NCBI RefSeq assembly: GCF_014467015.1 | Contig: NZ_CP058559.1 | Location: 496,001 to 560,000 of the forward strand | Length of the DNA: 64,000 bases | Direction: 5' to 3' | Source of the DNA: Alkalicella caledoniensis | Lineage (GTDB): Bacteria > Bacillota > Proteinivoracia > Proteinivoracales > Proteinivoracaceae | Shown: piece by piece, positions 1 through 64,000 of the stretch | Layout: each line of letters opens with the position of its first letter | Numbering within the stretch: position 1 is the stretch's first letter | Made by a program: the position numbers and the translations under genes | The notes under the pieces: generated by a model | Database searches by the model: none | Told to the model about the DNA's origin: nothing | The model's input: the letters and a program-made list of their open reading frames with translations, nothing else

Positions 1-467
1 GCATTGGCTTCTATTTTTGTCCCATCAATAAAGAGATTCTCAAATTTAACTTCACCTATTTCTTTTAAATGTAAGATGAATTGGTAAAACAAATCTTCAA
101 CTGCATTAGATAAGTAAATCTTTCGGAACCTTGCAATAGTGCTATGATCGGGGCATTTATTTCCCTCTAATAGCCACATAAAATTTATATCTCTTTTGCA
201 TGCAGTTTCAATTTTTCTACTTGAATAAATGTTATTCATGTAAGCGTAGGTTAACACCTTAAAAAGAAGTTTTGGTTCAACTGCTGGTTTTCTTCCCTTA
301 GAAGAGTATGCCTTGTATAAACCTTGATAGTTTAATCCCTCCAATATTTGGCTTAGCAGTCGAACAGAATCATCTTCAGGTATTAAAGTTTCTAAATTTA
401 ATGGTAAAACTAATTGATAACTACCATTAAATCGGGTATAATATGAGTGTTGTGTATTTGTTCTCAT
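1..467 (-). CDS. IS1182 family transposase, 5' part
   Basis: The reading frame opens at ATG 467 on the minus strand and stays open to the window edge, giving about 155 residues. The product begins MRTNTQHSYYTRFNGSYQLV and continues through a helical N-terminal region with a CPDHSTIARFRK stretch. It then reaches the LFIDGTKIEAN stretch that holds the first catalytic Asp of the DDE domain. This layout is typical of the N-terminal third to half of IS1182-like transposases. It is similar in kind to, but not the same as, the complete transposase at 24012-25502. Whether the gene is intact cannot be judged. Confidence 0.8.
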   Translation of the reverse strand, partial: MRTNTQHSYYTRFNGSYQLVLPLNLETLIPEDDSVRLLSQILEGLNYQGLYKAYSSKGRKPAVEPKLLFKVLTYAYMNNIYSSRKIETACKRDINFMWLLEGNKCPDHSTIARFRKIYLSNAVEDLFYQFILHLKEIGEVKFENLFIDGTKIEAN

Positions 468-486
468 AAACCAATTATACAACACT

Positions 487-515
487 AGCGGACCCTTTGG
501 GCCCGCTTTTTATTA
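487..515 (+). terminator. plus-strand hairpin terminator inside the IS end
   Basis: A GC-rich stem (GCGGACCC pairing with GGGCCCGC, one mismatch) is followed by TTTTTATT on the plus strand. It lies just upstream of the transposase start. It could block plus-strand transcription through the IS. Confidence 0.55.
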
Positions 516-530
516 TTTTTATACAAAAAA

Positions 531-576
531 GAGGCTGAATGCACAATGAATTATTCATTCATTGTGCAACAGCCCC
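531..576 (-). terminator. long hairpin serving as tyrS terminator and IS end
   Basis: GGGGCTGTTGCACAATGAA pairs with TTCATTGTGCATTCAGCCTC, and six T follow in the minus direction. The hairpin starts 7 bases after the tyrS stop codon, so it is well placed to end the tyrS transcript. The outer arm also looks like an IS terminus, so the same bases may serve both roles. Confidence 0.6.
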
Positions 577-582
577 TTTTGC

Positions 583-1815
583 TTATTTAATAGTAACTTG
601 ATGGTAAACTTTCTTCCCTTTTTTAATCATTATTGTATTCTCATTGAAATTTTCCACTGTTATTAACTGGTTAATATCTGTGATTTTCTCCCCTTCCACA
701 GATACGCCACCTTGTTGTACTAGCCTTCTCCCCTCACTTTTAGAAGCTATTAAACCTACCTCTTGTAGTAAGTCTAGTATGGCGATACCACTTTCAAATA
801 CTCCCATAGAAAGCTCACTAGATGGCACAGATCCAGCTACTCCACCTTTTTCAAAAAGTGCTCTAGCAGCTTCTTTTGCTTTACTGGCTTCTTCTTCACC
901 ATGTACAATTTTTGTAACCTCAAAGGCTAGTACTTCTTTTGCCTTGTTTATCTCTGCCCCTTCTAGGTTAGCAAGGCTATTTACCTCAGCCATTGGTACA
1001 AAGGTCAGTAGCTTCAAGCAGTTTACAACATCAGCGTCATCGATATTTCTCCAGTATTGGAAAAACTCATATGGTGATGTCTTTTCAGGGTCAAGCCAGA
1101 TAGCACCTGCTTCTGTTTTTCCCATTTTCTTACCTTCACTGGTTGTCAGTAGTGTAAATGTCATACCAAAGGCTGGCTTAGCTTCCACACGTCGTATTAA
1201 ATCTGCCCCAGAAATGATATTTGACCATTGATCATCTCCACCTAGTTGCAAAGTACAATTGTAGCGTCTAAATAACTCTAAGAAGTCGTAGGATTGCATC
1301 AGCATGTAGTTAAATTCTAGGAAAGATAGACCTTTTTCCATTCTAGATTTGAAACACTCAGCAGTAAGCATACGATTTACTGAGAAATGTCTACCTACCT
1401 CCCTTAAAAAGGGGATATAGGTCAAACCCATTAACCAATCGGCATTATTAACCATTATTGCCATATCTTCGCCAAAATCCAAAAATCTTGAGATTTGCTC
1501 CTTAAATCGTTCACTATTATGCTTAATATCCTCTTCAGTAAGCATCTTTCTCATATCAGTTTTTCCAGTGGGGTCACCGATCATTGTTGTACCTCCACCG
1601 ATTAGTACAATAGGCTTGTGACCAGCCCTTTGCATGTGAGCCATTGCCATAAGCTGTAAAAAGTGCCCTATGTGCAAGCTATCAGCAGTTGGATCGTAGC
1701 CCGTATAAAAAGTAACGTGCTCATTCCCCAAAAGCTCACGAATCTCATCTTCATGGGTAGCCTGTTTGATAAAACCCCTTTCTTGCAAAACATCAAAAAC
1801 GTTAATATTAGTCAT
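583..1815 (-). CDS. tyrS: tyrosyl-tRNA synthetase
   Basis: This cytoplasmic class I synthetase charges tRNA-Tyr with tyrosine using ATP. The 410-residue length is normal for bacterial TyrRS. The HIGH signature is at residues 48-51 and the KMSKS-equivalent KKMGKT at about 229-234. The GGDDQWSN stretch near 192-199 is characteristic of TyrRS. A C-terminal S4-like RNA-binding region covers roughly residues 340-410. The ATG start has an AGGAGG site at normal distance. A tyrosine-type T-box leader lies upstream, so expression should rise when tRNA-Tyr is uncharged. The gene appears monocistronic and ends in a hairpin that overlaps an IS terminus. Confidence 0.97.
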
Positions 1816-1834
1816 GTTTGTTACCTCCTTTTAT

Positions 1835-1867
1835 TCAGTAGACAGCAGTCAGTAGTCAGCGGACAGG
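1835..1867. repeat. short degenerate CAGTAGACAG-type repeats
   Basis: Between the tyrS start and the T-box terminator are overlapping short repeats of the form CAGTAGACAG, CAGTCAGTAG and CAGTCAGCGG. They look like slippage-type intergenic filler in the tyrS 5' leader, and no function can be assigned. Confidence 0.5.
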
Positions 1868-1983
1868 AAAAGAATTCTATTCGCATTTCCCTTAAGCCCT
1901 CAGTGTTAGCATTCTAAAAACGTCCTTCAGTGGCCTTTTCTTTACAGTGTGAAGGTGTGAGAATTTTAAGTTTTTTAGGGTAT

Positions 1984-2229
1984 AAAAAAGGGCCCTGCTC
2001 GTCTGTTTAAGGACGAGAGGACCCGTGGTACCACCTTAATTCCCATTACGAAAAATAATGGCTCAAGACCATGTTAACGGGATGGTGCCCGTCAAAGTTT
2101 TTGACTTTGCAACTCAGAGACCATAATTCATTTCACAGTGTACTGTAGACCTTTCACCATCCGATCTACTCTCTATATTGTAACCACTGGAAACTACTTC
2201 GTTCCCCTCACAGTATTTCTTATTTATTG
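1984..2229 (-). promoter_or_regulatory. tyrosine T-box riboswitch leader
   Basis: On the minus strand this reads as a T-box leader. The conserved T-box core AAGGTGGTACCACGGG is at 2022-2037. It is followed by a terminator stem (about 1988-2025) and a T-run at 1984-1989. An AGTA-bearing stem I occupies about 2115-2190. At the 3' side of stem I, the triplet at 2123-2125 reads TAT on the transcript and is followed by G. This fits a tyrosine specifier, as expected upstream of tyrS. Uncharged tRNA-Tyr would pair with the specifier and T-box and stabilise the antiterminator. The specifier position is my reading of the fold. Confidence 0.93.
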
Positions 2230-2235
2230 TTACCT

Positions 2236-2265
2236 ATATTAACATATTTATTTACCATAATGCAA
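2236..2265 (-). promoter_or_regulatory. probable sigma-A promoter of the tyrS leader
   Basis: On the minus strand a TTGCAT -35 and a TAATAT -10 are separated by 18 bases. The start of transcription would fall just before the T-box stem I. Confidence 0.5.
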
Positions 2266-2272
2266 TAACTTA

Positions 2273-2302
2273 TTGTATTTTATTAAAAATTTTCTATATA
2301 AT
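2273..2302 (+). promoter_or_regulatory. probable sigma-A promoter
   Basis: TTGTAT and TATAAT are separated by 18 bases, with the ribosome binding site of the next gene beginning 12 bases downstream. It would drive the small anchored protein gene at 2328. Confidence 0.4.
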
Positions 2303-2327
2303 ATACATAAGACAAGGAGGAATGAGA

Positions 2328-2906
2328 ATGATAAAGAAAATTGCACTTACATTGTTCATTATTATTGTTTTTTTTAGTAATAATACCTTAGCCGGTGATA
2401 TTCCAGAAGCAATAATGAGTGGGGAAAATCAAGCTCTTTTCATAGGTACTATCACATCAATAAATACTGATAAGTTTCAAATAACCCCCTCAACTGTTAT
2501 AATGGGTAGCATTGAATCACCTACGGTAAATATAGAAAAATTTGATAATTATTATGGCAATAACCTTAGTCCAGCTATTGGTGATATTATAGTAGCTGTT
2601 CTCATAGACGAAAACAAAATTGATTCCCTCTGGGTGTTCAAAGCTACTTCAGCTGACTACGAAACCCTTGAACTTATAAGCGAGCCTTACTCAATGGTTG
2701 TGCGCTATCAAGAATATATCAACTCCGGTGAATACTTTAGAGCACAAGAAAAAATTGATACAGAAACCACAACTGAAGTTATAGCACAGACAAATACAGA
2801 TGATGAACAAGATAACTCCAACAATAGAATTTACCTATATACACTTATGGCAGTGCTATCGGTCTTTGTATTAGTTAGATTATTCCTCAACAAAAGAAAC
2901 CATTAA
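2328..2906 (+). CDS. secreted, C-terminally anchored small protein, unknown function
   Basis: I do not recognise this family. The product has a signal peptide (MIKKIALTLFIIIVFFSNN then a cleavage-like TLAGDI). An extracytoplasmic region of about 130 residues follows. A C-terminal membrane helix near residues 165-187 ends in a KRNH tail, so the protein is probably held outside the membrane. An ATG at 2322 sits almost on top of the AAGGAGG (2314-2320). The ATG at 2328 has a 7-base spacing and was chosen, giving 192 residues. It has its own promoter and terminator and no operon partner. The fold of the outer domain (many short beta-like stretches) is not identified. Confidence 0.75.
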   Translation: MIKKIALTLFIIIVFFSNNTLAGDIPEAIMSGENQALFIGTITSINTDKFQITPSTVIMGSIESPTVNIEKFDNYYGNNLSPAIGDIIVAVLIDENKIDSLWVFKATSADYETLELISEPYSMVVRYQEYINSGEYFRAQEKIDTETTTEVIAQTNTDDEQDNSNNRIYLYTLMAVLSVFVLVRLFLNKRNH

Positions 2907-2910
2907 TTTA

Positions 2911-2937
2911 CCCTTTGAAAATTCAAAGGGTTTTTTT
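2911..2937 (+). terminator. rho-independent terminator
   Basis: CCCTTTGAA pairs with TTCAAAGGG and is followed by seven T. It lies 5 bases after the upstream stop codon. Confidence 0.85.
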
Positions 2938-3058
2938 ATTTTTTCTTGTATTGTAACTTAAATCTCTTTATAATATTATCTAGCGCTAATAGCTACTACT
3001 AAAAATTTATATAATATCCATTTATCACACAAACTATAAAAAAAATCGGAGGAGTCAT

Positions 3059-4255
3059 ATGTCAAAATCAATTCAGCGCTGGATGATACTACTAGGTACA
3101 GTATTACTGCAATTTTCAATTGGTGCAATCTACTCATGGAGCCTATTCAATCAGCCTCTAGCAGAAAAATTCGGTTGGCAAGAAAGTGAAATAGTTTTTA
3201 CCTTTGGAATAACCGTTTTTATGTTTGCCTTCGCAACATTATTCTCGGGTCCTCTCCAGGACAAAATAGGGCCGAAAATAGTTGCAAGTATTGGTGGTAT
3301 TCTATACGGAACAGGACTATATCTAACATCAACTGCTACCACTTTGCTACAACTATATTTATATTATGGAGTAGTTGTAGGCCTAGGGGTAGGTTTCGTT
3401 TACGTCTGCCCACTTACAACATGTTTAAAATGGTTTCCAGATAGAAAAGGCTTTATAACAGGTGTATCATTAGGTGCCTTTGGGACAGGGAGTCTAATAT
3501 TTAAACCCCTCATTGAATATCTATTAGCCAACTATGGGGTCTCAAATACGTTTCAATTTTTAGCAATAATCTTCTTCGTAATTATAATCATCGGTGCCCA
3601 GTTACTTAAAAATCCACCTAATATATCAGTGTATGTCTCTAAAAATGACAATGCTCCAGTAAAGAAAAGTTATACTGTGGTGGAAATGATAAAAACTAAG
3701 AGTTTCTATATCCTTTGGTTTATGCTGCTTTTAGGTGCAACCAGTGGATTATTAGTTATAGGCTTAGCAAAGGATATAGGAATAGAACTTGCTGGCCTCA
3801 CTCCCACAGTGGCAGCAAATGCCGTGGCAGTAACAGCCATATTTAACACTTCAGGCAGACTTGGTCTAGGAGCCTTATCAGATAAGTTGGGTAGATTAAA
3901 TGTAGTATTAATAACATTTATACTTACTTCAATTACTATGTTATTCATGAGCATATTCCCACTAAACTTCATAACATACATGATCAGTATAGCAATAATA
4001 ACACTATGCTTCGGAGGTTTAATGACAATCTACCCAACCATTTCAGGTGAGTATTATGGCATAAAAAATCTAGGTGCTAACTACGCTATTATCTTCCAAG
4101 CCTATGGAATATCAGCCCTGCTCGGACCTGCCTTGGCCTCGTATATAGGGGATTTAAGAGTGACCTTCGCAGTGGCAGGAGGGTTATCAATTGTAGGCGC
4201 AGCGTTGTGTTTGTGGTTAATAAGAATATGGAAAAACAAGGAAGTCTCAGAGTAA
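3059..4255 (+). CDS. MFS transporter, OFA (oxalate/formate antiporter) family
   Basis: The 398 residues form about 12 membrane helices split into two halves by a cytoplasmic loop near residues 185-215, the normal MFS design. The start (LLGTVLLQFSIGAIYSWSLF) and the GPLQDKIGPK loop between helices 2 and 3 are typical of OFA-family carriers, which exchange small carboxylates. The substrate cannot be read from sequence. The close GGAGGAG site fixes the ATG start. The gene stands alone, with no oxalate- or formate-handling gene beside it, so oxalate specificity should not be assumed. Confidence 0.85.
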   Translation: MSKSIQRWMILLGTVLLQFSIGAIYSWSLFNQPLAEKFGWQESEIVFTFGITVFMFAFATLFSGPLQDKIGPKIVASIGGILYGTGLYLTSTATTLLQLYLYYGVVVGLGVGFVYVCPLTTCLKWFPDRKGFITGVSLGAFGTGSLIFKPLIEYLLANYGVSNTFQFLAIIFFVIIIIGAQLLKNPPNISVYVSKNDNAPVKKSYTVVEMIKTKSFYILWFMLLLGATSGLLVIGLAKDIGIELAGLTPTVAANAVAVTAIFNTSGRLGLGALSDKLGRLNVVLITFILTSITMLFMSIFPLNFITYMISIAIITLCFGGLMTIYPTISGEYYGIKNLGANYAIIFQAYGISALLGPALASYIGDLRVTFAVAGGLSIVGAALCLWLIRIWKNKEVSE

Positions 4256-4269
4256 GAGGCTTCCTTTTG
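4240..4269 (+). terminator. terminator overlapping the MFS stop codon
   Basis: GGAAGTCTC pairs with GAGGCTTCC (one wobble) around the stop codon and is followed by a short T-rich run. It separates the transporter gene from the far end of the CRISPR array. Confidence 0.55.
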
Positions 4270-4293
4270 TTATATAGAGCAAAACCCTTAGCC

Positions 4294-7200
4294 CATTCTA
4301 CTGAGCTCTAGAAGGGCCAAAACCATATATTTCTACCTGGTCAAATTCTCTCTTACATTCTGTAGTTCTAATAAGGGTAACAATGTTGGAGATAATCGAG
4401 AAGCGTAAAGCACTACTTTACATTCTACTGTAGTTCTATTAAGGGAGTTGTTGTCTACCCCAAGCTGTAACAGCTATGGCCATCTTTACATTCTACTGTA
4501 GTTCTATTAAGGGAGTATGGCCACTATACCTATGGATAATTTGCATAAAGCTCTTTACATTCTACTGTAGTTCTATTAAGGGCCCAATCATCAATAATTT
4601 GCAAACCTTTTGCTTTGCCCTTTACATTCTACTGTAGTTCTATTAAGGGCGATGGATAGAGGACTTAAGCGAAGCTTTAAACGTATCTTTACATTCTACT
4701 GTAGTTCTATTAAGGGAAAAATATCATATCGTCTATATATCGTGCGTAGTATCTTTACATTCTACTGTAGTTCTATTAAGGGTCTGATTCCCTTTTTTGT
4801 TGGAGTCTGCTTTTACTCTCTTTACATTCTACTGTAGTTCTATTAAGGGTACAGTAAATAGCCATGGCCAAAGTATTTCTAGCCAACTTTACATTCTACT
4901 GTAGTTCTATTAAGGGGATTTTCTCTAATAAATACATTGCTCAACCTTTCATCCTTTACATTCTACTGTAGTTCTATTAAGGGAGTGAGGGGTAAAGATG
5001 ATAAATAGAGTTGTTCTCGTCTTTACATTCTACTGTAGTTCTATTAAGGGGGCCACAAAGAAGAATGATAAGGCACAACGTCGAAGACCTTTACATTCTA
5101 CTGTAGTTCTATTAAGGGCTAAACTCTATGGATTTTATAATGCGCTAATAACCCTTTACATTCTACTGTAGTTCTATTAAGGGTTGCATTGCCTATAGTC
5201 TCAGCCTTCCTCGCTACGCTCTTTACATTCTACTGTAGTTCTATTAAGGGCAGTACATTTAAAGATCCAATGGGCACTAAGTAAATTCTTTACATTCTAC
5301 TGTAGTTCTATTAAGGGTAAGTTCTCTAGTTCTTTCTCTACTGATATCCTCACTTTACATTCTACTGTAGTTCTATTAAGGGGCCTTAACTCTCTGCACT
5401 ACTCCATCAGCTACTAATCTTTACATTCTACTGTAGTTCTATTAAGGGTTTAGATGGAAAACCATCTGTGGACTATATTAAAAACTTTACATTCTACTGT
5501 AGTTCTATTAAGGGACCAAAGCAGGACTTACAAAAATCGGTTTAATCCATCTTTACATTCTACTGTAGTTCTATTAAGGGCTACTTAAGGCGCATCAACT
5601 ACAAAAGAAAAAAGGACTTTACATTCTACTGTAGTTCTATTAAGGGGTAACAGTCTTATTTGGCCCCTTTTCTTCTTGTACCTTTACATTCTACTGTAGT
5701 TCTATTAAGGGATATAAATATTTCTTATAAAGTATAGCCATAGTTATCTTTACATTCTACTGTAGTTCTATTAAGGGGATATTTAACTAAAATAATGAAA
5801 GATGCTATGTTGAGCTTTACATTCTACTGTAGTTCTATTAAGGGGAAATATTAAGAGTTTCACCTGCCTATTTAATGGGTCTTTACATTCTACTGTAGTT
5901 CTATTAAGGGGACTGTAGGAGAAATATTTCAGTTTAAGGTCAAAGCTTTACATTCTACTGTAGTTCTATTAAGGGTTTTATTTTTCATTTTATACCTCCA
6001 TCTAGGTTAAGCTTTACATTCTACTGTAGTTCTATTAAGGGTGCATTGAATACATTACAAAAATAGGTCTTACTAATCTTTACATTCTACTGTAGTTCTA
6101 TTAAGGGTGCTATAAAAGTCATTCATGACGACATTGGACATATCTTTACATTCTACTGTAGTTCTATTAAGGGCATGGTATGGATTGGAATAACAATAGG
6201 TTGTGTGGTCTTTACATTCTACTGTAGTTCTATTAAGGGTTTTTGATTGTGTTTATTTCAGCTGCTATTATATTTCTTTACATTCTACTGTAGTTCTATT
6301 AAGGGACTATTATCGTGGTGGGGCTTAATAGCTGTTGCAATCTTTACATTCTACTGTAGTTCTATTAAGGGAAGAGAAGAAGTAAAGATTATAGAAGGTA
6401 TGGATAACTTTACATTCTACTGTAGTTCTATTAAGGGCATATCTTCAGCAGAAATAACCTGTAAGTTATCCGACTTTACATTCTACTGTAGTTCTATTAA
6501 GGGTAACGCTTTGATCGCCTTTACAGCTGCTTCGTTCTTCTTTACATTCTACTGTAGTTCTATTAAGGGTAATATTTTTTATGATTTGAAGTTAGTTACA
6601 AGGAACTTTACATTCTACTGTAGTTCTATTAAGGGTTCTTCCCTATAGTATCCTCCCCAGTAGGGAAATCCTTTACATTCTACTGTAGTTCTATTAAGGG
6701 CCTGTGCCATTTCCACAACTCGATCTCTATCTTCTTCCTTTACATTCTACTGTAGTTCTATTAAGGGATCTACACAAATAACTATATCCACTTTATCTAT
6801 CCACCTTTACATTCTACTGTAGTTCTATTAAGGGCAGCATTAAAGAAAGCCCAAGAAGATGCCCCTAAGGACTTTACATTCTACTGTAGTTCTATTAAGG
6901 GCGTAGAGGAGGGTAAGCATGAAACAAACACATCCAGACTTTACATTCTACTGTAGTTCTATTAAGGGGAGAGAAGTAATGTCATGATAACAACATTATA
7001 TGACTTTACATTCTACTGTAGTTCTATTAAGGGAAAAACAGTCTACGGGAGGGGTAAATATGTTTTGGATCTTTACATTCTACTGTAGTTCTATTAAGGG
7101 AATGGAGGCATCTAAAATATGCTCTTAAAAAGATGTCTTTACATTCTACTGTAGTTCTATTAAGGGCAAAGAATATTCCGTTTGTAACGTTTACTTTGAC

Positions 7201-7365
7201 CCTTTACATTCTACTGTAGTTCTATTAAGGGAAAAATGATTTATAATGTTTGTAGATATTATGAATTGCTTTACATTCTACTGTAGTTCTATTAAGGGCT
7301 TTAGTAAAGGTAAAAAACAAGTATGTAATTCCAAACTTTACATTCTACTGTAGTTCTATTAAGGG
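4294..7365 (-). CRISPR. CRISPR array, type I-B, 45 identical repeats plus two decayed ones
   Basis: I counted 45 copies of a 30-bp repeat without differences from 4416-4445 to 7336-7365, with 44 spacers of 35-39 bases. In the transcribed (minus) sense the repeat starts CCCTTAATAG and ends GAATGTAAAG. An ATGTAAA-type 3' end is usual in clostridial type I-B repeats and would form the 8-base crRNA handle. Two degenerate repeats at 4352-4377 (internal deletion) and 4294-4316 lie at the far end, which marks it as the old, leader-distal side. The array runs from the leader at 7366-7551, directly downstream of cas2. I saw no duplicated spacer by eye. Confidence 0.98.
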
Positions 7366-7551
7366 GCGTTTCTTTGTGATACTTGGTACTATTGGTTTAA
7401 AGCATGGTAATTTGTCGATGTAGTTATTTTTTAGGTGTTTTTAAATATTTTTTCTACCCTTTTCACCTTTCATGACACTGCAACTCTTATACCGCCTGGG
7501 CTTGTCGATGCCATATTGTTTTTACATTACTATAGGTCGACATACAAACTA
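7366..7551 (-). promoter_or_regulatory. CRISPR leader
   Basis: This AT-rich stretch of 186 bases lies between cas2 and the youngest repeat, where new spacers should enter. It contains two direct copies of TTGTCGATG at 7412-7420 and 7502-7510. It should hold the pre-crRNA promoter and the Cas1-Cas2 integration signals, although no clean promoter stands out. The only open frame across it has no coding character. Confidence 0.75.
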
Positions 7552-7830
7552 CTAAAAAAAATTAGATGTTTTATTATCTTTCTTTCCAAGGAATTCTTTT
7601 GTCAGCCATTTTTCGTCTCTACTCTTAAAAATAATAAAAGAGTCTTTTTCATCCCGTATGTATAGATTAAGCTCTTTTTTTAGTTTCATTAAGTTTAGTT
7701 CAGAAAGGTTTCCTTCAAATACAGATTTCTGGATGTGCGTTAAGTAACGTTTACAAATCTTGAAGGCATTTCTTTGTACTTTTGCTCCTTTTTCATCCAT
7801 CATTATATCATACATTAAAACAATATACAT
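7552..7830 (-). CDS. cas2: CRISPR adaptation protein Cas2
   Basis: Cas2 forms the dimeric core of the Cas1-Cas2 integrase that inserts new spacers. The 92 residues open with MYIVLMYDIM, the usual first beta strand carrying the conserved Asp, then KICKRYLTHIQKSVFEGNL, which matches the Cas2 ferredoxin-like fold. The length is normal. The gene starts 4 bases after the cas1 stop codon with a GGTGGTGATT site. It is the last gene of the operon and borders the leader. Confidence 0.95.
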   Translation of the reverse strand: MYIVLMYDIMMDEKGAKVQRNAFKICKRYLTHIQKSVFEGNLSELNLMKLKKELNLYIRDEKDSFIIFKSRDEKWLTKEFLGKKDNKTSNFF

Positions 7831-7834
7831 TTAA

Positions 7835-8824
7835 TCACCACCATATTTTAAATCCTGAATATTCTTTTTCACCAATTATATCCTTTATCAGTTTGTAGCA
7901 TTCAAGCCTGATAAGATATTTATAAGAAACTTCTCTACCTAAATCACGATGCAATATTGTCCTTTTTAACCTTTTGTCATACTCCATTAATATTGTTCTT
8001 TTTGCAGAGTCTTTTAAGTACAAGCAATTAGAGTCTCTATCAAAATCATCTTCAGTAATCTGGTTTTTATTTATAAGTGAAAAGATCATTCTTTCTCCTA
8101 TTAACGGTTTGAAAATCTCTGCTATATCAAGACAAAGAGAAAACCTCTTTGCACCAGGCTGGTGTAGAAAACTAATAGTTGGATTAAGCTGGGTTTTATA
8201 TATCTCAGATAAAACTGTAGTGTATATCAGGCTATTTGTAAAAGACAAAAGGGAGTTAACCATGTTGTCAGGTGGGCGCTTTACCCTTTTGTCAAATAAT
8301 TCTTCCTTAAAAATTAAATTCCAAGATGAGTAATAAGTCTTTCTTATGTTACCCTCTGTACCCATCAACTCACTTATGCTTGTACATAAATCTAGTCTGT
8401 TAGTAAGACTTTGAATCTCCCGCATTGGATTTGCAAGGTCAGTTCCCCTACCATTATAATACCTAAGATTACGATAAATGTTGTAAGACGCAGCTTTTAA
8501 GATTTCCTTTGCTATCCTTAACCTTTCTTCGCTGTTATCATATTTTCTAACTTGGTTAACTAGTAAATACCCACTTACGTTACTCTCTCTTGGATAAAAG
8601 CTACCACTATAAAACCCATAGTAATTAAACACATGAAGGATTATTTTAAGCTGAGAGAGATAATTTAGAAGCTTGGTATTCATTGATATTTCACCAAACA
8701 GATATATCTCTTCAGCAACCTCAGCTTTTAGATTCTTTTTTTCACCTTCTAGGCTTTCAATGATAATATTGTTGTCTTTTCTCCGTAATTCACCATCTTT
8801 AAAAATATAAAATGTCTCACCCAT
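7835..8824 (-). CDS. cas1: CRISPR integrase Cas1, type I-B
   Basis: Cas1 is the metal-dependent integrase of spacer acquisition. The frame opens at 8854, but an AAGGAGGG site lies just before the ATG at 8824 and the product then starts MGETFYIFKDGELRRKDN, as usual for type I-B Cas1. This gives 329 residues. The N-terminal beta domain is followed by a helical catalytic domain. The candidate metal ligands are the Glu of GTEGNIR, the His of SFLHQPGAKR and the Asp of LCLDIAEIFKP. It lies between cas4 and cas2, a standard adaptation module. Confidence 0.95.
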   Translation of the reverse strand: MGETFYIFKDGELRRKDNNIIIESLEGEKKNLKAEVAEEIYLFGEISMNTKLLNYLSQLKIILHVFNYYGFYSGSFYPRESNVSGYLLVNQVRKYDNSEERLRIAKEILKAASYNIYRNLRYYNGRGTDLANPMREIQSLTNRLDLCTSISELMGTEGNIRKTYYSSWNLIFKEELFDKRVKRPPDNMVNSLLSFTNSLIYTTVLSEIYKTQLNPTISFLHQPGAKRFSLCLDIAEIFKPLIGERMIFSLINKNQITEDDFDRDSNCLYLKDSAKRTILMEYDKRLKRTILHRDLGREVSYKYLIRLECYKLIKDIIGEKEYSGFKIWW

Positions 8825-8834
8825 TTTACCCTCC

Positions 8835-9326
8835 TTAGATATGACATAGCTCATAATAAGCGCATTTATTACAAATCTGCTTCTTAGTCATTTGAGGGGG
8901 ACGCTTTTCTCCCAATATCTCCTCAATCGATTTTATAACTTCTTTCAATTTGTTAATATCCTCATCACTCAAAAATACTTCTTCCCTTTTTCTAAGCAGA
9001 GGATAATCGAGTATACCTTTTTCGATTTCAATTCCTTTTTCTTTTAGAAGAAATAGATAGTACTTTAACTGCCATTCAGAAGCTTTTTCTATCTTTCTAG
9101 ACTTTTTTACCTCATGGATTACTTTCCAATCCTTGATAAAGTCAATGTTAATGTTTTCTTCAATCAGGATGTTCTTTTTTTCCCTTGAATAGGAGGTCTC
9201 ATCTATTAGCTTTCCTATACTTACAAGTTCACTATTATGCTCCATTGTTAAGTCATTATTAAAAAACCATAGTTTACGATGGCATACAAAGTAGTAGTAG
9301 ATCATCATCCCTGTAATTTTTTTCAT
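8835..9326 (-). CDS. cas4: CRISPR-associated exonuclease Cas4
   Basis: Cas4 is a RecB-like nuclease with an iron-sulfur cluster that trims prespacers and helps select those with the right PAM. The 163 residues show one early Cys (FVCHRKLW) and three near the C-terminus (CNKCAYYELC), the expected four cluster ligands. The nuclease core includes the LDYP and HEVKKSRK stretches and QLKYYLFLL. The length is normal for the small type I-B form. A GGGGGAC site precedes the ATG, and the gene is tightly packed between cas3 and cas1. Confidence 0.93.
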   Translation of the reverse strand: MKKITGMMIYYYFVCHRKLWFFNNDLTMEHNSELVSIGKLIDETSYSREKKNILIEENINIDFIKDWKVIHEVKKSRKIEKASEWQLKYYLFLLKEKGIEIEKGILDYPLLRKREEVFLSDEDINKLKEVIKSIEEILGEKRPPQMTKKQICNKCAYYELCHI

Positions 9327-9346
9327 TATAAGTCCCCCAGTCTTAC

Positions 9347-11578
9347 TTAGAAAAAATTATCCACTAACTCGCCATTTGCTTCCTGCTCTTTTGTATATTC
9401 CACTCCGCGCTCTTTTGAGTAATTACAATTTAAAATAGGTATAAAATTAAACTCATTGATGTCTATTTGGTCAACAATTCTATCTTTAGCTCTATGGTAT
9501 GGAACACTTACCGTAAACTCTCTTAGTAAATTCCTCGCTATTACTTTATCTTTTTTTACTTTCCTTTTTTCTTCAATACTCATTTCTTTTGAGTAAGTCT
9601 TTGTGATCCTAATGATATAATCTTCAATCTCATCGGCATATGTTTCTGCAATTATTTTCGGAATTACATCTATAGCGTTAATATTCCTGAATCTTTTTCG
9701 CATTTCATCTTTTTTCATTTCATAATCTTCTATGCTTCTTACATATTCCATATTATTTTTAAGCATTTTGTAGTACTCTGTATTCCTTAAGTTATCTGTG
9801 GTATAAAGGTTCTTTACTATATCCATTTTTTCACTCTCTTTTAGCTTTCCTTCCATACCTTTTAGTACCCTTTTGGACATTCTAAATATATCTTTGTCTA
9901 TAACATGTCCTACACCTGTACAGTCTCCACTTCCCCCATCAAATACAAAACAATTATATCCTTCGAAGTCAATATTCCTCCCTCTGTAGCACCTTCCTAG
10001 CCTTTGGAATAATCCGTTTATGTCAGAAAGTTCAGTTACTAAAATATCAAAATCTATATCTAATGACGCTTCGACAATTTGAGTGGTTACCCAAATACCA
10101 GATTCAGGCGAATTTCTATCTCCCATTCTTATAATTTTTTCTTCCTTTTCTTTTCTGTGTTTTTTTATAAACCCACTATGAAACAAATTGACGTTTTGCA
10201 AGTGCCAATTATCAACTAACTCACTGTACACTCTCTGAGATTCTTTTACTGTGTTGCATATTATCAGAATTTTATTATTATCGTATAAGTTGCTAATGAA
10301 ATTAACATCCAGTTTTTCTTCTATGACTTTGATACTATGTCTTACTCTGTTATCATTTGTAAATGTTTGAGGCGGTAGAAAATCAATATTCTCTTCCCTA
10401 AGTAAATCTAATATCAAAGAAGGTAATGTGGCAGTTAAAATAGCAAACTTGCCACCGACCTTTGTTATGAAGTATAAACCAAGAATTAAATATGCAACTA
10501 AGTCTGGCGAGTACATCTGTACTTCATCAATGACAACTTTTGAGTATGATAGCGTTGCTAATTTTGATTCAAAACCTCTGTACCGATAGACAAAATCAAA
10601 TATCTGATCTAAAGTGCAAACAGTTAAAGGAAGGGATAGCTGCTTTGTCTTACTAAAATATTCATCGACATCTACTTCATTTGGCTGGGTCCGAGCAATG
10701 TATTCACTGTATGTATCTGAGTGTAGTAAACCTACCCTCTCTTGATAATCTTGAGCTACTATCTTAGTAGCTATTCTAGAATATATGGAATTTATTGCTG
10801 TCTTTAGTGGCAGTGTAAAAAAACCTTTATTGTCACCAATCCAGAGTAGTCCTGCTTCGGTCTTACCCATTCCTGTCTCTGCAATTGCCACTACATTTTT
10901 TTCTGAGTTTTTAAGCATAAAACTTTGAAGTTCATTCCAAGTTGAAACAGGGTTGCTCATTTTCCACTCTTCCATCATAGTATTAAGGCTAGACAGTAAA
11001 AAGTTGTTTTTTATTTCTACATCTATATGGGCACTGGCAGCATAATCAATTCTGTTGAGTAGACCTTTCAAAAGAACATATTCAAAGAATAAGGCCGTGT
11101 CTTCTGTCATGTAAATCCTATTTTTAGAAAAGTACTTAGCACTTATTTTTTTTACATTTATTACATCTAATCTCTGGTAGTTAAACTTTCCTGCCTCAGT
11201 CTTTAGTGATTCTATTTCTTCAGCTAGCTCTTCAAAATCATAATCTAAGTCTCGATCATGGTGGTATGCTATGGAATGTGCTAATATTTTAATTTGTCTG
11301 TCAGTATACCCCTGTTTTCGCAGTTCCTTAGTTCCAAGGAAAGCTAAACTTAGAATCCCGTGATGGATTTCCTTACCTTCCCTTTTACCCCTTTGGATTT
11401 TCTCTTGAAACTTAAAATTCATTTTGCCTAAATCGTGGTAAACACAAGCTTTGAACAGCATATCCCAATTTACATTTAAATTGGGATATGCTGTTTTTAA
11501 CAGTGTATAATTTTTTATTAAGTTTTCCGTATGTTCTTGAATAGTTTCCTTGGGTTCTGATTTCGCTAAGTATTCCAA
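9347..11578 (-). CDS. cas3: CRISPR nuclease-helicase Cas3 with N-terminal HD domain
   Basis: Cas3 is recruited by Cascade to unwind and cut the target DNA strand. The 743 residues hold an HD nuclease domain (YHDLGK at 47-52, HHG near 72, and YHH near 105). The SF2 helicase follows: Walker A ETGMGKTE at 234-241, DEVQ box at 351-354, SAT-like LTAT at 381-384 and QRLGR motif VI at 525-529. All key residues look intact. The start is TTG with a GGGGGAG site 5 bases upstream, 11 bases after the cas5 stop codon. It is one fused protein, as is usual in type I-B. Confidence 0.95.
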   Translation of the reverse strand: MEYLAKSEPKETIQEHTENLIKNYTLLKTAYPNLNVNWDMLFKACVYHDLGKMNFKFQEKIQRGKREGKEIHHGILSLAFLGTKELRKQGYTDRQIKILAHSIAYHHDRDLDYDFEELAEEIESLKTEAGKFNYQRLDVINVKKISAKYFSKNRIYMTEDTALFFEYVLLKGLLNRIDYAASAHIDVEIKNNFLLSSLNTMMEEWKMSNPVSTWNELQSFMLKNSEKNVVAIAETGMGKTEAGLLWIGDNKGFFTLPLKTAINSIYSRIATKIVAQDYQERVGLLHSDTYSEYIARTQPNEVDVDEYFSKTKQLSLPLTVCTLDQIFDFVYRYRGFESKLATLSYSKVVIDEVQMYSPDLVAYLILGLYFITKVGGKFAILTATLPSLILDLLREENIDFLPPQTFTNDNRVRHSIKVIEEKLDVNFISNLYDNNKILIICNTVKESQRVYSELVDNWHLQNVNLFHSGFIKKHRKEKEEKIIRMGDRNSPESGIWVTTQIVEASLDIDFDILVTELSDINGLFQRLGRCYRGRNIDFEGYNCFVFDGGSGDCTGVGHVIDKDIFRMSKRVLKGMEGKLKESEKMDIVKNLYTTDNLRNTEYYKMLKNNMEYVRSIEDYEMKKDEMRKRFRNINAIDVIPKIIAETYADEIEDYIIRITKTYSKEMSIEEKRKVKKDKVIARNLLREFTVSVPYHRAKDRIVDQIDINEFNFIPILNCNYSKERGVEYTKEQEANGELVDNFF

Positions 11579-11589
11579 CTACACTCCCC

Positions 11590-13202
<1,613 letters not shown>

Positions 13203-13210
<8 letters not shown>

Positions 13211-14873
13211 TTTTAACCCCTCCATCAATTTTATTTTCTTTACCTTCTATTAGCCCCGTCACAAAAGAATAGCCAATAGTCTTGTATAAAATATCGTCTT
13301 TTAAAGCTTCTAAAAATACACTAGGAACTTTTTTCTGAGTATAGAGATAACAGTTTAGTACTGTATCCATAAACATATCTTTATTATTAGTTTTCAAAGC
13401 ATTTAACAACCTGTATGATATGCCATTAAGCTTATCCTTTGATCCCTTACTTTTGTACTCCTCCCTTAAGTAATACCCCGAGGCATTCGCTATCTTAATA
13501 AAGTCTTTTTCATTATTATCCATATAACCCATCCCCTCCAATATCTTTGAATTTATTCTTAACAACTTAATTACTTGTGCGTTACTGAACCTACATTCCT
13601 TTGGTATAGATAGCTTATATGTCAGTAACTTATTAACCAAGGTAAACATGTTTTGGTTATTAAATACTCTTTCTATCGCAAGCTCGTAAATGCTAAAATA
13701 AGTTTTAACTTCTCTAAAACCAGCGTTAGTTATTGCATCTAAGTCTCTTTGACAATCTTTTATAACATTCAGTAACCTTTTTGATAAAATATTAAACATA
13801 TATTTATCTTCCTTCAGGTTAACAACCTGAATATCAGCAAGCTCATATTTAACACTTTCTCGAAACTGTTCTTGTATTGATGCAACTAGTCCTTTAAATG
13901 TTGTATTTCTATTTATTTCGTGTCCTTTATGTACTTCAGACTTAATTCTATTATTAATTCTTATAGCCCTATCTAAGCTATTATTATCATTGACAAAAAT
14001 ACCCTTGCTTTGTACATATGTAAAACCAGCTGGAATGCAAGAATATATTAATTTACATACTGGGCATATAGCTATGTCGTTATTAAACTCCCAAACATGA
14101 GATGGCTTTCTGCTGACATCAAACCCAATGTTGTTTATAAAACTTAAGTCATTATTAAGATCTTTCATCTCTCGATGACAATTAAAACACTTATATTTGA
14201 ATTTAGAGGTATCTTGCTCGGCAAAATCTTCAACAGTCTTTACAAAATATTGTTTATAGTCCTTATAATTATTTATTTCTTTGGTCTGTTTATTTAGGAA
14301 GCAAACTCCATCCCAGGAATGTTTAACAATATTATAAATTACATTTTTAGCTGCTAGATATTTTTTATATTCTGGTCTTTTACATATAGAAATAACCTCT
14401 TGAATTCTAGTAAATACTTCTTTAACATCATCAAGTCTATCTTTAACTACTTCATTCTTTTTTAGATTGATACCATCTATATTTTTTGCAAACTTCATAG
14501 TATCTGAACCGTTTTCTAGTAGAGGGTAAGCAGCTTTATAGCTATTGCTGGAAAGATAATATTTAAGTACGTATTTTAAATACTCATTCATTTTGATAAG
14601 TTCTTTTTCTGTAAACTCTTGGAAGTTAGTATCATTGTGGTATTTAATATTCTCTTCATAGCTAACTATTTTGTACCAAGATAGAGTATTCTCATATTTA
14701 TCAATTAGATATGTGAAAAACTTGTTCTCAAACCCTTCTAGAACAGAAAGCTTAAATTCAACATTTTGTTCTTTGACTGTTATATCATCTTCACTATGCT
14801 TCAGTATATTTATAAACCCTACTAATCCTGCATTAAACAACCAATCATTCATTTCTAATACCATTTTAGTCAT
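13203..14873 (-). CDS. cas8b: Cascade large subunit Cas8b1 (Cst1-like)
   Basis: The large subunit reads the PAM and stabilises the R-loop. The 556 residues match Cst1-type Cas8b mainly by position, length and a zinc-finger-like region. The paired CxxC motifs (Cys 229/232 and Cys 270/273) flank a segment ending in IPAGFTYV. The sequence is otherwise divergent, as is usual for this subunit. A GGGGGTGAT site precedes the ATG. It lies directly downstream of the broken cas6, so its transcription may be affected by the IS insertion. Confidence 0.88.
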
Positions 14874-14886
14874 ACAATCACCCCCT

Positions 14887-15444
14887 TTAATCGATATCTA
14901 CCATTCCAAAACCCATACCCCTTTTACTACCTATTCCTGCCTTGTACAAGTACTCAAGTATATAAGGCTTAGCTTCAATCTGAATTCTCCCTATATTACC
15001 TAATACTTCAATACCATAATTTTTAACTTTGACCTCTCTATTGCTGGATGAAAAAAATAGTTTAATATCCTTACAATCATACAGCACCTGACTACCAAAA
15101 ACATCCTGTAGCTGATGTTGTAGATTAGCTTTAAATATTATTTGTCCTTTTTCATCCTTTAGAGAGTGGTACCAGGTACTCTTGTTTTCACCTGAGTGTT
15201 CTCTCACAACAATTGGACTTAATGTCTTAAATGTTATCACATCATTATAAATAGTTTTTTCTTTAACTAGATTAATAGAATTTATTGTCATAACAACGTC
15301 TTTGATAGAAATTTTTTTGCTCCGATTAGACAAAATAGAGTTGTAAAACATGACCCCATCTTCATTGCTGTGTGTAGAAAAATTTAATGTAATTTTCTTA
15401 TGAGGTATATAGATCTCTTCCCTTAAAAACTTGCATTTTCCCAT
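14887..15444 (-). pseudogene. cas6: cas6, C-terminal fragment cut off by an IS21 element
   Basis: Cas6 cuts the pre-crRNA at each repeat. This fragment of 185 codons carries the C-terminal ferredoxin-like fold with the glycine-rich loop GSKRGMGFGMV near the end, a hallmark of Cas6. Its apparent ATG lies inside the 8-bp target duplication and is really an internal Met of the original gene. No ribosome binding site precedes it. Joining it to the fragment at 17908-18072 after removing the IS and one duplication restores one frame of about 241 residues (reading FTYAIYMGKCKFLR across the joint), the normal Cas6 length. Confidence 0.93.
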
Positions 15445-15447
15445 ATA
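15440..15447. repeat. 8-bp target duplication of the IS21 element, left copy
   Basis: CCCATATA stands here and again at 17900-17907, directly outside the two ends of the element. IS21-family elements commonly duplicate 4-8 bp. Confidence 0.9.
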
Positions 15448-15570
15448 TGCTTATGCTAATCTAAAAGTGTACCAAAAACTCTCTTTCTGCTAATTAAAAA
15501 GTGTACCACCTCAATCAAAAACCTCTATAATTAAAGTTGACGAGACTTTTAAATTATGGGAGGTAGAAAG

Positions 15571-17073
15571 GTGATCGAAGTGGTACAGTACAATGATATC
15601 AGAATTATGGCATTTAATGAAGGGCTAAGTCAAAGGGCTATAGCAGAAAAACTTGGAATCCATAGAGAAACAGTTAAAAGAGCTCTAGCAAGAGATGAAC
15701 ATGGTTACCAATTAACTGTAGATAGGCCCAAACCTGTAAATGATGAGTTTGAAGAGCGAATTAAAGAAATGCTAATCGAAAACTCATATCGCCAAAGAAA
15801 AGACCGATTAACAAAAACAAGAATGCATGAACTGATGTGTGAAGAGGGATATAAAGGCTCTTATTCTTCATTCACTCATTTAGTAAGACAAATTGAAAGC
15901 TCTGAGGAACTCAAATCTAAGGAAGCTTTTTTCAAACTAGCTCCTATCCCTGGCACTCTACAAGTTGATTTTGGGGATATGGTAGTAATGGACAACGGAA
16001 TACCAAAGGTAATTCAAGTATTTTGTGCTAAACTTACTACCTCAAAATCTGAATTCATTAAATCATATCCTAGACAGAGCACAGAATTTTTCTTCGATGG
16101 ATTAAACAGTGCCTTTATATTCTATGGAGGCATTCCTAAAAGAATTGTATTTGATAACCTAAAACAAGCAGTTAAAGAAATAAAGACCGAAAAAGAGCGC
16201 ATCCTTCAAGAAAGATTTTTAAGGTTTTCAGCCTACTATGCCTTTGAAGCTATCTTCTGTAATCCCAGTAGAGGAAATGAAAAAGGCCTGGTAGAAAATC
16301 TAGTTAAATATACTAGAAATAACTATTTTAAACCTAGAGTAAACTTTGAAGGGTTCGATAAATTAAATAAGGATCTACTAGCTCACTGCCATAAACGTAT
16401 GGTAAAAAACAATTGGTATCCAGCTCTAAGGACTGAAGTAGAGAGTTCATTTATGGAACTCAAGGAAGTATACAATCCCGCCACTTTAGTGATGGCCAAG
16501 GTTAATACATACTCTCTCGTACATGTTGATAGTAATCGATACTCTGTACCAACTCAGCATGTAGGCCGTAGGGTAAATGTTCATATTTTTCCCTTTGAGA
16601 TAAAGGTCTACTACCAGCAAGAGTTGATAGCTACTCATACTAGGCTCTTTGGAAAGAATAAGGATTCACTGGAACCTCTACACTTCCTAGAGCTTTTGAG
16701 ACAAAAACCTGGGGCCATACAAGATGCTCAGGTAATGAAGGATTGGAAGTTAGCTCCCATCTTCGAAGCCTATCATAATCAACTACAATGTAGACGTGAA
16801 TCTAAAAGTAAAGGCACCAGGGAGTACATAGAAATACTAAACTTGATAAAGACATGTGGTATGAGTAAAGTAAAAGCTGCATTAGTAGAACTAGATAAAA
16901 CTAACTGTTACGGCTACGAAGCAGTCGTTAGTAAGTTAAGATTAGGTGATCAATCAGAAACTATTAAAAACCTCGATTATCAAATCCTGGTGGAACGTAA
17001 TCTACATACAATACACTCTCCAGTAGTTAAAGCATCTTCGTACGATTTTTTACTACGAGAGGGGGTGAACTAG
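15571..17073 (+). CDS. istA: IS21 family transposase IstA
   Basis: IstA is the DDE transposase of the element. The frame opens at ATG 15556, but a GGGAGG site lies 7 bases before GTG 15571, which gives 500 residues beginning MIEVVQYNDIRIM. A helix-turn-helix (LSQRAIAEKLGIHRETVKRA) lies near residues 14-34. The DDE core shows Asp in LQVDFGDMV, Asp in IVFDNLKQ and Glu in GNEKGLVENL. A C-terminal beta region (YSVPTQHVGRRV) follows. The gene is intact and followed by istB after one base. Confidence 0.95.
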   Translation: MIEVVQYNDIRIMAFNEGLSQRAIAEKLGIHRETVKRALARDEHGYQLTVDRPKPVNDEFEERIKEMLIENSYRQRKDRLTKTRMHELMCEEGYKGSYSSFTHLVRQIESSEELKSKEAFFKLAPIPGTLQVDFGDMVVMDNGIPKVIQVFCAKLTTSKSEFIKSYPRQSTEFFFDGLNSAFIFYGGIPKRIVFDNLKQAVKEIKTEKERILQERFLRFSAYYAFEAIFCNPSRGNEKGLVENLVKYTRNNYFKPRVNFEGFDKLNKDLLAHCHKRMVKNNWYPALRTEVESSFMELKEVYNPATLVMAKVNTYSLVHVDSNRYSVPTQHVGRRVNVHIFPFEIKVYYQQELIATHTRLFGKNKDSLEPLHFLELLRQKPGAIQDAQVMKDWKLAPIFEAYHNQLQCRRESKSKGTREYIEILNLIKTCGMSKVKAALVELDKTNCYGYEAVVSKLRLGDQSETIKNLDYQILVERNLHTIHSPVVKASSYDFLLREGVN

Positions 17074-17074
17074 T

Positions 17075-17827
17075 ATGGAAAACATAAAAGATAAGTTAAC
17101 CACCTGTAAACTTGCAGGTATTCAAAAATCCTATGAGTTGATATTAGAAGAAGCAAGGCAAAACAATATGTCTTATGAAGATTTCTTCGAGCGGCTCTTA
17201 GACGAAGAGCTTCTATCTAGGGATAATAACAGGTTTAATAGACTAATGAAGAAAGCCAATTTTCCTAATATAAAAACACTTGAACAGTTTAATTATGCCC
17301 GCGCTCCATTTGTTAAGAAGACGGATATAGCATCTTACGCTGCCCTTGAGTTCATCGAACAAAGGAAAAACATCATATTTATTGGGGTTCAGGGAACAGG
17401 TAAAACTCACCTTTCAATAGGGCTAGGGGTAGAGGCGTGTAAGAAAGGTAAAAGTGTACTCTTTACAAGTGCTGCTTCCTTAGGCAATAGGCTTTCAGAA
17501 GCACAGAATGAAAATGTTATGAGTAAGTTTTTAGATAGGATAAAAAAGGTAGACCTTTTAATTATTGACGAGCTAGGATACGTTGAACTCCCAGCCGCAA
17601 CTACTAATCTAATGTTTCAGATATTCTCTGAGAGGTATGAAAAAGGATCAATTATTGTTACAACTAATTTAGAATTCGGAGAATGGACTAAAGTATTTCA
17701 TGATCAACGAATGACCACAGCTATCATTGATCGACTAATACATAATTGTAAGATATTCTCCTTTGATGGACCAAGCTACAGACTTAACGATCATGTTAAC
17801 TTAAAGAGCAACAGCCTCAAAATTTGA
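17075..17827 (+). CDS. istB: IS21 family helper ATPase IstB
   Basis: IstB is the AAA+ ATPase that prepares target DNA for IstA. The 250 residues have an N-terminal helical segment (KLAGIQKSYE), Walker A GVQGTGKTHL near residues 103-112, Walker B LLIIDELGYV near 160-169, and a sensor region VTTNLEFGEW. The length is usual. The start has a GAGGGGGTG site inside the end of istA, so coupling is likely. Confidence 0.95.
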   Translation: MENIKDKLTTCKLAGIQKSYELILEEARQNNMSYEDFFERLLDEELLSRDNNRFNRLMKKANFPNIKTLEQFNYARAPFVKKTDIASYAALEFIEQRKNIIFIGVQGTGKTHLSIGLGVEACKKGKSVLFTSAASLGNRLSEAQNENVMSKFLDRIKKVDLLIIDELGYVELPAATTNLMFQIFSERYEKGSIIVTTNLEFGEWTKVFHDQRMTTAIIDRLIHNCKIFSFDGPSYRLNDHVNLKSNSLKI

Positions 17828-17844
17828 GGCTAAATTTATACAAA

Positions 17845-18072
17845 TTAGTGGTACGCTTTTCGATTAGCGAAGTGGTACACTTTTTGTTTGACAAAAGCAC
17901 CCATATATATTGCATAAGTAAACGATTTAGGTTTTTTATCATCCTTATAAAGACTATTAAAGTATTCTTTGTCATTTGTTTCAAAGCACCTTTTCAATAA
18001 AGATAGAAATATTCTATTTTTGTCTTTTGGTATTAAATCATTATCTAATAAAATCTCAACTCTAAAGCGCAT
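17845..18072 (-). pseudogene. cas6: cas6, N-terminal fragment
   Basis: The first 58 residues (MRFRVEILLDNDLIP... to YAIYMG) are the N-terminal strand and first helix of Cas6. The remaining 17 residues up to the stop codon come from IS21 sequence. The ATG has a clear AAGGAGGTGATC site, so a truncated peptide is probably still made. In Cas6 proteins with known active sites the catalytic residues lie in the N-terminal ferredoxin fold, so neither fragment should be active alone unless they reassemble. No His is present in this fragment, which may mean a Lys/Tyr-type site. Confidence 0.92.
17900..17907. repeat. 8-bp target duplication of the IS21 element, right copy
   Basis: CCCATATA is identical to 15440-15447. 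It directly follows the terminal CA of the element. Confidence 0.9.
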
Positions 18073-18173
18073 TTGATCACCTCCTTTTATATAATGTTCA
18101 ACACCTTTAATGTAATTCCTTCATTTATATCACCTCATTTTCTGATTTTTCACTATATATTTCAACTAAAAAC

Positions 18174-18201
18174 ATCCTGTGACAAAAGTATGTCACAGGA
18201 T
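18174..18201 (-). terminator. perfect 11-bp palindrome upstream of the cas operon
   Basis: ATCCTGTGACA and TGTCACAGGAT are separated by 6 bases, about 100 bases upstream of the cas6 start. On the minus strand the stem is followed by GTTTTTAG, so it can act as a terminator insulating the cas operon. The TGTGAC...GTCACA core also resembles a regulator operator. Both readings are inference. Confidence 0.5.
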
Positions 18202-18319
18202 AATTATTTAACATAAAATTATTCAGACTTTAGTACCTACATTTGTCAACAAGTAGAAATGCTTCTAAGCTTTTCTAGCTAAGATCTATATCGTTCATTA
18301 GTATATTTCTTATTCTATA

Positions 18320-18450
18320 TGTTGGGTTGCAATATTATTAAATTGAATGTAGATTGAGAAAAGGGAGCTGTTATTTTCCTGTACTGATAAGGAAATTAAC
18401 AAGCCACACCGGACTTTCACCGCCAAGTTAAAGCACATGCTGGGCGCACA
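18320..18450. other. unassigned GC-richer intergenic segment
   Basis: The stretch around 18395-18450 (containing CCGGACTTTCACCGCC and CATGCTGGGCGCACA) is clearly richer in G and C than its surroundings and encodes no convincing protein. It resembles a remnant of a mobile element end or a structured RNA. I could not match it to a known class. Confidence 0.3.
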
Positions 18451-18454
18451 TAGT

Positions 18455-18489
18455 AAAAACTCCCTTAATTTTAACTTAGGGAGTTTTTT
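18455..18489. terminator. bidirectional terminator downstream of the soluble chemoreceptor
   Basis: AAAACTCCCTTAA pairs with TTAGGGAGTTTT, flanked by an A-run and a T-run. It should end the minus-strand chemoreceptor transcript. Confidence 0.8.
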
Positions 18490-18511
18490 ATGGTGTGGGT
18501 TTTCAATTTAC

Positions 18512-19498
18512 CTATACTTCCTTCAAAACCTTCTCAATGGACTCACTTAATTTTATAACATTTGATGATAGTTCGTGCATTGAGGCTAGTTGTTCTTGGG
18601 TGCCTGCTGCTGTTTGTTCAGATGCTGCTGCTGTTTGTTGGGCAGCAAAAGACAGGTTTTGTATTCTTGATACTATGGTTTCTTTTGATTTATCCATTTC
18701 CAGACAGTGGTCTCTTAATTGGTTAGATACAGTTTTGGTTGTGTGTGCTGCTCTTTTTATTGCTTTCAGATTTTCTTCTGTTAGGGTAACTAATTTTGAT
18801 TGTTCTTTTGCCACTGTGTCCAGTTGTTGTATTGTTTCGAGGCCCTTATGTACATTTGAATCTGTTTGTTCGTTAATTTTTTTGATACCATTTACTGCTT
18901 GATTAGAGTGGTCTGCAAGCTTGCGGATTTCTTCAGCTACCACTGCAAAGCCCCTTCCTTCTTCCCCTGCTCTTGCAGCTTCTATACTTGCATTTAAGGC
19001 AAGGAGGTTTGTCTGAGCTGCTATTTCTGATATGGTTGAAGCGAATTTCTCAATTTCCATGGATTGTTTTGAAAACTCTTCCATTATAGCCAACACTAAT
19101 TTTGTTGCTTGGGTGTTTTCTTCGGATTTTTTTAGCACTTCTAGCATATCTTCTAAACTACTGTCCACAGTGCCCCTAGTATGGTCTGCTACTTTACCTA
19201 ATGTTCTAGAACCTTTTACAACCCTTTCAATTTTTGAAGCTAGAGTTTCAGTTTCCTGTACACATTGGTCAGTGTCTTCAGCTTGCTCTGAAGTACCATT
19301 GGCGATTTCTTCTATGGTTTTAGCCATTTCTTCTGAAGTTTCAACAGACTGTCTTGCAATTGTTGCCACAGTTTCTGAAAAATCATTTAGATATTTTATT
19401 GCTTCTTCTTTTTTTCGATCATTTTCATTTTGAACATCTATTTCATCATTGAGCTGGGCCTTGCTTTGTTTTGATTTAAATAGTTTTAGTAGGTTCAA
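18512..19498 (-). CDS. soluble methyl-accepting chemotaxis-type protein
   Basis: The product contains only the cytoplasmic coiled-coil signalling part of a chemoreceptor. There is no membrane helix and no periplasmic domain in 328 residues. The conserved hairpin tip that binds CheA/CheW is seen as [20 protein letters not shown] near residues 165-185, followed by [14 protein letters not shown] short N-terminal segment ([11 protein letters not shown]) is the only extra part and carries no recognisable sensor. The start is TTG with a GGGAGG site 7 bases upstream. No che genes are nearby. Input is unknown. Confidence 0.9.
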
Positions 19499-19767
19499 TA
19501 TTTAACCTCCCTCCAGTTGATAACTAATTTTGATTCCATTTTGGAAAATTATAGTATTGCTTATTATTATAAAGTCAAGGGCTGTTTAGGTCAATCCCGA
19601 ATGCTTTGAGTAATTATACTTCATTTTCTACCCCAGTTCCCCTAAGCCTCCAAGGAATGTTTTTAGGTTTGACTTAAAAGTTTTTTGCCAGAAAATTAAA
19701 TCTTTCATAATTTTGTCAGTGTGATAACATAATATATAAGAACTTATTTTGCAAGGAGGGTTTTGAT

Positions 19768-21129
19768 ATGAAGTTTGTTGTTATAGGTGCTGTTGCTGCT
19801 GGTATGTCTGCTGCTAGTAAGGCTAAGCGGGAAGATCCTTCCATGGAGGTTGAAGTTTACACCTTGGAGGATCATATATCATATGCTGCTTGTGGGCTCC
19901 CTTATTACATAGAGGGTAAAATTGAAGAAAAAGAAAAGCTAATTGCTCGAAGTGAGGAAAAGTTTGCTAAACAGGGGATAAGGATTTTTACAAAGCACTG
20001 GGTTGAAAAAATTGATCCTGAACGAAATATTATAACTGTTATGAATCCTGATGGCGCTGAGCTTATAGTAGACTATGATAAATTGCTAATTGCTACTGGA
20101 GCTAGTGCTATTATGCCACCCCTTCCTGGTATTGACCTTGAAAATATATTTACTGTTAAAAATATCCCTGAAGCAGATAAAGTCAGGAATCAAATTCCTA
20201 AGGCTAAAAAGGTTGTTATAGTTGGCGGAGGTTATATTGGCCTAGAAATGATTGACGCCTTTTACCCCTTTGGTATGGATATCACTGTCATAGAAAAGGC
20301 ACCACAGCTTATGGGTAATATAGATAAAGAAATGGCAGAGATTATTGATGACCATCTTTATGACAAAGGCATTAAGGTTAAATTAGGCGAAGCTGTAGAA
20401 GCCTTTACAGGCCACGGCAAGGTGCAAATGGTTAAAACCGATAAGGGTGAATACCCTGCGGATATAGTTATAATGGCTATTGGTGTTACTCCCAATAGTA
20501 AACTTGCAAAGGATGCTGGTATTAAGCTAGGTGTTAAAAACGCTATCAAGGTAAATAGAAGCATGGAAACTAGCCAAAAGAACATCTATGCAGCTGGTGA
20601 TTGTGTTGGTGCTTATCACTTACAATACGAGGATGATGCCTATATACCCCTAGGAACAACTGCCAATAAGCAAGGTCGAGTGGCAGGTGAAAACATAGCA
20701 GGTGGAGAAGTGGAGTTCCAAGGTGTTATTGGTACTGGAATAATGAAGATTCTTGATTTAGAAGTCGGTCGTACTGGACTTAATACCCGTGAAGCTGAAA
20801 TGCTTAAAAAGGATTTCTTTGATATAAACATTACAATCCCAAACATTGCTAGCTATTATCCAGGTTATGACAAAGGCAAATTAAAGTTAATTGTGGAAAA
20901 GGGCACTGGCAAGGTTTTGGGTGGCCAAATAGTTGGTCCACCACTGACTGCTAAGCGGATAGATGTAATAGCTACTTCAATCCAGGCAGGCTTTACAGTA
21001 AGGGATATGTCGAAATTAGATTTAGCATATGCCCCGCCTTTTAGTTCTGTATGGGATCCTGTCCTGATGGCTGCCAATGTTGCTGTTAATGAGTTGGAGA
21101 AACTGGGTTCATCACCATATGTTAATTAG
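19768..21129 (+). CDS. CoA-disulfide reductase / NADH oxidase family flavoprotein
   Basis: This FAD enzyme of the pyridine nucleotide-disulfide oxidoreductase class 3 family has 453 residues. The FAD Rossmann motif is at the start (VIGAVAAGMSAA). The single redox Cys lies in SYAACGLPYY near residue 43. The NADH-binding motif is VVGGGYIGLEM near 150-160, and the second FAD motif IYAAGDCVGA near 272-281. The single-Cys active site is that of CoA-disulfide reductases and NADH oxidases/peroxidases. Which of these reactions dominates cannot be told. In an anaerobe it would serve thiol balance or oxygen defence. It is monocistronic, with AAGGAGG before ATG. Confidence 0.88.
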   Translation: MKFVVIGAVAAGMSAASKAKREDPSMEVEVYTLEDHISYAACGLPYYIEGKIEEKEKLIARSEEKFAKQGIRIFTKHWVEKIDPERNIITVMNPDGAELIVDYDKLLIATGASAIMPPLPGIDLENIFTVKNIPEADKVRNQIPKAKKVVIVGGGYIGLEMIDAFYPFGMDITVIEKAPQLMGNIDKEMAEIIDDHLYDKGIKVKLGEAVEAFTGHGKVQMVKTDKGEYPADIVIMAIGVTPNSKLAKDAGIKLGVKNAIKVNRSMETSQKNIYAAGDCVGAYHLQYEDDAYIPLGTTANKQGRVAGENIAGGEVEFQGVIGTGIMKILDLEVGRTGLNTREAEMLKKDFFDINITIPNIASYYPGYDKGKLKLIVEKGTGKVLGGQIVGPPLTAKRIDVIATSIQAGFTVRDMSKLDLAYAPPFSSVWDPVLMAANVAVNELEKLGSSPYVN

Positions 21130-21140
21130 CAATGGAAAAT

Positions 21141-21187
21141 GGCTGAATCAATAAATAATTTATTGATTCAGCCAACTTTTATTTTTT
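21141..21187 (+). terminator. rho-independent terminator
   Basis: GGCTGAATCAATAAAT pairs with its complement ending GATTCAGCC, followed by a T-rich run. It lies 12 bases after the flavoprotein stop codon. Confidence 0.85.
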
Positions 21188-21251
21188 AGTGGTTTATTGA
21201 TTTGTTTAGGTGTAAAATAGTACTATCTTATTTTATCTGGGAGGTGTTTTT

Positions 21252-22286
21252 TTGGGTATTCGGATAAGTGGTAATGCTGTTTTCAATGGTATAAATTTTT
21301 CTTCTACTGGTATAAATGTTAGAGTCCGTCAAAAAGGAGATAGTGTTACTTCCTATAGTAATTATTCTTTTCCTGGTATTAACACCAGGAAAAAGAAAAG
21401 TAAAAAAACTTATTTTAGTATAGTCAACAACTTCTTATTACGAACTCCTTTCATACGGGGTCCTTACAATGTATTTAAAATGGTAAAGAAAGCATGGAAA
21501 CTTATTTTACCTATGATAGCTATATGTACAATATTTGTTTCTATTATTTTGTTCTTTTCACCTTCTTTAAAAGATGCAGTGTTAAGTGATACCTTAGAAA
21601 CTTCTTCCGAGCTTTTAATGCAAGGTGGTTTGATACTTTTTCTACTTGCTTTCTTTTATTTTAGCCCTATTTCAAAGTATCATGGTGCGGAACATCAAGC
21701 TATAAATGCACTTTTGTCAAATAAGGTAGTTACCATGGATAGTTTAAGGAAAGCAAGCCGAGTATCTATCCATTGTGGGACTGTTTACGTTTTTTTAGTA
21801 TTCATCATTTACCCTGTTCTTTCTTACTTAATTGAGATGCACTGGGCTTTATTGTTGGCCATATCCCTTGGGTACGAGTTGTTTAGAGCTGAGCAAAAGT
21901 GGTTAATGTTTGTGCTAAAGCCAATTTACCTTTTAGCTTTGGCAATTCAAAAATATGTAACAACTAGAAAGCCTGATGAAAAACATTTGCGAGTGGCCTT
22001 TAGTGGTATAAGACGAGTAGAAAATTCAGTGATTTTGAATAAGGCTTTAAAGCATATAGATAATAACAGGTTCCAAATAGCTGACGAAATTATAGGAAAT
22101 ATGATAAGTATGGACTATAATAACCCCATAAACCATTTTTATAAAGCCTATAGCTTATTCAAACAAGGAAAGTATGTAGAGGCAAAGGATTATATTGAAG
22201 CTACAAGACTTCAAAAAAGTGTTATTTCTAAAGATATTATTCAGTGGTTGGTACAGCAAGTAGAGAGCGGAATTGTGAATGGGTAA
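21252..22286 (+). CDS. DUF1385 (YqhQ-like) membrane protein with a C-terminal helical extension
   Basis: The 344 residues start at TTG with a GGGAGGTG site. The family signature is visible as KYHGAEHQAINALL (about residues 141-154) followed by SRVSIHCGTVYVFLV. The conserved His and Glu led to the suggestion of a metal-dependent activity for DUF1385, but no function is established. Several membrane helices cover about residues 85-230. The last 80 residues (LKHIDNNRFQIADEIIGNM and HFYKAYSLFKQGKYVEAKDY) look like two TPR-like repeats, which ordinary YqhQ proteins lack as far as I recall. Confidence 0.8.
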   Translation: MGIRISGNAVFNGINFSSTGINVRVRQKGDSVTSYSNYSFPGINTRKKKSKKTYFSIVNNFLLRTPFIRGPYNVFKMVKKAWKLILPMIAICTIFVSIILFFSPSLKDAVLSDTLETSSELLMQGGLILFLLAFFYFSPISKYHGAEHQAINALLSNKVVTMDSLRKASRVSIHCGTVYVFLVFIIYPVLSYLIEMHWALLLAISLGYELFRAEQKWLMFVLKPIYLLALAIQKYVTTRKPDEKHLRVAFSGIRRVENSVILNKALKHIDNNRFQIADEIIGNMISMDYNNPINHFYKAYSLFKQGKYVEAKDYIEATRLQKSVISKDIIQWLVQQVESGIVNG

Positions 22287-22315
22287 AAAAAAACACCACG
22301 CTGGTGTTCTTTTTT
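22284..22315. terminator. bidirectional terminator between convergent genes
   Basis: AACACCA and TGGTGTT with a 3-base loop are flanked by A and T runs. The hairpin serves the DUF1385 gene and the convergent flavodiiron gene. Confidence 0.85.
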
Positions 22316-23516
22316 ACCCATTTTTGTTAGTCAACTTATTTGCAAATTCTTCACCGAATTTTTTACATCTTTGAACCGCATCTTCGTTAGGGTTCCAAAG
22401 TTCTTTGATACCTTCCCCTATTACTTCTAGGCCAGCGTGTCTTAGCTCTTGGGTGATAATCTTTACAGATTCTCCGCTCCAGCCATATGCTCCAAAGGCA
22501 GCAGCTTTTTTGTTTTTGAATTTCAGGCCCTTTATCATTTCAAGCATACCAGCCATGGAGAATAATATCCCATTGTTAATAGTTGAAGACCCTGCGAGAA
22601 TTGCTTTGGACTTAAATATTTCTGTTATAATATCATTTTTATCTGTCTTGGATACGTTAAAGAGTTTTATGGCAACTTCGTTATCAACAGCTTTTATTCC
22701 TTTAGCAATTGCTTCTGCCATTCTTCTTGTACCTTCCCACATGGTGTCATAAATTATGGTTATTTGATTTTCTTGATAATCATTTGACCATTTTAGGTAA
22801 TTTTCTACAACTTGAGTTGGGTTATCTCTCCAGATAATGCCGTGGCTTGTACATATCATATCTACGGGTAGATTAAAGCCTAGCACCTCGTCTATTTTCT
22901 TCTTTACCAGTGGACTAAAGGGTGTAAGTATGTTTGCATAGTATTTTATGGCTTCTTGTTCTAGTTCTCCTTGGTCCACTTTATCATTGTACATTAGCTC
23001 AGATGCGTAGTGTTGTCCAAATGCGTCATTACTGAATAAGATGTTCTCTCCTGTCATATATGCGAACATGCTATCAGGCCAGTGGAGCATTTTAGCTTCC
23101 ACAAATACTAATTTTGAGTCACCTAAGTCAAGTTCATCACCGGTTTTTACCTCTACAAAGTTCCAGTCTTGGTGATAATGTCCTTTTATGGATTTTACTC
23201 CGTTACTTGTACAATAAATAGGCGTGTTAGGGATTTCTTTCATTAGTTCTGGTAGTGCACCACTGTGATCGATTTCTGCATGATTAATTATGATGTAGTC
23301 AATTTCATTCAGATCTATTTCTTTCTTCAAATTTTCTACGTATTCTTTTGCAAAGGGTTGCCACACTGTATCTATTAGGGCTGTTTTTTTGTCCCTAATC
23401 AGATAAGAATTATAGGTGGATCCTCTATGGGTTGAGTATTCATTTCCGTGGAAGAACTTTAGTTCCCAGTCTATTTTCCCTACCCATTTTACTTTGTCTG
23501 TGATTTTAAAACTCAT
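22314..23516 (-). CDS. fprA: flavodiiron protein (A-type flavoprotein, oxygen/NO reductase)
   Basis: Flavodiiron proteins reduce O2 to water, or NO to N2O, and protect anaerobes. The 400 residues hold an N-terminal metallo-beta-lactamase-like di-iron domain with HAEIDH at 79-84 and further His ligands in KMLHWPDS and CTSHGIIW. A flavodoxin domain with the FMN loop TIIYDTMWEGTRRMAEA begins near residue 253 and runs to the end. No rubredoxin domain is fused, so an outside rubredoxin or other donor is needed. The AAGGAGGAG site supports the ATG. The gene stands alone. Confidence 0.95.
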   Translation of the reverse strand: MSFKITDKVKWVGKIDWELKFFHGNEYSTHRGSTYNSYLIRDKKTALIDTVWQPFAKEYVENLKKEIDLNEIDYIIINHAEIDHSGALPELMKEIPNTPIYCTSNGVKSIKGHYHQDWNFVEVKTGDELDLGDSKLVFVEAKMLHWPDSMFAYMTGENILFSNDAFGQHYASELMYNDKVDQGELEQEAIKYYANILTPFSPLVKKKIDEVLGFNLPVDMICTSHGIIWRDNPTQVVENYLKWSNDYQENQITIIYDTMWEGTRRMAEAIAKGIKAVDNEVAIKLFNVSKTDKNDIITEIFKSKAILAGSSTINNGILFSMAGMLEMIKGLKFKNKKAAAFGAYGWSGESVKIITQELRHAGLEVIGEGIKELWNPNEDAVQRCKKFGEEFANKLTNKNG

Positions 23517-23917
23517 TTGTTACTCCTCCTTTTATTATTACACTTATATTATTACCAGTTTTTGCTGGTTTACTTCCTTGATTTAATAATACTACTGTTT
23601 AGGAGCAATAACCGTGATTGTACTCACTAAATAGTATATAAACAAAAACCAAGAGCAAATACAATAATAAATATCAAAACCCTTTGCACCATTACCTTGC
23701 ACTAAAAAGCTCTGCACTATTAAAAGCAAACTTAAGGAGGGCTTTTAGCCATTAGCCTATAGCCATTAGAAAGTTCTCCTTATCTTTTAGATCCGTGAAA
23801 ATCAGTGTCAATCCGTGGCTATGATTTTGACCTTTTCCTTTCCTTTTGATCATGTTGATCATGTAGATCTGTGGCTATTATTTGGGAAGGTTATTTTCGT
23901 TTGTCAGGGCACCACAA
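23517..23917. other. gene-free region with short dispersed repeats
   Basis: I see no credible gene. Short reiterated words of the type ATC(C/T)GTGGCTAT occur near 23810 and 23870, and a third copy follows the IS at 25752. A 22-base identical stretch stands at 23857-23878 and 25742-25763. AGCCATTAG is repeated near 23750-23770. The last bases (23903-23917) are the first half of a hairpin repeat that the IS1182 element has split. Confidence 0.6.
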
Positions 23918-25650
23918 GAGACTGTGTCATATATGAAGAAAAAAGTAATAAAAAAAAGGGGCTATCCCCACGTCACAGCTATTGTTATGAAATTATCGGG
24001 AGTCGACCTTCCTATGTATTAGTTATTGCTTGAATTAGCCCTCTACAACCTAAAATGTTTACTGCTCTTTTTAGGTTGTAGGCTAAAAAAGACAATGAAA
24101 ACTCACCCACAACATTGTTCATGCCTCGCATTAAACAATATTCTGAGTCCATGGCTCTTTTTATTGTGCCATATGGATGCTCTACAATTTCTTTTCTTTG
24201 CCTAGTTATTGCAGGATCATTTTTTACTCTTACTTGTTTAATTCTCAAGTTGTTATCGTTGTATTCTTTAGTGAATTCTTGCTTCTTCATCTTTTTGCCA
24301 AAGTCTTTGTACTCACTGGCTGTACACTTGTTCTGGCACTTTCTACATTCCTTTCGGTTACAGAATCTCGCCTCTTTTTTATTCTTTGAGTATGAACTAG
24401 GGTAAAAAATTTTCCCCATGGGACACAGTGCTATATTGCGCTTCTTTAGATACACAAATCTACCATTAACATGTGGTTCTATGATTTGATCCACATCTTT
24501 TGCTTCGCCTAATATCTCTAGACATATTGTGATTTCGTCTTCTTCCATACACACATGAGGTTCTATTCCATTCATTAAACATTCTGCTATATCAGTTGCA
24601 GAATTATAACCTTTATCTGCCGTTGTTTTTATTGTATCAACTTCTAATATCTCTTTAGCTTTTTGGCTGGTAACAGATAAATGGCCAAAGTCATTTATGG
24701 AGTTCGTTACATCAAACTCTGCAATCATTTTATTTTTGCTGTCCACAGCTGTTTGGACATTATAACCTATTTTTGTTTCTCCATTCTTAGTTAGCCGCCT
24801 AGTATCGGGGTCCACTAGAGATACCTGAGTTTCTTCAGTTTCTTCTAGATGTTTCTTCATTTGCTCATATTTTTCTTTTCTACTTTTCAATTCTTTAATA
24901 ATTTCACTTATCTCTTCAGCTGATTTTGGGTTGTCGGTTGTGTCTTCTTTTTTGTCGTTATTATCTAATTCTTTTAGGTATTGATCAATTTTAATATCTA
25001 AGCGTTTAATTCTATCTTTTAATTTAGAATCATTGAAGTTATTATCTTTAGAGTTTACACCACTAAATCTACTACCATCAACTGAGATAAGTTCTTTGCC
25101 GTATAGCCCCAATCGAGAACATAACTTTACAAAATCTCGAAACACCTTCTTTAGTGCTTTAGGGTTATCTTTTCTAAATCTAGAGATAGTTTTGTGATCT
25201 GGCGATAATTTCTTTGTAAGCCACATCATCTCTAAGTTTCTTTTGGTTTCTGTTTCTAGTCTTCTAGTGGACCTTATTTTATTTAAGTAGCCATAAAGAT
25301 ATATTTTAAGCATGAGTTGAGGTGAATACATTGGTCGGCCCATATCATTTGGTGTAGTTTTTTTAAATCCTAAGCTTTTCATATCTAGGCTATCCACATA
25401 AACATCAATAACTATCACTGAATTGTTATCATCGATATAATCATCTATTGCTTCAGGAAACATTGTGATTTGACTTCTATCTGCACCTTGGACAAAATTC
25501 ATTTTATCCCCACCTTTTCATGAATTAAAAGCGCTGTAAAGCCCTGGTATAAAAGACTTTTCATATGTATATTATACCATATTTTATTAGTTCATGAGGG
25601 GGTATTTATAAATTAAACCCAAGTATTCAAAATGCTTTTGACACAGTCTC
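23918..25650 (-). mobile_element. complete IS1182-family insertion sequence
   Basis: The element is 1733 bp long. Its terminal inverted repeats are 12 bases each (GAGACTGTGTCA at 23918-23929 and the complement at 25639-25650). The flanking 4-bp target duplication is ACAA (23914-23917 and 25651-25654). It contains one intact transposase gene. Removing the element and one ACAA rebuilds a continuous hairpin repeat, which confirms the boundaries. Confidence 0.93.
24012..25502 (-). CDS. IS1182 family transposase
   Basis: The 496 residues form an N-terminal helical region (RPMYSPQLMLKIYLYGYLNKIRS, then LSPDHKTISRFRKDN). A DDE domain follows, with Asp in LISVDGSRFSGVNS, Asp in TTADKGYNSATD and a late Glu in KEIVEHPYGTIKRAMD. 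A Cys-rich segment (CNRKECRKCQNKC) lies in the C-terminal third, as in many IS1182/DDE-6 transposases. All parts are present and the frame is intact, so the element may be active. The ATG has a GGTGGGG site. Confidence 0.93.
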   Translation of the reverse strand: MNFVQGADRSQITMFPEAIDDYIDDNNSVIVIDVYVDSLDMKSLGFKKTTPNDMGRPMYSPQLMLKIYLYGYLNKIRSTRRLETETKRNLEMMWLTKKLSPDHKTISRFRKDNPKALKKVFRDFVKLCSRLGLYGKELISVDGSRFSGVNSKDNNFNDSKLKDRIKRLDIKIDQYLKELDNNDKKEDTTDNPKSAEEISEIIKELKSRKEKYEQMKKHLEETEETQVSLVDPDTRRLTKNGETKIGYNVQTAVDSKNKMIAEFDVTNSINDFGHLSVTSQKAKEILEVDTIKTTADKGYNSATDIAECLMNGIEPHVCMEEDEITICLEILGEAKDVDQIIEPHVNGRFVYLKKRNIALCPMGKIFYPSSYSKNKKEARFCNRKECRKCQNKCTASEYKDFGKKMKKQEFTKEYNDNNLRIKQVRVKNDPAITRQRKEIVEHPYGTIKRAMDSEYCLMRGMNNVVGEFSLSFLAYNLKRAVNILGCRGLIQAITNT

Positions 25651-25825
25651 ACAAGGGATGCCCCCTACAAGTGCTGAATGTCCCCTTTTGTAGGTCCGGG
25701 CAGGTTCGGAGCCCTGAAACCTACAGTAATAAAAATACTTAGATCATGTAGATCTGTGGCTATGGTCTTTATGTTGTATTTTTTGTATAGATTCACGCAA
25801 AAGAAAAAGTGGACTTTCGTCCACT
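25651..25825. other. second half of the split hairpin repeat and a neighbouring hairpin
   Basis: Right after the IS stand ACAAGGGATGCCCCCTAC (the other half of the split repeat) and, at about 25692-25727, a second hairpin. GTAGGT there pairs with ACCTAC, with a GGGC/GCCC inner stem. No gene is visible. Confidence 0.55.
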
Positions 25826-25827
25826 TT
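25803..25827 (-). terminator. terminator of the thioesterase gene
   Basis: AAAGTGGAC pairs with GTCCACTTT around the stop codon, followed by a T-rich run in the minus direction. Confidence 0.8.
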
Positions 25828-26224
25828 AGTTCGCTATGGTTTTAAGTTTTTGGTAAATATTTGGCTCTGCTTTTTCTAAAGTTATTACATATCCTTCTTT
25901 ATTGATGAATACATGAATTGTATATCCTTCTGAAAGGAGTTGATCCTCTTTATATATTTTATAACGGAATATGATTTTTCTTCCTTGAAGCTCAACTGTT
26001 GTTTTTATAGTGAGTATATCGTTGTATTTTGCCGATCTTTTGTAGCGGCAGTTGGCTTCCACAACTGGTAGGAAAAGTCCGTTTTCTTCTAGTTCTTTAT
26101 AGTTTACTCCTTTTGATTCCATGAATTCAGTTCTTGCTACTTCGAACCAGATGAGATAGTTAGAGTGATATACAACTCCCATTTGATCTGTTTCAGCGTA
26201 GCGTACTTTTATTGTTGTATGCAT
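25826..26224 (-). CDS. acyl-CoA thioesterase, YbgC/4HBT hotdog fold
   Basis: The enzyme hydrolyses acyl-CoA or related thioesters. The frame opens at 26260, but GGGAGG lies 7 bases before the ATG at 26224, so the product starts MHTTIKVRYAETDQMGVVYH and has 132 residues, normal for the family. The signature with the catalytic Asp (YAETDQMGVVYHSNYLIWFE) occupies about residues 9-28. The rest is one hotdog domain. The acyl substrate is unknown. It is monocistronic with a very good promoter at 26249-26277. Confidence 0.9.
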   Translation of the reverse strand: MHTTIKVRYAETDQMGVVYHSNYLIWFEVARTEFMESKGVNYKELEENGLFLPVVEANCRYKRSAKYNDILTIKTTVELQGRKIIFRYKIYKEDQLLSEGYTIHVFINKEGYVITLEKAEPNIYQKLKTIAN

Positions 26225-26248
26225 TTTTATTCCTCCCATCTTGAAGAT

Positions 26249-26277
26249 ATTATATCCCATATGGGGGGCTATGTAAA
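26249..26277 (-). promoter_or_regulatory. sigma-A promoter of the thioesterase gene
   Basis: On the minus strand TTTACA and a perfect TATAAT are separated by 17 bases, about 25 bases upstream of the start codon. Confidence 0.75.
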
Positions 26278-26287
26278 ATGCCTAACA

Positions 26288-26791
26288 CTACCATCTTATA
26301 CGTCTTGATAAGGTTTTAGTTACACCAAAGTATTGCTGAGTTCTATCATGATAGAAGAAAAAATGTTCTAGATCATGGACTATATTATGAGCATCTATTA
26401 GTCCTTCTAGTTCTCTGTTTAGCCTCCCGTATTTTAACTTATCTTTAGCACTTTTCAAATCGTCATACAGGGGGCTGGAATCGTTGATTGCACCCATAGC
26501 TCTTATTAGGTCATGTTCAATGTTTATAAAAGCTCTCTCTGAATCTTGCCACTTAACAGACTCTGTGTACATATAATTTAATTTGCCATCATCATTTAGT
26601 GCTTCATCTAGCACTTCATGCACACCCTTAACATAGACACGTACTTGTTGATATGTTTTTAGACTTATTGTCTCAATTACATCTTCTTTAATCAACTTAG
26701 TTTGTCTAGAGGAAGGTCTAGGACTTTCTAAGATTAGTATCATCCCTAAGAGAAAGAAGAATATTATTGCTCCTATTTTCAATCCTTTCAT
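26288..26791 (-). CDS. membrane-anchored small protein, unknown function
   Basis: I do not recognise this protein. The GGAGG site before ATG 26791 gives 167 residues. One N-terminal membrane helix (about residues 5-23, LKIGAIIFFFLLGMILIL) is followed by a hydrophilic, mostly helical outer domain. The C-terminal part holds a HIS-containing stretch (AHNIVHDLEHFFFYHDR) that could bind metal, although this is only a guess. No partner gene can be seen: the thioesterase lies downstream on the same strand after its own promoter. Confidence 0.7.
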   Translation of the reverse strand: MKGLKIGAIIFFFLLGMILILESPRPSSRQTKLIKEDVIETISLKTYQQVRVYVKGVHEVLDEALNDDGKLNYMYTESVKWQDSERAFINIEHDLIRAMGAINDSSPLYDDLKSAKDKLKYGRLNRELEGLIDAHNIVHDLEHFFFYHDRTQQYFGVTKTLSRRIRW

Positions 26792-26851
26792 GGTTATTCC
26801 TCCAGAACTAAGATTCACATAAAGTGAATCCAGGTAAATTTTGTGTGCATA

Positions 26852-26880
26852 AAAAAACTACTTATTTAAATAAGTAGTTT
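26852..26880 (-). terminator. terminator of the epimerase gene
   Basis: AAACTACTTATTT pairs with AAATAAGTAGTTT and is followed by seven T on the minus strand. Confidence 0.85.
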
Positions 26881-26897
26881 CTCCTAAGGTTATGTAA

Positions 26898-28004
26898 TTA
26901 TACAACTACATCATATGCTAATTTCGAGAGGACCTCTTCGTTTATTTCAACCCCTAAACCAGGAGATTTTGAGAGATATAATTTATTTCCCTGGTAATCA
27001 GTTTTTCCAAGGTCTTTGCTAAACATAAGGGGTCCAACCATCTCGTTTGATATTATGTTGCTCTGTGCTAAAGAGAGATGTGCCCCAGCTAGTGATGCTA
27101 TACATGATTCTACCATTGATCCAACTTGACAGTACATATTGGCCATTTTTGCTTGGTGTACAAGTTTTAGGGCAGGGTATATACCACCACATTTCATTAA
27201 TTTGATATTGATCATGTCAGCTGCCTCAGTGTTTATGATTTCTAGCATTTCCTTACTACCATGTAATCCTTCATCTATCATAAGGGGTATTTTAATTTGC
27301 TGCCGGATACGAGCATGTCCCCTTATATCATCGGCTAATATAGGTTGTTCAATCCAATCTATATTACAATCTTCAATATCTTTGAGCACCGTTAGGGCAT
27401 TTGCGGAGTTTACCCATCCTTGATTTGCATCTATTCTTAATTTTATTTTTCTACCTACTGCTTGGCGTATGGAGACTATACGGTCTATATCTTTGCAAAG
27501 GTCAGAATCACCCACTTTAACTTTAACAGTTGTGAATCCATTTTCCACTGCTTTTTTGGCTTCACAAGCCATTTCTTTAGCCTCACCTATACTAAGTACA
27601 TGGGGTATTTCAAGATAATCCCAATATCTACCACCTATCAAGTTATAAAGGGGCTGCTTTGAAGCTTTTCCCATGATATCATAGCAGGCTATATCAATGG
27701 CAGCTTTTGCTGCTGGGGCATTTTTCACTGTTTTATCCATGATCTGATGGATTTTTTCTATATCAAAGGGATTAAGTCCAATTACTTTGGGTATGATATT
27801 GTTTTTAAGGAGTGCTATGGTTGAAAAGAAACTCTCCCCTGTAACGTGTTCATCTGGCACTGATTCACCATACCCCACTTTGCCATTGTCCGTATGTATT
27901 TTTATTATTATGGACGGCATATTAGGATACGAATCATAGGCTATTACGAATGGTTTTATAAGTGGTAATCTTATTGGATAAATATCTACTTTAGTTATTT
28001 TCAT
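26898..28004 (-). CDS. enolase-superfamily dipeptide epimerase / muconate cycloisomerase-like enzyme
   Basis: The protein belongs to the muconate-lactonizing subgroup of the enolase superfamily. In this gene family many members are L-Ala-D/L-Glu or other dipeptide epimerases. From the ATG at 28004 (GGGAGG upstream) it has 368 residues. Expected active-site residues are visible: Lys of KVKVG near 161-163, metal ligands Asp 193 (DANQGW), Glu 219 (EQP) and Asp 244 (DEG), and the opposite Lys near 268 (INIKLMK). The N-terminal capping domain includes a YPIRLPLIKPF start. Substrate is uncertain, and no peptidase neighbours narrow it. Confidence 0.88.
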   Translation of the reverse strand: MKITKVDIYPIRLPLIKPFVIAYDSYPNMPSIIIKIHTDNGKVGYGESVPDEHVTGESFFSTIALLKNNIIPKVIGLNPFDIEKIHQIMDKTVKNAPAAKAAIDIACYDIMGKASKQPLYNLIGGRYWDYLEIPHVLSIGEAKEMACEAKKAVENGFTTVKVKVGDSDLCKDIDRIVSIRQAVGRKIKLRIDANQGWVNSANALTVLKDIEDCNIDWIEQPILADDIRGHARIRQQIKIPLMIDEGLHGSKEMLEIINTEAADMINIKLMKCGGIYPALKLVHQAKMANMYCQVGSMVESCIASLAGAHLSLAQSNIISNEMVGPLMFSKDLGKTDYQGNKLYLSKSPGLGVEINEEVLSKLAYDVVV

Positions 28005-28035
28005 TACATGACCTCCCATTTAGTTCCTTTTCACG

Positions 28036-28065
28036 ATTATACCCTTTTTGAGAATAAATTAACAA
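28036..28065 (-). promoter_or_regulatory. sigma-A promoter of the epimerase gene
   Basis: TTGTTA and a perfect TATAAT are separated by 18 bases on the minus strand, about 30 bases before the start codon. Confidence 0.65.
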
Positions 28066-28127
28066 GTTTTAGGGGAAATTCCATATGTGGACACAGAACA
28101 GCAATACATCCAAGTTTAGGTTAAAGT

Positions 28128-28152
28128 AAAGGACTCCCAACGGGAGCCCTTT
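28128..28152 (-). terminator. terminator of the first Cache chemoreceptor gene
   Basis: AAAGGACTCCC pairs with GGGAGCCCTTTT across a 3-base loop, 4 bases beyond the stop codon. Confidence 0.75.
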
Positions 28153-28155
28153 TGA

Positions 28156-30138
28156 TTATATCTTAAATTTAGTTATTTCTTGGTTTAATTTGTCTGATAA
28201 GTCATTTAGTTGTTCTGCTGCTTTTGCCACTTCTTCAGCTACCATTGCAGTTTGCTGCATAGATGCAGTTACTTGTTCAGAGGAAGCTGCTGTTTCTTCT
28301 GATACTGCTGCCACCCTTTGTATGACATCTACTATTTCTCTACCATCTTGTGCCATTGAGTCTACGTATTTTGTTATACCTTCTATCCGACCTGTGATAT
28401 TTTCAATGGATTTAGATATCGTTGTAAAGGCTGAGTCTACTTCAGAAACGGCTAGATTTTGTATTTTTGCCTGTTCTTTTGTCTTTTGCATGATTTCCAC
28501 TGAACGACTACTTTCTCCTTGAATTTCCGAAACTATACTAGCTATCTCACCAGTAGATTTTCCTGCTTGTTCCGCAAGTTTTCTAATTTCATCTGCAACC
28601 ACTGCAAAACCTTTACCCGCTTCTCCTGCCCTAGCTGCTTCTATGGCAGCATTAAGTGCTAAGAGGTTTGTTTGATTTGATATGTTACTTATTGTTTCTA
28701 GTATCCCACCGATAGATTGTGTTTTATTATTTAATTCGATAATTGTTCTTTCGATGTTTTCTGTAACTGTATTGTTTTCTTTATTTGCATTCACTAGTTC
28801 TGAAACTGCTTTATTACCTGTTTCGTTTGCAGAGGATACTTCTTTGGTAAGCCCTAGAATTTCTGTTGAACCATGGGTAAGTTCAACAAATTTCTCATCG
28901 AGGTTTCTGGTCATTTCTGATCCTGTCTCCACATCCCGAGCTTGCTCTGTAGCTCCTTTTGCTATTTCCTCAGCTGCCCTGGAAACCTCTGTTGTGGAAG
29001 CTGTAGTTTCTTCAGTATTTGCAGCTAGGGTTTCAGATGCCATGCCAAGCTGTTGGGATACGTTTTGAATATCCCTAAGTAGGCTTCCAAGCTGGTCAAC
29101 CATTTGATTTATTGCTTTCCCTAATGTACCTATCTCATCTTTAGATTTTATATTAGTTTTTACAGTGAAATCTCCTGCACTAATTTTCTCTAGGTCTTTC
29201 ACTAGCTGCTTTAGGGATTTTGTTATGGTAAAGGATAGTAGGTAAGCAAGTAAAGCTGCTATAACTATTGCTATAATAGCGTTTATAATTAGGTCTCTTA
29301 GTACAACTGATACATTGCTATATACCTCATCATAAACTGGTGAACCGATAATCTTCCATCTTGTGCTCTCTATTGTATTGTAAACTGCATAACGGCTTTC
29401 ACCTTGGAATTCAAAGTCTAATTCACCAGAGTTGTTTGAAGTTATAGCTGCTAATAATTCATCTATAGGAAGTATTCCTCCTATTAATTCACGATCTGGA
29501 TGTGTAATTATAGTCCCGTTGTCAGATAGTAAAGCAACTGTACCAGTTTGCCCAATTCTAATACTATCCACAAAGCCTTGGAGCTCGTATAGGTTTATAT
29601 CAAAGGTTAAAACCCCAATAAATTCATTATTGTCAAAGGAGTTATAAATAGGAACAGCTGTAGATACCACAAAGCCAGACCCATCCCCACTTTCGTATAC
29701 ATCTGTCCATATTAGTCCGTCCCTGGCTAGTGCATCCACATACCAAGGCCTAATTGTGGGATCATAGTCTTCTAATTCCACATGTGGGTAGATATAAAAA
29801 TCCTTATTAGGTGTACCTAAATATACATGGGTTATGGCATCGTAAGTTTCAGCCACTGACTGAAAATTTTCAAGCATTCTTTCTATGTAATATTCAGATT
29901 CAGTTCCCCTTTGAACCTCTTCTAGTTTTGACATGCTCACTAATGAATTTGTCAGTCCTTCTAGATAAATATTTACTGTATTATTGGCCAGGTCTAATGT
30001 TTGATTTGATGTTAGTTTAAACTCAGTTATGAGGATCTCGGTGGTGTTTGTGTAGTTCATATACCCTAGAAACGACATTGGTAGTACAACAAGTAGGATA
30101 ACAATTGCGATAATTTTCCATTGAATAGATATGTTCAA
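28156..30138 (-). CDS. methyl-accepting chemotaxis protein with Cache sensor domain
   Basis: The 660-residue transmembrane receptor has an N-terminal helix (about residues 8-28). An extracellular double-Cache-like ligand domain (about 35-280, with [20 protein letters not shown] typical of dCache_1) is followed by a second membrane helix (about 283-305), a HAMP domain (about 305-360, [15 protein letters not shown]) and the signalling coiled coil. The tip [20 protein letters not shown] is intact. The start is TTG after an AAGGAGG site. Ligand class is unknown, although this Cache type often binds amino acids. It is a close paralog of the gene at 30298. Confidence 0.95.
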
Positions 30139-30272
30139 CTTTAAAGCCTCCTTAAGTAATATATTTTTACAATTTATAATACTATCACAATGGAAATAGT
30201 AAACAATAGTACATAGGTCACAGGGAAATAATTACCATGGAAAAGTTTAGGATAACAGAAAAAGATATAATA

Positions 30273-30294
30273 AAGGACCCCTCTCGGAGTCCTT
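30273..30294 (-). terminator. terminator of the second Cache chemoreceptor gene
   Basis: AAGGACCCC pairs with GGAGTCCTT (one mismatch) directly after the stop codon. Confidence 0.65.
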
Positions 30295-30297
30295 CTA

Positions 30298-32274
30298 TTA
30301 TATCTTAAATTTTTGAACTTCTTTGCTTAGTTTTTCTGATAGATCATTTAGTTGTTCAGCTGCTTTGGCAACCTCATCAGCTACCATGGCAGTTTGTTGC
30401 ATGGATGCTGTAACTTGTTGAGAAGATGCAGCTGTTTCTTCTGATACAGCTGCAACCCTCTGGATTGCATTAACTATATCTTTACCATCTTTACTCATTG
30501 TTTCAACATATGATGTTATGTTCTCTATGCGTCCAGTTATATTACCTATGGATTCATATATAGTTGAGAAAGCAGTGTCAACATCTGTTACTGCAATGTT
30601 TTGGATTTTTGCCTGCTGTTTTGTAGATTGCATTATTTCCACGGAACGGCTACTTTGTCCTTGGATCTCTGAAACAATGCCTGCTATTTCTCCAGTGGAC
30701 TTCCCTGCCTGCTCAGCAAGTTTCCTTATTTCATCTGCTACCACAGCGAAGCCTTTCCCTGCTTCCCCTGCCCTTGCAGCTTCAATTGCAGCATTTAGTG
30801 CAAGCAAGTTTGTTTGATTTGATATACTGCTTATTGTTTCTAAGATGCCACCTATGGATTGGGTTTTGTTGTTTAATTCAACGATAGTTCTTTCTATGTT
30901 CTCAGTTACTGCATTGTTTTCTTTGTTTGCATTTATAAGATCCGTTACTGCCTTGCTTCCACTTTCATTGGCCTTTACCACTTCTTTAGTTAACGCAAGC
31001 ATTTGTTGTGACCCTTCATTTAATTCAAAGAATTTATTATCTAAATTTCTAGTCATCTCAGAAGATGTTTCTACATCTTTGGCTTGCTCTGAAGCACCCT
31101 TAGCTATTTCTTCTGCTGCCCTGGAAACTTCACTTGTTGATGCCGTCGTCTCTTCTGTATTTGCTGCTAATGTCTCCGATGCAATTGATAATTGCTGGGA
31201 AACGATTTGTACATCCTGAAAGAGTATAGATAGTTGGTCCACCATCTTATTTACTGCTTTGCCTAATGTTCCTACTTCATCCTTAGACTTAATATTGGTT
31301 TTTATGGTAAGGTCACCATTGGAGATTTTGTCTAAGTCTTTTACCAAAGAGTTAATTGGCTTTGTAATTGTTAATGATAAACCAAACCCTATAAGGCATG
31401 CGAATATGATTGTAACTGCTCCATTGATAAGAATGTCATTTAAAATAATGCCTACCTGGTTATGAACTTCTGCAAGTTCCGGTGTTCCGATAATCTTCCA
31501 ACCTGTCCTATCAATTGTACTAAACATTGATATGCGTTCTTCATCTTCATATGTAAATTCAACTTCCCCTGATTTACCACTCAAAGCACTCACAAGTTCC
31601 TCAATTGGAAGTATTTTACCTATCAAAGTATGATTCTCATGGGTTATTACTTTACCGTCACCTGCTGTTAGGGCAGCTGTACCCTGTTCACCAATTCTTA
31701 TTCCATCTATAAACCCTTGAAGATTAGATAGATTAATGTCTATGGCAATTACTCCCACTAACTCACCTTGGTTATAACTATTGTATAGTGGCATTGATGC
31801 TGTAACAACCATGCCTAATCCGTTACTACTTTCATAAACATCTGTCCATATTAGTCCATCTTTAGCTACTGCTTCTGTGTACCAGTTTCTGCTTGTGGGG
31901 TCATATCCTTCTGGTAGGTCTGCAGGGGGATATGTATAAAACTCCCTATCGGTAAGACCAAGATAAACATGTGTGATTTCATCGTAGGTATCTGAAACAG
32001 ATTTAAATCTCTCTAACATCTTGGCTTGATTATCCTCTGACTGGGCAATACTTTGCACCTCTTCTAAAAGAGTTACGCTGGTCAAAGTGTCCTCAAGGGA
32101 CTTTAAGTAAATATCTAGTGTTTTTTCTGCTAATTGGGTTGTTTGATAAGACGTTAATTTGAATTCATCTGTAAGAATTTCTGTTGCTGTTTTATAGCTC
32201 GAAAATCCTAGATATGCTGTTGATGCTATAACTAGTATAGTTATTCCTGCGATTATTTTCCATCTAATTGACAT
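30298..32274 (-). CDS. methyl-accepting chemotaxis protein with Cache sensor domain (paralog)
   Basis: The 658-residue protein has the same layout as its downstream neighbour: N-terminal helix, double-Cache-like outer domain with [20 protein letters not shown], second helix near 285-305, HAMP and signalling domain. The cytoplasmic halves are nearly identical while the Cache domains differ much more. This is what is expected after tandem duplication followed by change of ligand preference. ATG with GGGAGG upstream. Each copy has its own terminator, so they are probably transcribed separately. Confidence 0.95.
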
Positions 32275-32535
32275 TGCTGTAAATTTCCTCCCTAGTTTTT
32301 TATTTGTTTTATTAAGTTACATATTATTCCATGGAAAGATATGCAAGTATCATGCCATGATTAAAAGGCCTGTTTATAGGCTTTCTAAAAAAATAATTGT
32401 ATAACTACGGAATGAATATAAACCATCATATTTGCAAAACCCAGTTAGCATGAGATTAAAGCGGTTCATTCTTATTCCGGTTGGTTTGTTATCGTTCCAT
32501 TTTCTGGACACCTAAAATCATACTACCCCAAAATA

Positions 32536-32565
32536 TAAAAAGACACCTATTCACGGTGTCTTTTT
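32536..32565. terminator. terminator of the CBS protein gene
   Basis: AAAAAGACACC pairs with GGTGTCTTTTT, with both flanks suited to termination in either direction. Confidence 0.8.
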
Positions 32566-33017
32566 CCCACATATTCCTGTTCATCTATTGTGTTAAATGC
32601 AGCCTTTGATGTTGCCGCTAGATACTTTTCGTAGCAATAATTCATAATGTCACTTCTTTTTATTATACCTATAAAGATTCCTTTGTCATCGATAACTGGC
32701 ACAAAGTTTTGATTTACTGCAAGTTCTATCAGATCTTCTATATTTGAGTTTATAGAAACTGGTTTGTTCGTTATGTGTTTTGGAACTTCTTTGATGGATA
32801 CTTTGCTGGTGTCTTTAAAGCTAAGATCAGGTGAGTTCTTCATCTTCCAAAGCAAATCACCTTCTGTGATAGTCGCTACGTACTTACCTTCACTATTTAT
32901 CAATGGAATGGCTGTATATCTATGGTACCCCATTCTCTCAAGTATTTGCCTCATTGTTGCATCATCAGACTCGTAAATAACGTCACTTTTCGGAGTCAGA
33001 AAAAAAGCGATATTCAT
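32547..33017 (-). CDS. CBS-domain pair protein
   Basis: The 156 residues make two CBS repeats, the first about residues 8-58 (SDDATMRQILERMGYHRYTAIPLIN, then GKYVATITEGDLLW) and the second about 75-130 (NIEDLIELAVNQNFVPVIDDKG, then FIGIIKRSDIM). Such free-standing pairs usually bind adenine nucleotides and act as energy or nucleotide sensors. No catalytic domain or partner gene is present, so the target is unknown. The start has a GGGAGG site. Confidence 0.88.
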   Translation of the reverse strand: MNIAFFLTPKSDVIYESDDATMRQILERMGYHRYTAIPLINSEGKYVATITEGDLLWKMKNSPDLSFKDTSKVSIKEVPKHITNKPVSINSNIEDLIELAVNQNFVPVIDDKGIFIGIIKRSDIMNYCYEKYLAATSKAAFNTIDEQEYVGKRHRE

Positions 33018-33183
33018 AAAAAAATATACCTCCCTTATAGTTATTCCATCATTCTCCCCTTTAACATCCCCCCTTATTATATTTCACTATCTATAATTAT
33101 ATCATAGTTTTAGCACCATTTTTATTTTATTAGATTATTTAACTTATGTGAAGTGTTTTTATAAAAGTTTACACTTTGTTTTC

Positions 33184-33227
33184 AAAAGATAAGACACCAC
33201 TTTTGCTTTTGTGGTGTCTTATCTTTT
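33184..33227 (-). terminator. terminator of tnaA with a perfect 17-bp stem
   Basis: AAAAGATAAGACACCAC pairs without mismatch with GTGGTGTCTTATCTTTT around a 10-base loop, right after the tryptophanase stop codon. Confidence 0.88.
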
Positions 33228-33228
33228 A

Positions 33229-34614
33229 TTATTCTACTGGCGTAAGCCTAGCTGTAAAATGTCTCAAAATCTTTGGCTCGTAGGTAAATTCTAAGCCCTT
33301 TAATTCTGAAGAAAAATCTTTAATTGCTATTAGCCCATCAGCAATTACGTCCATATGGTCGTTTGTATATACTCTTCTTGGTATAGTTAAACGCAATAAT
33401 TCTAATGGTGATTCTAGATTTTCTCCAGTATCAGGATCTCTACCAAGTAAGAAAGATCCTATCTCAACACTACGCACACCTGATTGAACATAAAGTGCAT
33501 TTGCCAGTGCTTGAGCTGGGAATTGATAGTATGGTATATGTGGTAGCATCTTCTTCGCATCTACGAAGACTGCGTGACCTCCCACGGGGTACTGAATTGG
33601 AATGCCAGCCTCTTTAAGTCTCTCACCTAAATACTCCACTTGACCTATCCTATATTCTAAGAAATCAAGTTCAGACCCTTCATATAACCCTCTAGCTAGG
33701 GCCTCCATGTCACGTCCTGCCAATCCACCGTAGGTTGGGAAACCTTCAAGGGGAACTACCCTTGATCTACACTGGTTGTACAGTTCTTCATCTTCTTTTA
33801 TTGCCAGTACACCACCGATATTTACAATAGCGTCTTTTTTAGCTGACATGGAAAGGGCATCACCGTAGCTAAACATCTCTTTAATTATTTCACGGATAGT
33901 TTTGTCTTGGTACCCTTCTTCTCTTTTCTTAATGAAGTATGCATTTTCTGCAAATCTTGCAGCATCTATTACCACTGGAATGTCATACTTTTTAGCTAAG
34001 TTATATGTAGCTTTGATATTTTCCATGGAAACAGGTTGCCCACCGGCACTATTACAAGTAACTGTAATAATAACCATGGCTATGTTTTCTTTGCCTTTAT
34101 CCTGTATTACTTTTTCAGTTTGTTCAAGGTCAAAATTACCTTTAAATGGGTGAGGAGTAGTAGTATCATATGCTGCATCTATAACTGTGTTTATTGCTCT
34201 TCCCTCAGCTAGCTCCACATGAGCTTTAGTTGTATCAAAATGCATATTTGATATACAAAATTGACCTGGTTTGATTAAAATTGGAAATAATACCTGTTCT
34301 GCACCTCTACCTTGGTGTGTAGGGATGGTGTAATTGTATCCGATAATGTCTTTAATAGCGTTAGCCAGACTGTAATAATTTCTACTTCCGGAGTAAGCTT
34401 CGTCACCTAACATCATACCTGCCCATTGATTGTCACTCATGGCACCTGTACCGCTGTCAGTTAAAAGATCGATATAAACATCTTTGCTATCAAGACTGAA
34501 CAGGTTGTGACCTGCCCTTTCTAGAGCGTTTTCACGTTCTTCTCTGGAAATCATTTTGATAGGCTCAACCATTTTAATTTTAAAAGGTTCAGCTTTAGGT
34601 CTTTTTACCGCCAT
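33229..34614 (-). CDS. tnaA: tryptophanase (PLP-dependent tryptophan indole-lyase)
   Basis: The enzyme splits L-tryptophan into indole, pyruvate and ammonia. GGAGGG before ATG 34614 gives 461 residues ([20 protein letters not shown]), the family length. The PLP Lys is in [26 protein letters not shown] and [12 protein letters not shown] follow tryptophanase rather than tyrosine phenol-lyase. The [12 protein letters not shown] stretch has Ile where tyrosine phenol-lyase has the substrate-binding Arg, which favours tryptophan as substrate. I see no tnaC-like leader peptide in the short upstream region and no tryptophan permease beside it. Indole production is the inference. Confidence 0.9.
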
Positions 34615-34694
34615 TTTGAATCCCTCCGAATTATATGTATTTTTTATAATATGAATATTGTAACTCCCAAATATAAAGGTAACATATATTGTCC

Positions 34695-34725
34695 TAAAGT
34701 TCAAACATTTAATGTTTGAACTTTT
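34695..34725 (-). terminator. terminator of the metallophosphoesterase-flavodoxin operon
   Basis: TAAAGTTCAAACATT pairs with AATGTTTGAACTTTTA just after the flavodoxin stop codon. Confidence 0.82.
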
Positions 34726-34728
34726 AGT

Positions 34729-35211
34729 TTATTGCATAATGGCCTTTGCCCATTCCATTGCTCTATTAGCATTAAAGTTTTTATCTTTTAGAAGGGGCTC
34801 AAAAAAATCCTTTTCCCCCACAAATGAGTTGCCTGGTAGAGCATCTTTTAATTTTTCAAAGGTCTTTGCATTTTGTCCCCCATGGCAGGTAAAAAGAGCA
34901 ACTTTTTTGTTTTTTATGTTGTGCTCTGATATGAATGTGTTAACAGGTGGTGCATAGGTCCAAGCCCATACTGGGGTGCCAACAAATATAACATCATATT
35001 TATCTATCTCTATGTCTACATGCTCTATATCTGGCTTTTTCTTCATCATTATTTGGCTCCCTCCCCAAACGTATTTCATAAATCCTTTGGTTTTTATTTC
35101 ATTGACTGGCTTAATTTCAACAATATCAGCATTTATGGTCATGGCTATACTCTCCGCAATGAATTTTGTATTACCTTCAAATGAATAAAAAACCACTAAA
35201 GCTTTTCCCAT
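34729..35211 (-). CDS. flavodoxin
   Basis: This small FMN electron carrier has 160 residues. The phosphate-binding loop is near the start (YSFEGNTKFIAES, about residues 9-21). The aromatic FMN-stacking region is VGTPVWAWTYAPPV near 77-90, followed by FTCHGGQNAKTF near 107-118. These features fit the flavodoxin_4-like group of Firmicutes. The gene starts 14 bases after the metallophosphoesterase stop codon and shares its transcript. AGGAGG precedes the ATG. Redox partners are unknown. Confidence 0.9.
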   Translation of the reverse strand: MGKALVVFYSFEGNTKFIAESIAMTINADIVEIKPVNEIKTKGFMKYVWGGSQIMMKKKPDIEHVDIEIDKYDVIFVGTPVWAWTYAPPVNTFISEHNIKNKKVALFTCHGGQNAKTFEKLKDALPGNSFVGEKDFFEPLLKDKNFNANRAMEWAKAIMQ

Positions 35212-35225
35212 AAAAAATCAACCTC

Positions 35226-36383
35226 CTAATTAAATGAAATATTTATTTTAACTATTTCTCCCCGGGTTCCAAGTCTTATGGGGGGACCCCATGTACCAAA
35301 TCCAGATGAAACTATTACTTTCATATCTCCTTTTTCAGATAATCCCCAATGGTTTTCGAAGATAAAGTTTGTAACAATGGCATTGGGGAAAATTTGGCCT
35401 CTGTGTGTATGTCCTGACAGTAGGAGGTCAACTCCTCCTCGTTCAGCCTCATTTATACTCTTGGGCTGGTGATCCATCATTATCAAGGGTAGGTCTTTAT
35501 CAATATCAACTAACCACTCATCCAAGCTCTTCCTTGGAACTCCTGAAATACGAGCCCCTGTGGGATCATTTCTTCCAGCCACATAAAAACTTTCTTCTAC
35601 TAAAACATGTTCATCTATCAAAACAGTTATCCCTGACTTTTCAAGGTAGTGGGTTATTTCCTCTACATGTCCTCCTACATACTCATGATTTCCTAAGGAT
35701 GCATACATGCCGTACTTTGGTTTAAGCCTGCCAAATGATTTATACATCTGTTCACTGACATATGGCCGTATATCTTCATCAACTATATCCCCAGCAAAAA
35801 AAATTATGTCTGGATCAATATCATAAACCATATCAACCATTTTCATTAAACGTTTGTTATCGATGATTTTTCCTAAGTGCACATCTGTAATCAGCACAGC
35901 GTTGAGGTTTTCTAATTTAGCCCCTTTAGGGATGTGAATATCATACTCCACTATCACAGGGTTTCTAGCTATATGTGTACCGTAGATTAATACTACAAAA
36001 AGTGTAAAGAAAATTAGTACTCCCGTAGCATTTAAATACAATGGATTGTGTGTTAAACTACCATTAGCAATATTTGTCACTTCAAGTAGCCGAGATATTA
36101 TATCAAGAATAACAAACATAAATATAAGGTAAAACAATATCCCTAACCAGTACGCACCAATATTTGTTATTATTTTTGTTAGAGATAAAGGTATATATGC
36201 TTTAAAAAATCTACTTATTACATAAGATGCAGCAATGGAACCGAATAAAAACCAATATACAAATAGATTCAAATTTGGGATCCACTGGGATAATACTCTT
36301 AAAATTCTAGTACCTATATAATAACATACTAAGCCATATAATATAGTGGCCGTTGTATAAACAAAGTAAAAATATGGTCTCAT
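35226..36383 (-). CDS. membrane-anchored metallophosphoesterase
   Basis: The 385 residues start with about four membrane helices (residues 1-135). A calcineurin-like phosphoesterase domain (about 150-385) follows, with the expected metal motifs DVHLGK, GDIVDE, GNHEY and GHTHRGQ, all intact. This architecture is the YkuE/YaeI-like type. The catalytic domain probably faces outside and acts on a phosphodiester such as a lipid or cell wall precursor, but the substrate is not known. It is the first gene of a two-gene unit with flavodoxin. Confidence 0.88.
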   Translation of the reverse strand: MRPYFYFVYTTATILYGLVCYYIGTRILRVLSQWIPNLNLFVYWFLFGSIAASYVISRFFKAYIPLSLTKIITNIGAYWLGILFYLIFMFVILDIISRLLEVTNIANGSLTHNPLYLNATGVLIFFTLFVVLIYGTHIARNPVIVEYDIHIPKGAKLENLNAVLITDVHLGKIIDNKRLMKMVDMVYDIDPDIIFFAGDIVDEDIRPYVSEQMYKSFGRLKPKYGMYASLGNHEYVGGHVEEITHYLEKSGITVLIDEHVLVEESFYVAGRNDPTGARISGVPRKSLDEWLVDIDKDLPLIMMDHQPKSINEAERGGVDLLLSGHTHRGQIFPNAIVTNFIFENHWGLSEKGDMKVIVSSGFGTWGPPIRLGTRGEIVKINISFN

Positions 36384-36535
36384 TTGTTGCCTCCAGTTTG
36401 ATATGTTTATTATCTTACTATTTTTTCCATATAATTATTAAATAACAAAAATTTTATTTTTTTTTGTCTTTCTAATATTATCCATAGAAGCTATAATAGT
36501 TTTAGACAATTTATATTTACACCAGGAGGATATTT

Positions 36536-37615
36536 ATGAGACTAGTACCTATTGTCAGCGTTAAAGAAGGTTATATACTAGGAAAATCACTATACAACGA
36601 AAATGGTCAACTACTAATTGCTAAAAATACTGGTTTAACACAATCTATGATTAGTAAGATTGTAAGCCTTGGATACAATTCTGTCTACATTGCAAGCCAG
36701 TACACAGAAAATGAGATTGACGATATTATAAAACCTAAATTTGTTCAAAAAACAATGCTTTTAAGCAAAAGAATCTCGGGTATGATTGTTTCTAAAAAAG
36801 GTAATATCCATTCTTCTTTAGGAGAGCTTAGTGATATTGTTGATGAAATCATAGATGAGATACTAAACTCTAGGGAAATATTTCTTAATTTACTAAATGT
36901 ATCTTCTTATGATGACTACACATACAAACATTGCCTAAACGTAATGTTTCTTTCCATTTCCATTGGCAGAACTTTGGGTTATACTAAAGGCCAGCTCCAT
37001 GACCTGGCCATTGGTGCACTTTTTCATGATATTGGAAAACTATTTGTCCCAAAGGATATTTTACTTAAACCCAGTGCCCTTTCTAATCAAGAATTTGAGC
37101 TTATGAAAAGTCATTCCCGAAAGGGCTTCGATTTTTTAAAAGAGTATACTGATTTATCTGCTATTATTCGGATTGTAAGCTTAGATCATCACGAAAAGTG
37201 GGATGGTACTGGGTATCCTCAAGGGAAAAAAGGTGATGAAATACACCCTTTTGGAAGGATTGTAGCAGCATGTGATGTTTTTGAGGCATTGACTGCAAAT
37301 CGCCCCTACAGAAAAGAGATTTCTTTATGGGAAGCTAGGGAGTACATATTAGGCGGTGGAGGATCTTTTTTCGATTTCCAGATAGTTCAAGCCTTTGCTC
37401 AAACTGTTAACCCTTTCCCTGTGGGTAGCTATGTTAGACTTTCAGACGGCAGAGAAGGCATGGTAAAAAGTTCTAATAAGAACTTTTATACTAGACCAGT
37501 GGTAGAAATTCATTGTGAGCAAGGGAGAAAAATTGATCCATATACTTTTGACATGCTAGATATAAATAGTATTATCGTTGAAGATATAATTCCTGATTTT
37601 TCATATACTGCTTAA
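36536..37615 (+). CDS. HD-GYP domain protein, probable cyclic-di-GMP phosphodiesterase
   Basis: The 359-residue cytoplasmic protein has an N-terminal segment of about 110 residues (VKEGYILGKSLYNENGQLLI, resembling the region before HD-GYP in many clostridial proteins). The HD-GYP domain covers about 125-310. The metal and signature residues are seen in YKHCLNVMFLS, FHDIGKLFVPKDILLKP, and the HHEKWDGTGYPQ motif. The last 60 residues form a small beta-rich tail. Full GYP motif conservation supports hydrolysis of c-di-GMP. The AGGAGG site supports the ATG. Confidence 0.9.
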   Translation: MRLVPIVSVKEGYILGKSLYNENGQLLIAKNTGLTQSMISKIVSLGYNSVYIASQYTENEIDDIIKPKFVQKTMLLSKRISGMIVSKKGNIHSSLGELSDIVDEIIDEILNSREIFLNLLNVSSYDDYTYKHCLNVMFLSISIGRTLGYTKGQLHDLAIGALFHDIGKLFVPKDILLKPSALSNQEFELMKSHSRKGFDFLKEYTDLSAIIRIVSLDHHEKWDGTGYPQGKKGDEIHPFGRIVAACDVFEALTANRPYRKEISLWEAREYILGGGGSFFDFQIVQAFAQTVNPFPVGSYVRLSDGREGMVKSSNKNFYTRPVVEIHCEQGRKIDPYTFDMLDINSIIVEDIIPDFSYTA

Positions 37616-37618
37616 TAG

Positions 37619-37646
37619 GGTGAGCCCATGGCTTACCTTTTTTTAA
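37619..37646 (+). terminator. rho-independent terminator
   Basis: GGTGAGCC pairs with GGCTTACC (one wobble) and is followed by seven T, directly after the HD-GYP gene. Confidence 0.8.
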
Positions 37647-37721
37647 TAGCAATTTTTGCACCCCTCTACATAACTTAATATTACCATTGGTTAAAATAAT
37701 ATATAGGGAGGAATACAGAAA

Positions 37722-38333
37722 ATGCTAAAAAGAGAACTCTTTGTTCAAGAATTATACAAGCTTAGGGATTTTCCTAATGAAAACTCCACATGTGATAAAA
37801 TACTTGCTACCTTTAATATATGGGCAGCTAAATTGGATACAAGTTATCTGAATACACCTACAGGTATACATGGTATTGGACATGCTAACCGGGTGTTGTT
37901 TTTAAGTATACTCCTATCAGAGCTCTATAACTTAAGCGACAAAGACAAAGAATTAATATTTACAAGTGCTATCTTCCATGACATAGGCAGAATCAACCAA
38001 GATATAAACGCTATACACGGAGAATTGAGCTATAGGAAAATGCATCAGTTGGCCCTTCTTTCTCCTCAATCATTAGGTTGCGAAGACGATAATGTTCTAA
38101 AATATATAATGGAAAACCACTGTAAATCAGATAAGAAAATTTATAACCAAACTGGCCAATATAGCATTAGAGATGGCAATAGAGCTGTTTTCTTGCTTAA
38201 ATTGTTTAAGGACTGTGACGGATTAGACAGGGTAAGACTTGGTGATTTAGATATAAATTACTTGCGTAACGAAAAATCCAAGAAATTGGTTGATATAGCT
38301 TATTTGTTGTTACTGCATACAAAGTCCCCGTGA
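37722..38333 (+). CDS. HD domain phosphohydrolase
   Basis: The 203 residues hold one HD domain with GIHGIGHANRVLF (about residues 46-58), SAIFHDIGRINQD (about 83-95) and NAIHGELSY. A late DCDGLDRVRLGD follows near 165-176, where the last metal Asp is expected. It lacks the GYP motif, so the substrate is probably a nucleotide or similar phosphate ester and not clearly c-di-GMP. GGGAGG precedes ATG. It follows the HD-GYP gene but is separated by a terminator. Confidence 0.85.
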   Translation: MLKRELFVQELYKLRDFPNENSTCDKILATFNIWAAKLDTSYLNTPTGIHGIGHANRVLFLSILLSELYNLSDKDKELIFTSAIFHDIGRINQDINAIHGELSYRKMHQLALLSPQSLGCEDDNVLKYIMENHCKSDKKIYNQTGQYSIRDGNRAVFLLKLFKDCDGLDRVRLGDLDINYLRNEKSKKLVDIAYLLLLHTKSP

Positions 38334-38411
38334 ATTTCTAGTAGTTTTCTTCACTGTATTTCCCTGTGCTGACTACAGCCCTTAACAGTAAGTGCTCCCC
38401 ACAAAAACTAT

Positions 38412-38440
38412 TTTACAAAAAAGCTAAAATGTTGGATAAT
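38412..38440 (+). promoter_or_regulatory. sigma-A promoter of the acetyltransferase gene
   Basis: TTTACA and GATAAT are separated by 17 bases, about 20 bases before the start codon. Confidence 0.6.
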
Positions 38441-38461
38441 ATATTTAGCAAAGGGGGAGTT

Positions 38462-38959
38462 ATGTCTATGGATTTAACATTCAGTAAAATTACCACAGAT
38501 CATATGGGTCCAATTATGGATTTAGTTGCAGAGTTAAAGGAAGAACAGGCTGGTGTATCATTTATAAGGGTTAATAGCCAAGAAGATTTGATTGAGTGGC
38601 TTGAGGACCCTAAGGTTTATGTATATGGCTCTTTTATTGATAACAAACTGGTTGGTATCTTTAAAGCTACTCAAGGTGAAAAAGGTAAGGAGCACAGTTG
38701 CCATATCGCTTCAGCTTTAACTAAGGCATGCAGGGGCAAAGGAGTGGGCAAAAAGCTTTTGAATTACTCTTTGGAGCAATTGCAACTAGAAGGTATATGG
38801 ATGGTTCGAGCTTATGTTTATAGCAATAATACTTCTTCCTTTACAACACTACTATCTGCAGGTTTCCAATGGTCAGGTACAGTACATAAACATCATTGGG
38901 ATGACAAGTTAGGTAAATATATTGATGATTTAATCTTCCATAAAGAATTACCCCATTAA
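38462..38959 (+). CDS. GNAT family N-acetyltransferase
   Basis: The frame opens at 38366, but the AAGGGGGAG site points to ATG 38462, and the good promoter at 38412-38440 lies inside the longer frame, so the shorter start is right. The product has 165 residues. The acetyl-CoA binding motif is seen in ALTKACRGKGVGKKLLNYSLE (about residues 83-103). The late region holds VRAYVYSNNTSSFTTLLSAGF, as in RimI/phosphinothricin-type acetyltransferases. The substrate is not known. Confidence 0.88.
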   Translation: MSMDLTFSKITTDHMGPIMDLVAELKEEQAGVSFIRVNSQEDLIEWLEDPKVYVYGSFIDNKLVGIFKATQGEKGKEHSCHIASALTKACRGKGVGKKLLNYSLEQLQLEGIWMVRAYVYSNNTSSFTTLLSAGFQWSGTVHKHHWDDKLGKYIDDLIFHKELPH

Positions 38960-38978
38960 AAAAAAGATATAAAAATTT

Positions 38979-39321
38979 AAGCCGCCCAAGGTATTTGGGC
39001 GGCTTAAATTGATGACAAAGTCATTTTATAGGAATGTCGCATATTAAACGCTGCACAAAATTCTCCGTCGAGACTTAAGGCTTCTATCTAAACTCCAGAA
39101 GGGTACCGCTCCAATTCACCGTCCATGGTGTAGGGGGTGGTCTTGTACCACCCTGACCTCCAAAAGGGCTAGATAGTTTTGATTGTCAGGGTCCCACAAG
39201 GGGACCCCCTACCAGTCTCCTCGAATTAATTGTACTGCTTTTTAATATACACATCTAGGGTCAATGACTTTGTCTTAGATTTGTCTACAAGCTGAGCCGC
39301 CCAGGAATTGGCGGTTTTTTT
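38979..39321 (+). ncRNA. structured repeat element, copy 1 (candidate ncRNA or MITE)
   Basis: This element begins with a GCCGCCC/GGGCGGC hairpin (38979-39005) and ends with a second GC hairpin and seven T (39297-39321). Between them, GACAAAGTCATT at 39014 pairs with AATGACTTTGTC ending at 39274. Inside lie two smaller hairpins with a CTTGT/ACAAG loop (near 39142-39165 and 39186-39213). A second, inverted copy stands at 43162-43606, with about 170 central bases almost identical. No reading frame is preserved between copies. It may be a transcribed RNA ending in its own terminator, or a non-autonomous mobile element. The 5' hairpin may also end the acetyltransferase transcript. Confidence 0.6.
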
Positions 39322-39328
39322 GTACTCT

Positions 39329-40765
39329 TTACAATATTTCTTTATACATTTCCAAATAGACTTTGGCTGATTTCTCCCAACTGAAGTCTGATTCCATGGC
39401 ATTCTTTATTAAATGGTACCATATATGTTTTTCATTGTAATATATGTTAACTGCTCTCTCAATAGTATATAGCATCTCATGGGCGTTATAGTTTTCAAAG
39501 CTGAAACCATTGCCTTCACCAGTGTACTTATTGTATGGTGTTACGGTATCTTTTAGGCCCCCTGTTTCACGAACTACTGGAATGGTTCCATATCTTAATG
39601 CTATCAACTGACTCAACCCACATGGCTCAAATAAAGATGGCATAAGATAGATATCAGAACCTGCGTAAATTTTTTGTGCCAGTCCTTCGTTAAATGTATT
39701 ACTAAAGGAAATTTTATGGGGAAACTGTTCCTGAGCCCTGTGAAATAATTCCTCGTATTTTTTATCCCCTGTCCCTAATATAATAAATTGGACATCCATA
39801 CCTAGCATTTCAGAAATTACCCCTTCCACAAGGGGTAATCCCTTTTGTTCTGTAAGTCTACTAACAATAGCTATCACAGGTACCTCACGCCTATGGGGAA
39901 GGCCTAGTTCAGTTTGGAGAACCATTTTATTTGTATACTTTTTTTCAATGGTATCTAAACTGTAGTTTTCGAATATTAATGGGTCTACAGCAGGATTGTA
40001 TTTAGCATAATCCAATCCATTGAGTATTCCCCTTAATTTTTCGTGCCTGTAACATATTAAGCCTTCAAGTTTTTCACCGAAAAAAGGGTGTTTGATCTCT
40101 TGTGCGTAAGTAGGACTTACAGTGTTAAATACATGGGAAAAGTTTATGCCACCTTTCATAAAGCTTATGTTGTTATAAAATTCAACTCCATCTAGGTTAA
40201 AATATAAATCACTAATTTGCAATAGGTCTGTTAGGACTTCTTTTGGAAAAACCCCCTGAAATTTAAGGTTATGAACTGTAAACACAGTTTTTACATCTGA
40301 ATATAAAGGCTCAATAGATTTCTTTTCAGTCAAAATCAAAGGTACCATGCCACTATGCCAGTCATGGCAATGAACAATATCTGGAATAAAATCCACATGC
40401 TGTAAAAATTCAACCACAGCTTTACAAAAAAAAGAGAATCTCTCTCCATCATCTACAAATCCATATAGACCATCTCGACCAAAATAGTATCTGTTATCCA
40501 AAAAATAGTACTTCACTCCATCTAATTCCAATTCCTCTATGCCACAAAATTGATTTCTCCAACCAACTGGCACATCAATACTTTTTATCCACTTCATTTG
40601 CTCTGTAAACTTAACTGGTATGTCCTTGTATTTAGGCAGAACAACCCGCACATCTACACCTTGTTTTTTTAACTCCACAGGCAGTGAACCTATTACGTCT
40701 GCTAAACCTCCAGTTTTAATAAAGGGTACGGCTTCAGAAGCTACATGTAAAATTTTCATAGTCAT
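39329..40765 (-). CDS. glgA: glycogen synthase (ADP-glucose)
   Basis: GlgA transfers glucose from ADP-glucose to the growing alpha-1,4 glucan. The 478 residues match bacterial GlgA (GT5). The ADP-glucose motif KTGGLADVIGSLP lies at about 18-30, and HDWHSGM is seen near 135. The C-terminal Rossmann half has IVSRLTEQKGL, and ILMPSLFEPCGLSQLIALRYGTIPVVRETGGL near 375-410. ATG 40765 and ATG 40759 are both possible, with a GAGG site upstream. It is the last gene of the glgC-glgD-glgA operon, 4 bases after glgD. Confidence 0.96.
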   Translation of the reverse strand: MTMKILHVASEAVPFIKTGGLADVIGSLPVELKKQGVDVRVVLPKYKDIPVKFTEQMKWIKSIDVPVGWRNQFCGIEELELDGVKYYFLDNRYYFGRDGLYGFVDDGERFSFFCKAVVEFLQHVDFIPDIVHCHDWHSGMVPLILTEKKSIEPLYSDVKTVFTVHNLKFQGVFPKEVLTDLLQISDLYFNLDGVEFYNNISFMKGGINFSHVFNTVSPTYAQEIKHPFFGEKLEGLICYRHEKLRGILNGLDYAKYNPAVDPLIFENYSLDTIEKKYTNKMVLQTELGLPHRREVPVIAIVSRLTEQKGLPLVEGVISEMLGMDVQFIILGTGDKKYEELFHRAQEQFPHKISFSNTFNEGLAQKIYAGSDIYLMPSLFEPCGLSQLIALRYGTIPVVRETGGLKDTVTPYNKYTGEGNGFSFENYNAHEMLYTIERAVNIYYNEKHIWYHLIKNAMESDFSWEKSAKVYLEMYKEIL

Positions 40766-40769
40766 AGAT

Positions 40770-41882
40770 TTACATCCTCGTGCGCCTTTCTATGACAGTT
40801 GGGTATTGTTTGGGAGAGATTATCTTAGTATTTTCATTAAGTACTATATCCTTATCTAAAATTGCGTTTTCTAAGGTGGCATCTAGCCCTATAACACCCT
40901 TTTGCATCACTATACTATCCTTTACCACAGCTCCTTTTTCAACTTTTACACCTCTAAATAGTATGCTGTTTACTACGCTACCTTCTATAATACAGCCATT
41001 TGCAATCAGGGAATTTGCCACTTTAGAACCAGCACAATATTTCGCAGGTGGCTCATTTTGAACTCTTGTTAATATGGGATGGGGTGATATAAAGAGGTTT
41101 TTCCATGTTTGAGACTCTAATAGTTTCTTACTATACTTATAGTAAGAACAGGTACTATGAATTTTACCCCAAAAACCTTTATAGCTGTAAGCCATCATTT
41201 TCAATTGATTTATTTTCGGTATAATTCCATCTTTAACTAAGTCGTCAAGGCCACGACTTATGCAATGATCAATCAACTCAATAAGAATCTCTTTTTTTAT
41301 CAGCATGATACCTAGGGAAAGATTGTTGTTAATCTTTTTTTGTGGATTGACAGCTATATCTGTAACCCTCTCATTGTCCATTTCAAACATTGTATGGTTG
41401 TGAGCTTGAAATTTATCTTCCATCTGCTGGTAGACAAAAGCTATATCGGCTTTCTTGTGTTTAAAAAAATCCCAAAGTCCATTGAAATCCATGTTATAAA
41501 TTACATTTGAGTTGGCTAATAATACATATTTTTGTGTGCTGAATTTTAAATAGTCTAGGTGTTTATGGTAGTAGTCAACATCACCTAAATTTTTGTAGTA
41601 GCTTTCCTTTTCAAAAACAGGAGGTAATATAAAAAGTCCATCTTTTTTGCTATTAAGATCCCAGTCAGCCCCGGATTCTAAGTGTTCTAGCAACGATCTG
41701 TTTTTTCGTTGTGTAACAATACCTATATTCCTAATCCCTGAATTCACCATGCTAGATAAGGGGAAATCTATTAGCCTATATCTACCCCCAAAGGGAATGG
41801 CGGCGATTGATCTATGGCTTATTAAATCCCTTAGATTTTCTCCCACTATTGTATCATTTATAATTCCCATAACCTCTCTCAT
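40770..41882 (-). CDS. glgD: GlgD, regulatory paralog of ADP-glucose pyrophosphorylase
   Basis: In Firmicutes GlgD pairs with GlgC and raises its activity, and alone it is inactive or weak. The 370 residues have the nucleotidyltransferase fold, but the N-terminal signature GGQGSRL of GlgC is missing, the protein opening with MGIINDTIVGENL. The FGGRYRLIDFPLSSMVNSGI stretch and a C-terminal left-handed beta helix (GCIIEGSVVNSILFRGVKVEKGAVV) are present. The start is ATG 41882 or 41870; a GGGAGG site supports the first. Confidence 0.95.
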   Translation of the reverse strand: MREVMGIINDTIVGENLRDLISHRSIAAIPFGGRYRLIDFPLSSMVNSGIRNIGIVTQRKNRSLLEHLESGADWDLNSKKDGLFILPPVFEKESYYKNLGDVDYYHKHLDYLKFSTQKYVLLANSNVIYNMDFNGLWDFFKHKKADIAFVYQQMEDKFQAHNHTMFEMDNERVTDIAVNPQKKINNNLSLGIMLIKKEILIELIDHCISRGLDDLVKDGIIPKINQLKMMAYSYKGFWGKIHSTCSYYKYSKKLLESQTWKNLFISPHPILTRVQNEPPAKYCAGSKVANSLIANGCIIEGSVVNSILFRGVKVEKGAVVKDSIVMQKGVIGLDATLENAILDKDIVLNENTKIISPKQYPTVIERRTRM

Positions 41883-41884
41883 TG

Positions 41885-43078
41885 TTAATTACCTCCCCCG
41901 CTTGTTAGGTTATCAAAAACATCACCTTTTTTAACATGGGTATAGGGCTGTATCTTCACGTTTTCTCCTATTACTGTTATTCCCTTTCCATCCCCTAGTC
42001 CTATGATACAGTTTTTTTCAATAATTGTTTCTTCACCAATTATTGAATTATCTACAAGGGTGTTCTCTCCTATAGTTGTTCCTGTCATAACTACACAATT
42101 TCTTATACTTGCACCTTTTTTTATTACAACCCCTGGAAAAACCACACTATTTTCCACACTTCCTTCTATGGAGCACCCCTCAGTCACTAATGAGTTAGAT
42201 ACATTAGCTGATACCCCAATATAATGGGGTGGTTTGGCTGGGTTAACTGAATAAACCTTCCAGTTTCTATCACTTAAATTAAGTTTACTGCTTTCATCTA
42301 GTAAGTCCATGTTTGCTTCCCAGAAGCTTTCAATTGTACCTACATCTTTCCAGTAGCTATTGAATCTATAAGTATATAATCTTTGATTATCTTTAAGCAT
42401 AGCAGGAATTATGTCTTTCCCAAAGTCATGGGAAGTAACATCTAAAGAAGCATCTGCAGTTAAATATTTTTTTAGCTTTTCCCATGTAAAGATATACACT
42501 CCCATGGACACTAGATCACTTTTAGGTTTTTTGGGTTTTTCCTGAAATTGAATTATCTCACCTAATACATTGGTTATAATTATTCCAAACCTACTTGCTT
42601 CCTCTAAATTTACTGTCATTGCTGCTATTGTCAGGTCTGCTTTATTTTTCATATGCTCCTCTAGCATTAGGGAATAGTCCATTTTATATATGTGATCACC
42701 TGAGAGTATAAGTACATATTCTGGATTATATATGTCTATATAATCCATGTTTTGATAGATGGCATCAGCTGTTCCCATATACCACCTACCTCCTGTTTTT
42801 CGTACATAGGGCGGAAGTACTGTAACCCCCCCATTTTTTCTGTCTAGACCCCAGTGGCTTCCAACACCTATATATGAGTTCAAAGTAAGTGGCTCATATT
42901 GTGTGAGTACACCTACTGTGTCAATACCTGAGTTTGCACAATTACTTAATGTAAAGTCAATAATACGGTATTTCCCCCCAAATGGTACTGCTGGTTTAGC
43001 AAGTTTAGATGTAAGTATTCCCAACCTGCTACCCTGCCCCCCTGCTAGTACTAATGCAATACATTCCTTCTTGTTCAT
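41885..43078 (-). CDS. glgC: glucose-1-phosphate adenylyltransferase
   Basis: GlgC makes ADP-glucose from glucose-1-phosphate and ATP, the committed step to glycogen. GGAGG before ATG 43078 gives 397 residues. The nucleotide loop [15 protein letters not shown] is near 9-23. [17 protein letters not shown] follows, then [10 protein letters not shown] with the metal Asp, and [11 protein letters not shown] at the sugar phosphate site. The C-terminal beta helix carries hexapeptide repeats ([20 protein letters not shown]). It is the first gene of the operon. A large structured repeat ends 84 bases upstream of the start and may influence its expression. Confidence 0.96.
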
Positions 43079-43161
43079 TATATCTCCTCCTTCCAAAACT
43101 TCCATTAGAGAAAAATATATTCTTGTGCGGGAGGAAATATGACAGTTTTTTGAGCATATAT

Positions 43162-43606
43162 AAAAAAGCGCCCCATGGGCGCTTCAGCTTATATTCAAAT
43201 CTTAGAAAAAGTCATTGGCCCAAGAAAGGCATATTAAAAAGCGGCACAATTTATTCGAGGAGACTGGTAGGGGGTCCCCTTGTGGGACCCTTACAATCAA
43301 AACTATCTAGCCCTTTTGGAGGTCAGGGTGGTACAAGACCACCCCCTACACCATGGATGGTGAATTGGAGCGGTACCCTTCTGGAGTTTAGATAGAAGCC
43401 TTAAGTCTCGACGCAGAATTTTGTACAAAAAACCATAGAGTGATTTTCTCTATGGTTTTTGGGGTTGTAGGGGTTCACCCCTGCCGTTAAGGAGGGTGAT
43501 ATTCGAAGGGAACCTAGGGTTCCATATAGAGGAGCTTTAGCGACGCTTTAATATGCGACATTCTTAGAAATGACTTTTTCTTCATTTAAGCGCCCGAATG
43601 GGCGCC
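43162..43606 (-). ncRNA. structured repeat element, copy 2 (candidate ncRNA or MITE), upstream of glgC
   Basis: This is the inverted partner of 38979-39321. Read on the minus strand it starts with a GCGCCC/GGGCGC hairpin (43590-43605) and ends with a GCGCCC/GGGCGC hairpin and T-run (43182 down to 43162). The outer inverted arms GAAAAAGTCATT and AATGACTTTTTC are at 43205 and 43580. The central 170 bases match copy 1 closely. Relative to copy 1 it has about 115 extra bases (roughly 43425-43550), which contain two more hairpins, including ACCATAGAG/CTCTATGGT. The terminal stems differ in sequence from copy 1 yet still pair. Confidence 0.6.
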
Positions 43607-43610
43607 TTTA

Positions 43611-44522
43611 CTATTCGAAAATTCCTTTACTGATATATCTATCGGCCCTATCTGGGAATATAACAACTATATTTCCATGGGTGATATTTTTTGCAAGTTT
43701 TAGTGCTGCTACCATGGCAGCTCCGGAAGATGAGCCAACCATAATACCTTGATCTTTTGCTAAATCCTTGACTGCCTTAAAAGCTTCATCATCATTTACT
43801 TTAAAAACCTCATCTATATATTTCATGTTCAATGTCTGAGGTATAAAGTCGTTACCAATACCTTCAATCTTATAGGATCCACAAGTTCCACCACCTATTA
43901 TGGATCCTTCAGGATCTGCTAGCACTCCTTTGACAGAAGGGTTGTGTTCTTTTAAGTACTGCATAACACCAGTGATAGTACCACCTGACCCAGCTCCTGC
44001 TACAACATAGTCAACATTTCCTGATAACTGTTCAAAAATCTCTTTTCCTGTTGTATGATAATGTGCTCCAGGGTTATGAGGGTTGTTGAACTGATCCACC
44101 ACAAAGACATTTTTTATCTCTTCTTTTAGCTCTTCTACTTTGTTAAATGCACCTTTAAGCCCATCTTTTTCAGGTGTATTGATAACCTCTGCTCCAAGGG
44201 ATCTCATGATTACTTGTTTTTCCACAGAGAATTTCTCTGGCACCACAAATATTACCCTATATCCTTTGCCCATGGCAGCTAATGCTACTCCGATTCCTGT
44301 GTTGCCAGCCGTTGCTTCTACAATTGTTGCACCTGGTTTTATAGTGCCTTCTTTCTCAGCTTCCTTAATAATATATTCACCTATTCTATCTTTTACGGAC
44401 CCACCGGGATTATAGAATTCAAGCTTAGCCAATAGATTTACACCATCTGGTAAGTCTATATGGTTAATTTTTAAAATAGGGGTGTTTCCTATCATTTCAG
44501 AAATATTATTATAAACTTGCAT
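43611..44522 (-). CDS. mccA: cysteine synthase-like enzyme, probably O-acetylserine-dependent cystathionine beta-synthase (MccA-type)
   Basis: The 303-residue PLP enzyme has the PLP Lys in NPGGSVKDRIGEYI near residue 44 and the phosphate loop GAGSGGTITGV. The substrate loop reads EATAGNTGIG, where classical CysK usually has T-S-G-N-T-G. This variant and the gene order fit MccA of Bacillus subtilis, which joins O-acetylserine and homocysteine into cystathionine. It is the last gene of the methyltransferase-luxS-mccB-mccA operon. Plain cysteine synthase activity remains possible. Confidence 0.85.
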   Translation of the reverse strand: MQVYNNISEMIGNTPILKINHIDLPDGVNLLAKLEFYNPGGSVKDRIGEYIIKEAEKEGTIKPGATIVEATAGNTGIGVALAAMGKGYRVIFVVPEKFSVEKQVIMRSLGAEVINTPEKDGLKGAFNKVEELKEEIKNVFVVDQFNNPHNPGAHYHTTGKEIFEQLSGNVDYVVAGAGSGGTITGVMQYLKEHNPSVKGVLADPEGSIIGGGTCGSYKIEGIGNDFIPQTLNMKYIDEVFKVNDDEAFKAVKDLAKDQGIMVGSSSGAAMVAALKLAKNITHGNIVVIFPDRADRYISKGIFE

Positions 44523-44544
44523 TTTCTCACCAATCCTAACTAAC

Positions 44545-45666
44545 TTAGATTGTTAAATCCTTTAAAATATCTTCAATATCTTCAACACCCACAGAGGCTC
44601 TGATTAAGGTATCTGTTATACCTAGTTGGGCCCTTACTTCTTTAGGCACAGATGCATGTGTCATAAGTGCTGGTACAGATATCAAACTCTCTACTCCACC
44701 TAAACTTTCCGCTAATGTAAATGTTTTTAGGTTGTTGAATATTTTATCCATAATTTCTTGGCTTTCTACATCAAAGGATATCATCCCTCCAAAGTCTGAC
44801 ATCTGCTCTTTTAGATTAGCATTGTCCCCCATTAAGAGTCCTGGATAGTAAATATTCCTTACCCAACTTTGTTTTTGTAAAAATTCTACTACTTTGCGGG
44901 CATTCTCACAGTGTCTCTCCATTCTAAGGGCCAATGTTTTAATACCTTTAATTAGTAGCCAGCTATCCTGTGGTCCTAAAATAGCACCAACTGAGTTTTG
45001 TATAAAGTGTAACCTTTGAGCAAGTTCTTCACTGTTTACAACTACAACTCCTGCCACTAAATCACTGTGACCTCCTAGGTACTTTGTTGCACTGTGTAGA
45101 ACAATATCAGCTCCTAATTCAATGGGCCTTTGAAGATATGGAGTCATAAAAGTATTATCTACTATTGTCAATAGATCGTTAATCTTTGCCACTGAAGCAA
45201 CTGCTTTTATGTCTGTTAGCTTCATCAAAGGGTTAGTTGGTGTTTCTATATAGATAGCCTTAGTGTTTTCATTTATTGCCTTCTCTATAGCTTCTGTTGA
45301 ACTTGTATCAACAAAGCTGTAGTTAAATCCAAGTTTACTAAATACTTTGTCCACAACTCTCCTGGTACCACCATATAGATCATCACTGAAAATAAAGTGA
45401 TCACCGGAATCAAACATCATTAGAACAGAAGATATAGCTGCCATCCCAGAACCGAATGCAAAGCCTGCGTGACCTTTTTCTAAGTCAGCAACCAATTGCT
45501 CTAGTGCAACCCTTGTGGGATTGCCTGTCCTTGAATATTCGTAGCCTGTATGTTCACCTGGTGCAGGTTGTTTATATGTTGATGTTTGATAAATTGGTAC
45601 CGTAACTGCACCTGTGTGTTTATCTCCATCTATTCCACCATGTATTACAAGTGTGTTGAATTTCAT
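44545..45666 (-). CDS. mccB: cystathionine gamma-lyase / homocysteine gamma-lyase (MccB-type)
   Basis: The 373-residue PLP enzyme belongs to the Cys/Met metabolism family. The PLP Lys is in HSATKYLGGHSDLVAG near residue 193. The PLP-binding GSGMAAISSV and YSRTGNPTR stretches near 45-85 are present. In this operon the likely reaction is cleavage of cystathionine to cysteine, the second half of the reverse transsulfuration route. Cystathionine gamma-synthase activity cannot be excluded by sequence. GGAGGGG precedes ATG, 12 bases after the luxS stop codon. Confidence 0.88.
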   Translation of the reverse strand: MKFNTLVIHGGIDGDKHTGAVTVPIYQTSTYKQPAPGEHTGYEYSRTGNPTRVALEQLVADLEKGHAGFAFGSGMAAISSVLMMFDSGDHFIFSDDLYGGTRRVVDKVFSKLGFNYSFVDTSSTEAIEKAINENTKAIYIETPTNPLMKLTDIKAVASVAKINDLLTIVDNTFMTPYLQRPIELGADIVLHSATKYLGGHSDLVAGVVVVNSEELAQRLHFIQNSVGAILGPQDSWLLIKGIKTLALRMERHCENARKVVEFLQKQSWVRNIYYPGLLMGDNANLKEQMSDFGGMISFDVESQEIMDKIFNNLKTFTLAESLGGVESLISVPALMTHASVPKEVRAQLGITDTLIRASVGVEDIEDILKDLTI

Positions 45667-45678
45667 CTATTTCCCCTC

Positions 45679-46134
45679 CTATAGCTCGTATTTTGCTGAA
45701 AGCTTTTCTATTACCTCTTTGGCATATTCTTTAGCACCAAAAAGAGAAAGGTCCCTATAGTTACCACATTGTACTGGATTTGCAGCTGGAATTTCTGTAG
45801 CTTCTAGTACTTTTTTAAGGGCATTTACTAATGCTTTAGCAACTACTGACTCTTCTTCTTCACCTAACTTAATTAGATAAAAACCAGTACGGCACCCCAT
45901 TGGAGAAATATCCACTATATCATTTAATTCTTCTCTTAAAAATCCTGCTAGTAGATGTTCAAGACCATGCACAGCACCAGTTGGCATTGTATCACCATTT
46001 GGCTGGGTGAATCTTAAGTCAAACTTATTGATTATGTCACCTTTAGGAGTATTAATAACTCCACATTTTCTTATAAATGGTGCTTCCACTTTAGTATGGT
46101 CCATTGTAAAACTCTCCACGATAATTTTTTCCAT
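45679..46134 (-). CDS. luxS: S-ribosylhomocysteine lyase (AI-2 synthesis)
   Basis: LuxS splits S-ribosylhomocysteine into homocysteine and the AI-2 precursor. The ATG at 46134 overlaps the methyltransferase stop codon by one base and gives 151 residues. The metal ligands HGLEH lie at 56-60 and Cys at 123, and the catalytic Cys is near residue 81 (PMGCRTGFY). All key residues are intact. The homocysteine it makes feeds the two downstream enzymes, so a metabolic role is at least as likely as signalling. Confidence 0.96.
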   Translation of the reverse strand: MEKIIVESFTMDHTKVEAPFIRKCGVINTPKGDIINKFDLRFTQPNGDTMPTGAVHGLEHLLAGFLREELNDIVDISPMGCRTGFYLIKLGEEEESVVAKALVNALKKVLEATEIPAANPVQCGNYRDLSLFGAKEYAKEVIEKLSAKYEL

Positions 46135-46787
46135 TACTCTTTGCCTCCTTTTTGTGCTAGTATTGTCCATACATACTTATTCATTTGCTCAACTTTATAG
46201 GTGTAACCTATTTTTTCATACAATTCTGTAACGTCATCAAGTAATTCGTAGTATTCAGTGTTTAAATCGTTAAGTAGGTTTACTGCTCCATCTTGCTCAA
46301 CTTGCTTGTATAGGTCCTTTTTGTATTGAAGGGAGCTGAACATGGTATCGGCTATAACAATTTTTCCACCTTCATTTAACAAACCGTCTAAATATATAAG
46401 GGCCTTTTCTTTTTCTTCTAGTGTTAGATGGTGAAATGCATAGGATGTAACTATGCTATCAACTTTGTTGTAAATGGGTACATCTAAAAAGTGACCGTCT
46501 AATACCGTAACCCTTGTTAGTTTTCCCGTGGCCAGTTTACGCATTTCTGTGGAAGGCTCTATTCCTATCACATGGTGGCCCCTTTGAGCCAGTAAGCCAG
46601 TTAGGTTACCAGTTCCTATACCTATTTCAAGGGTAATACCGTGTCTTTTGTCATCTATATATTTACATATGCTGTTAAGTATCCCATTATAGTTTTCAAA
46701 TACCTCTTTATATTCGTTATCTGTTCCGAATACGGTGTTATCGTAGCTTTCTGCCCATTGATCAAATAGCTGGTTAAAATCAGCCAT
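46134..46787 (-). CDS. yrrT: class I SAM-dependent methyltransferase (YrrT-like)
   Basis: The 217 residues hold a class I methyltransferase fold with motif I LEIGIGTGNLTGLLA near residues 49-63 and VIGIEPSTEMRK following. The position at the head of a methionine-to-cysteine operon matches yrrT of B. subtilis, where the protein is thought to start or tune flux from S-adenosylmethionine. Its methyl acceptor is unknown. The start has an AAGGAGAG site, and the promoter at 46845-46873 serves the whole operon. Confidence 0.85.
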   Translation of the reverse strand: MADFNQLFDQWAESYDNTVFGTDNEYKEVFENYNGILNSICKYIDDKRHGITLEIGIGTGNLTGLLAQRGHHVIGIEPSTEMRKLATGKLTRVTVLDGHFLDVPIYNKVDSIVTSYAFHHLTLEEKEKALIYLDGLLNEGGKIVIADTMFSSLQYKKDLYKQVEQDGAVNLLNDLNTEYYELLDDVTELYEKIGYTYKVEQMNKYVWTILAQKGGKE

Positions 46788-46844
46788 GTTAGTTCACTCT
46801 CCTTATTATTCATTCCCCTATATTCCTATCAACTTACTAGGGAT

Positions 46845-46873
46845 AGTATAACAATTAGATCCATTATGGTCAA
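46845..46873 (-). promoter_or_regulatory. sigma-A promoter of the yrrT-luxS-mccB-mccA operon
   Basis: On the minus strand TTGACC and TATACT are separated by exactly 17 bases, about 57 bases before the first start codon. No S-box riboswitch lies between promoter and gene. Confidence 0.75.
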
Positions 46874-47003
46874 GATATTTTTTAGACTTTTAGGCCGTTA
46901 GATTTCATAACAAGTTTATCATGACATAATTCATTCATGTTTTTTGGGTTTCAGGGATATATTATTAATTAAGGAACCAATTAATTAATAGGGAGGTTGT
47001 TTT

Positions 47004-47309
47004 ATGGAACTTGAAAGAACTTTTAGAAATATAATGTTAGCTGGTATAGGTTCAGCTGCTATGGCCTATGAAAAAGCCATGGAAACAGTTGATGAAATGG
47101 TAAAAAAAGGCGAATTAACAGTACATCAAGGCAAGGAGCTAAATCAAGAGTTAAAGACAAAACTTATGTCTCAAGGAACTGAAAGCTCAAACCCAAATAT
47201 TACCTTTGATGCAACTAATCTAAATGAAATCTTAGCCCAAGGGAACTTAGCAACAAAGGAAGATATAGAAGATTTAAAAACTAGAATAGAATCTTTAGAG
47301 AATAAATAG
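47004..47309 (+). CDS. phasin-like helical protein
   Basis: The 101 residues are almost wholly helical: a short start (ERTFRNIMLAGIGSAAMAYEKA) followed by KAMETVDEMVKKGELTVHQGKEL, and a C-terminal leucine-rich coiled coil (NLATKEDIEDLKTRIESLE). This matches the PhaF/PhaI-like phasin family as it occurs in Firmicutes, often next to UbiB-type genes. No polyester synthase is nearby, so granule binding is not implied. GGGAGG precedes ATG. The following UbiB gene is 41 bases away. Confidence 0.8.
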   Translation: MELERTFRNIMLAGIGSAAMAYEKAMETVDEMVKKGELTVHQGKELNQELKTKLMSQGTESSNPNITFDATNLNEILAQGNLATKEDIEDLKTRIESLENK

Positions 47310-47350
47310 AGTGTTGACAATTTTAGTCACACTCTTAGTTTTATAGCCAT

Positions 47351-48931
47351 ATGAAAGTCAAAAACAAACGGCAAAGGTTTCGAGAGATTGTTTCAGTTTT
47401 ACTAAAATACGGTTTTAAAGAAGGTATTAACAGTCCTGAACAAATGCGGAAAGCACTTGAGGAATTGGGACCTACCTTTATAAAAATAGGCCAAATACTT
47501 TCAACACGTCCAGATATTCTACCAGATAAATTCACCCGGGAATTTGAAAAGCTTCAAGACGAAGTAAGCCCCGTTAGTATAGAGATAATTGAGAAAATTA
47601 TTATTGATGAACTAGGTGGCCCACTATCCCATCATTTTCAGTTTTTTAGTGAAAAGCCTATTGCTTCCGCTTCTATGGCACAGGTACACAAGGCTACACT
47701 GAAAAGTGGTGCAAGTGTAGTGGTTAAAATCCGAAGGCCAAACATTGAAAGCATTATGCTTAATGATCTAGCTTTACTGAGCAAAGTAACAAGGTTTATA
47801 AAGTTCATCCCACAGGGAAGTATTTTAAACCCACAAGAGATGTTCGCTGAGCTTTATCACGCAGTGAAAGAGGAGCTAGATTTTATAAACGAAGCTGAAA
47901 ATATTAAGACCTTTTCAGCACTTAATAAAGATGTTAGATTTTTGAAGATTCCTAAATTATACCCTGAGTATGTGACAAAGGAATTATTAGTTATGGAGTA
48001 TATAGATGGTTTTAAGATATCTGATAAATACAATCTTTTAAATGCTGGCTATGACCTAAATGATATCGCTAACAAACTAGTTCATAACTTTTTAAAGCAA
48101 GTTTTTAATGATGGCATTTTCCACGGGGACCCACACCCAGGCAATATCTATATAAGCAAGAATAAAATCGCATATCTGGATCTAGGTTTAGTAGGTAAAC
48201 TTTCACCTCAGCTTAAAACTAAGTTTAATCAGCTACTTTTTGCTGTGGTAACCGGTGACATAGAGGCAATCACCCACACAATTCTTAGAATGGGTGTAAA
48301 AAAAGGACCTGTTAATAGAATGGTCCTACAAAGTGACATCGAAGACATCTATAATTACTATGTCAGTGCATCAATGTATGATATAGATATCCCCGAACTA
48401 GTTGATAGATTGTTTGCTGTCTGTAGAGCACATAAAATCTCAGTACCCAAAGAAATAACCTTAATACTTAAGAGTTTTTTACTTATGGAGGGAAACCTAG
48501 CAACACTAGCACCAGAAATTACCATAATGGATATAGCCACCCCCTATGTAAGGGAAGAAATCCTTAAATCTAAAGATGTAAAAGGTGAATTTCTTAAAAG
48601 CGCAGAAAGCATTTATCGCTTTACTAAGGCCACCATGAAAATCCCTGAAAAAATGCTTTCTGTGTTGTCTAAGTTTTCATCTGGAACTATACAAGTACAT
48701 ATGGATCATACCAATTTGGACAATAACGTAAACAAAATAACTAAAGCAGCAGACAGGATAGTCATTGGGTTAATTCTTGCGGCATTGGTCATAGGCTCCT
48801 CTGAAGTCATTTCCTCCCATACGGGCCCTACTTTTTACGATATATCAATACTTGGACTAGTAGGATATATCTTAGCTGCATTATTAGCTTTGTTTTTGGT
48901 TATATCCATTATGCGATCGGGAAGATTATAA
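47351..48931 (+). CDS. ABC1/UbiB/AarF family atypical kinase
   Basis: The 526-residue membrane-linked protein has the UbiB core: KxGQ-like FIKIGQILSTRPD near residues 39-51, the A-rich nucleotide loop PIASASMAQVHKA near 102-114, VVVKIRRP with the ATP Lys near 123, and FHGDPHPGNIYI and AYLDLGLVGKL near 258-285. Two C-terminal membrane helices fill about 470-523. In other bacteria such proteins act in quinone or lipid metabolism as ATPases, but the partner in a clostridium is unknown. The ribosome binding site before ATG is weak, so coupling to the phasin-like gene is likely. Confidence 0.92.
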   Translation: MKVKNKRQRFREIVSVLLKYGFKEGINSPEQMRKALEELGPTFIKIGQILSTRPDILPDKFTREFEKLQDEVSPVSIEIIEKIIIDELGGPLSHHFQFFSEKPIASASMAQVHKATLKSGASVVVKIRRPNIESIMLNDLALLSKVTRFIKFIPQGSILNPQEMFAELYHAVKEELDFINEAENIKTFSALNKDVRFLKIPKLYPEYVTKELLVMEYIDGFKISDKYNLLNAGYDLNDIANKLVHNFLKQVFNDGIFHGDPHPGNIYISKNKIAYLDLGLVGKLSPQLKTKFNQLLFAVVTGDIEAITHTILRMGVKKGPVNRMVLQSDIEDIYNYYVSASMYDIDIPELVDRLFAVCRAHKISVPKEITLILKSFLLMEGNLATLAPEITIMDIATPYVREEILKSKDVKGEFLKSAESIYRFTKATMKIPEKMLSVLSKFSSGTIQVHMDHTNLDNNVNKITKAADRIVIGLILAALVIGSSEVISSHTGPTFYDISILGLVGYILAALLALFLVISIMRSGRL

Positions 48932-48937
48932 GAATTT

Positions 48938-48969
48938 AAAAAAGAGCCAGCATAAATGGCTCTTTTTTT
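48938..48969 (+). terminator. rho-independent terminator
   Basis: AAAAAAGAGCCA pairs with TGGCTCTTTTTT, 7 bases after the UbiB stop codon. Confidence 0.88.
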
Positions 48970-49029
48970 ATATATACTTAACCCTTAAAAAAATCTAAAC
49001 ACCCGTAAGTGAAGTATAGCATATCCCTG

Positions 49030-49046
49030 TGGCGAAACTTGTCGAA
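49030..49046 (+). promoter_or_regulatory. candidate tandem Spo0A boxes
   Basis: TGGCGAA (49030-49036) and TGTCGAA (49040-49046) both fit the TGNCGAA Spo0A box and are spaced exactly 10 bases, one helical turn. They lie 144 bases upstream of the hypothetical gene at 49190. No clear promoter accompanies them. Confidence 0.4.
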
Positions 49047-49189
49047 ACAGGTCGTCCCCTTTCAAAATCTTTAATTAGTATAAAAGTATCAATAATTATT
49101 ATATCCAAATAGAAGGAAATTCCAATTATTATGTAGAATAATGTAATCTTAGGTAGTTTTAAAAAAATAGTTATAAAGGGCGTGTTTTG

Positions 49190-49810
49190 ATGGATATGCA
49201 ACTGTTGGAAACATATTTATGCAAGCTAAACTCCGTTATTTCAGCTAAAATTGTATTAAGCAACGAGAATGAAATAATTGAGTTACATATATTAGCTGAT
49301 GACAATCGTCACAGCAAGCAAATTTCAAGGGATATTCAATCTTTATTGATATCTAAGTTTGATATGGATATTGATCACAAAAGAATTAGTATAGCGCAAA
49401 TTAAAGGTGAAAAGGTAGACTTGAAGGATTTTAGATTAAAGATCGGCTCCATTGAGTTTTCTACTATTGAAAAAAGAGCTACTGTGAAGGTGGTTTTAGA
49501 AAAGGATGATAAAGTCTTTGAGGGAGTGGCCTCTGGTCCGAATACTTCTTCAAATAGTTTAAAACTTTTAGGTATCGCAAGTTTAAAGGCTGTGGAGCAG
49601 TTTGTTAATTGTCCAAACACCTTTATTTTAGAGGATATTAAAACCTATAATCTAGCAGGAAAAGAATTAATTGTAGTGGGAATTACTTATCTAGACAGTT
49701 CCTCTGAACAGCTTTTATCTGGATCTGCTTATGTTCATAGAGATATAAAAGAAGCGGTGGTTAAGGCAACACTAGATGCAATCAACCGCCCCATGTTAAA
49801 AGCTTTATAA
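49190..49810 (+). CDS. conserved-looking hypothetical protein
   Basis: I do not recognise this 206-residue protein. It has no signal peptide or membrane helix. The N-terminal 75 residues resemble a small alpha/beta domain (LCKLNSVISAKIVLSNENEIIELHILAD). The C-terminal part (about 85-205) alternates strands and helices (STIEKRATVKVVLEKDDKVFEGVASG, then SLKLLGIASLKAVEQFV). It ends in SGSAYVHRDIKEAVVKATLDAINRP, which looks like a dodecin- or dsRNA-binding-like small fold. The start ATG has only a modest GGGCG site. It precedes the peptide/HD-GYP cluster and may lie in the same neighbourhood of function. Confidence 0.75.
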   Translation: MDMQLLETYLCKLNSVISAKIVLSNENEIIELHILADDNRHSKQISRDIQSLLISKFDMDIDHKRISIAQIKGEKVDLKDFRLKIGSIEFSTIEKRATVKVVLEKDDKVFEGVASGPNTSSNSLKLLGIASLKAVEQFVNCPNTFILEDIKTYNLAGKELIVVGITYLDSSSEQLLSGSAYVHRDIKEAVVKATLDAINRPMLKAL

Positions 49811-49815
49811 TTTTG

Positions 49816-49906
49816 CTTATAAGGTCGACTAAATAAATTAAACCTAGCGAAGCGAATATAGCATGCTGCATTAGCGTGACAGCAAAGTACCTATTGTAAG
49901 GGAGGC
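49816..49906 (+). promoter_or_regulatory. foldable leader upstream of the 25-codon peptide gene
   Basis: CTTATAAGGT at 49816-49825 can pair with ACCTATTGTAAG at 49889-49900 (small bulge). An inner stem TGCTG (49865-49869) pairs with CAGCA (49880-49884). A GCGAAGCGAA stretch lies in the loop. The outer stem ends exactly at the GGGAGG ribosome binding site, so folding could control translation. I could not match it to a known riboswitch class. Confidence 0.4.
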
Positions 49907-49915
49907 TATATTCAT

Positions 49916-49993
49916 ATGAAAAAGTTAATCGGTGCTTTAGTAGGATTACTTTCATTAATTTTTGCGAGCAGCGCGAACTTTATGTGGCTTTAA
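49916..49993 (+). CDS. 25-residue secreted or membrane peptide
   Basis: The peptide has a two-Lys start and a hydrophobic core (MKKLIGALVGLLSLIFA), then a short tail SSANFMWL. The first 17-19 residues look like a signal peptide or membrane leader with a possible cut at FAS or SSA. GGGAGG stands 10 bases before ATG. It lies 38 bases upstream of the membrane HD-GYP gene on the same strand and is probably cotranscribed. The size and form recall signal-peptide-derived pheromones and AgrD-like precursors, but there is no Cys for a thiolactone ring. Ser could in principle form a lactone. The function is unknown. Confidence 0.6.
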   Translation: MKKLIGALVGLLSLIFASSANFMWL

Positions 49994-50031
49994 TACCCTA
50001 GTCGGCCTTATTATATACAAGGAGTGTTCTC

Positions 50032-51309
50032 ATGAAAAAAAATAATATGCTGTTGTATATATTCTCTTTAACTTTGCTATCAATTATTCTGTTCTTCTTT
50101 ACATTATCAAAGTATGGAGTAGCCAGTTTCACGTCTCTTTTATTATGGTGTATTTTAATTATAATAACAGACTCTTTGGTAATTGAACTCCCTAATGGTG
50201 TCGGGGTGTCTGTCGGATTAGCTATTACTATAGCGGCAATTTTCACGGCTGGTCCTTTCGTGGGTGCTTTAACGGCTGCCTGTGGAGTTTCTTTTAAGAT
50301 TGTAAAAAATAACACTGGATATTCTCATATTTTTAACACTCCTTATTACAAAACACTATTCAATGCATCTCAATTGTTTATTTCCTCTTCAATTACTGGT
50401 ATAGTTTTTACTACTTTAGGAGGAACGGTTGGAGATCAGAATTTCATATTTAGCCTACCTCCTATTTTATTTAGCTTATTGTGTTATGTGGTTTTAAATA
50501 GCTCTTTCATTGCTGCTTTGTTATTTATTATGTCAGGAGAATCTTTCTTTAAACTCTGGTTCAAGAACCTTAAAGGGTTATTACCCAACACCGCTGGTGT
50601 TGGAACAATAGGTGTCATTATTGCTTTGGCATATATTAGCTATGGTGTGGGAGCAGTACTCCTTTTTTTCGGCCCGTTACTCCTATCAAGATACTCATAT
50701 AAGCTTTACGTAGAACTTCGCCAGACTTACATGGAGACAATCAATGCTCTTAACAAGTCCATGGATGCAAAGGATACTTATACGAGTGGTCATGCTACTA
50801 GGGTCCAAAAATATGCAATGATGTTAGGACAAGCTGCTAAACTTTCATCTAAACAGCTTGATAACCTCAAGACAGCATCTGTTTTACACGATATAGGTAA
50901 AATTGGGATCGATGACTCAATTCTAAATAAGCCTGGGAAGTTAACTGACCAGGAGTTTTCCACTATTCATAAACACCCTATCATAGGGTATGACATTTTA
51001 CGAAACGTTGATTTTCTTAAGGATATAGCGGTAATAATTAAGTACCATCATGAGCGCTATGATGGTAAAGGTTACCCTGATCAGATTAGTGGAAGTGAGA
51101 TTCCTGTGGAGTCCTCAATTATAGCCATTGCTGATACCTTTGATGCCATAACATCTGACAGACCATATAGAAAAAAATTAACCAAGGAGTTTGCTTTAAA
51201 AGAAATAGCAAACAATGCTGGCAGGCAGTTTGAGCCAACACTGGCAAAAACCTTTGTGGAAATAGTGACAAATTACAATGAAGATGAGGAAGCAAGACAT
51301 GTATCTTGA
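50032..51309 (+). CDS. membrane HD-GYP domain protein, probable c-di-GMP phosphodiesterase
   Basis: The 425 residues have an N-terminal membrane domain of about six helices (residues 1-235) without a known sensor fold and then an HD-GYP domain (about 250-420). The catalytic motifs are complete: SGHATRVQKYAMMLG, VLHDIGKIGIDDSILNKPG, HHERYDGKGYPDQISG and IADTFDAITSDRPYR. The membrane part is a good candidate receiver for an outside signal, perhaps the peptide encoded just upstream. AAGGAG precedes ATG. It overlaps the next gene by 11 bases. Confidence 0.92.
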   Translation: MKKNNMLLYIFSLTLLSIILFFFTLSKYGVASFTSLLLWCILIIITDSLVIELPNGVGVSVGLAITIAAIFTAGPFVGALTAACGVSFKIVKNNTGYSHIFNTPYYKTLFNASQLFISSSITGIVFTTLGGTVGDQNFIFSLPPILFSLLCYVVLNSSFIAALLFIMSGESFFKLWFKNLKGLLPNTAGVGTIGVIIALAYISYGVGAVLLFFGPLLLSRYSYKLYVELRQTYMETINALNKSMDAKDTYTSGHATRVQKYAMMLGQAAKLSSKQLDNLKTASVLHDIGKIGIDDSILNKPGKLTDQEFSTIHKHPIIGYDILRNVDFLKDIAVIIKYHHERYDGKGYPDQISGSEIPVESSIIAIADTFDAITSDRPYRKKLTKEFALKEIANNAGRQFEPTLAKTFVEIVTNYNEDEEARHVS

Positions 51310-51853
51310 GCCAGTAATTTCATCACTTCTTGTGGGTAAGTTACGTAAAGGAAGCTTTAAGGATTTATTACTTATTGAACTCAAGGGTTGGTATTTGTTT
51401 GTTGCAGCAGCTCTTACACAGACAATATCTAACATTTTATATACAAAGGGTTCCGGTGTAATTTCAGATTTTTTGATAAGTAGCTTTCTATATGTACACA
51501 TCCTTACATACCTCTTTATATTTATAGGAATCATCATGAATTTCCCTAAAAAATCCATGATATTGCTACTCATCGGAAGCCTACTTAATTTCGCAGTGAT
51601 TACTGCTAACCAAGGAACAATGCCTGTTCAAATGGATGAGTATTCCAAAGTCCACTTTGGAGAAATGGATATCCGCCATAGCCTAGTAACGGATGAAACA
51701 AAACTTTACTATTTAGCTGATATCATTCCAATCCCTAGACCATACCCTCTACCCCAAATCCTGAGCATAGGGGATATATTTATAATATTAGGGGTTTTCA
51801 TGTTTATACAAGAATTGATGGTAACTAAAGTAAAAAGTAGTATTGCCTTATGA
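51299..51853 (+). CDS. DUF5317-like membrane protein
   Basis: The ATG at 51299 has a GAGGAAG site and overlaps the end of the HD-GYP gene, so they are translationally coupled. The 184 residues contain about five membrane helices with the conserved-looking middle LLNFAVITANQGTMPVQMDEYSK and DIIPIPRPYPLPQILSIGDIFIILGVF, which I associate with DUF5317 proteins of clostridia. No enzymatic motif is visible. Its constant company with HD-GYP here suggests a shared membrane process. Confidence 0.78.
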   Translation: MYLEPVISSLLVGKLRKGSFKDLLLIELKGWYLFVAAALTQTISNILYTKGSGVISDFLISSFLYVHILTYLFIFIGIIMNFPKKSMILLLIGSLLNFAVITANQGTMPVQMDEYSKVHFGEMDIRHSLVTDETKLYYLADIIPIPRPYPLPQILSIGDIFIILGVFMFIQELMVTKVKSSIAL

Positions 51854-51869
51854 GCAATACTACTTTTTT
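51832..51869. terminator. bidirectional terminator
   Basis: AAAAAGTAGTATTGC pairs with GCAATACTACTTTTTT around the DUF5317 stop codon and also precedes the end of the convergent radical SAM gene. Confidence 0.88.
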
Positions 51870-51871
51870 GT

Positions 51872-53242
51872 TTATGCTTTCTCTGTCCACCCCTTGGTCC
51901 ACTCCAAATTCTCTTCAGACCTATGTTTCAGCAAATCCTTTGCTTTCCAGATTAACTTTGCTCCCAAACTTGCAGTACTATATAAAAAGTTTACAACTCC
52001 ATCATCAAAGCTATATGGTTCATCTAGGGATTCACCTTTATATTTATTATTTTCAAGCATATATTTTTCCACTTCTGTTCCTGCTAGAGGCATTAATTTA
52101 GTCAAAGGATGAACATATCCAAGCTTACCCTTTGGAACTATTTTCTTTACTTCCTGTAAGAAGCTGATGTTTTCATTTAGCTCATTTACTGTCAGTTGAT
52201 AATCAAACATTATAAAGCCCATGGATATGAATATGCCAAGCTCTGATAATATCTTCACGGCTTTTAGGTTATCTTCTACACTTACATCTTTTTTAAAGCG
52301 ATCCAATACAGTTTGCGAGCCTGACTCAACTCCTAAATATACACGGGATAAGCCTGCTTTTTTAAGTAAGGCAAAGAGTTCCTTGTCAACATCATTTACC
52401 CTACACTGTATTCTAAACTCAATATTCCATTCTCTATTTATGATTTCTTCAGCTATTTCCTTAGCCCTTTGCTGCCCTTTACCTTTACCTCCGATAAAGT
52501 TTGCGTCGTTAAACATAAAATTTCTAGTCCCATAGCTGTAGTGAAGGTATTCCATTTCTTTTATTACATTTTCACTGCTCCTAAGCCTGTATTTAGGACC
52601 AAACTGCGAGTAAAATGGGTCTACACTACAAAAGCCACATCTCCCATAACATCCCCTAGATGTCATCATTGATACAAAATCATGCTCTTTAATGACTTCT
52701 TCTAAGGTATCCCTTGAGGGAAATGCTAGGGTATCTAAGGTTTCCACTAGTGGCCTAATTTCTGTCTTTATTGTTTTTCCATTAACCCTATATGCTAGTC
52801 CTTTTATCTCATTTAGTTCAGCTGGTTTTTGAAAGTTTATGTGTTCACAAAGCTCTGCTATGGTAATCTCACCTTCCCCCAACACTACAGTATTAACTTC
52901 AGGATAAGCAGCAAGTATTTTTTCATATGCGAAAGTTGGGTATATCCCACCAATGGTTATATGACCTGTATAACCTGCTTTTCTTAGTTTTTTAGTGAAA
53001 TCGAGACCTTCTTTTGCCCCTTCTTGAAATGGTAGGCTGATTCCTATAAGCTGTGTTGAGATTTTTGCTAATTCATCTAGTGCCTTTTTTTCATTCCATT
53101 TATTTATAGGTATATCGATTATTTTTACTTTCATATCCCTACTTCTAAGCTCTGCTGCTATGTAACCTAAACCGAGATGTTCTAACCCTCCCTGCAGTTT
53201 GCTCCAGTATGGGTTAACAAGCAACATATCATATTTTTCCAT
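51872..53242 (-). CDS. B12-binding domain radical SAM protein
   Basis: The ATG at 53242 follows a GGGGGG stretch 4 bases away. The 456 residues begin with a cobalamin-binding Rossmann domain (LLVNPYWSKLQGGLEHLGLGYIAAEL, about 6-135). A radical SAM domain follows, with its 4Fe-4S motif CYGRCGFC near 193-200 and GGEGEITIAEL-like loops before it. The C-terminal region holds no further recognisable domain. Such proteins methylate or rearrange unactivated carbons, and the substrate is unknown. The gene is alone. Confidence 0.9.
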   Translation of the reverse strand: MEKYDMLLVNPYWSKLQGGLEHLGLGYIAAELRSRDMKVKIIDIPINKWNEKKALDELAKISTQLIGISLPFQEGAKEGLDFTKKLRKAGYTGHITIGGIYPTFAYEKILAAYPEVNTVVLGEGEITIAELCEHINFQKPAELNEIKGLAYRVNGKTIKTEIRPLVETLDTLAFPSRDTLEEVIKEHDFVSMMTSRGCYGRCGFCSVDPFYSQFGPKYRLRSSENVIKEMEYLHYSYGTRNFMFNDANFIGGKGKGQQRAKEIAEEIINREWNIEFRIQCRVNDVDKELFALLKKAGLSRVYLGVESGSQTVLDRFKKDVSVEDNLKAVKILSELGIFISMGFIMFDYQLTVNELNENISFLQEVKKIVPKGKLGYVHPLTKLMPLAGTEVEKYMLENNKYKGESLDEPYSFDDGVVNFLYSTASLGAKLIWKAKDLLKHRSEENLEWTKGWTEKA

Positions 53243-53738
53243 AGTACCCCCCACAAAAAATGACATGAAGTATTATTCTACATTTTATGTTATAATCCTT
53301 TTTATTTTTTAGTTATTAGTATTAAACCTTCGGACAGCATCTTACACCAAAAGAGCAAAGATACACCAACTTACACCAATAGACCTTTAAATCAACTGGC
53401 AACATCTAAAATCAAAATCATTAACACTGATAACACAGTAAACCATTTGAAACTGATAGCTCTGTAGGAAAGTTATTTTATTAAGTTACAAAACATTATT
53501 ACTGATAAATAAACCTTATTATTTTCACTGTAAAATCTCCTGTTAAACCTTTGCTTACCTCCTTAATTATACTTTTTTATTTGACTGTAAGTAAATACAA
53601 AATCAGTATCATACACCTATAGCTATGTATGTTGCAATAATAGTTAGGTGTGAACATATGGGACTTGGGAAACAATTAGAACCTCCTCTAATGAGAAGGT
53701 TCCACACTTTGATGGTGAATTACTTTATGTCAGGGTCA
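53243..53738. other. gene-free intergenic region
   Basis: I see no credible gene in this AT-rich stretch. Short reiterated words (TTACACCA, four times within 53340-53385) are the only pattern. A hairpin at 53680-53703 (GAACCTCCTC with GAGAAGGTTC) probably ends the SdpI-like gene on the minus strand. Confidence 0.55.
53680..53703 (-). terminator. weak terminator of the SdpI-like gene
   Basis: GAACCTCCTC and GAGAAGGTTC pair over 10 positions with one mismatch. The following T-run on the minus strand is weak. Confidence 0.45.
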
Positions 53739-54086
53739 TTATTTTTTAAACTCTCCATTTTTATCAAAGGACCTTCGCAAAGCAATCTCTGTTGGTAAAA
53801 TTGTCAAAAAGAGTACTGCTAAGTGAATTGGCACCCATATATTTAGCTGTTCTGCATCAAAAAATAAAAATATAAATATATTGAATACCACTAATGCTGT
53901 TCCTAGGATCAGACTGTTTTTAGCAAAATGCCTGTGTGCAAACTCCCAGGTTTGTTGATTTTTCATGGAACGAAAGCTCCGATAACCATAAACCCAGTTA
54001 ATATTTTTAGGATAATGTTCCCGCCATAAAAATCCTATTAAAATCATTATTAGAGGAATAACAGCTAAACCAATAGTTTCAACCAT
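53739..54086 (-). CDS. SdpI family membrane protein
   Basis: The 115 residues have three membrane helices. The family signature is YGYRSFRSMKNQQTWEFAHRHFAK (about residues 33-56), as in the C-terminal domain of SdpI, the immunity protein against the SdpC toxin in B. subtilis. No sdp toxin or processing genes are adjacent, and many single-domain family members have no known toxin. ATG follows a GAGGTGG site. A possible immunity role is inference only. Confidence 0.82.
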   Translation of the reverse strand: MVETIGLAVIPLIMILIGFLWREHYPKNINWVYGYRSFRSMKNQQTWEFAHRHFAKNSLILGTALVVFNIFIFLFFDAEQLNIWVPIHLAVLFLTILPTEIALRRSFDKNGEFKK

Positions 54087-54218
54087 GACATACCACCTCT
54101 CTAATGGGATTTTAAACTTAAGCTAAATACTATTTAATTCTATTATATACATACTTTCTTTTTTACTCAATAACAAGTATGATTTTTCTGTCAATTTATT
54201 TTTCAACTAAAAATAGCA

Positions 54219-54243
54219 AAAAACCTTCTCCTTTAAGAGAAGG
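54219..54243 (-). terminator. terminator downstream of the tRNA gene
   Basis: ACCTTCTC pairs with GAGAAGGT and is followed by six T on the minus strand, 15 bases after the tRNA 3' end. Confidence 0.82.
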
Positions 54244-54257
54244 TCAGATTATAAATT

Positions 54258-54333
<76 letters not shown>

Positions 54334-54469
54334 AAATATATTTCTATTATAAGTAATAATATAACCATTGTCAATAAAAAAATTCTTATTTTATAATTAT
54401 GTATAATTGAGTTGCCCTCACTGGTTAAATATTATCATTTTACACATAATAAAAATGGGAGGTATTGCT

Positions 54470-55600
54470 ATGAAAAAAAGAGTGGCTATAATGGGCGCAG
54501 GGGTTGCAGGTCTATCCTGTGCTTTTAATCTTGAGAAATACGGAATTTATCCTGATATATATGAAATCCAAGATCAAATTGCTGGTAGGGGTTTTGACCA
54601 TACTTTAGGTTGGATGAATATAATGTATCGTCCTATTAGGGATCCTTTAAAATTCCTTAATAATAAGTATGGGTATAATATAAAGCCCATGGCGGAAATA
54701 AAAAGATTAGTTATGATTTCTCCAAGGAACTCTGTCACTATAGATGGCAAACTTGGATATATTCATTTATCAGGGCCAGATAGGCGTTCCATTTATCAAC
54801 AGGTTTATCCTTTAATCAAAAGGAGCAATTTTAAGTTTTCTGAGGTAGCAAATTTTAGAGAACTTGCTCAAGACTATGACCATGTGGTAATGGCTAATGG
54901 TTACACTGAGCTAACTGAGCTGTGTGGCCAGTGGAACACAGATGTGGCAGGGTTTGTTCGTGGCGCTACAGTTTATGGTGATTTTGACCCAGAAACTATC
55001 TATATGTGGTTCAATACAGACTTTGCTCAACATGCCTACGCATACTTTGTACCTTGGAGTGACCGGAAGGGTTCGTTGACTTTAAATATGTTAGAAACAA
55101 CTGTTCATGGTGGTGCTATCTGCTGGAACAGGTTTATAGACTATCTAGACTGGAAGATTGAAATAGGAGATATCTGGGAAACGGTACATAACTTAGGACA
55201 TGTGGATAAATATTTTTACGATAATATTATCTTCACTGGAGCTGCAGCTGGGTGCTTAGACCCTCTGTTTGCCTTTGGTAATGTGGCTTCCTTTGTCAGT
55301 GGTGGAGCTGCTGCAATGCATCTAGCAGGCAAAGGGGATTATCTTAATGAAACTAAGTTCTTTAGGGAAAGAAACAAAAAACTACGTACAGTAAGGCGAT
55401 ATGTTGACAAGTTTACCAATGATGATTTTGATAAATTAGTAGATTTTTTAAAAACACCAGCTTTTAGAACAATGGCTACCAAAACCAATGTGAACTTTGT
55501 AAATATCATTTCTAAATTTGTCAAAACCCTGGTTGATCCAGAAAAAAGTGATAGAATACTGTATCCTGGTACAAAGGAAGTGCTACAAGATGAAAAATAG
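54470..55600 (+). CDS. FAD-dependent oxidoreductase, first of a tandem pair
   Basis: GGGAGG 7 bases before ATG 54470 fixes the start (376 residues). The FAD-binding Rossmann motif MGAGVAGLSCAFNLEKYG is at 8-25, followed by an acidic ribose-binding Glu (DIYEIQD). RGFDHTLGWMNIMYRP, PWSDRKGSLTLNMLE and GAAAGCLDPLFAFG in the second half recall geranylgeranyl reductase- or flavin monooxygenase-like folds. I cannot name the reaction. The next gene is a paralog that starts 11 bases before this stop codon, so the two are probably translated together and may form a heterodimer. Confidence 0.85.
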   Translation: MKKRVAIMGAGVAGLSCAFNLEKYGIYPDIYEIQDQIAGRGFDHTLGWMNIMYRPIRDPLKFLNNKYGYNIKPMAEIKRLVMISPRNSVTIDGKLGYIHLSGPDRRSIYQQVYPLIKRSNFKFSEVANFRELAQDYDHVVMANGYTELTELCGQWNTDVAGFVRGATVYGDFDPETIYMWFNTDFAQHAYAYFVPWSDRKGSLTLNMLETTVHGGAICWNRFIDYLDWKIEIGDIWETVHNLGHVDKYFYDNIIFTGAAAGCLDPLFAFGNVASFVSGGAAAMHLAGKGDYLNETKFFRERNKKLRTVRRYVDKFTNDDFDKLVDFLKTPAFRTMATKTNVNFVNIISKFVKTLVDPEKSDRILYPGTKEVLQDEK

Positions 55601-56690
55601 CAACAAAAAAGTCGCCATTATGGGTGCGGGAGTTTCAGGATTAGCATGTGCCATAGAGTTAGAGAAACACGGTATATTCCCTGATATATTTGAAACCAAC
55701 AAACATGTTGGTTCTAGGGGGTTCAACCACACACTGGGTTGGATAAATCTTATGTACAGACCAGTTAAAGACCCCATGCTGCATTTAGAAAAGGAATACG
55801 GAATCCACCTTAGAGCCATGGAAGAAATAAGGCGTGTTAATTTTTATACAGCCAATACATCTGCTACCTTGACAGGAAAACTAGGATATATTCATATGGC
55901 TGGTCCCGATGAACGAGGAATTGTTCCACAATTAAAATCATATGTTAAAAGCCCCATCCACTATAATGCCATCGTTAATTTCCGCGAGCTTGCAAAAGAA
56001 TATGATCACCTAGTAGTAGCAACAGGAACCCCGGAGATTTCTAAACTGTTGGGCCTATGGAAAACAGATATAGCAGGATATGTACGGGGTGGAACAGTTA
56101 AAGGAAATTTTGATCCTTACACTGTAGGTATGTGGATGAATACTGATTACTGTCAGTCCGGCTACGGATATTTTGTCCCATGGAATGACCGGAAAGGTTC
56201 TTTAATCCTTAATATGTTAGAAATAACAAACCATGCAGCTGGTAGGCTTTTTGATAACTTTTTGAAAGATATTAATTGGGATGTGGAATTTGAGGATTAT
56301 CATGAGACCCCACATAGTATAGGCCATGTTAAGAGACATCAGATTGATAATATATATTTAGTAGGTTTGGCAGGTGGTTTTTTAGATCCTCTATTTGCAT
56401 TTGGGTCAATTGAGTGTTTAGAGAGTGGAGTAGCTGCTGCAAGGAGTATCGCATTAGGTGAGGATTTCACTAAGCTAGTTCATTTATGGTTACGAAGAAA
56501 CCAACAACTACTTATGATGCGTAGGTATGTTGACAAGTTTAAGAATGAGGATTTTGATAGAGCATTTGAGATTGTTAAAACCCCAGGTTTTAGGTCATTG
56601 GTAACGAAAACAGATATCAATATTATTTACATTTTATCTAAGTTAACTAATACATTTGTCGGCCATAAGGTTGATAAAGTGTTGTGGTAG
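55590..56690 (+). CDS. FAD-dependent oxidoreductase, second of a tandem pair
   Basis: The ATG at 55590 lies within the last codons of the preceding gene and gives 366 residues (MKNSNKKVAIMGAGVSGLAC). It aligns with its neighbour over the full length, sharing SRGFNHTLGWINLMYRP, PWNDRKGSLILNML and DPLFAFGS. Both keep the FAD motif, so neither looks degenerate. No partner enzyme for lipid or cofactor chemistry lies beside them. The pair ends at a 25-bp perfect inverted repeat. Confidence 0.85.
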   Translation: MKNSNKKVAIMGAGVSGLACAIELEKHGIFPDIFETNKHVGSRGFNHTLGWINLMYRPVKDPMLHLEKEYGIHLRAMEEIRRVNFYTANTSATLTGKLGYIHMAGPDERGIVPQLKSYVKSPIHYNAIVNFRELAKEYDHLVVATGTPEISKLLGLWKTDIAGYVRGGTVKGNFDPYTVGMWMNTDYCQSGYGYFVPWNDRKGSLILNMLEITNHAAGRLFDNFLKDINWDVEFEDYHETPHSIGHVKRHQIDNIYLVGLAGGFLDPLFAFGSIECLESGVAAARSIALGEDFTKLVHLWLRRNQQLLMMRRYVDKFKNEDFDRAFEIVKTPGFRSLVTKTDINIIYILSKLTNTFVGHKVDKVLW

Positions 56691-56699
56691 TTAAGAATT

Positions 56700-56753
56700 A
56701 AATATACAGACAAAGAAAGGGCTTCCCAAAGCCCTTTCTTTGTCTGTATATTT
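56700..56753. terminator. bidirectional terminator with a 25-bp perfect stem
   Basis: The 25 bases from 56700 (AAATATACAGACAAAGAAAG...) pair perfectly with 56729-56753 around the 4-base loop CCCA. It separates the convergent oxidoreductase and germination operons. The perfect length is unusual for a terminator. Confidence 0.85.
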
Positions 56754-56757
56754 GCTG

Positions 56758-58050
56758 TTATTTCTTAGAACTGTCATCTTTGTCATTATCAGATTGAGAT
56801 TCTTCATCATCATTTTCTTCTGTGTTATTCCCATCCTCTTGATTTTGACCATTATCCCCATTTTGAGGGTTCTCGGCTATATCCCCATCTTGTGCACCAA
56901 AATTATCCTTAGGATTTTTGTTTTCTTGCTCTTTTTGCATCTCGCTGAGTTCTTTAGGTGATATCCCCTTATTCATTACCACAGCTAAGGCCAAAAAAGC
57001 AAAGGGTAGTACACCGCCAAATATTACGCATAGTGTAGGGAAAAAGACCCTTAACTGATGTATGACACTAGATAAGTCTGTGGCTATGGCAGCTGGTAGA
57101 TAAAACAAGGTTGCTGCCATGGGAAATGAAATTTTTTTAGTATCTTTAAACCCTAGTACCCATGTGATCATAAGTATACTCATAAAACAATAAGCAGTTC
57201 CTGCCATAAACATTGCTGCAATCCATACACCTACAAATGTAACCTCGATATGCTCTAAAAAACCACCAATTGATATAATTCTTGCCATTGCAAAGGATGG
57301 ATAGAGTATATCTGCTGTTAGCCTTGGTCCAAAACTTGCTATGGTCCCAAGAGCCCCTAGAAGCAGAGCTCCACCTGTTAATATAACTACAAAAACAGAC
57401 TCTGTTTTCACTATTGGCTTTAATTTAGCGATTTCAATAAATTTAAAAAATATCAATATAACCATAGGAATCTGTAACAGCCATGCTGTGGTAAAGAAGC
57501 CCCCATTTAATATTCCTTCTAATCCTACAGTAAAAGCGGGTGTTAAGTTATCAAAGTTCATCTGGGTTGTGGCAAGTCCAATAACTGCAACAATTACAAA
57601 TGCTCCAACTGGCATTACATAAACATTTGTCCTTACAATAGCAAGGGTTCCTTCGTAAACTCCCATAAATAGTATTAGCACAAAAAGTATCCTTATAGCT
57701 AGGGGAGGTGTTTCTGGCATAAGCGATAGTACTATAAATTCTTCCAATTGCCTAATAATTAATGCAGAGCTATACAGGAAGAATAGAGCATAAACTACTG
57801 CCAGTAATCTCCCAAGGTATTTACCGAAAAGTTCTTCAATAATTTCTTCAAGGCCTTTTTCTGGAAAACGTGTTGATAAGGCTAATGCAAAAAGAGTAAA
57901 AGGTATGGCCACTGCTGTACCTAGTATAACTGCAAGCCATGAGTCCTGTAGTGCTACAGATGCAATTATAAATGGCAAATACAAAACAGCAGTGGACAGT
58001 ACCACACTTATGGAAAGCATGTAGACTTCTCCTGCCACTAGTTTCTTCAT
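56758..58050 (-). CDS. spore germination permease, GerB/GerKB type
   Basis: This inner spore membrane protein of the APC superfamily is the B subunit of a germinant receptor that binds nutrients. The first 365 residues form about ten membrane helices, beginning MKKLVAGEVYMLSISVVLSTAVLYLP as in GerAB proteins. The last 60 residues are a hydrophilic, strongly acidic, Asn/Asp/Glu-rich tail (NPQNGDNGQNQEDGNNTEEN) that typical GerB proteins lack. The gene follows gerC in the order A-C-B. GGTGATT precedes ATG. The nutrient cannot be predicted. Confidence 0.92.
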   Translation of the reverse strand: MKKLVAGEVYMLSISVVLSTAVLYLPFIIASVALQDSWLAVILGTAVAIPFTLFALALSTRFPEKGLEEIIEELFGKYLGRLLAVVYALFFLYSSALIIRQLEEFIVLSLMPETPPLAIRILFVLILFMGVYEGTLAIVRTNVYVMPVGAFVIVAVIGLATTQMNFDNLTPAFTVGLEGILNGGFFTTAWLLQIPMVILIFFKFIEIAKLKPIVKTESVFVVILTGGALLLGALGTIASFGPRLTADILYPSFAMARIISIGGFLEHIEVTFVGVWIAAMFMAGTAYCFMSILMITWVLGFKDTKKISFPMAATLFYLPAAIATDLSSVIHQLRVFFPTLCVIFGGVLPFAFLALAVVMNKGISPKELSEMQKEQENKNPKDNFGAQDGDIAENPQNGDNGQNQEDGNNTEENDDEESQSDNDKDDSSKK

Positions 58051-58075
58051 TATCTAATCACCTTTCTAGTGTACG

Positions 58076-59182
58076 TTAGCGTTCTTCTATGTTTATAAAT
58101 GTTTTAACCCTAATGATTACTTCTGATTGTTGAAACTGATCTTTCCACTTTTGCTCATCCCATCTTGATGGGTACTTACGTCTATAGCGCATACCGAAGC
58201 CAATGTAGTCAATCCCTTCTTCTTTTGCATGGTTTACAGTTTCAAGGACAGTGTTTCTTATATATATCTCAGCTTCTTCTTCCATCTGTGTGATGGAAAG
58301 GTCTGATTGATCATCATTTAGCACAAGACTTTGGTTTATATCAATGTAAAACACCAGTTTACCATTATCTTGGTGAACTGGATTCACTTTAACATCAGTA
58401 GACATGAGTTGAAAAGTTATGTACCTGCCTGGCTGTCTTGTGGGGTTTACAGTAAATACACCATGTTGCACTTCCCCCCTTAGCCATAAAAGCCCTAACA
58501 CCTGTTTGTTGTTTATGGTTCCCTTCATGGTGGTGTTTTCGAAGTAAGCTGCATTTCTTATGGCTACCTTTTCTTCTTCCTCGCTTATAATAGGCAAAAC
58601 TATCCTTCTGTCTTCCTCAGTTAAATCTCTAAGCAACTCATATAGTTCTGTGTTAAATAGTTTTGAACGTTCCCTATTAAACCTTAAAGCTTCTTCTATG
58701 GCTATGGCTGGTTGGCCTCCTAGTGCTGGTTGTGTCTCCAGTATGGCTTTAATATCACCTTGACCTACCATCATTGCAGTGTTACCTCTAATACGTAGAT
58801 CTCTTCGCATAAAATCAATTGTTCTTTTTATTCCTTCTTGGGCCAGTGACTCGCTAAATATAACAATTTTTAGGTGACTTAGAAAGGGTCTTCTGTCTGC
58901 AGCTTCAAAAAGGTTGTCATAAGCCGCAGAGATGGTTTTACCCGTTCCCTCTATTACAGTTAGTTCATCATCTTCCCCTTCTGCCATCGTTCCTTGAGCA
59001 GGCTCACCTATTAGGGCATATAGTGTAAAATCATCATCCTGCCTGTCTATACCCAAGGCTAATATAAAGGCAAGGTCCTCAAGTTCCCTCCTGCTCCAGC
59101 AACCTGATATGGGAATTAAGCTCAAAATCAGTAGGGTAGTTATTACTAACTTGCTTACGCTTTTATTTTTATTCTTGTTCAT
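58076..59182 (-). CDS. Ger(x)C family spore germination lipoprotein
   Basis: The ATG at 59182 (GGGGGG upstream) overlaps the gerA stop codon by 14 bases and gives 368 residues. A lipoprotein signal peptide ends in LIPISGC with the acylated Cys at residue 28, followed by WSRRELEDLAFILALGIDRQ, the Ger(x)C start. The late YIGFGMRYRRKYPSRW stretch is also typical. It is the C subunit of the germinant receptor and sits on the outer face of the inner spore membrane. Confidence 0.94.
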   Translation of the reverse strand: MNKNKNKSVSKLVITTLLILSLIPISGCWSRRELEDLAFILALGIDRQDDDFTLYALIGEPAQGTMAEGEDDELTVIEGTGKTISAAYDNLFEAADRRPFLSHLKIVIFSESLAQEGIKRTIDFMRRDLRIRGNTAMMVGQGDIKAILETQPALGGQPAIAIEEALRFNRERSKLFNTELYELLRDLTEEDRRIVLPIISEEEEKVAIRNAAYFENTTMKGTINNKQVLGLLWLRGEVQHGVFTVNPTRQPGRYITFQLMSTDVKVNPVHQDNGKLVFYIDINQSLVLNDDQSDLSITQMEEEAEIYIRNTVLETVNHAKEEGIDYIGFGMRYRRKYPSRWDEQKWKDQFQQSEVIIRVKTFINIEER

Positions 59183-60737
59183 CTTGACCTTGCCCCCCTT
59201 GCTCTTCGTTTTTAGGGCCTGACTTACCCATTTGTGGCCATGGTGCTCTAACAAAAATGTCTTTCATGTCTCTCTTTTTAAATGGGGTAACTGGGGACAT
59301 GTATGGTACACCAAACCCTTCTAGAGCATTTAGATGTAGCATTATTCCTATCAGTCCCATAATTAGTCCGTAAATACCTAATATACTAGCCAATATTATC
59401 AGAGTGAACTTTAGTAGTCTTAGGGCGATTACAAAGGAGTAATCTGGAATCAAAAATGAGGCTACTCCTGATCCTGCAACTATAATTACAAGCTGAGGTG
59501 ATACTAGGCCCGCTTCAACTGCTGCTTGACCCATTACTAGGGCTCCCACAATACTTACAGCCTGACCTGCTGCCTTAGGTAGTCTAAGTCCAGCTTCTCT
59601 CAGGCCTTCCAGTACAACTTCTAAAAATAGGGCTTCAACCACAGTTGGAAATGGAACTGGTCCCCTTATGGCGGACATGGCTAGGGCCAATTGTGTCGGG
59701 ATCATTTCTTGGTGGTATGTGGCTATGGCCACATAGAAGGCTGTCAGGGTGAGAACCAGTACAAAAGCAGCCATCCTAACTAGTCTGTTGAAGGTAGCTA
59801 TTGGAAAACGCTCGTAATAATCTTCACTAGATTGAAAAAACTGCCAAAAAACCGTTGGAATAATCATGGCAGACGGTGTGTTTTCCGTTAATATTGCTAC
59901 TCTTCCTTCTAAAAGACTAGCTGCTATTTTATCAGGTCGTTCTGTTGTGGATATAAGTTTAAATGGTGTGAAGGGTGTTTCTTCTATGAACTCGTTTATA
60001 ACATTTCCAGTAACTAACCCTTCGATATTGATACCGTTAATCTTTTGCTCGACTTCTTTTACCATTGCATCATCTGCTACACCTTTTAAATAACAAACAA
60101 CAATATCATTATTTGTTGTAGTACCTATGGTTATAGTCTTTGCAATAAAATTCTCTGTTTTTAATCTTCTTCTCAAAAGGCCAATGTTAGTTTGTAGTCC
60201 TTCAACAAAACCTTCCCTGGGCCCTTGAACAACAGTTTCATTTTGAGGCTCTGCTATACCCCTTTCCTTCCATGCCCTTGCTTCAACTATCCATGCTTTC
60301 CCATATTCTTCTAAAAAAAACACTGCTTTACCCACAACAATAGCTGTCAATACATCTTCCCAAGTGTCAGTTTCCTCTATATCTAAGGCCGCTGGAATGG
60401 ACTTTAGCATCTTTTCTATACTCTTGAACTTTTCATCAGGCAATTCCGATGTTTCGTAATTATATGTACTGAGCTTCTCTAAGAAAAACTCACTAATCAT
60501 AACTTTATCGACTAAGGTTTCCATAAATGCAACTGCCAGGTTTAGTTCTCCCTTTGTTCCTATAACCATCTCTCGCAGTATAAAATCAAGATTATCAGAA
60601 AAAATATCTTCTAATCTTTTAACGTTGTTCTCGATATTGCTTGAGATCTTCCCATCTTGTTTTTCCTCATTTGGTTTTGTCGTTTTTTCTGGTTTCTTTG
60701 CAGGGGTTATTGGTTTTTTTGGCTTTTTTAACTTCAA
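59169..60737 (-). CDS. GerA family spore germination protein
   Basis: The 522 residues form a hydrophilic N-terminal part of about 300 residues with a charged start (KKPKKPITPAKKPEKTTKPN). About five membrane helices follow from residue 320. Signatures of the A subunit include RRRLKTENF, GTTTNNDIVVCYLKGVAD, LLEGRVAILTENTPSAMIIPTVF near 270-292 and PVPFPTVVEALFLEVVLEGLREAGLRLP. The start is TTG with an AAGGAGG site. It begins the three-gene germination receptor operon (A-C-B). Sigma-G control is expected but I see no clear sigma-G promoter. Confidence 0.94.
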   Translation of the reverse strand: MKLKKPKKPITPAKKPEKTTKPNEEKQDGKISSNIENNVKRLEDIFSDNLDFILREMVIGTKGELNLAVAFMETLVDKVMISEFFLEKLSTYNYETSELPDEKFKSIEKMLKSIPAALDIEETDTWEDVLTAIVVGKAVFFLEEYGKAWIVEARAWKERGIAEPQNETVVQGPREGFVEGLQTNIGLLRRRLKTENFIAKTITIGTTTNNDIVVCYLKGVADDAMVKEVEQKINGINIEGLVTGNVINEFIEETPFTPFKLISTTERPDKIAASLLEGRVAILTENTPSAMIIPTVFWQFFQSSEDYYERFPIATFNRLVRMAAFVLVLTLTAFYVAIATYHQEMIPTQLALAMSAIRGPVPFPTVVEALFLEVVLEGLREAGLRLPKAAGQAVSIVGALVMGQAAVEAGLVSPQLVIIVAGSGVASFLIPDYSFVIALRLLKFTLIILASILGIYGLIMGLIGIMLHLNALEGFGVPYMSPVTPFKKRDMKDIFVRAPWPQMGKSGPKNEEQGGQGQDEQE

Positions 60738-60806
60738 GATTTCCCCTCCTTTGGGAATTGCTATGTTTAGTATTTACCAGAGTCAAAAATTTAATGAGTA
60801 AAAATG

Positions 60807-60828
60807 AAAAAGCGCCCAAATGGGCGCT
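60807..60828 (-). terminator. terminator upstream of the germination operon
   Basis: AGCGCCCA pairs with TGGGCGCT and is followed by five T on the minus strand. It ends the transcript of the anchored PPC-like protein. Confidence 0.82.
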
Positions 60829-60872
60829 AAAACACTGAATACTGAGATGGAGCAACAAAACCAGTGCTAAAA

Positions 60873-61559
60873 TTAAAACCTTTTCTTCTTTCTTCTACTT
60901 CGCAAAATCCTAAAGAGCAAGTATAGTAACACTAGAATTATGAAAAGTATGGAGAAGGGTCTTAGGGGGTTGAACCAGTAGTTAACTCTAAACCAAGTTG
61001 CCGGATATTGTAGTAGCTCTTGTACGCCAAAGCTTTCTTCTTTACCCACTGTCAACACATAGCTCCCTGTCTGTCCAAAGGGATTATATACAGCTATAAA
61101 GTACTGACCATCTTCGGGAATCTCCAAGGATATTTGTTGTTTTTTTATGTACGATGTTTGTGTAAAGGGTTCGAAAAATCTCGTTCGGTTATTTCCAGGT
61201 TCCACGGCATATCCGTGTTCGAAGGGAGCAACCAAATCTAAATATTCATTTGGTATGAGGTCATCAAATGGTCCAAATACCAGCTTCATTAGCATGAAAT
61301 CCCTATCTCTTTCTGTATTGGGAACCATTATCTGAGAGTAAAATACCTGGCCTTCTTGAGCTGTGAATGTATAATAGTCTATTTGGCCTTCCTCTAAAAT
61401 TCTACTGTATATTGCTTTGGATTCTTCAATGTCTTCAATTTCATGGCTTTCATCAATTGAATTGTTAGTTCCATTAATAAATATGCCTTGGTGAGCATAG
61501 ATAGTGTTAGGCAATAGTAATAATAGTGTTAGTAATATGAAGCAAGAGATTTTTTTCAT
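60873..61559 (-). CDS. secreted, membrane-anchored PPC-like domain protein
   Basis: The GAGAGGG site favours ATG 61559, giving 228 residues. A signal peptide (MKKISCFILLTLLLLLPNTIYA) is followed by an outer domain. The pattern EEGQIDYYTFTAQEGQVFYSQI... and EDGQYFIAVYNPFGQTGSYVLTVG matches the pre-peptidase C-terminal (PPC) beta sandwich, often a carbohydrate- or protein-binding module. A C-terminal helix near 200-220 and the tail RSRRKKKRF anchor it. No protease domain is attached. It lies upstream of the gerA operon but is separated by a terminator. Confidence 0.75.
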   Translation of the reverse strand: MKKISCFILLTLLLLLPNTIYAHQGIFINGTNNSIDESHEIEDIEESKAIYSRILEEGQIDYYTFTAQEGQVFYSQIMVPNTERDRDFMLMKLVFGPFDDLIPNEYLDLVAPFEHGYAVEPGNNRTRFFEPFTQTSYIKKQQISLEIPEDGQYFIAVYNPFGQTGSYVLTVGKEESFGVQELLQYPATWFRVNYWFNPLRPFSILFIILVLLYLLFRILRSRRKKKRF

Positions 61560-61637
61560 TTCCATCCCTCTCAACTTTCGTTTAAGATATGATATATTGT
61601 TGACCTAATGGACAGAATTATTCACGTACTAATCATT

Positions 61638-63347
61638 CTAAATATTTATTTCTAAAACCCTAGGTTTCTCAAAAAGACCTTCTTTGGATTTATAATCAAA
61701 TAGCAGATAAACAACTTCTTCTTTTAGGGATATGGGATTGACAGCAAATTTCTCTACTATTATCTGTTTGTATATTTCAGTTGGCCTAATATCTGAAAAG
61801 TGAGGTATGTATTTTTCAATATTCGAGGGATCTTTTAAAAATTCAAAGACTCTCTCCTTTAGCTTTGTCTTTTCTCCAAAAAATTCTGGTAGGGTATTTG
61901 TTCTTTTATGTAATAGGTAGTCGTATTTCAGTATCTCCATAAAGACATTCTTAGGCACATCTACCAATTCAGAAAATTCCTCTAATAGCTGGTATAAATC
62001 ATTATGGGATATATTAGCACCAACCAAGTTTTTCTCTTGGTAGAATTCATATATTTTTTCGTACACCTCAAAGTAATTACCTAGTTTTCCATGTAGATAT
62101 TCCATTGTTTTTTCGAACTTATGGCTATTATAGAATGTTTCTAATAAGTGTTCAATTCCCTTTAACTTGATCATTTCATGGAATTTTATATATTTGCTTT
62201 CTAGTATTTCATATGGTGCAAATTCATTAAATTTATACTGATGTAACCCGCTTTCTTCCCTTATCTTTGATCCTTTAAGTAGCTTTAAAAAACCTAGCTG
62301 TAGCTTGTGAGGTTTAAGGGCCATTACATCATTAAAGGATTTCTTAAATGACTCAAAATTCTCATAAGGCAAGCCAGCTATGAGGTCTAAGTGTTGATGT
62401 ATATTGTTAAAGTGATTTACTCTACTTACTATTTCCTTTATTTTTTTAAAATTTGTTGAACGTTGGATGGCTTTTACACTTTCTTCATTTGTTGTCTGAA
62501 CCCCTATTTCTAGCTGAATCCTGTTTAAGGGCATTTGTTCTAATAGGTTTAAAAGTTCTTCTGTGATTAAGTGTGCTGAGATTTCTAAGTGAAATGTAGT
62601 TTCGGTGTCTAGATTTTTAATAAATGTTAATATGTCTATTGTTTTGTCTATGTCACAGTTAAAGGTTCTATCTACAAATTTAATCATTGATGTAGCCTGA
62701 CTAATTAGCTCTAATTCCTTTTTAACCTTCTCTACATCAACATACCTAACACCATGGGTAGTTGATGATAAACAATATGAGCAGCTAAAAGGGCAACCCC
62801 TACTTGCTTCATAATATAGTATCTGTTGTGATAGGGCTGTTAAGTCTTCGCCATTGTATGGGAATATCCTATCAGTCAGGTCTGGTACTTCGCCCATGTT
62901 GTTGTCGGTATTTTTAGTCATCACTGCAGGGATATTCTCTATGCTTACACCGGTATTTATGGCCTGTATAACTTTCTTAAAGGGTATCTCCCCTTCCCCT
63001 TTTATTATGCAGTGGATATATGGATGTTGCTTTAAATAATCTACTGTTTCGAATGACACTTCTGGTCCACCAAGTACTATCTTAGTGTCTGGGAGAACTT
63101 TACTTAAAGAACTACACAGTTTATTAACCATCTCGATATTCCAGATATAACAAGAAAAGCCTAATATATCAGGCTTTTGTATATAAATATTCATTAAGAC
63201 ATCGTCAAAGTGATTGTTTATTGATGGTTCATATATGGAGACTTCTATGGGAAGCTCTTCTATAGAATTTCTTAAATAACGTATGGCTAAATTAGTGTGT
63301 ATATATTTTGCATTTATTCCCACAAGCAAGACTTTCAAATACTTCAA
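61638..63347 (-). CDS. B12-binding radical SAM protein with DUF4080
   Basis: The 569 residues begin with a cobalamin-binding domain (LLVGINAKYIHTNLAIRYLR, about 6-130). A radical SAM domain with CPFSCSYC near 183-190 follows, and then a C-terminal DUF4080-type region (about 370-565) containing HDLYQLLEEFSEL-like helices. The start is TTG 63347 or the TTG three codons later, which has better spacing to AAAGGGG. The family is common in Firmicutes and Bacteroidetes, with no established substrate. It is monocistronic. Confidence 0.9.
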   Translation of the reverse strand: MKYLKVLLVGINAKYIHTNLAIRYLRNSIEELPIEVSIYEPSINNHFDDVLMNIYIQKPDILGFSCYIWNIEMVNKLCSSLSKVLPDTKIVLGGPEVSFETVDYLKQHPYIHCIIKGEGEIPFKKVIQAINTGVSIENIPAVMTKNTDNNMGEVPDLTDRIFPYNGEDLTALSQQILYYEASRGCPFSCSYCLSSTTHGVRYVDVEKVKKELELISQATSMIKFVDRTFNCDIDKTIDILTFIKNLDTETTFHLEISAHLITEELLNLLEQMPLNRIQLEIGVQTTNEESVKAIQRSTNFKKIKEIVSRVNHFNNIHQHLDLIAGLPYENFESFKKSFNDVMALKPHKLQLGFLKLLKGSKIREESGLHQYKFNEFAPYEILESKYIKFHEMIKLKGIEHLLETFYNSHKFEKTMEYLHGKLGNYFEVYEKIYEFYQEKNLVGANISHNDLYQLLEEFSELVDVPKNVFMEILKYDYLLHKRTNTLPEFFGEKTKLKERVFEFLKDPSNIEKYIPHFSDIRPTEIYKQIIVEKFAVNPISLKEEVVYLLFDYKSKEGLFEKPRVLEINI

Positions 63348-63408
63348 CCCCTTTTACAATTGGTACATATTAACTCTAATGATAATTCAGATGCATGAAA
63401 AAATCAAG

Positions 63409-63657
63409 TTATTCCATATACCTGACCGCTGCGTCTATAACTACATTATCCCCGTCTTCTTTATACCTCACTAGGCCTATTAGTCCGTCATCGTGATCTT
63501 CTTCTAGATAGTTTACCACAAATTGTTGTAAAGCTGCTTGGCTAAAGGGATCGTGGAAGTTATTTAATGAATTGAAATAATCCTCCGTTGATACTTCTAG
63601 TTGTTTGTGGGTAACTCTAAAACTTTTATCTCCTCCATGAATATTTCTAATTTCCAT
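63409..63657 (-). CDS. small acidic hypothetical protein
   Basis: I do not recognise this 82-residue soluble protein. It is rich in Asp and Glu, with a beta-like start (MEIRNIHGGDKSFRVTHKQLEV) and a HDDGLIGLVRYKEDGDNVVIDAAVRY end. A clear GGGAGG site before ATG supports translation. It lies 61 bases upstream of the radical SAM gene on the same strand and could be cotranscribed with it. Confidence 0.65.
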   Translation of the reverse strand: MEIRNIHGGDKSFRVTHKQLEVSTEDYFNSLNNFHDPFSQAALQQFVVNYLEEDHDDGLIGLVRYKEDGDNVVIDAAVRYME

Positions 63658-63919
63658 TATCTTATTCCTCCCGTTTATCTAGTATTATTGTTATTAAAAT
63701 TAGTGTTAATCTATTTATTAATACTTATTCAATCTCGTGATTTTACCTTTTAAAAGTTCTTTTTTACTTTGTTTTGCCATAGATTATATATGTGCAAAGA
63801 GCCTGCAAAAAATAAAGTTTCTAAATCGACAAAAATACTTAATTTCCCTCTTGCAGTTCTGCCAACTTTTCATTAGAATAGTTAGAGATTGATTATTTTC
63901 TTATGAAGGAGATAGAAGG
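63658..63919. other. divergent intergenic region
   Basis: AT-rich spacer between a minus-strand and a plus-strand gene, so it should hold promoters for both. I see no clean consensus. A single TTTTGTCGATTT on the minus strand near 63826 is close to, but not, a perfect Spo0A box. Confidence 0.4.
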
Positions 63920-64000
63920 GTGAAAAAGAATATTTTATTTTTATTTAATGCCGTGGAGGATAGTAAAAGAGTAGGTATTTTCGGTGAATGTGCTTCTTTT
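63920..64000 (+). CDS. start of an unidentified gene (partial)
   Basis: AAGGAG stands 9 bases before GTG 63920. The frame stays open to the window edge and gives 27 residues (MKKNILFLFNAVEDSKRVGI and on). This is too short to assign. The basic start followed by a hydrophobic strand could be the first strand of a Rossmann-like domain. Confidence 0.5.
   Translation, partial: MKKNILFLFNAVEDSKRVGIFGECASF

Follow-up and report, generated by a model that had tools for sequence, protein, structure and literature searches.

A locus of Alkalicella caledoniensis raises the question of whether a 25-codon open reading frame (ORF), situated in front of genes for a membrane HD-GYP protein and a DUF5317 protein, is a genuine gene and, if so, which partner its product serves. 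The locus belongs to a stretch of 64,000 nucleotides (contig NZ_CP058559.1, positions 496,001 to 560,000), hereafter called the window. An original prediction, made from the letters of the window, had proposed that a secreted peptide is sensed or processed by the neighbouring membrane proteins and changes the level of c-di-GMP. The analysis presented here, which relies on comparative genomics, RNA covariation and structure prediction, makes it rather likely that the operon is a peptide signalling system, in which the short C-terminal ‘tail’ of the peptide is the ligand of a membrane domain named MASE9 and the receptor is itself a c-di-GMP phosphodiesterase.

Organization of the locus

The elements that had been predicted are all present, namely a 25-codon ORF devoid of Cys (49916-49993, MKKLIGALVGLLSLIFASSANFMWL, as read from the window) with a strong ribosome-binding site (Shine-Dalgarno sequence GGGAGG), a gap of 38 nt, the HD-GYP ORF (50032-51309) and a DUF5317 ORF that overlaps it. 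Their Pfam families score above the cut-offs, with HD_5 (PF13487) at 2.7e-41, MASE9 (PF20972) at 29.1 bits and 1e-6 (curated cut-off 24.3) and DUF5317 (PF17248) at 124.2 bits and 6e-36 (curated cut-off 25). The HD-GYP domain is indeed complete, since its metal ligands (HDxGK) and the HHExxxGxGYP motif are intact in the window and kept in 19 homologues; phosphodiesterase activity is predicted for it. DUF5317 keeps the motifs N-x-G-x-M-P, D and S-x-G-D, its AF2 model when folded alone is poor (pLDDT 55), and comparison with homologues suggests that its start is at 51299 and not at 51278.

The three genes were thus correctly described, but the description was incomplete, because a conserved upstream gene and a structured leader RNA also belong to the unit (Table 1). 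The whole consists of a LeuA_dimer-like gene, the leader RNA, the peptide gene, the MASE9-HD-GYP gene and, usually, the DUF5317 gene. The upstream protein reaches 22.2 bits with the Pfam family LeuA_dimer, under the family cut-off, and a homologue of its gene is found 5′ of the peptide in 114 of the 126 peptide loci, several of the exceptions being at contig ends. Further 5′ of the operon, the window carries a gene for a UbiB-like ABC1 kinase (47351-48931), itself preceded by a small coiled-coil-like ORF (47004-47309).

Table 1. Features of the operon, in coordinates of the window
Feature	Position	Strand	Remarks
Upstream cytosolic protein	49190..49810	+	207 aa ORF from TTG 49187; ATG 49190; weakly LeuA_dimer-like
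Structured leader RNA	about 49836..49915	+	motif AGCGAAGCG..TAGCG..; Shine-Dalgarno inside fold
Peptide gene, constant part MKKLIGALVGLLSLIFASS	49916..49972	+	begins basic, continues hydrophobic and ends in A-S-S, resembling a cleavage site
Peptide gene, stop codon included: variable tail ANFMWL, putatively the mature signal	49973..49993	+	
MASE9, sensor half of the HD-GYP protein and putative receptor of the peptide	50032..50750	+	PF20972
HD-GYP catalytic domain (predicted c-di-GMP phosphodiesterase)	50751..51309	+	PF13487; motifs intact
DUF5317 membrane protein, accessory	51299..51853	+	PF17248; overlaps HD-GYP gene

Conservation of the small gene

Among 398 genomes of the phylum, 117 encode DUF5317. 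Among the 100 of these regions that were examined, about three quarters have an HD-GYP gene directly 5′ of the DUF5317 gene, and most HD-GYP/DUF5317 regions display an ORF of 24-30 codons 5′ of HD-GYP, with the common pattern M..K..LLALxxLVLAGGAxFxW. A peptide profile of 26 rows, including the window peptide, was searched over 396 whole genomes of the phylum irrespective of position. It yielded 73 matches at E<1e-6, one per genome and every one in the same operon context: 65 are within 5 kb upstream of a DUF5317 gene on the same strand, and the remaining 8 have the MASE9-HD-GYP gene as a neighbour, or the conserved upstream gene, or both, and several of these 8 are at contig ends. Weak matches elsewhere fall mostly within long ORFs. 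The window ORF is the sole match in its own genome (E=7e-9, the window peptide having been among the 26 profile rows), which, together with 72 relatives in the same operon context, puts it far beyond chance. The frame is thus kept upstream of homologous loci, and the outcome that would have spoken against the original prediction, an unconserved or broken frame, did not occur. Codon comparison of related pairs (not independent of one another) gave pN/pS values of 0.30 for the constant part of the peptide and 0.42 for the tail, so the amino acid sequence is under purifying selection, the second point on which the original prediction had called for a check. On this comparative evidence, the 25-codon ORF is a real gene conserved in >100 bacterial loci.

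Exactly one peptide gene is found in each of the 20 genomes (20/20) of the Thermoanaerobacter/Thermoanaerobacterium family. Its holders include Thermoanaerobacter wiegelii, Caldanaerobacter subterraneus, Caloranaerobacter azorensis, Soehngenia longivitae, Symbiobacterium thermophilum and Candidatus Aerophobetes. In the last of these, three loci (L202 136-360, L203 4524-4721 and L207 22-301) carry a tandem double peptide gene before HD-GYP, and the leader motif was not found in the copies checked.

Anatomy of the peptide

Over 113 non-redundant loci, the peptide is composed of a constant part ending in A-x-G, which resembles a signal peptidase site, and a variable aromatic tail mostly of 5-6 residues. 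A K or R occurs within the first 9 residues in 110 loci; position -3 is A or V in 109 and position -1 is G, A or S in all 113. Tails number 5-6 residues at 91 loci and 7-9 at the others; F, Y or W is found in 110, W in 78 and Cys in 3. The peptide family comprises 96 distinct tails, and the same division gives ANFMWL for the window. In the strain of Thermoanaerobacterium saccharolyticum covered by the analysis the tail is ANLQWN, and ANYTWG is a further type. The features of a Sec signal peptide with an SPase I site (basic n-region, hydrophobic h-region and small residues at -3/-1) are thus recognizable, and cleavage is predicted from them. Caution on the export route is nevertheless advisable, given that the peptides of family f21 (L270, L271, L272, L276 and L282, about 1560-1640) have no clear signal sequence. 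They count only 19-20 residues, with the aromatic tail kept, and their hydrophobic part contains basic residues (e.g. VKKVMRIVARLLSGGSNYIW), unlike that of a Sec signal peptide; on their 5′ side, these shortened peptides have the usual leader RNA and upstream gene.

The leader RNA

In most of some 110 loci, the motif AGCGGAGCGG...TAGCGG...AGAG occurs in the interval of ∼100 nt that separates the peptide gene from the first gene. The leader RNA itself is ∼80 nt long, with the Shine-Dalgarno sequence inside or beside a helix. With RNAalifold, no structure was obtained from a first MAFFT alignment of diverse leaders, whereas one is supported in a subset of uniform topology, so that at least two helix arrangements exist. 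An alignment of 15 leaders sharing one topology has changes on both sides in 9 of its 18 pairs, as compared with a mean of 4.7 after shuffling (0/500 shuffles as high), and sliding the helix partners lowers all measures. The leader helices are therefore supported by covariation in relatives. The window leader adopts a second topology, different from that used for modelling, in which GAATATAGC and GCTATATTC pair in a long helix. Covariance model R1, built from single-topology leaders with the window left out, has a match at 49836-49916 (E=5e-4), the sole one in the 64-kb window, and its strong matches in 396 genomes precede the peptide gene, which in family f21 is the shortened form.

Rfam 15 (4227 models) gave no match to the window at E≤5 and none at gathering score to the leaders of 11 relatives, and a known riboswitch was rejected as the identity of the leader on this ground; the leader is an uncatalogued structured RNA. 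CsrA-type regulation was also considered and dropped, as the window copy has no GGA in a hairpin loop. In one relative (L041 4876-4962), a c-di-GMP-I riboswitch (90 bits) is found near this operon on the opposite strand.

The partner of the peptide

The idea that the peptide acts on the membrane proteins of the operon is strongly supported for the HD-GYP protein, namely for its MASE9 half, and fails for DUF5317. The latter was rejected because four genomes of family f81 and genome G035 have the peptide before HD-GYP without an adjoining DUF5317 gene. In G146, G223, G314 and G334, the peptide and HD-GYP genes are together and DUF5317 is elsewhere, and in genomes with two DUF5317 genes the peptide is found only at the copy accompanied by MASE9-HD-GYP. 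Long-type MASE9 proteins (about 560-610 residues) are devoid of a peptide; one of them, a second MASE9 protein in the window's own genome, is a 561-residue ORF outside the window (G000:C1:1372493-1372936). As the peptide stays with the short MASE9-HD-GYP protein and is absent at extra DUF5317 copies and at long MASE9 proteins, the short protein is its partner; about 15 short MASE9-HD-GYP proteins (an estimate by eye) seem to have no peptide.

Two other arrangements deserve mention. In a relative of the window's family (L119 3156-4956), the HD-GYP and DUF5317 frames are fused in a 600-codon ORF, which suggests physical partnership of the two proteins. In Bacilli (L205-L246: Bacillus, Geobacillus and Paenibacillus), a longer HD-GYP protein is encoded 3′ of DUF5317 and not 5′, and no peptide was found at these loci.

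Co-diversification of tail and MASE9

Close relatives with differing tails often have 97-100% identity in the HD-GYP domain but only 56-70% in MASE9. Once HD-GYP identity is accounted for, MASE9 identity and tail distance show a partial correlation of -0.64 (132 pairs, 18 clusters); with tails permuted within clusters, 0/2000 permutations are as low and the mean is -0.23. DNA identities were averaged over one pair per cluster. For different tails (n=14), they amount to 88% in the upstream gene, 92% in the leader, 93% in the constant part, 72% in the tail, 67% in MASE9 and 89% in HD-GYP. The corresponding values for equal tails (n=10) are 83, 90, 91, 94, 83 and 86%, where the tail value is high by selection and the MASE9 value is not. 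The difference ‘MASE9 minus HD’ is -22 points for different tails versus -3 for equal tails (Mann-Whitney p=1.3e-4). DUF5317 and the upstream gene stay conserved between relatives and are not hypervariable; that DUF5317 does not take part in the variability is a further argument against it as the partner of the peptide.

The DNA profiles of individual pairs locate the divergence. Pair L047/L180 shows identities of 96% upstream, 100% in the leader, 96% in the core, 61% in the tail, 49-73% in the MASE9 windows and 92-99% in HD-GYP. Likewise, L252/L102 shows 99% upstream, 99% in the leader, 100% in the core, 53% in the tail and 49-81% in the first seven MASE9 windows, followed by 90-100%. In both pairs, divergence starts within the peptide gene at the boundary of constant part and tail and stops near the MASE9/HD-GYP boundary; same-tail pairs have no such step. 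A single swapped tract would not give what is seen in two other pairs (L298/L303 and L187/L188): the two variable blocks of each are parted by a spacer conserved throughout and by a first MASE9 window in which most of the sequence is kept. Divergence at third positions is raised in MASE9 too, and recombination is therefore probably involved.

Predicted fold of MASE9

The AF2 model of MASE9 is of high quality (pLDDT 94, pTM 0.89). Compared with the PDB by Foldseek, its top 13 matches are all S components of ECF transporters or ECF complexes (prob up to 1.00, best E 0.02), with TM-scores to the target of about 0.6 and sequence identities of about 8-17%, the E-values alone not being significant. 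The best are the S components for riboflavin, biotin, folate and thiamin; a search of a viral structure library gave nothing useful. ECF S components bind small, often aromatic molecules from outside, which makes a MASE9 pocket for an aromatic 5-6-mer plausible.

Proposed mechanism and rival explanations

In the mechanism proposed, the small gene would give rise to a pre-peptide made of the constant, signal-peptide-like part and the short aromatic tail. On the outer side of the membrane, this tail, in the window ANFMWL or something shorter, would be set free or exposed and recognized by the six-helix MASE9 domain, the predicted fold of which resembles vitamin-binding ECF S components. Binding would alter the activity of the attached HD-GYP domain, in either direction, and thereby the c-di-GMP level. 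Tail alleles would differ between lineages, each paired with a MASE9 allele that fits it, much like the specificity groups of Agr. The leader RNA, which holds the ribosome-binding site, may control translation of the peptide, and DUF5317 would have an accessory role. The operon would thus encode an agr-like allelic pair of signal and receptor, the receptor being a c-di-GMP phosphodiesterase controlled by a peptide that is exported, cleaved and bound, and we regard this reading as probable.

The main rival holds that the peptide is never released and is a one-helix membrane micropeptide, the outward tail of which docks in MASE9 on the cell that makes it; the peptide would then serve the phosphodiesterase as a subunit or lock and not as a pheromone. 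The constant part could well be a short transmembrane helix with the tail facing outwards, the f21 versions are unlike Sec signal peptides, and co-variation of tail and MASE9 is expected here as well; however, a plain helix has no need of the nearly invariant A/V at -3 and G/A/S at -1, and allelic diversification among close relatives is more typical of recognition between cells, so this explanation appears unlikely, if worth keeping in mind. Less probable still is that linkage accounts for the pattern, MASE9 being hypervariable for another cause (e.g. recombination or an unrelated ligand) and the adjoining tail codons being swapped along. The tail is only 38 nt from MASE9, a proximity that can inflate their co-variation, and the third-position divergence with its probable recombination fits this view; yet many independent clusters show the onset of divergence within the small gene, close to where core and tail meet, the conserved spacer and MASE9 start separate the two variable blocks of L298/L303 and L187/L188, and same-tail pairs keep MASE9 similar although their HD-GYP DNA has diverged. 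Lastly, the position of the ORF, just 3′ of a structured leader and shortly before the HD-GYP gene, recalls a leader peptide or attenuator translated solely to regulate HD-GYP translation, with a functionless product. Purifying selection on the amino acid sequence, the conserved pattern of the tail and the coupling of tail residues to the MASE9 protein sequence make this very improbable.

If the tail is indeed a released or exposed ligand of MASE9, a one-protein peptide receptor is added to those known, MASE9 gains a class of ligand and an agr-like natural series of alleles becomes available for specificity studies. The 96 candidate signal sequences are named and can be synthesized and tested at once. 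Chances are about even for the broader view of a new class of peptide communication, with linear aromatic pheromones of ∼5-6 residues that are perceived extracellularly through an ECF-S-like receptor attached to a phosphodiesterase of c-di-GMP, lineage-specific signal and receptor alleles and a new leader RNA controlling signal production, present in many families of Bacillota and in at least one other phylum (Aerophobetes).

Comparison with known systems

No published description of a peptide/MASE9-HD-GYP system was found in the literature searched, which comprised few subscription papers and makes absence weak evidence; DUF5317 is mentioned nowhere in it, and the papers listed for MASE9 do not contain that term. 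In the accessible part of a 2022 census (PMC8846402), no peptide receptor or peptide-sensing c-di-GMP enzyme was found.

A close parallel is peptide quorum sensing by agr (AgrBDCA; staphylococci and clostridia), where one hypervariable region spans the peptide and the sensor domain and defines allelic groups (PMC10482373). Both systems have a small peptide gene beside a membrane receptor and a hypervariable region common to signal and sensor domain between conserved flanks, a likeness that implies no membership. As the original prediction stated, the present operon is distinct from Agr: it encodes LeuA_dimer-like, MASE9-HD-GYP and DUF5317 proteins, without AgrB protease, AgrC/histidine kinase or AgrA, and its receptor is an HD-GYP phosphodiesterase. 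Agr pre-peptides contain a Cys or Ser for the (thio)lactone ring and a charged C-terminal recognition part, whereas Cys is lacking in the window peptide and found in only 3/113 tails, and the tail is linear, mostly of 5-6 residues, and C-terminal, with nothing after it.

The ComRS, Rgg-SHP and RRNPP systems are based on small precursor peptides, hydrophobic at the N-terminus, that end in a short and often aromatic signal; Opp brings this signal into the cell, where cytosolic regulators respond to it. The present peptide is similar to ComS/SHP precursors in size and in the character of its tail, but its neighbour and co-diversifying partner is a membrane enzyme. Direct reading of a signal by a c-di-GMP phosphodiesterase, as proposed here, has a precedent in RpfR, which, according to the accessible part of the census, reads the quorum signal BDSF (PMC8846402); there, however, a fatty acid signal and a PAS sensor domain stand in place of the peptide and the MASE9 membrane domain. 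Finally, the predicted MASE9 fold resembles that of ECF S components (RibU, BioY, FolT and ThiT), with the difference that here there is no ECF module and the fold is joined to a signalling enzyme.
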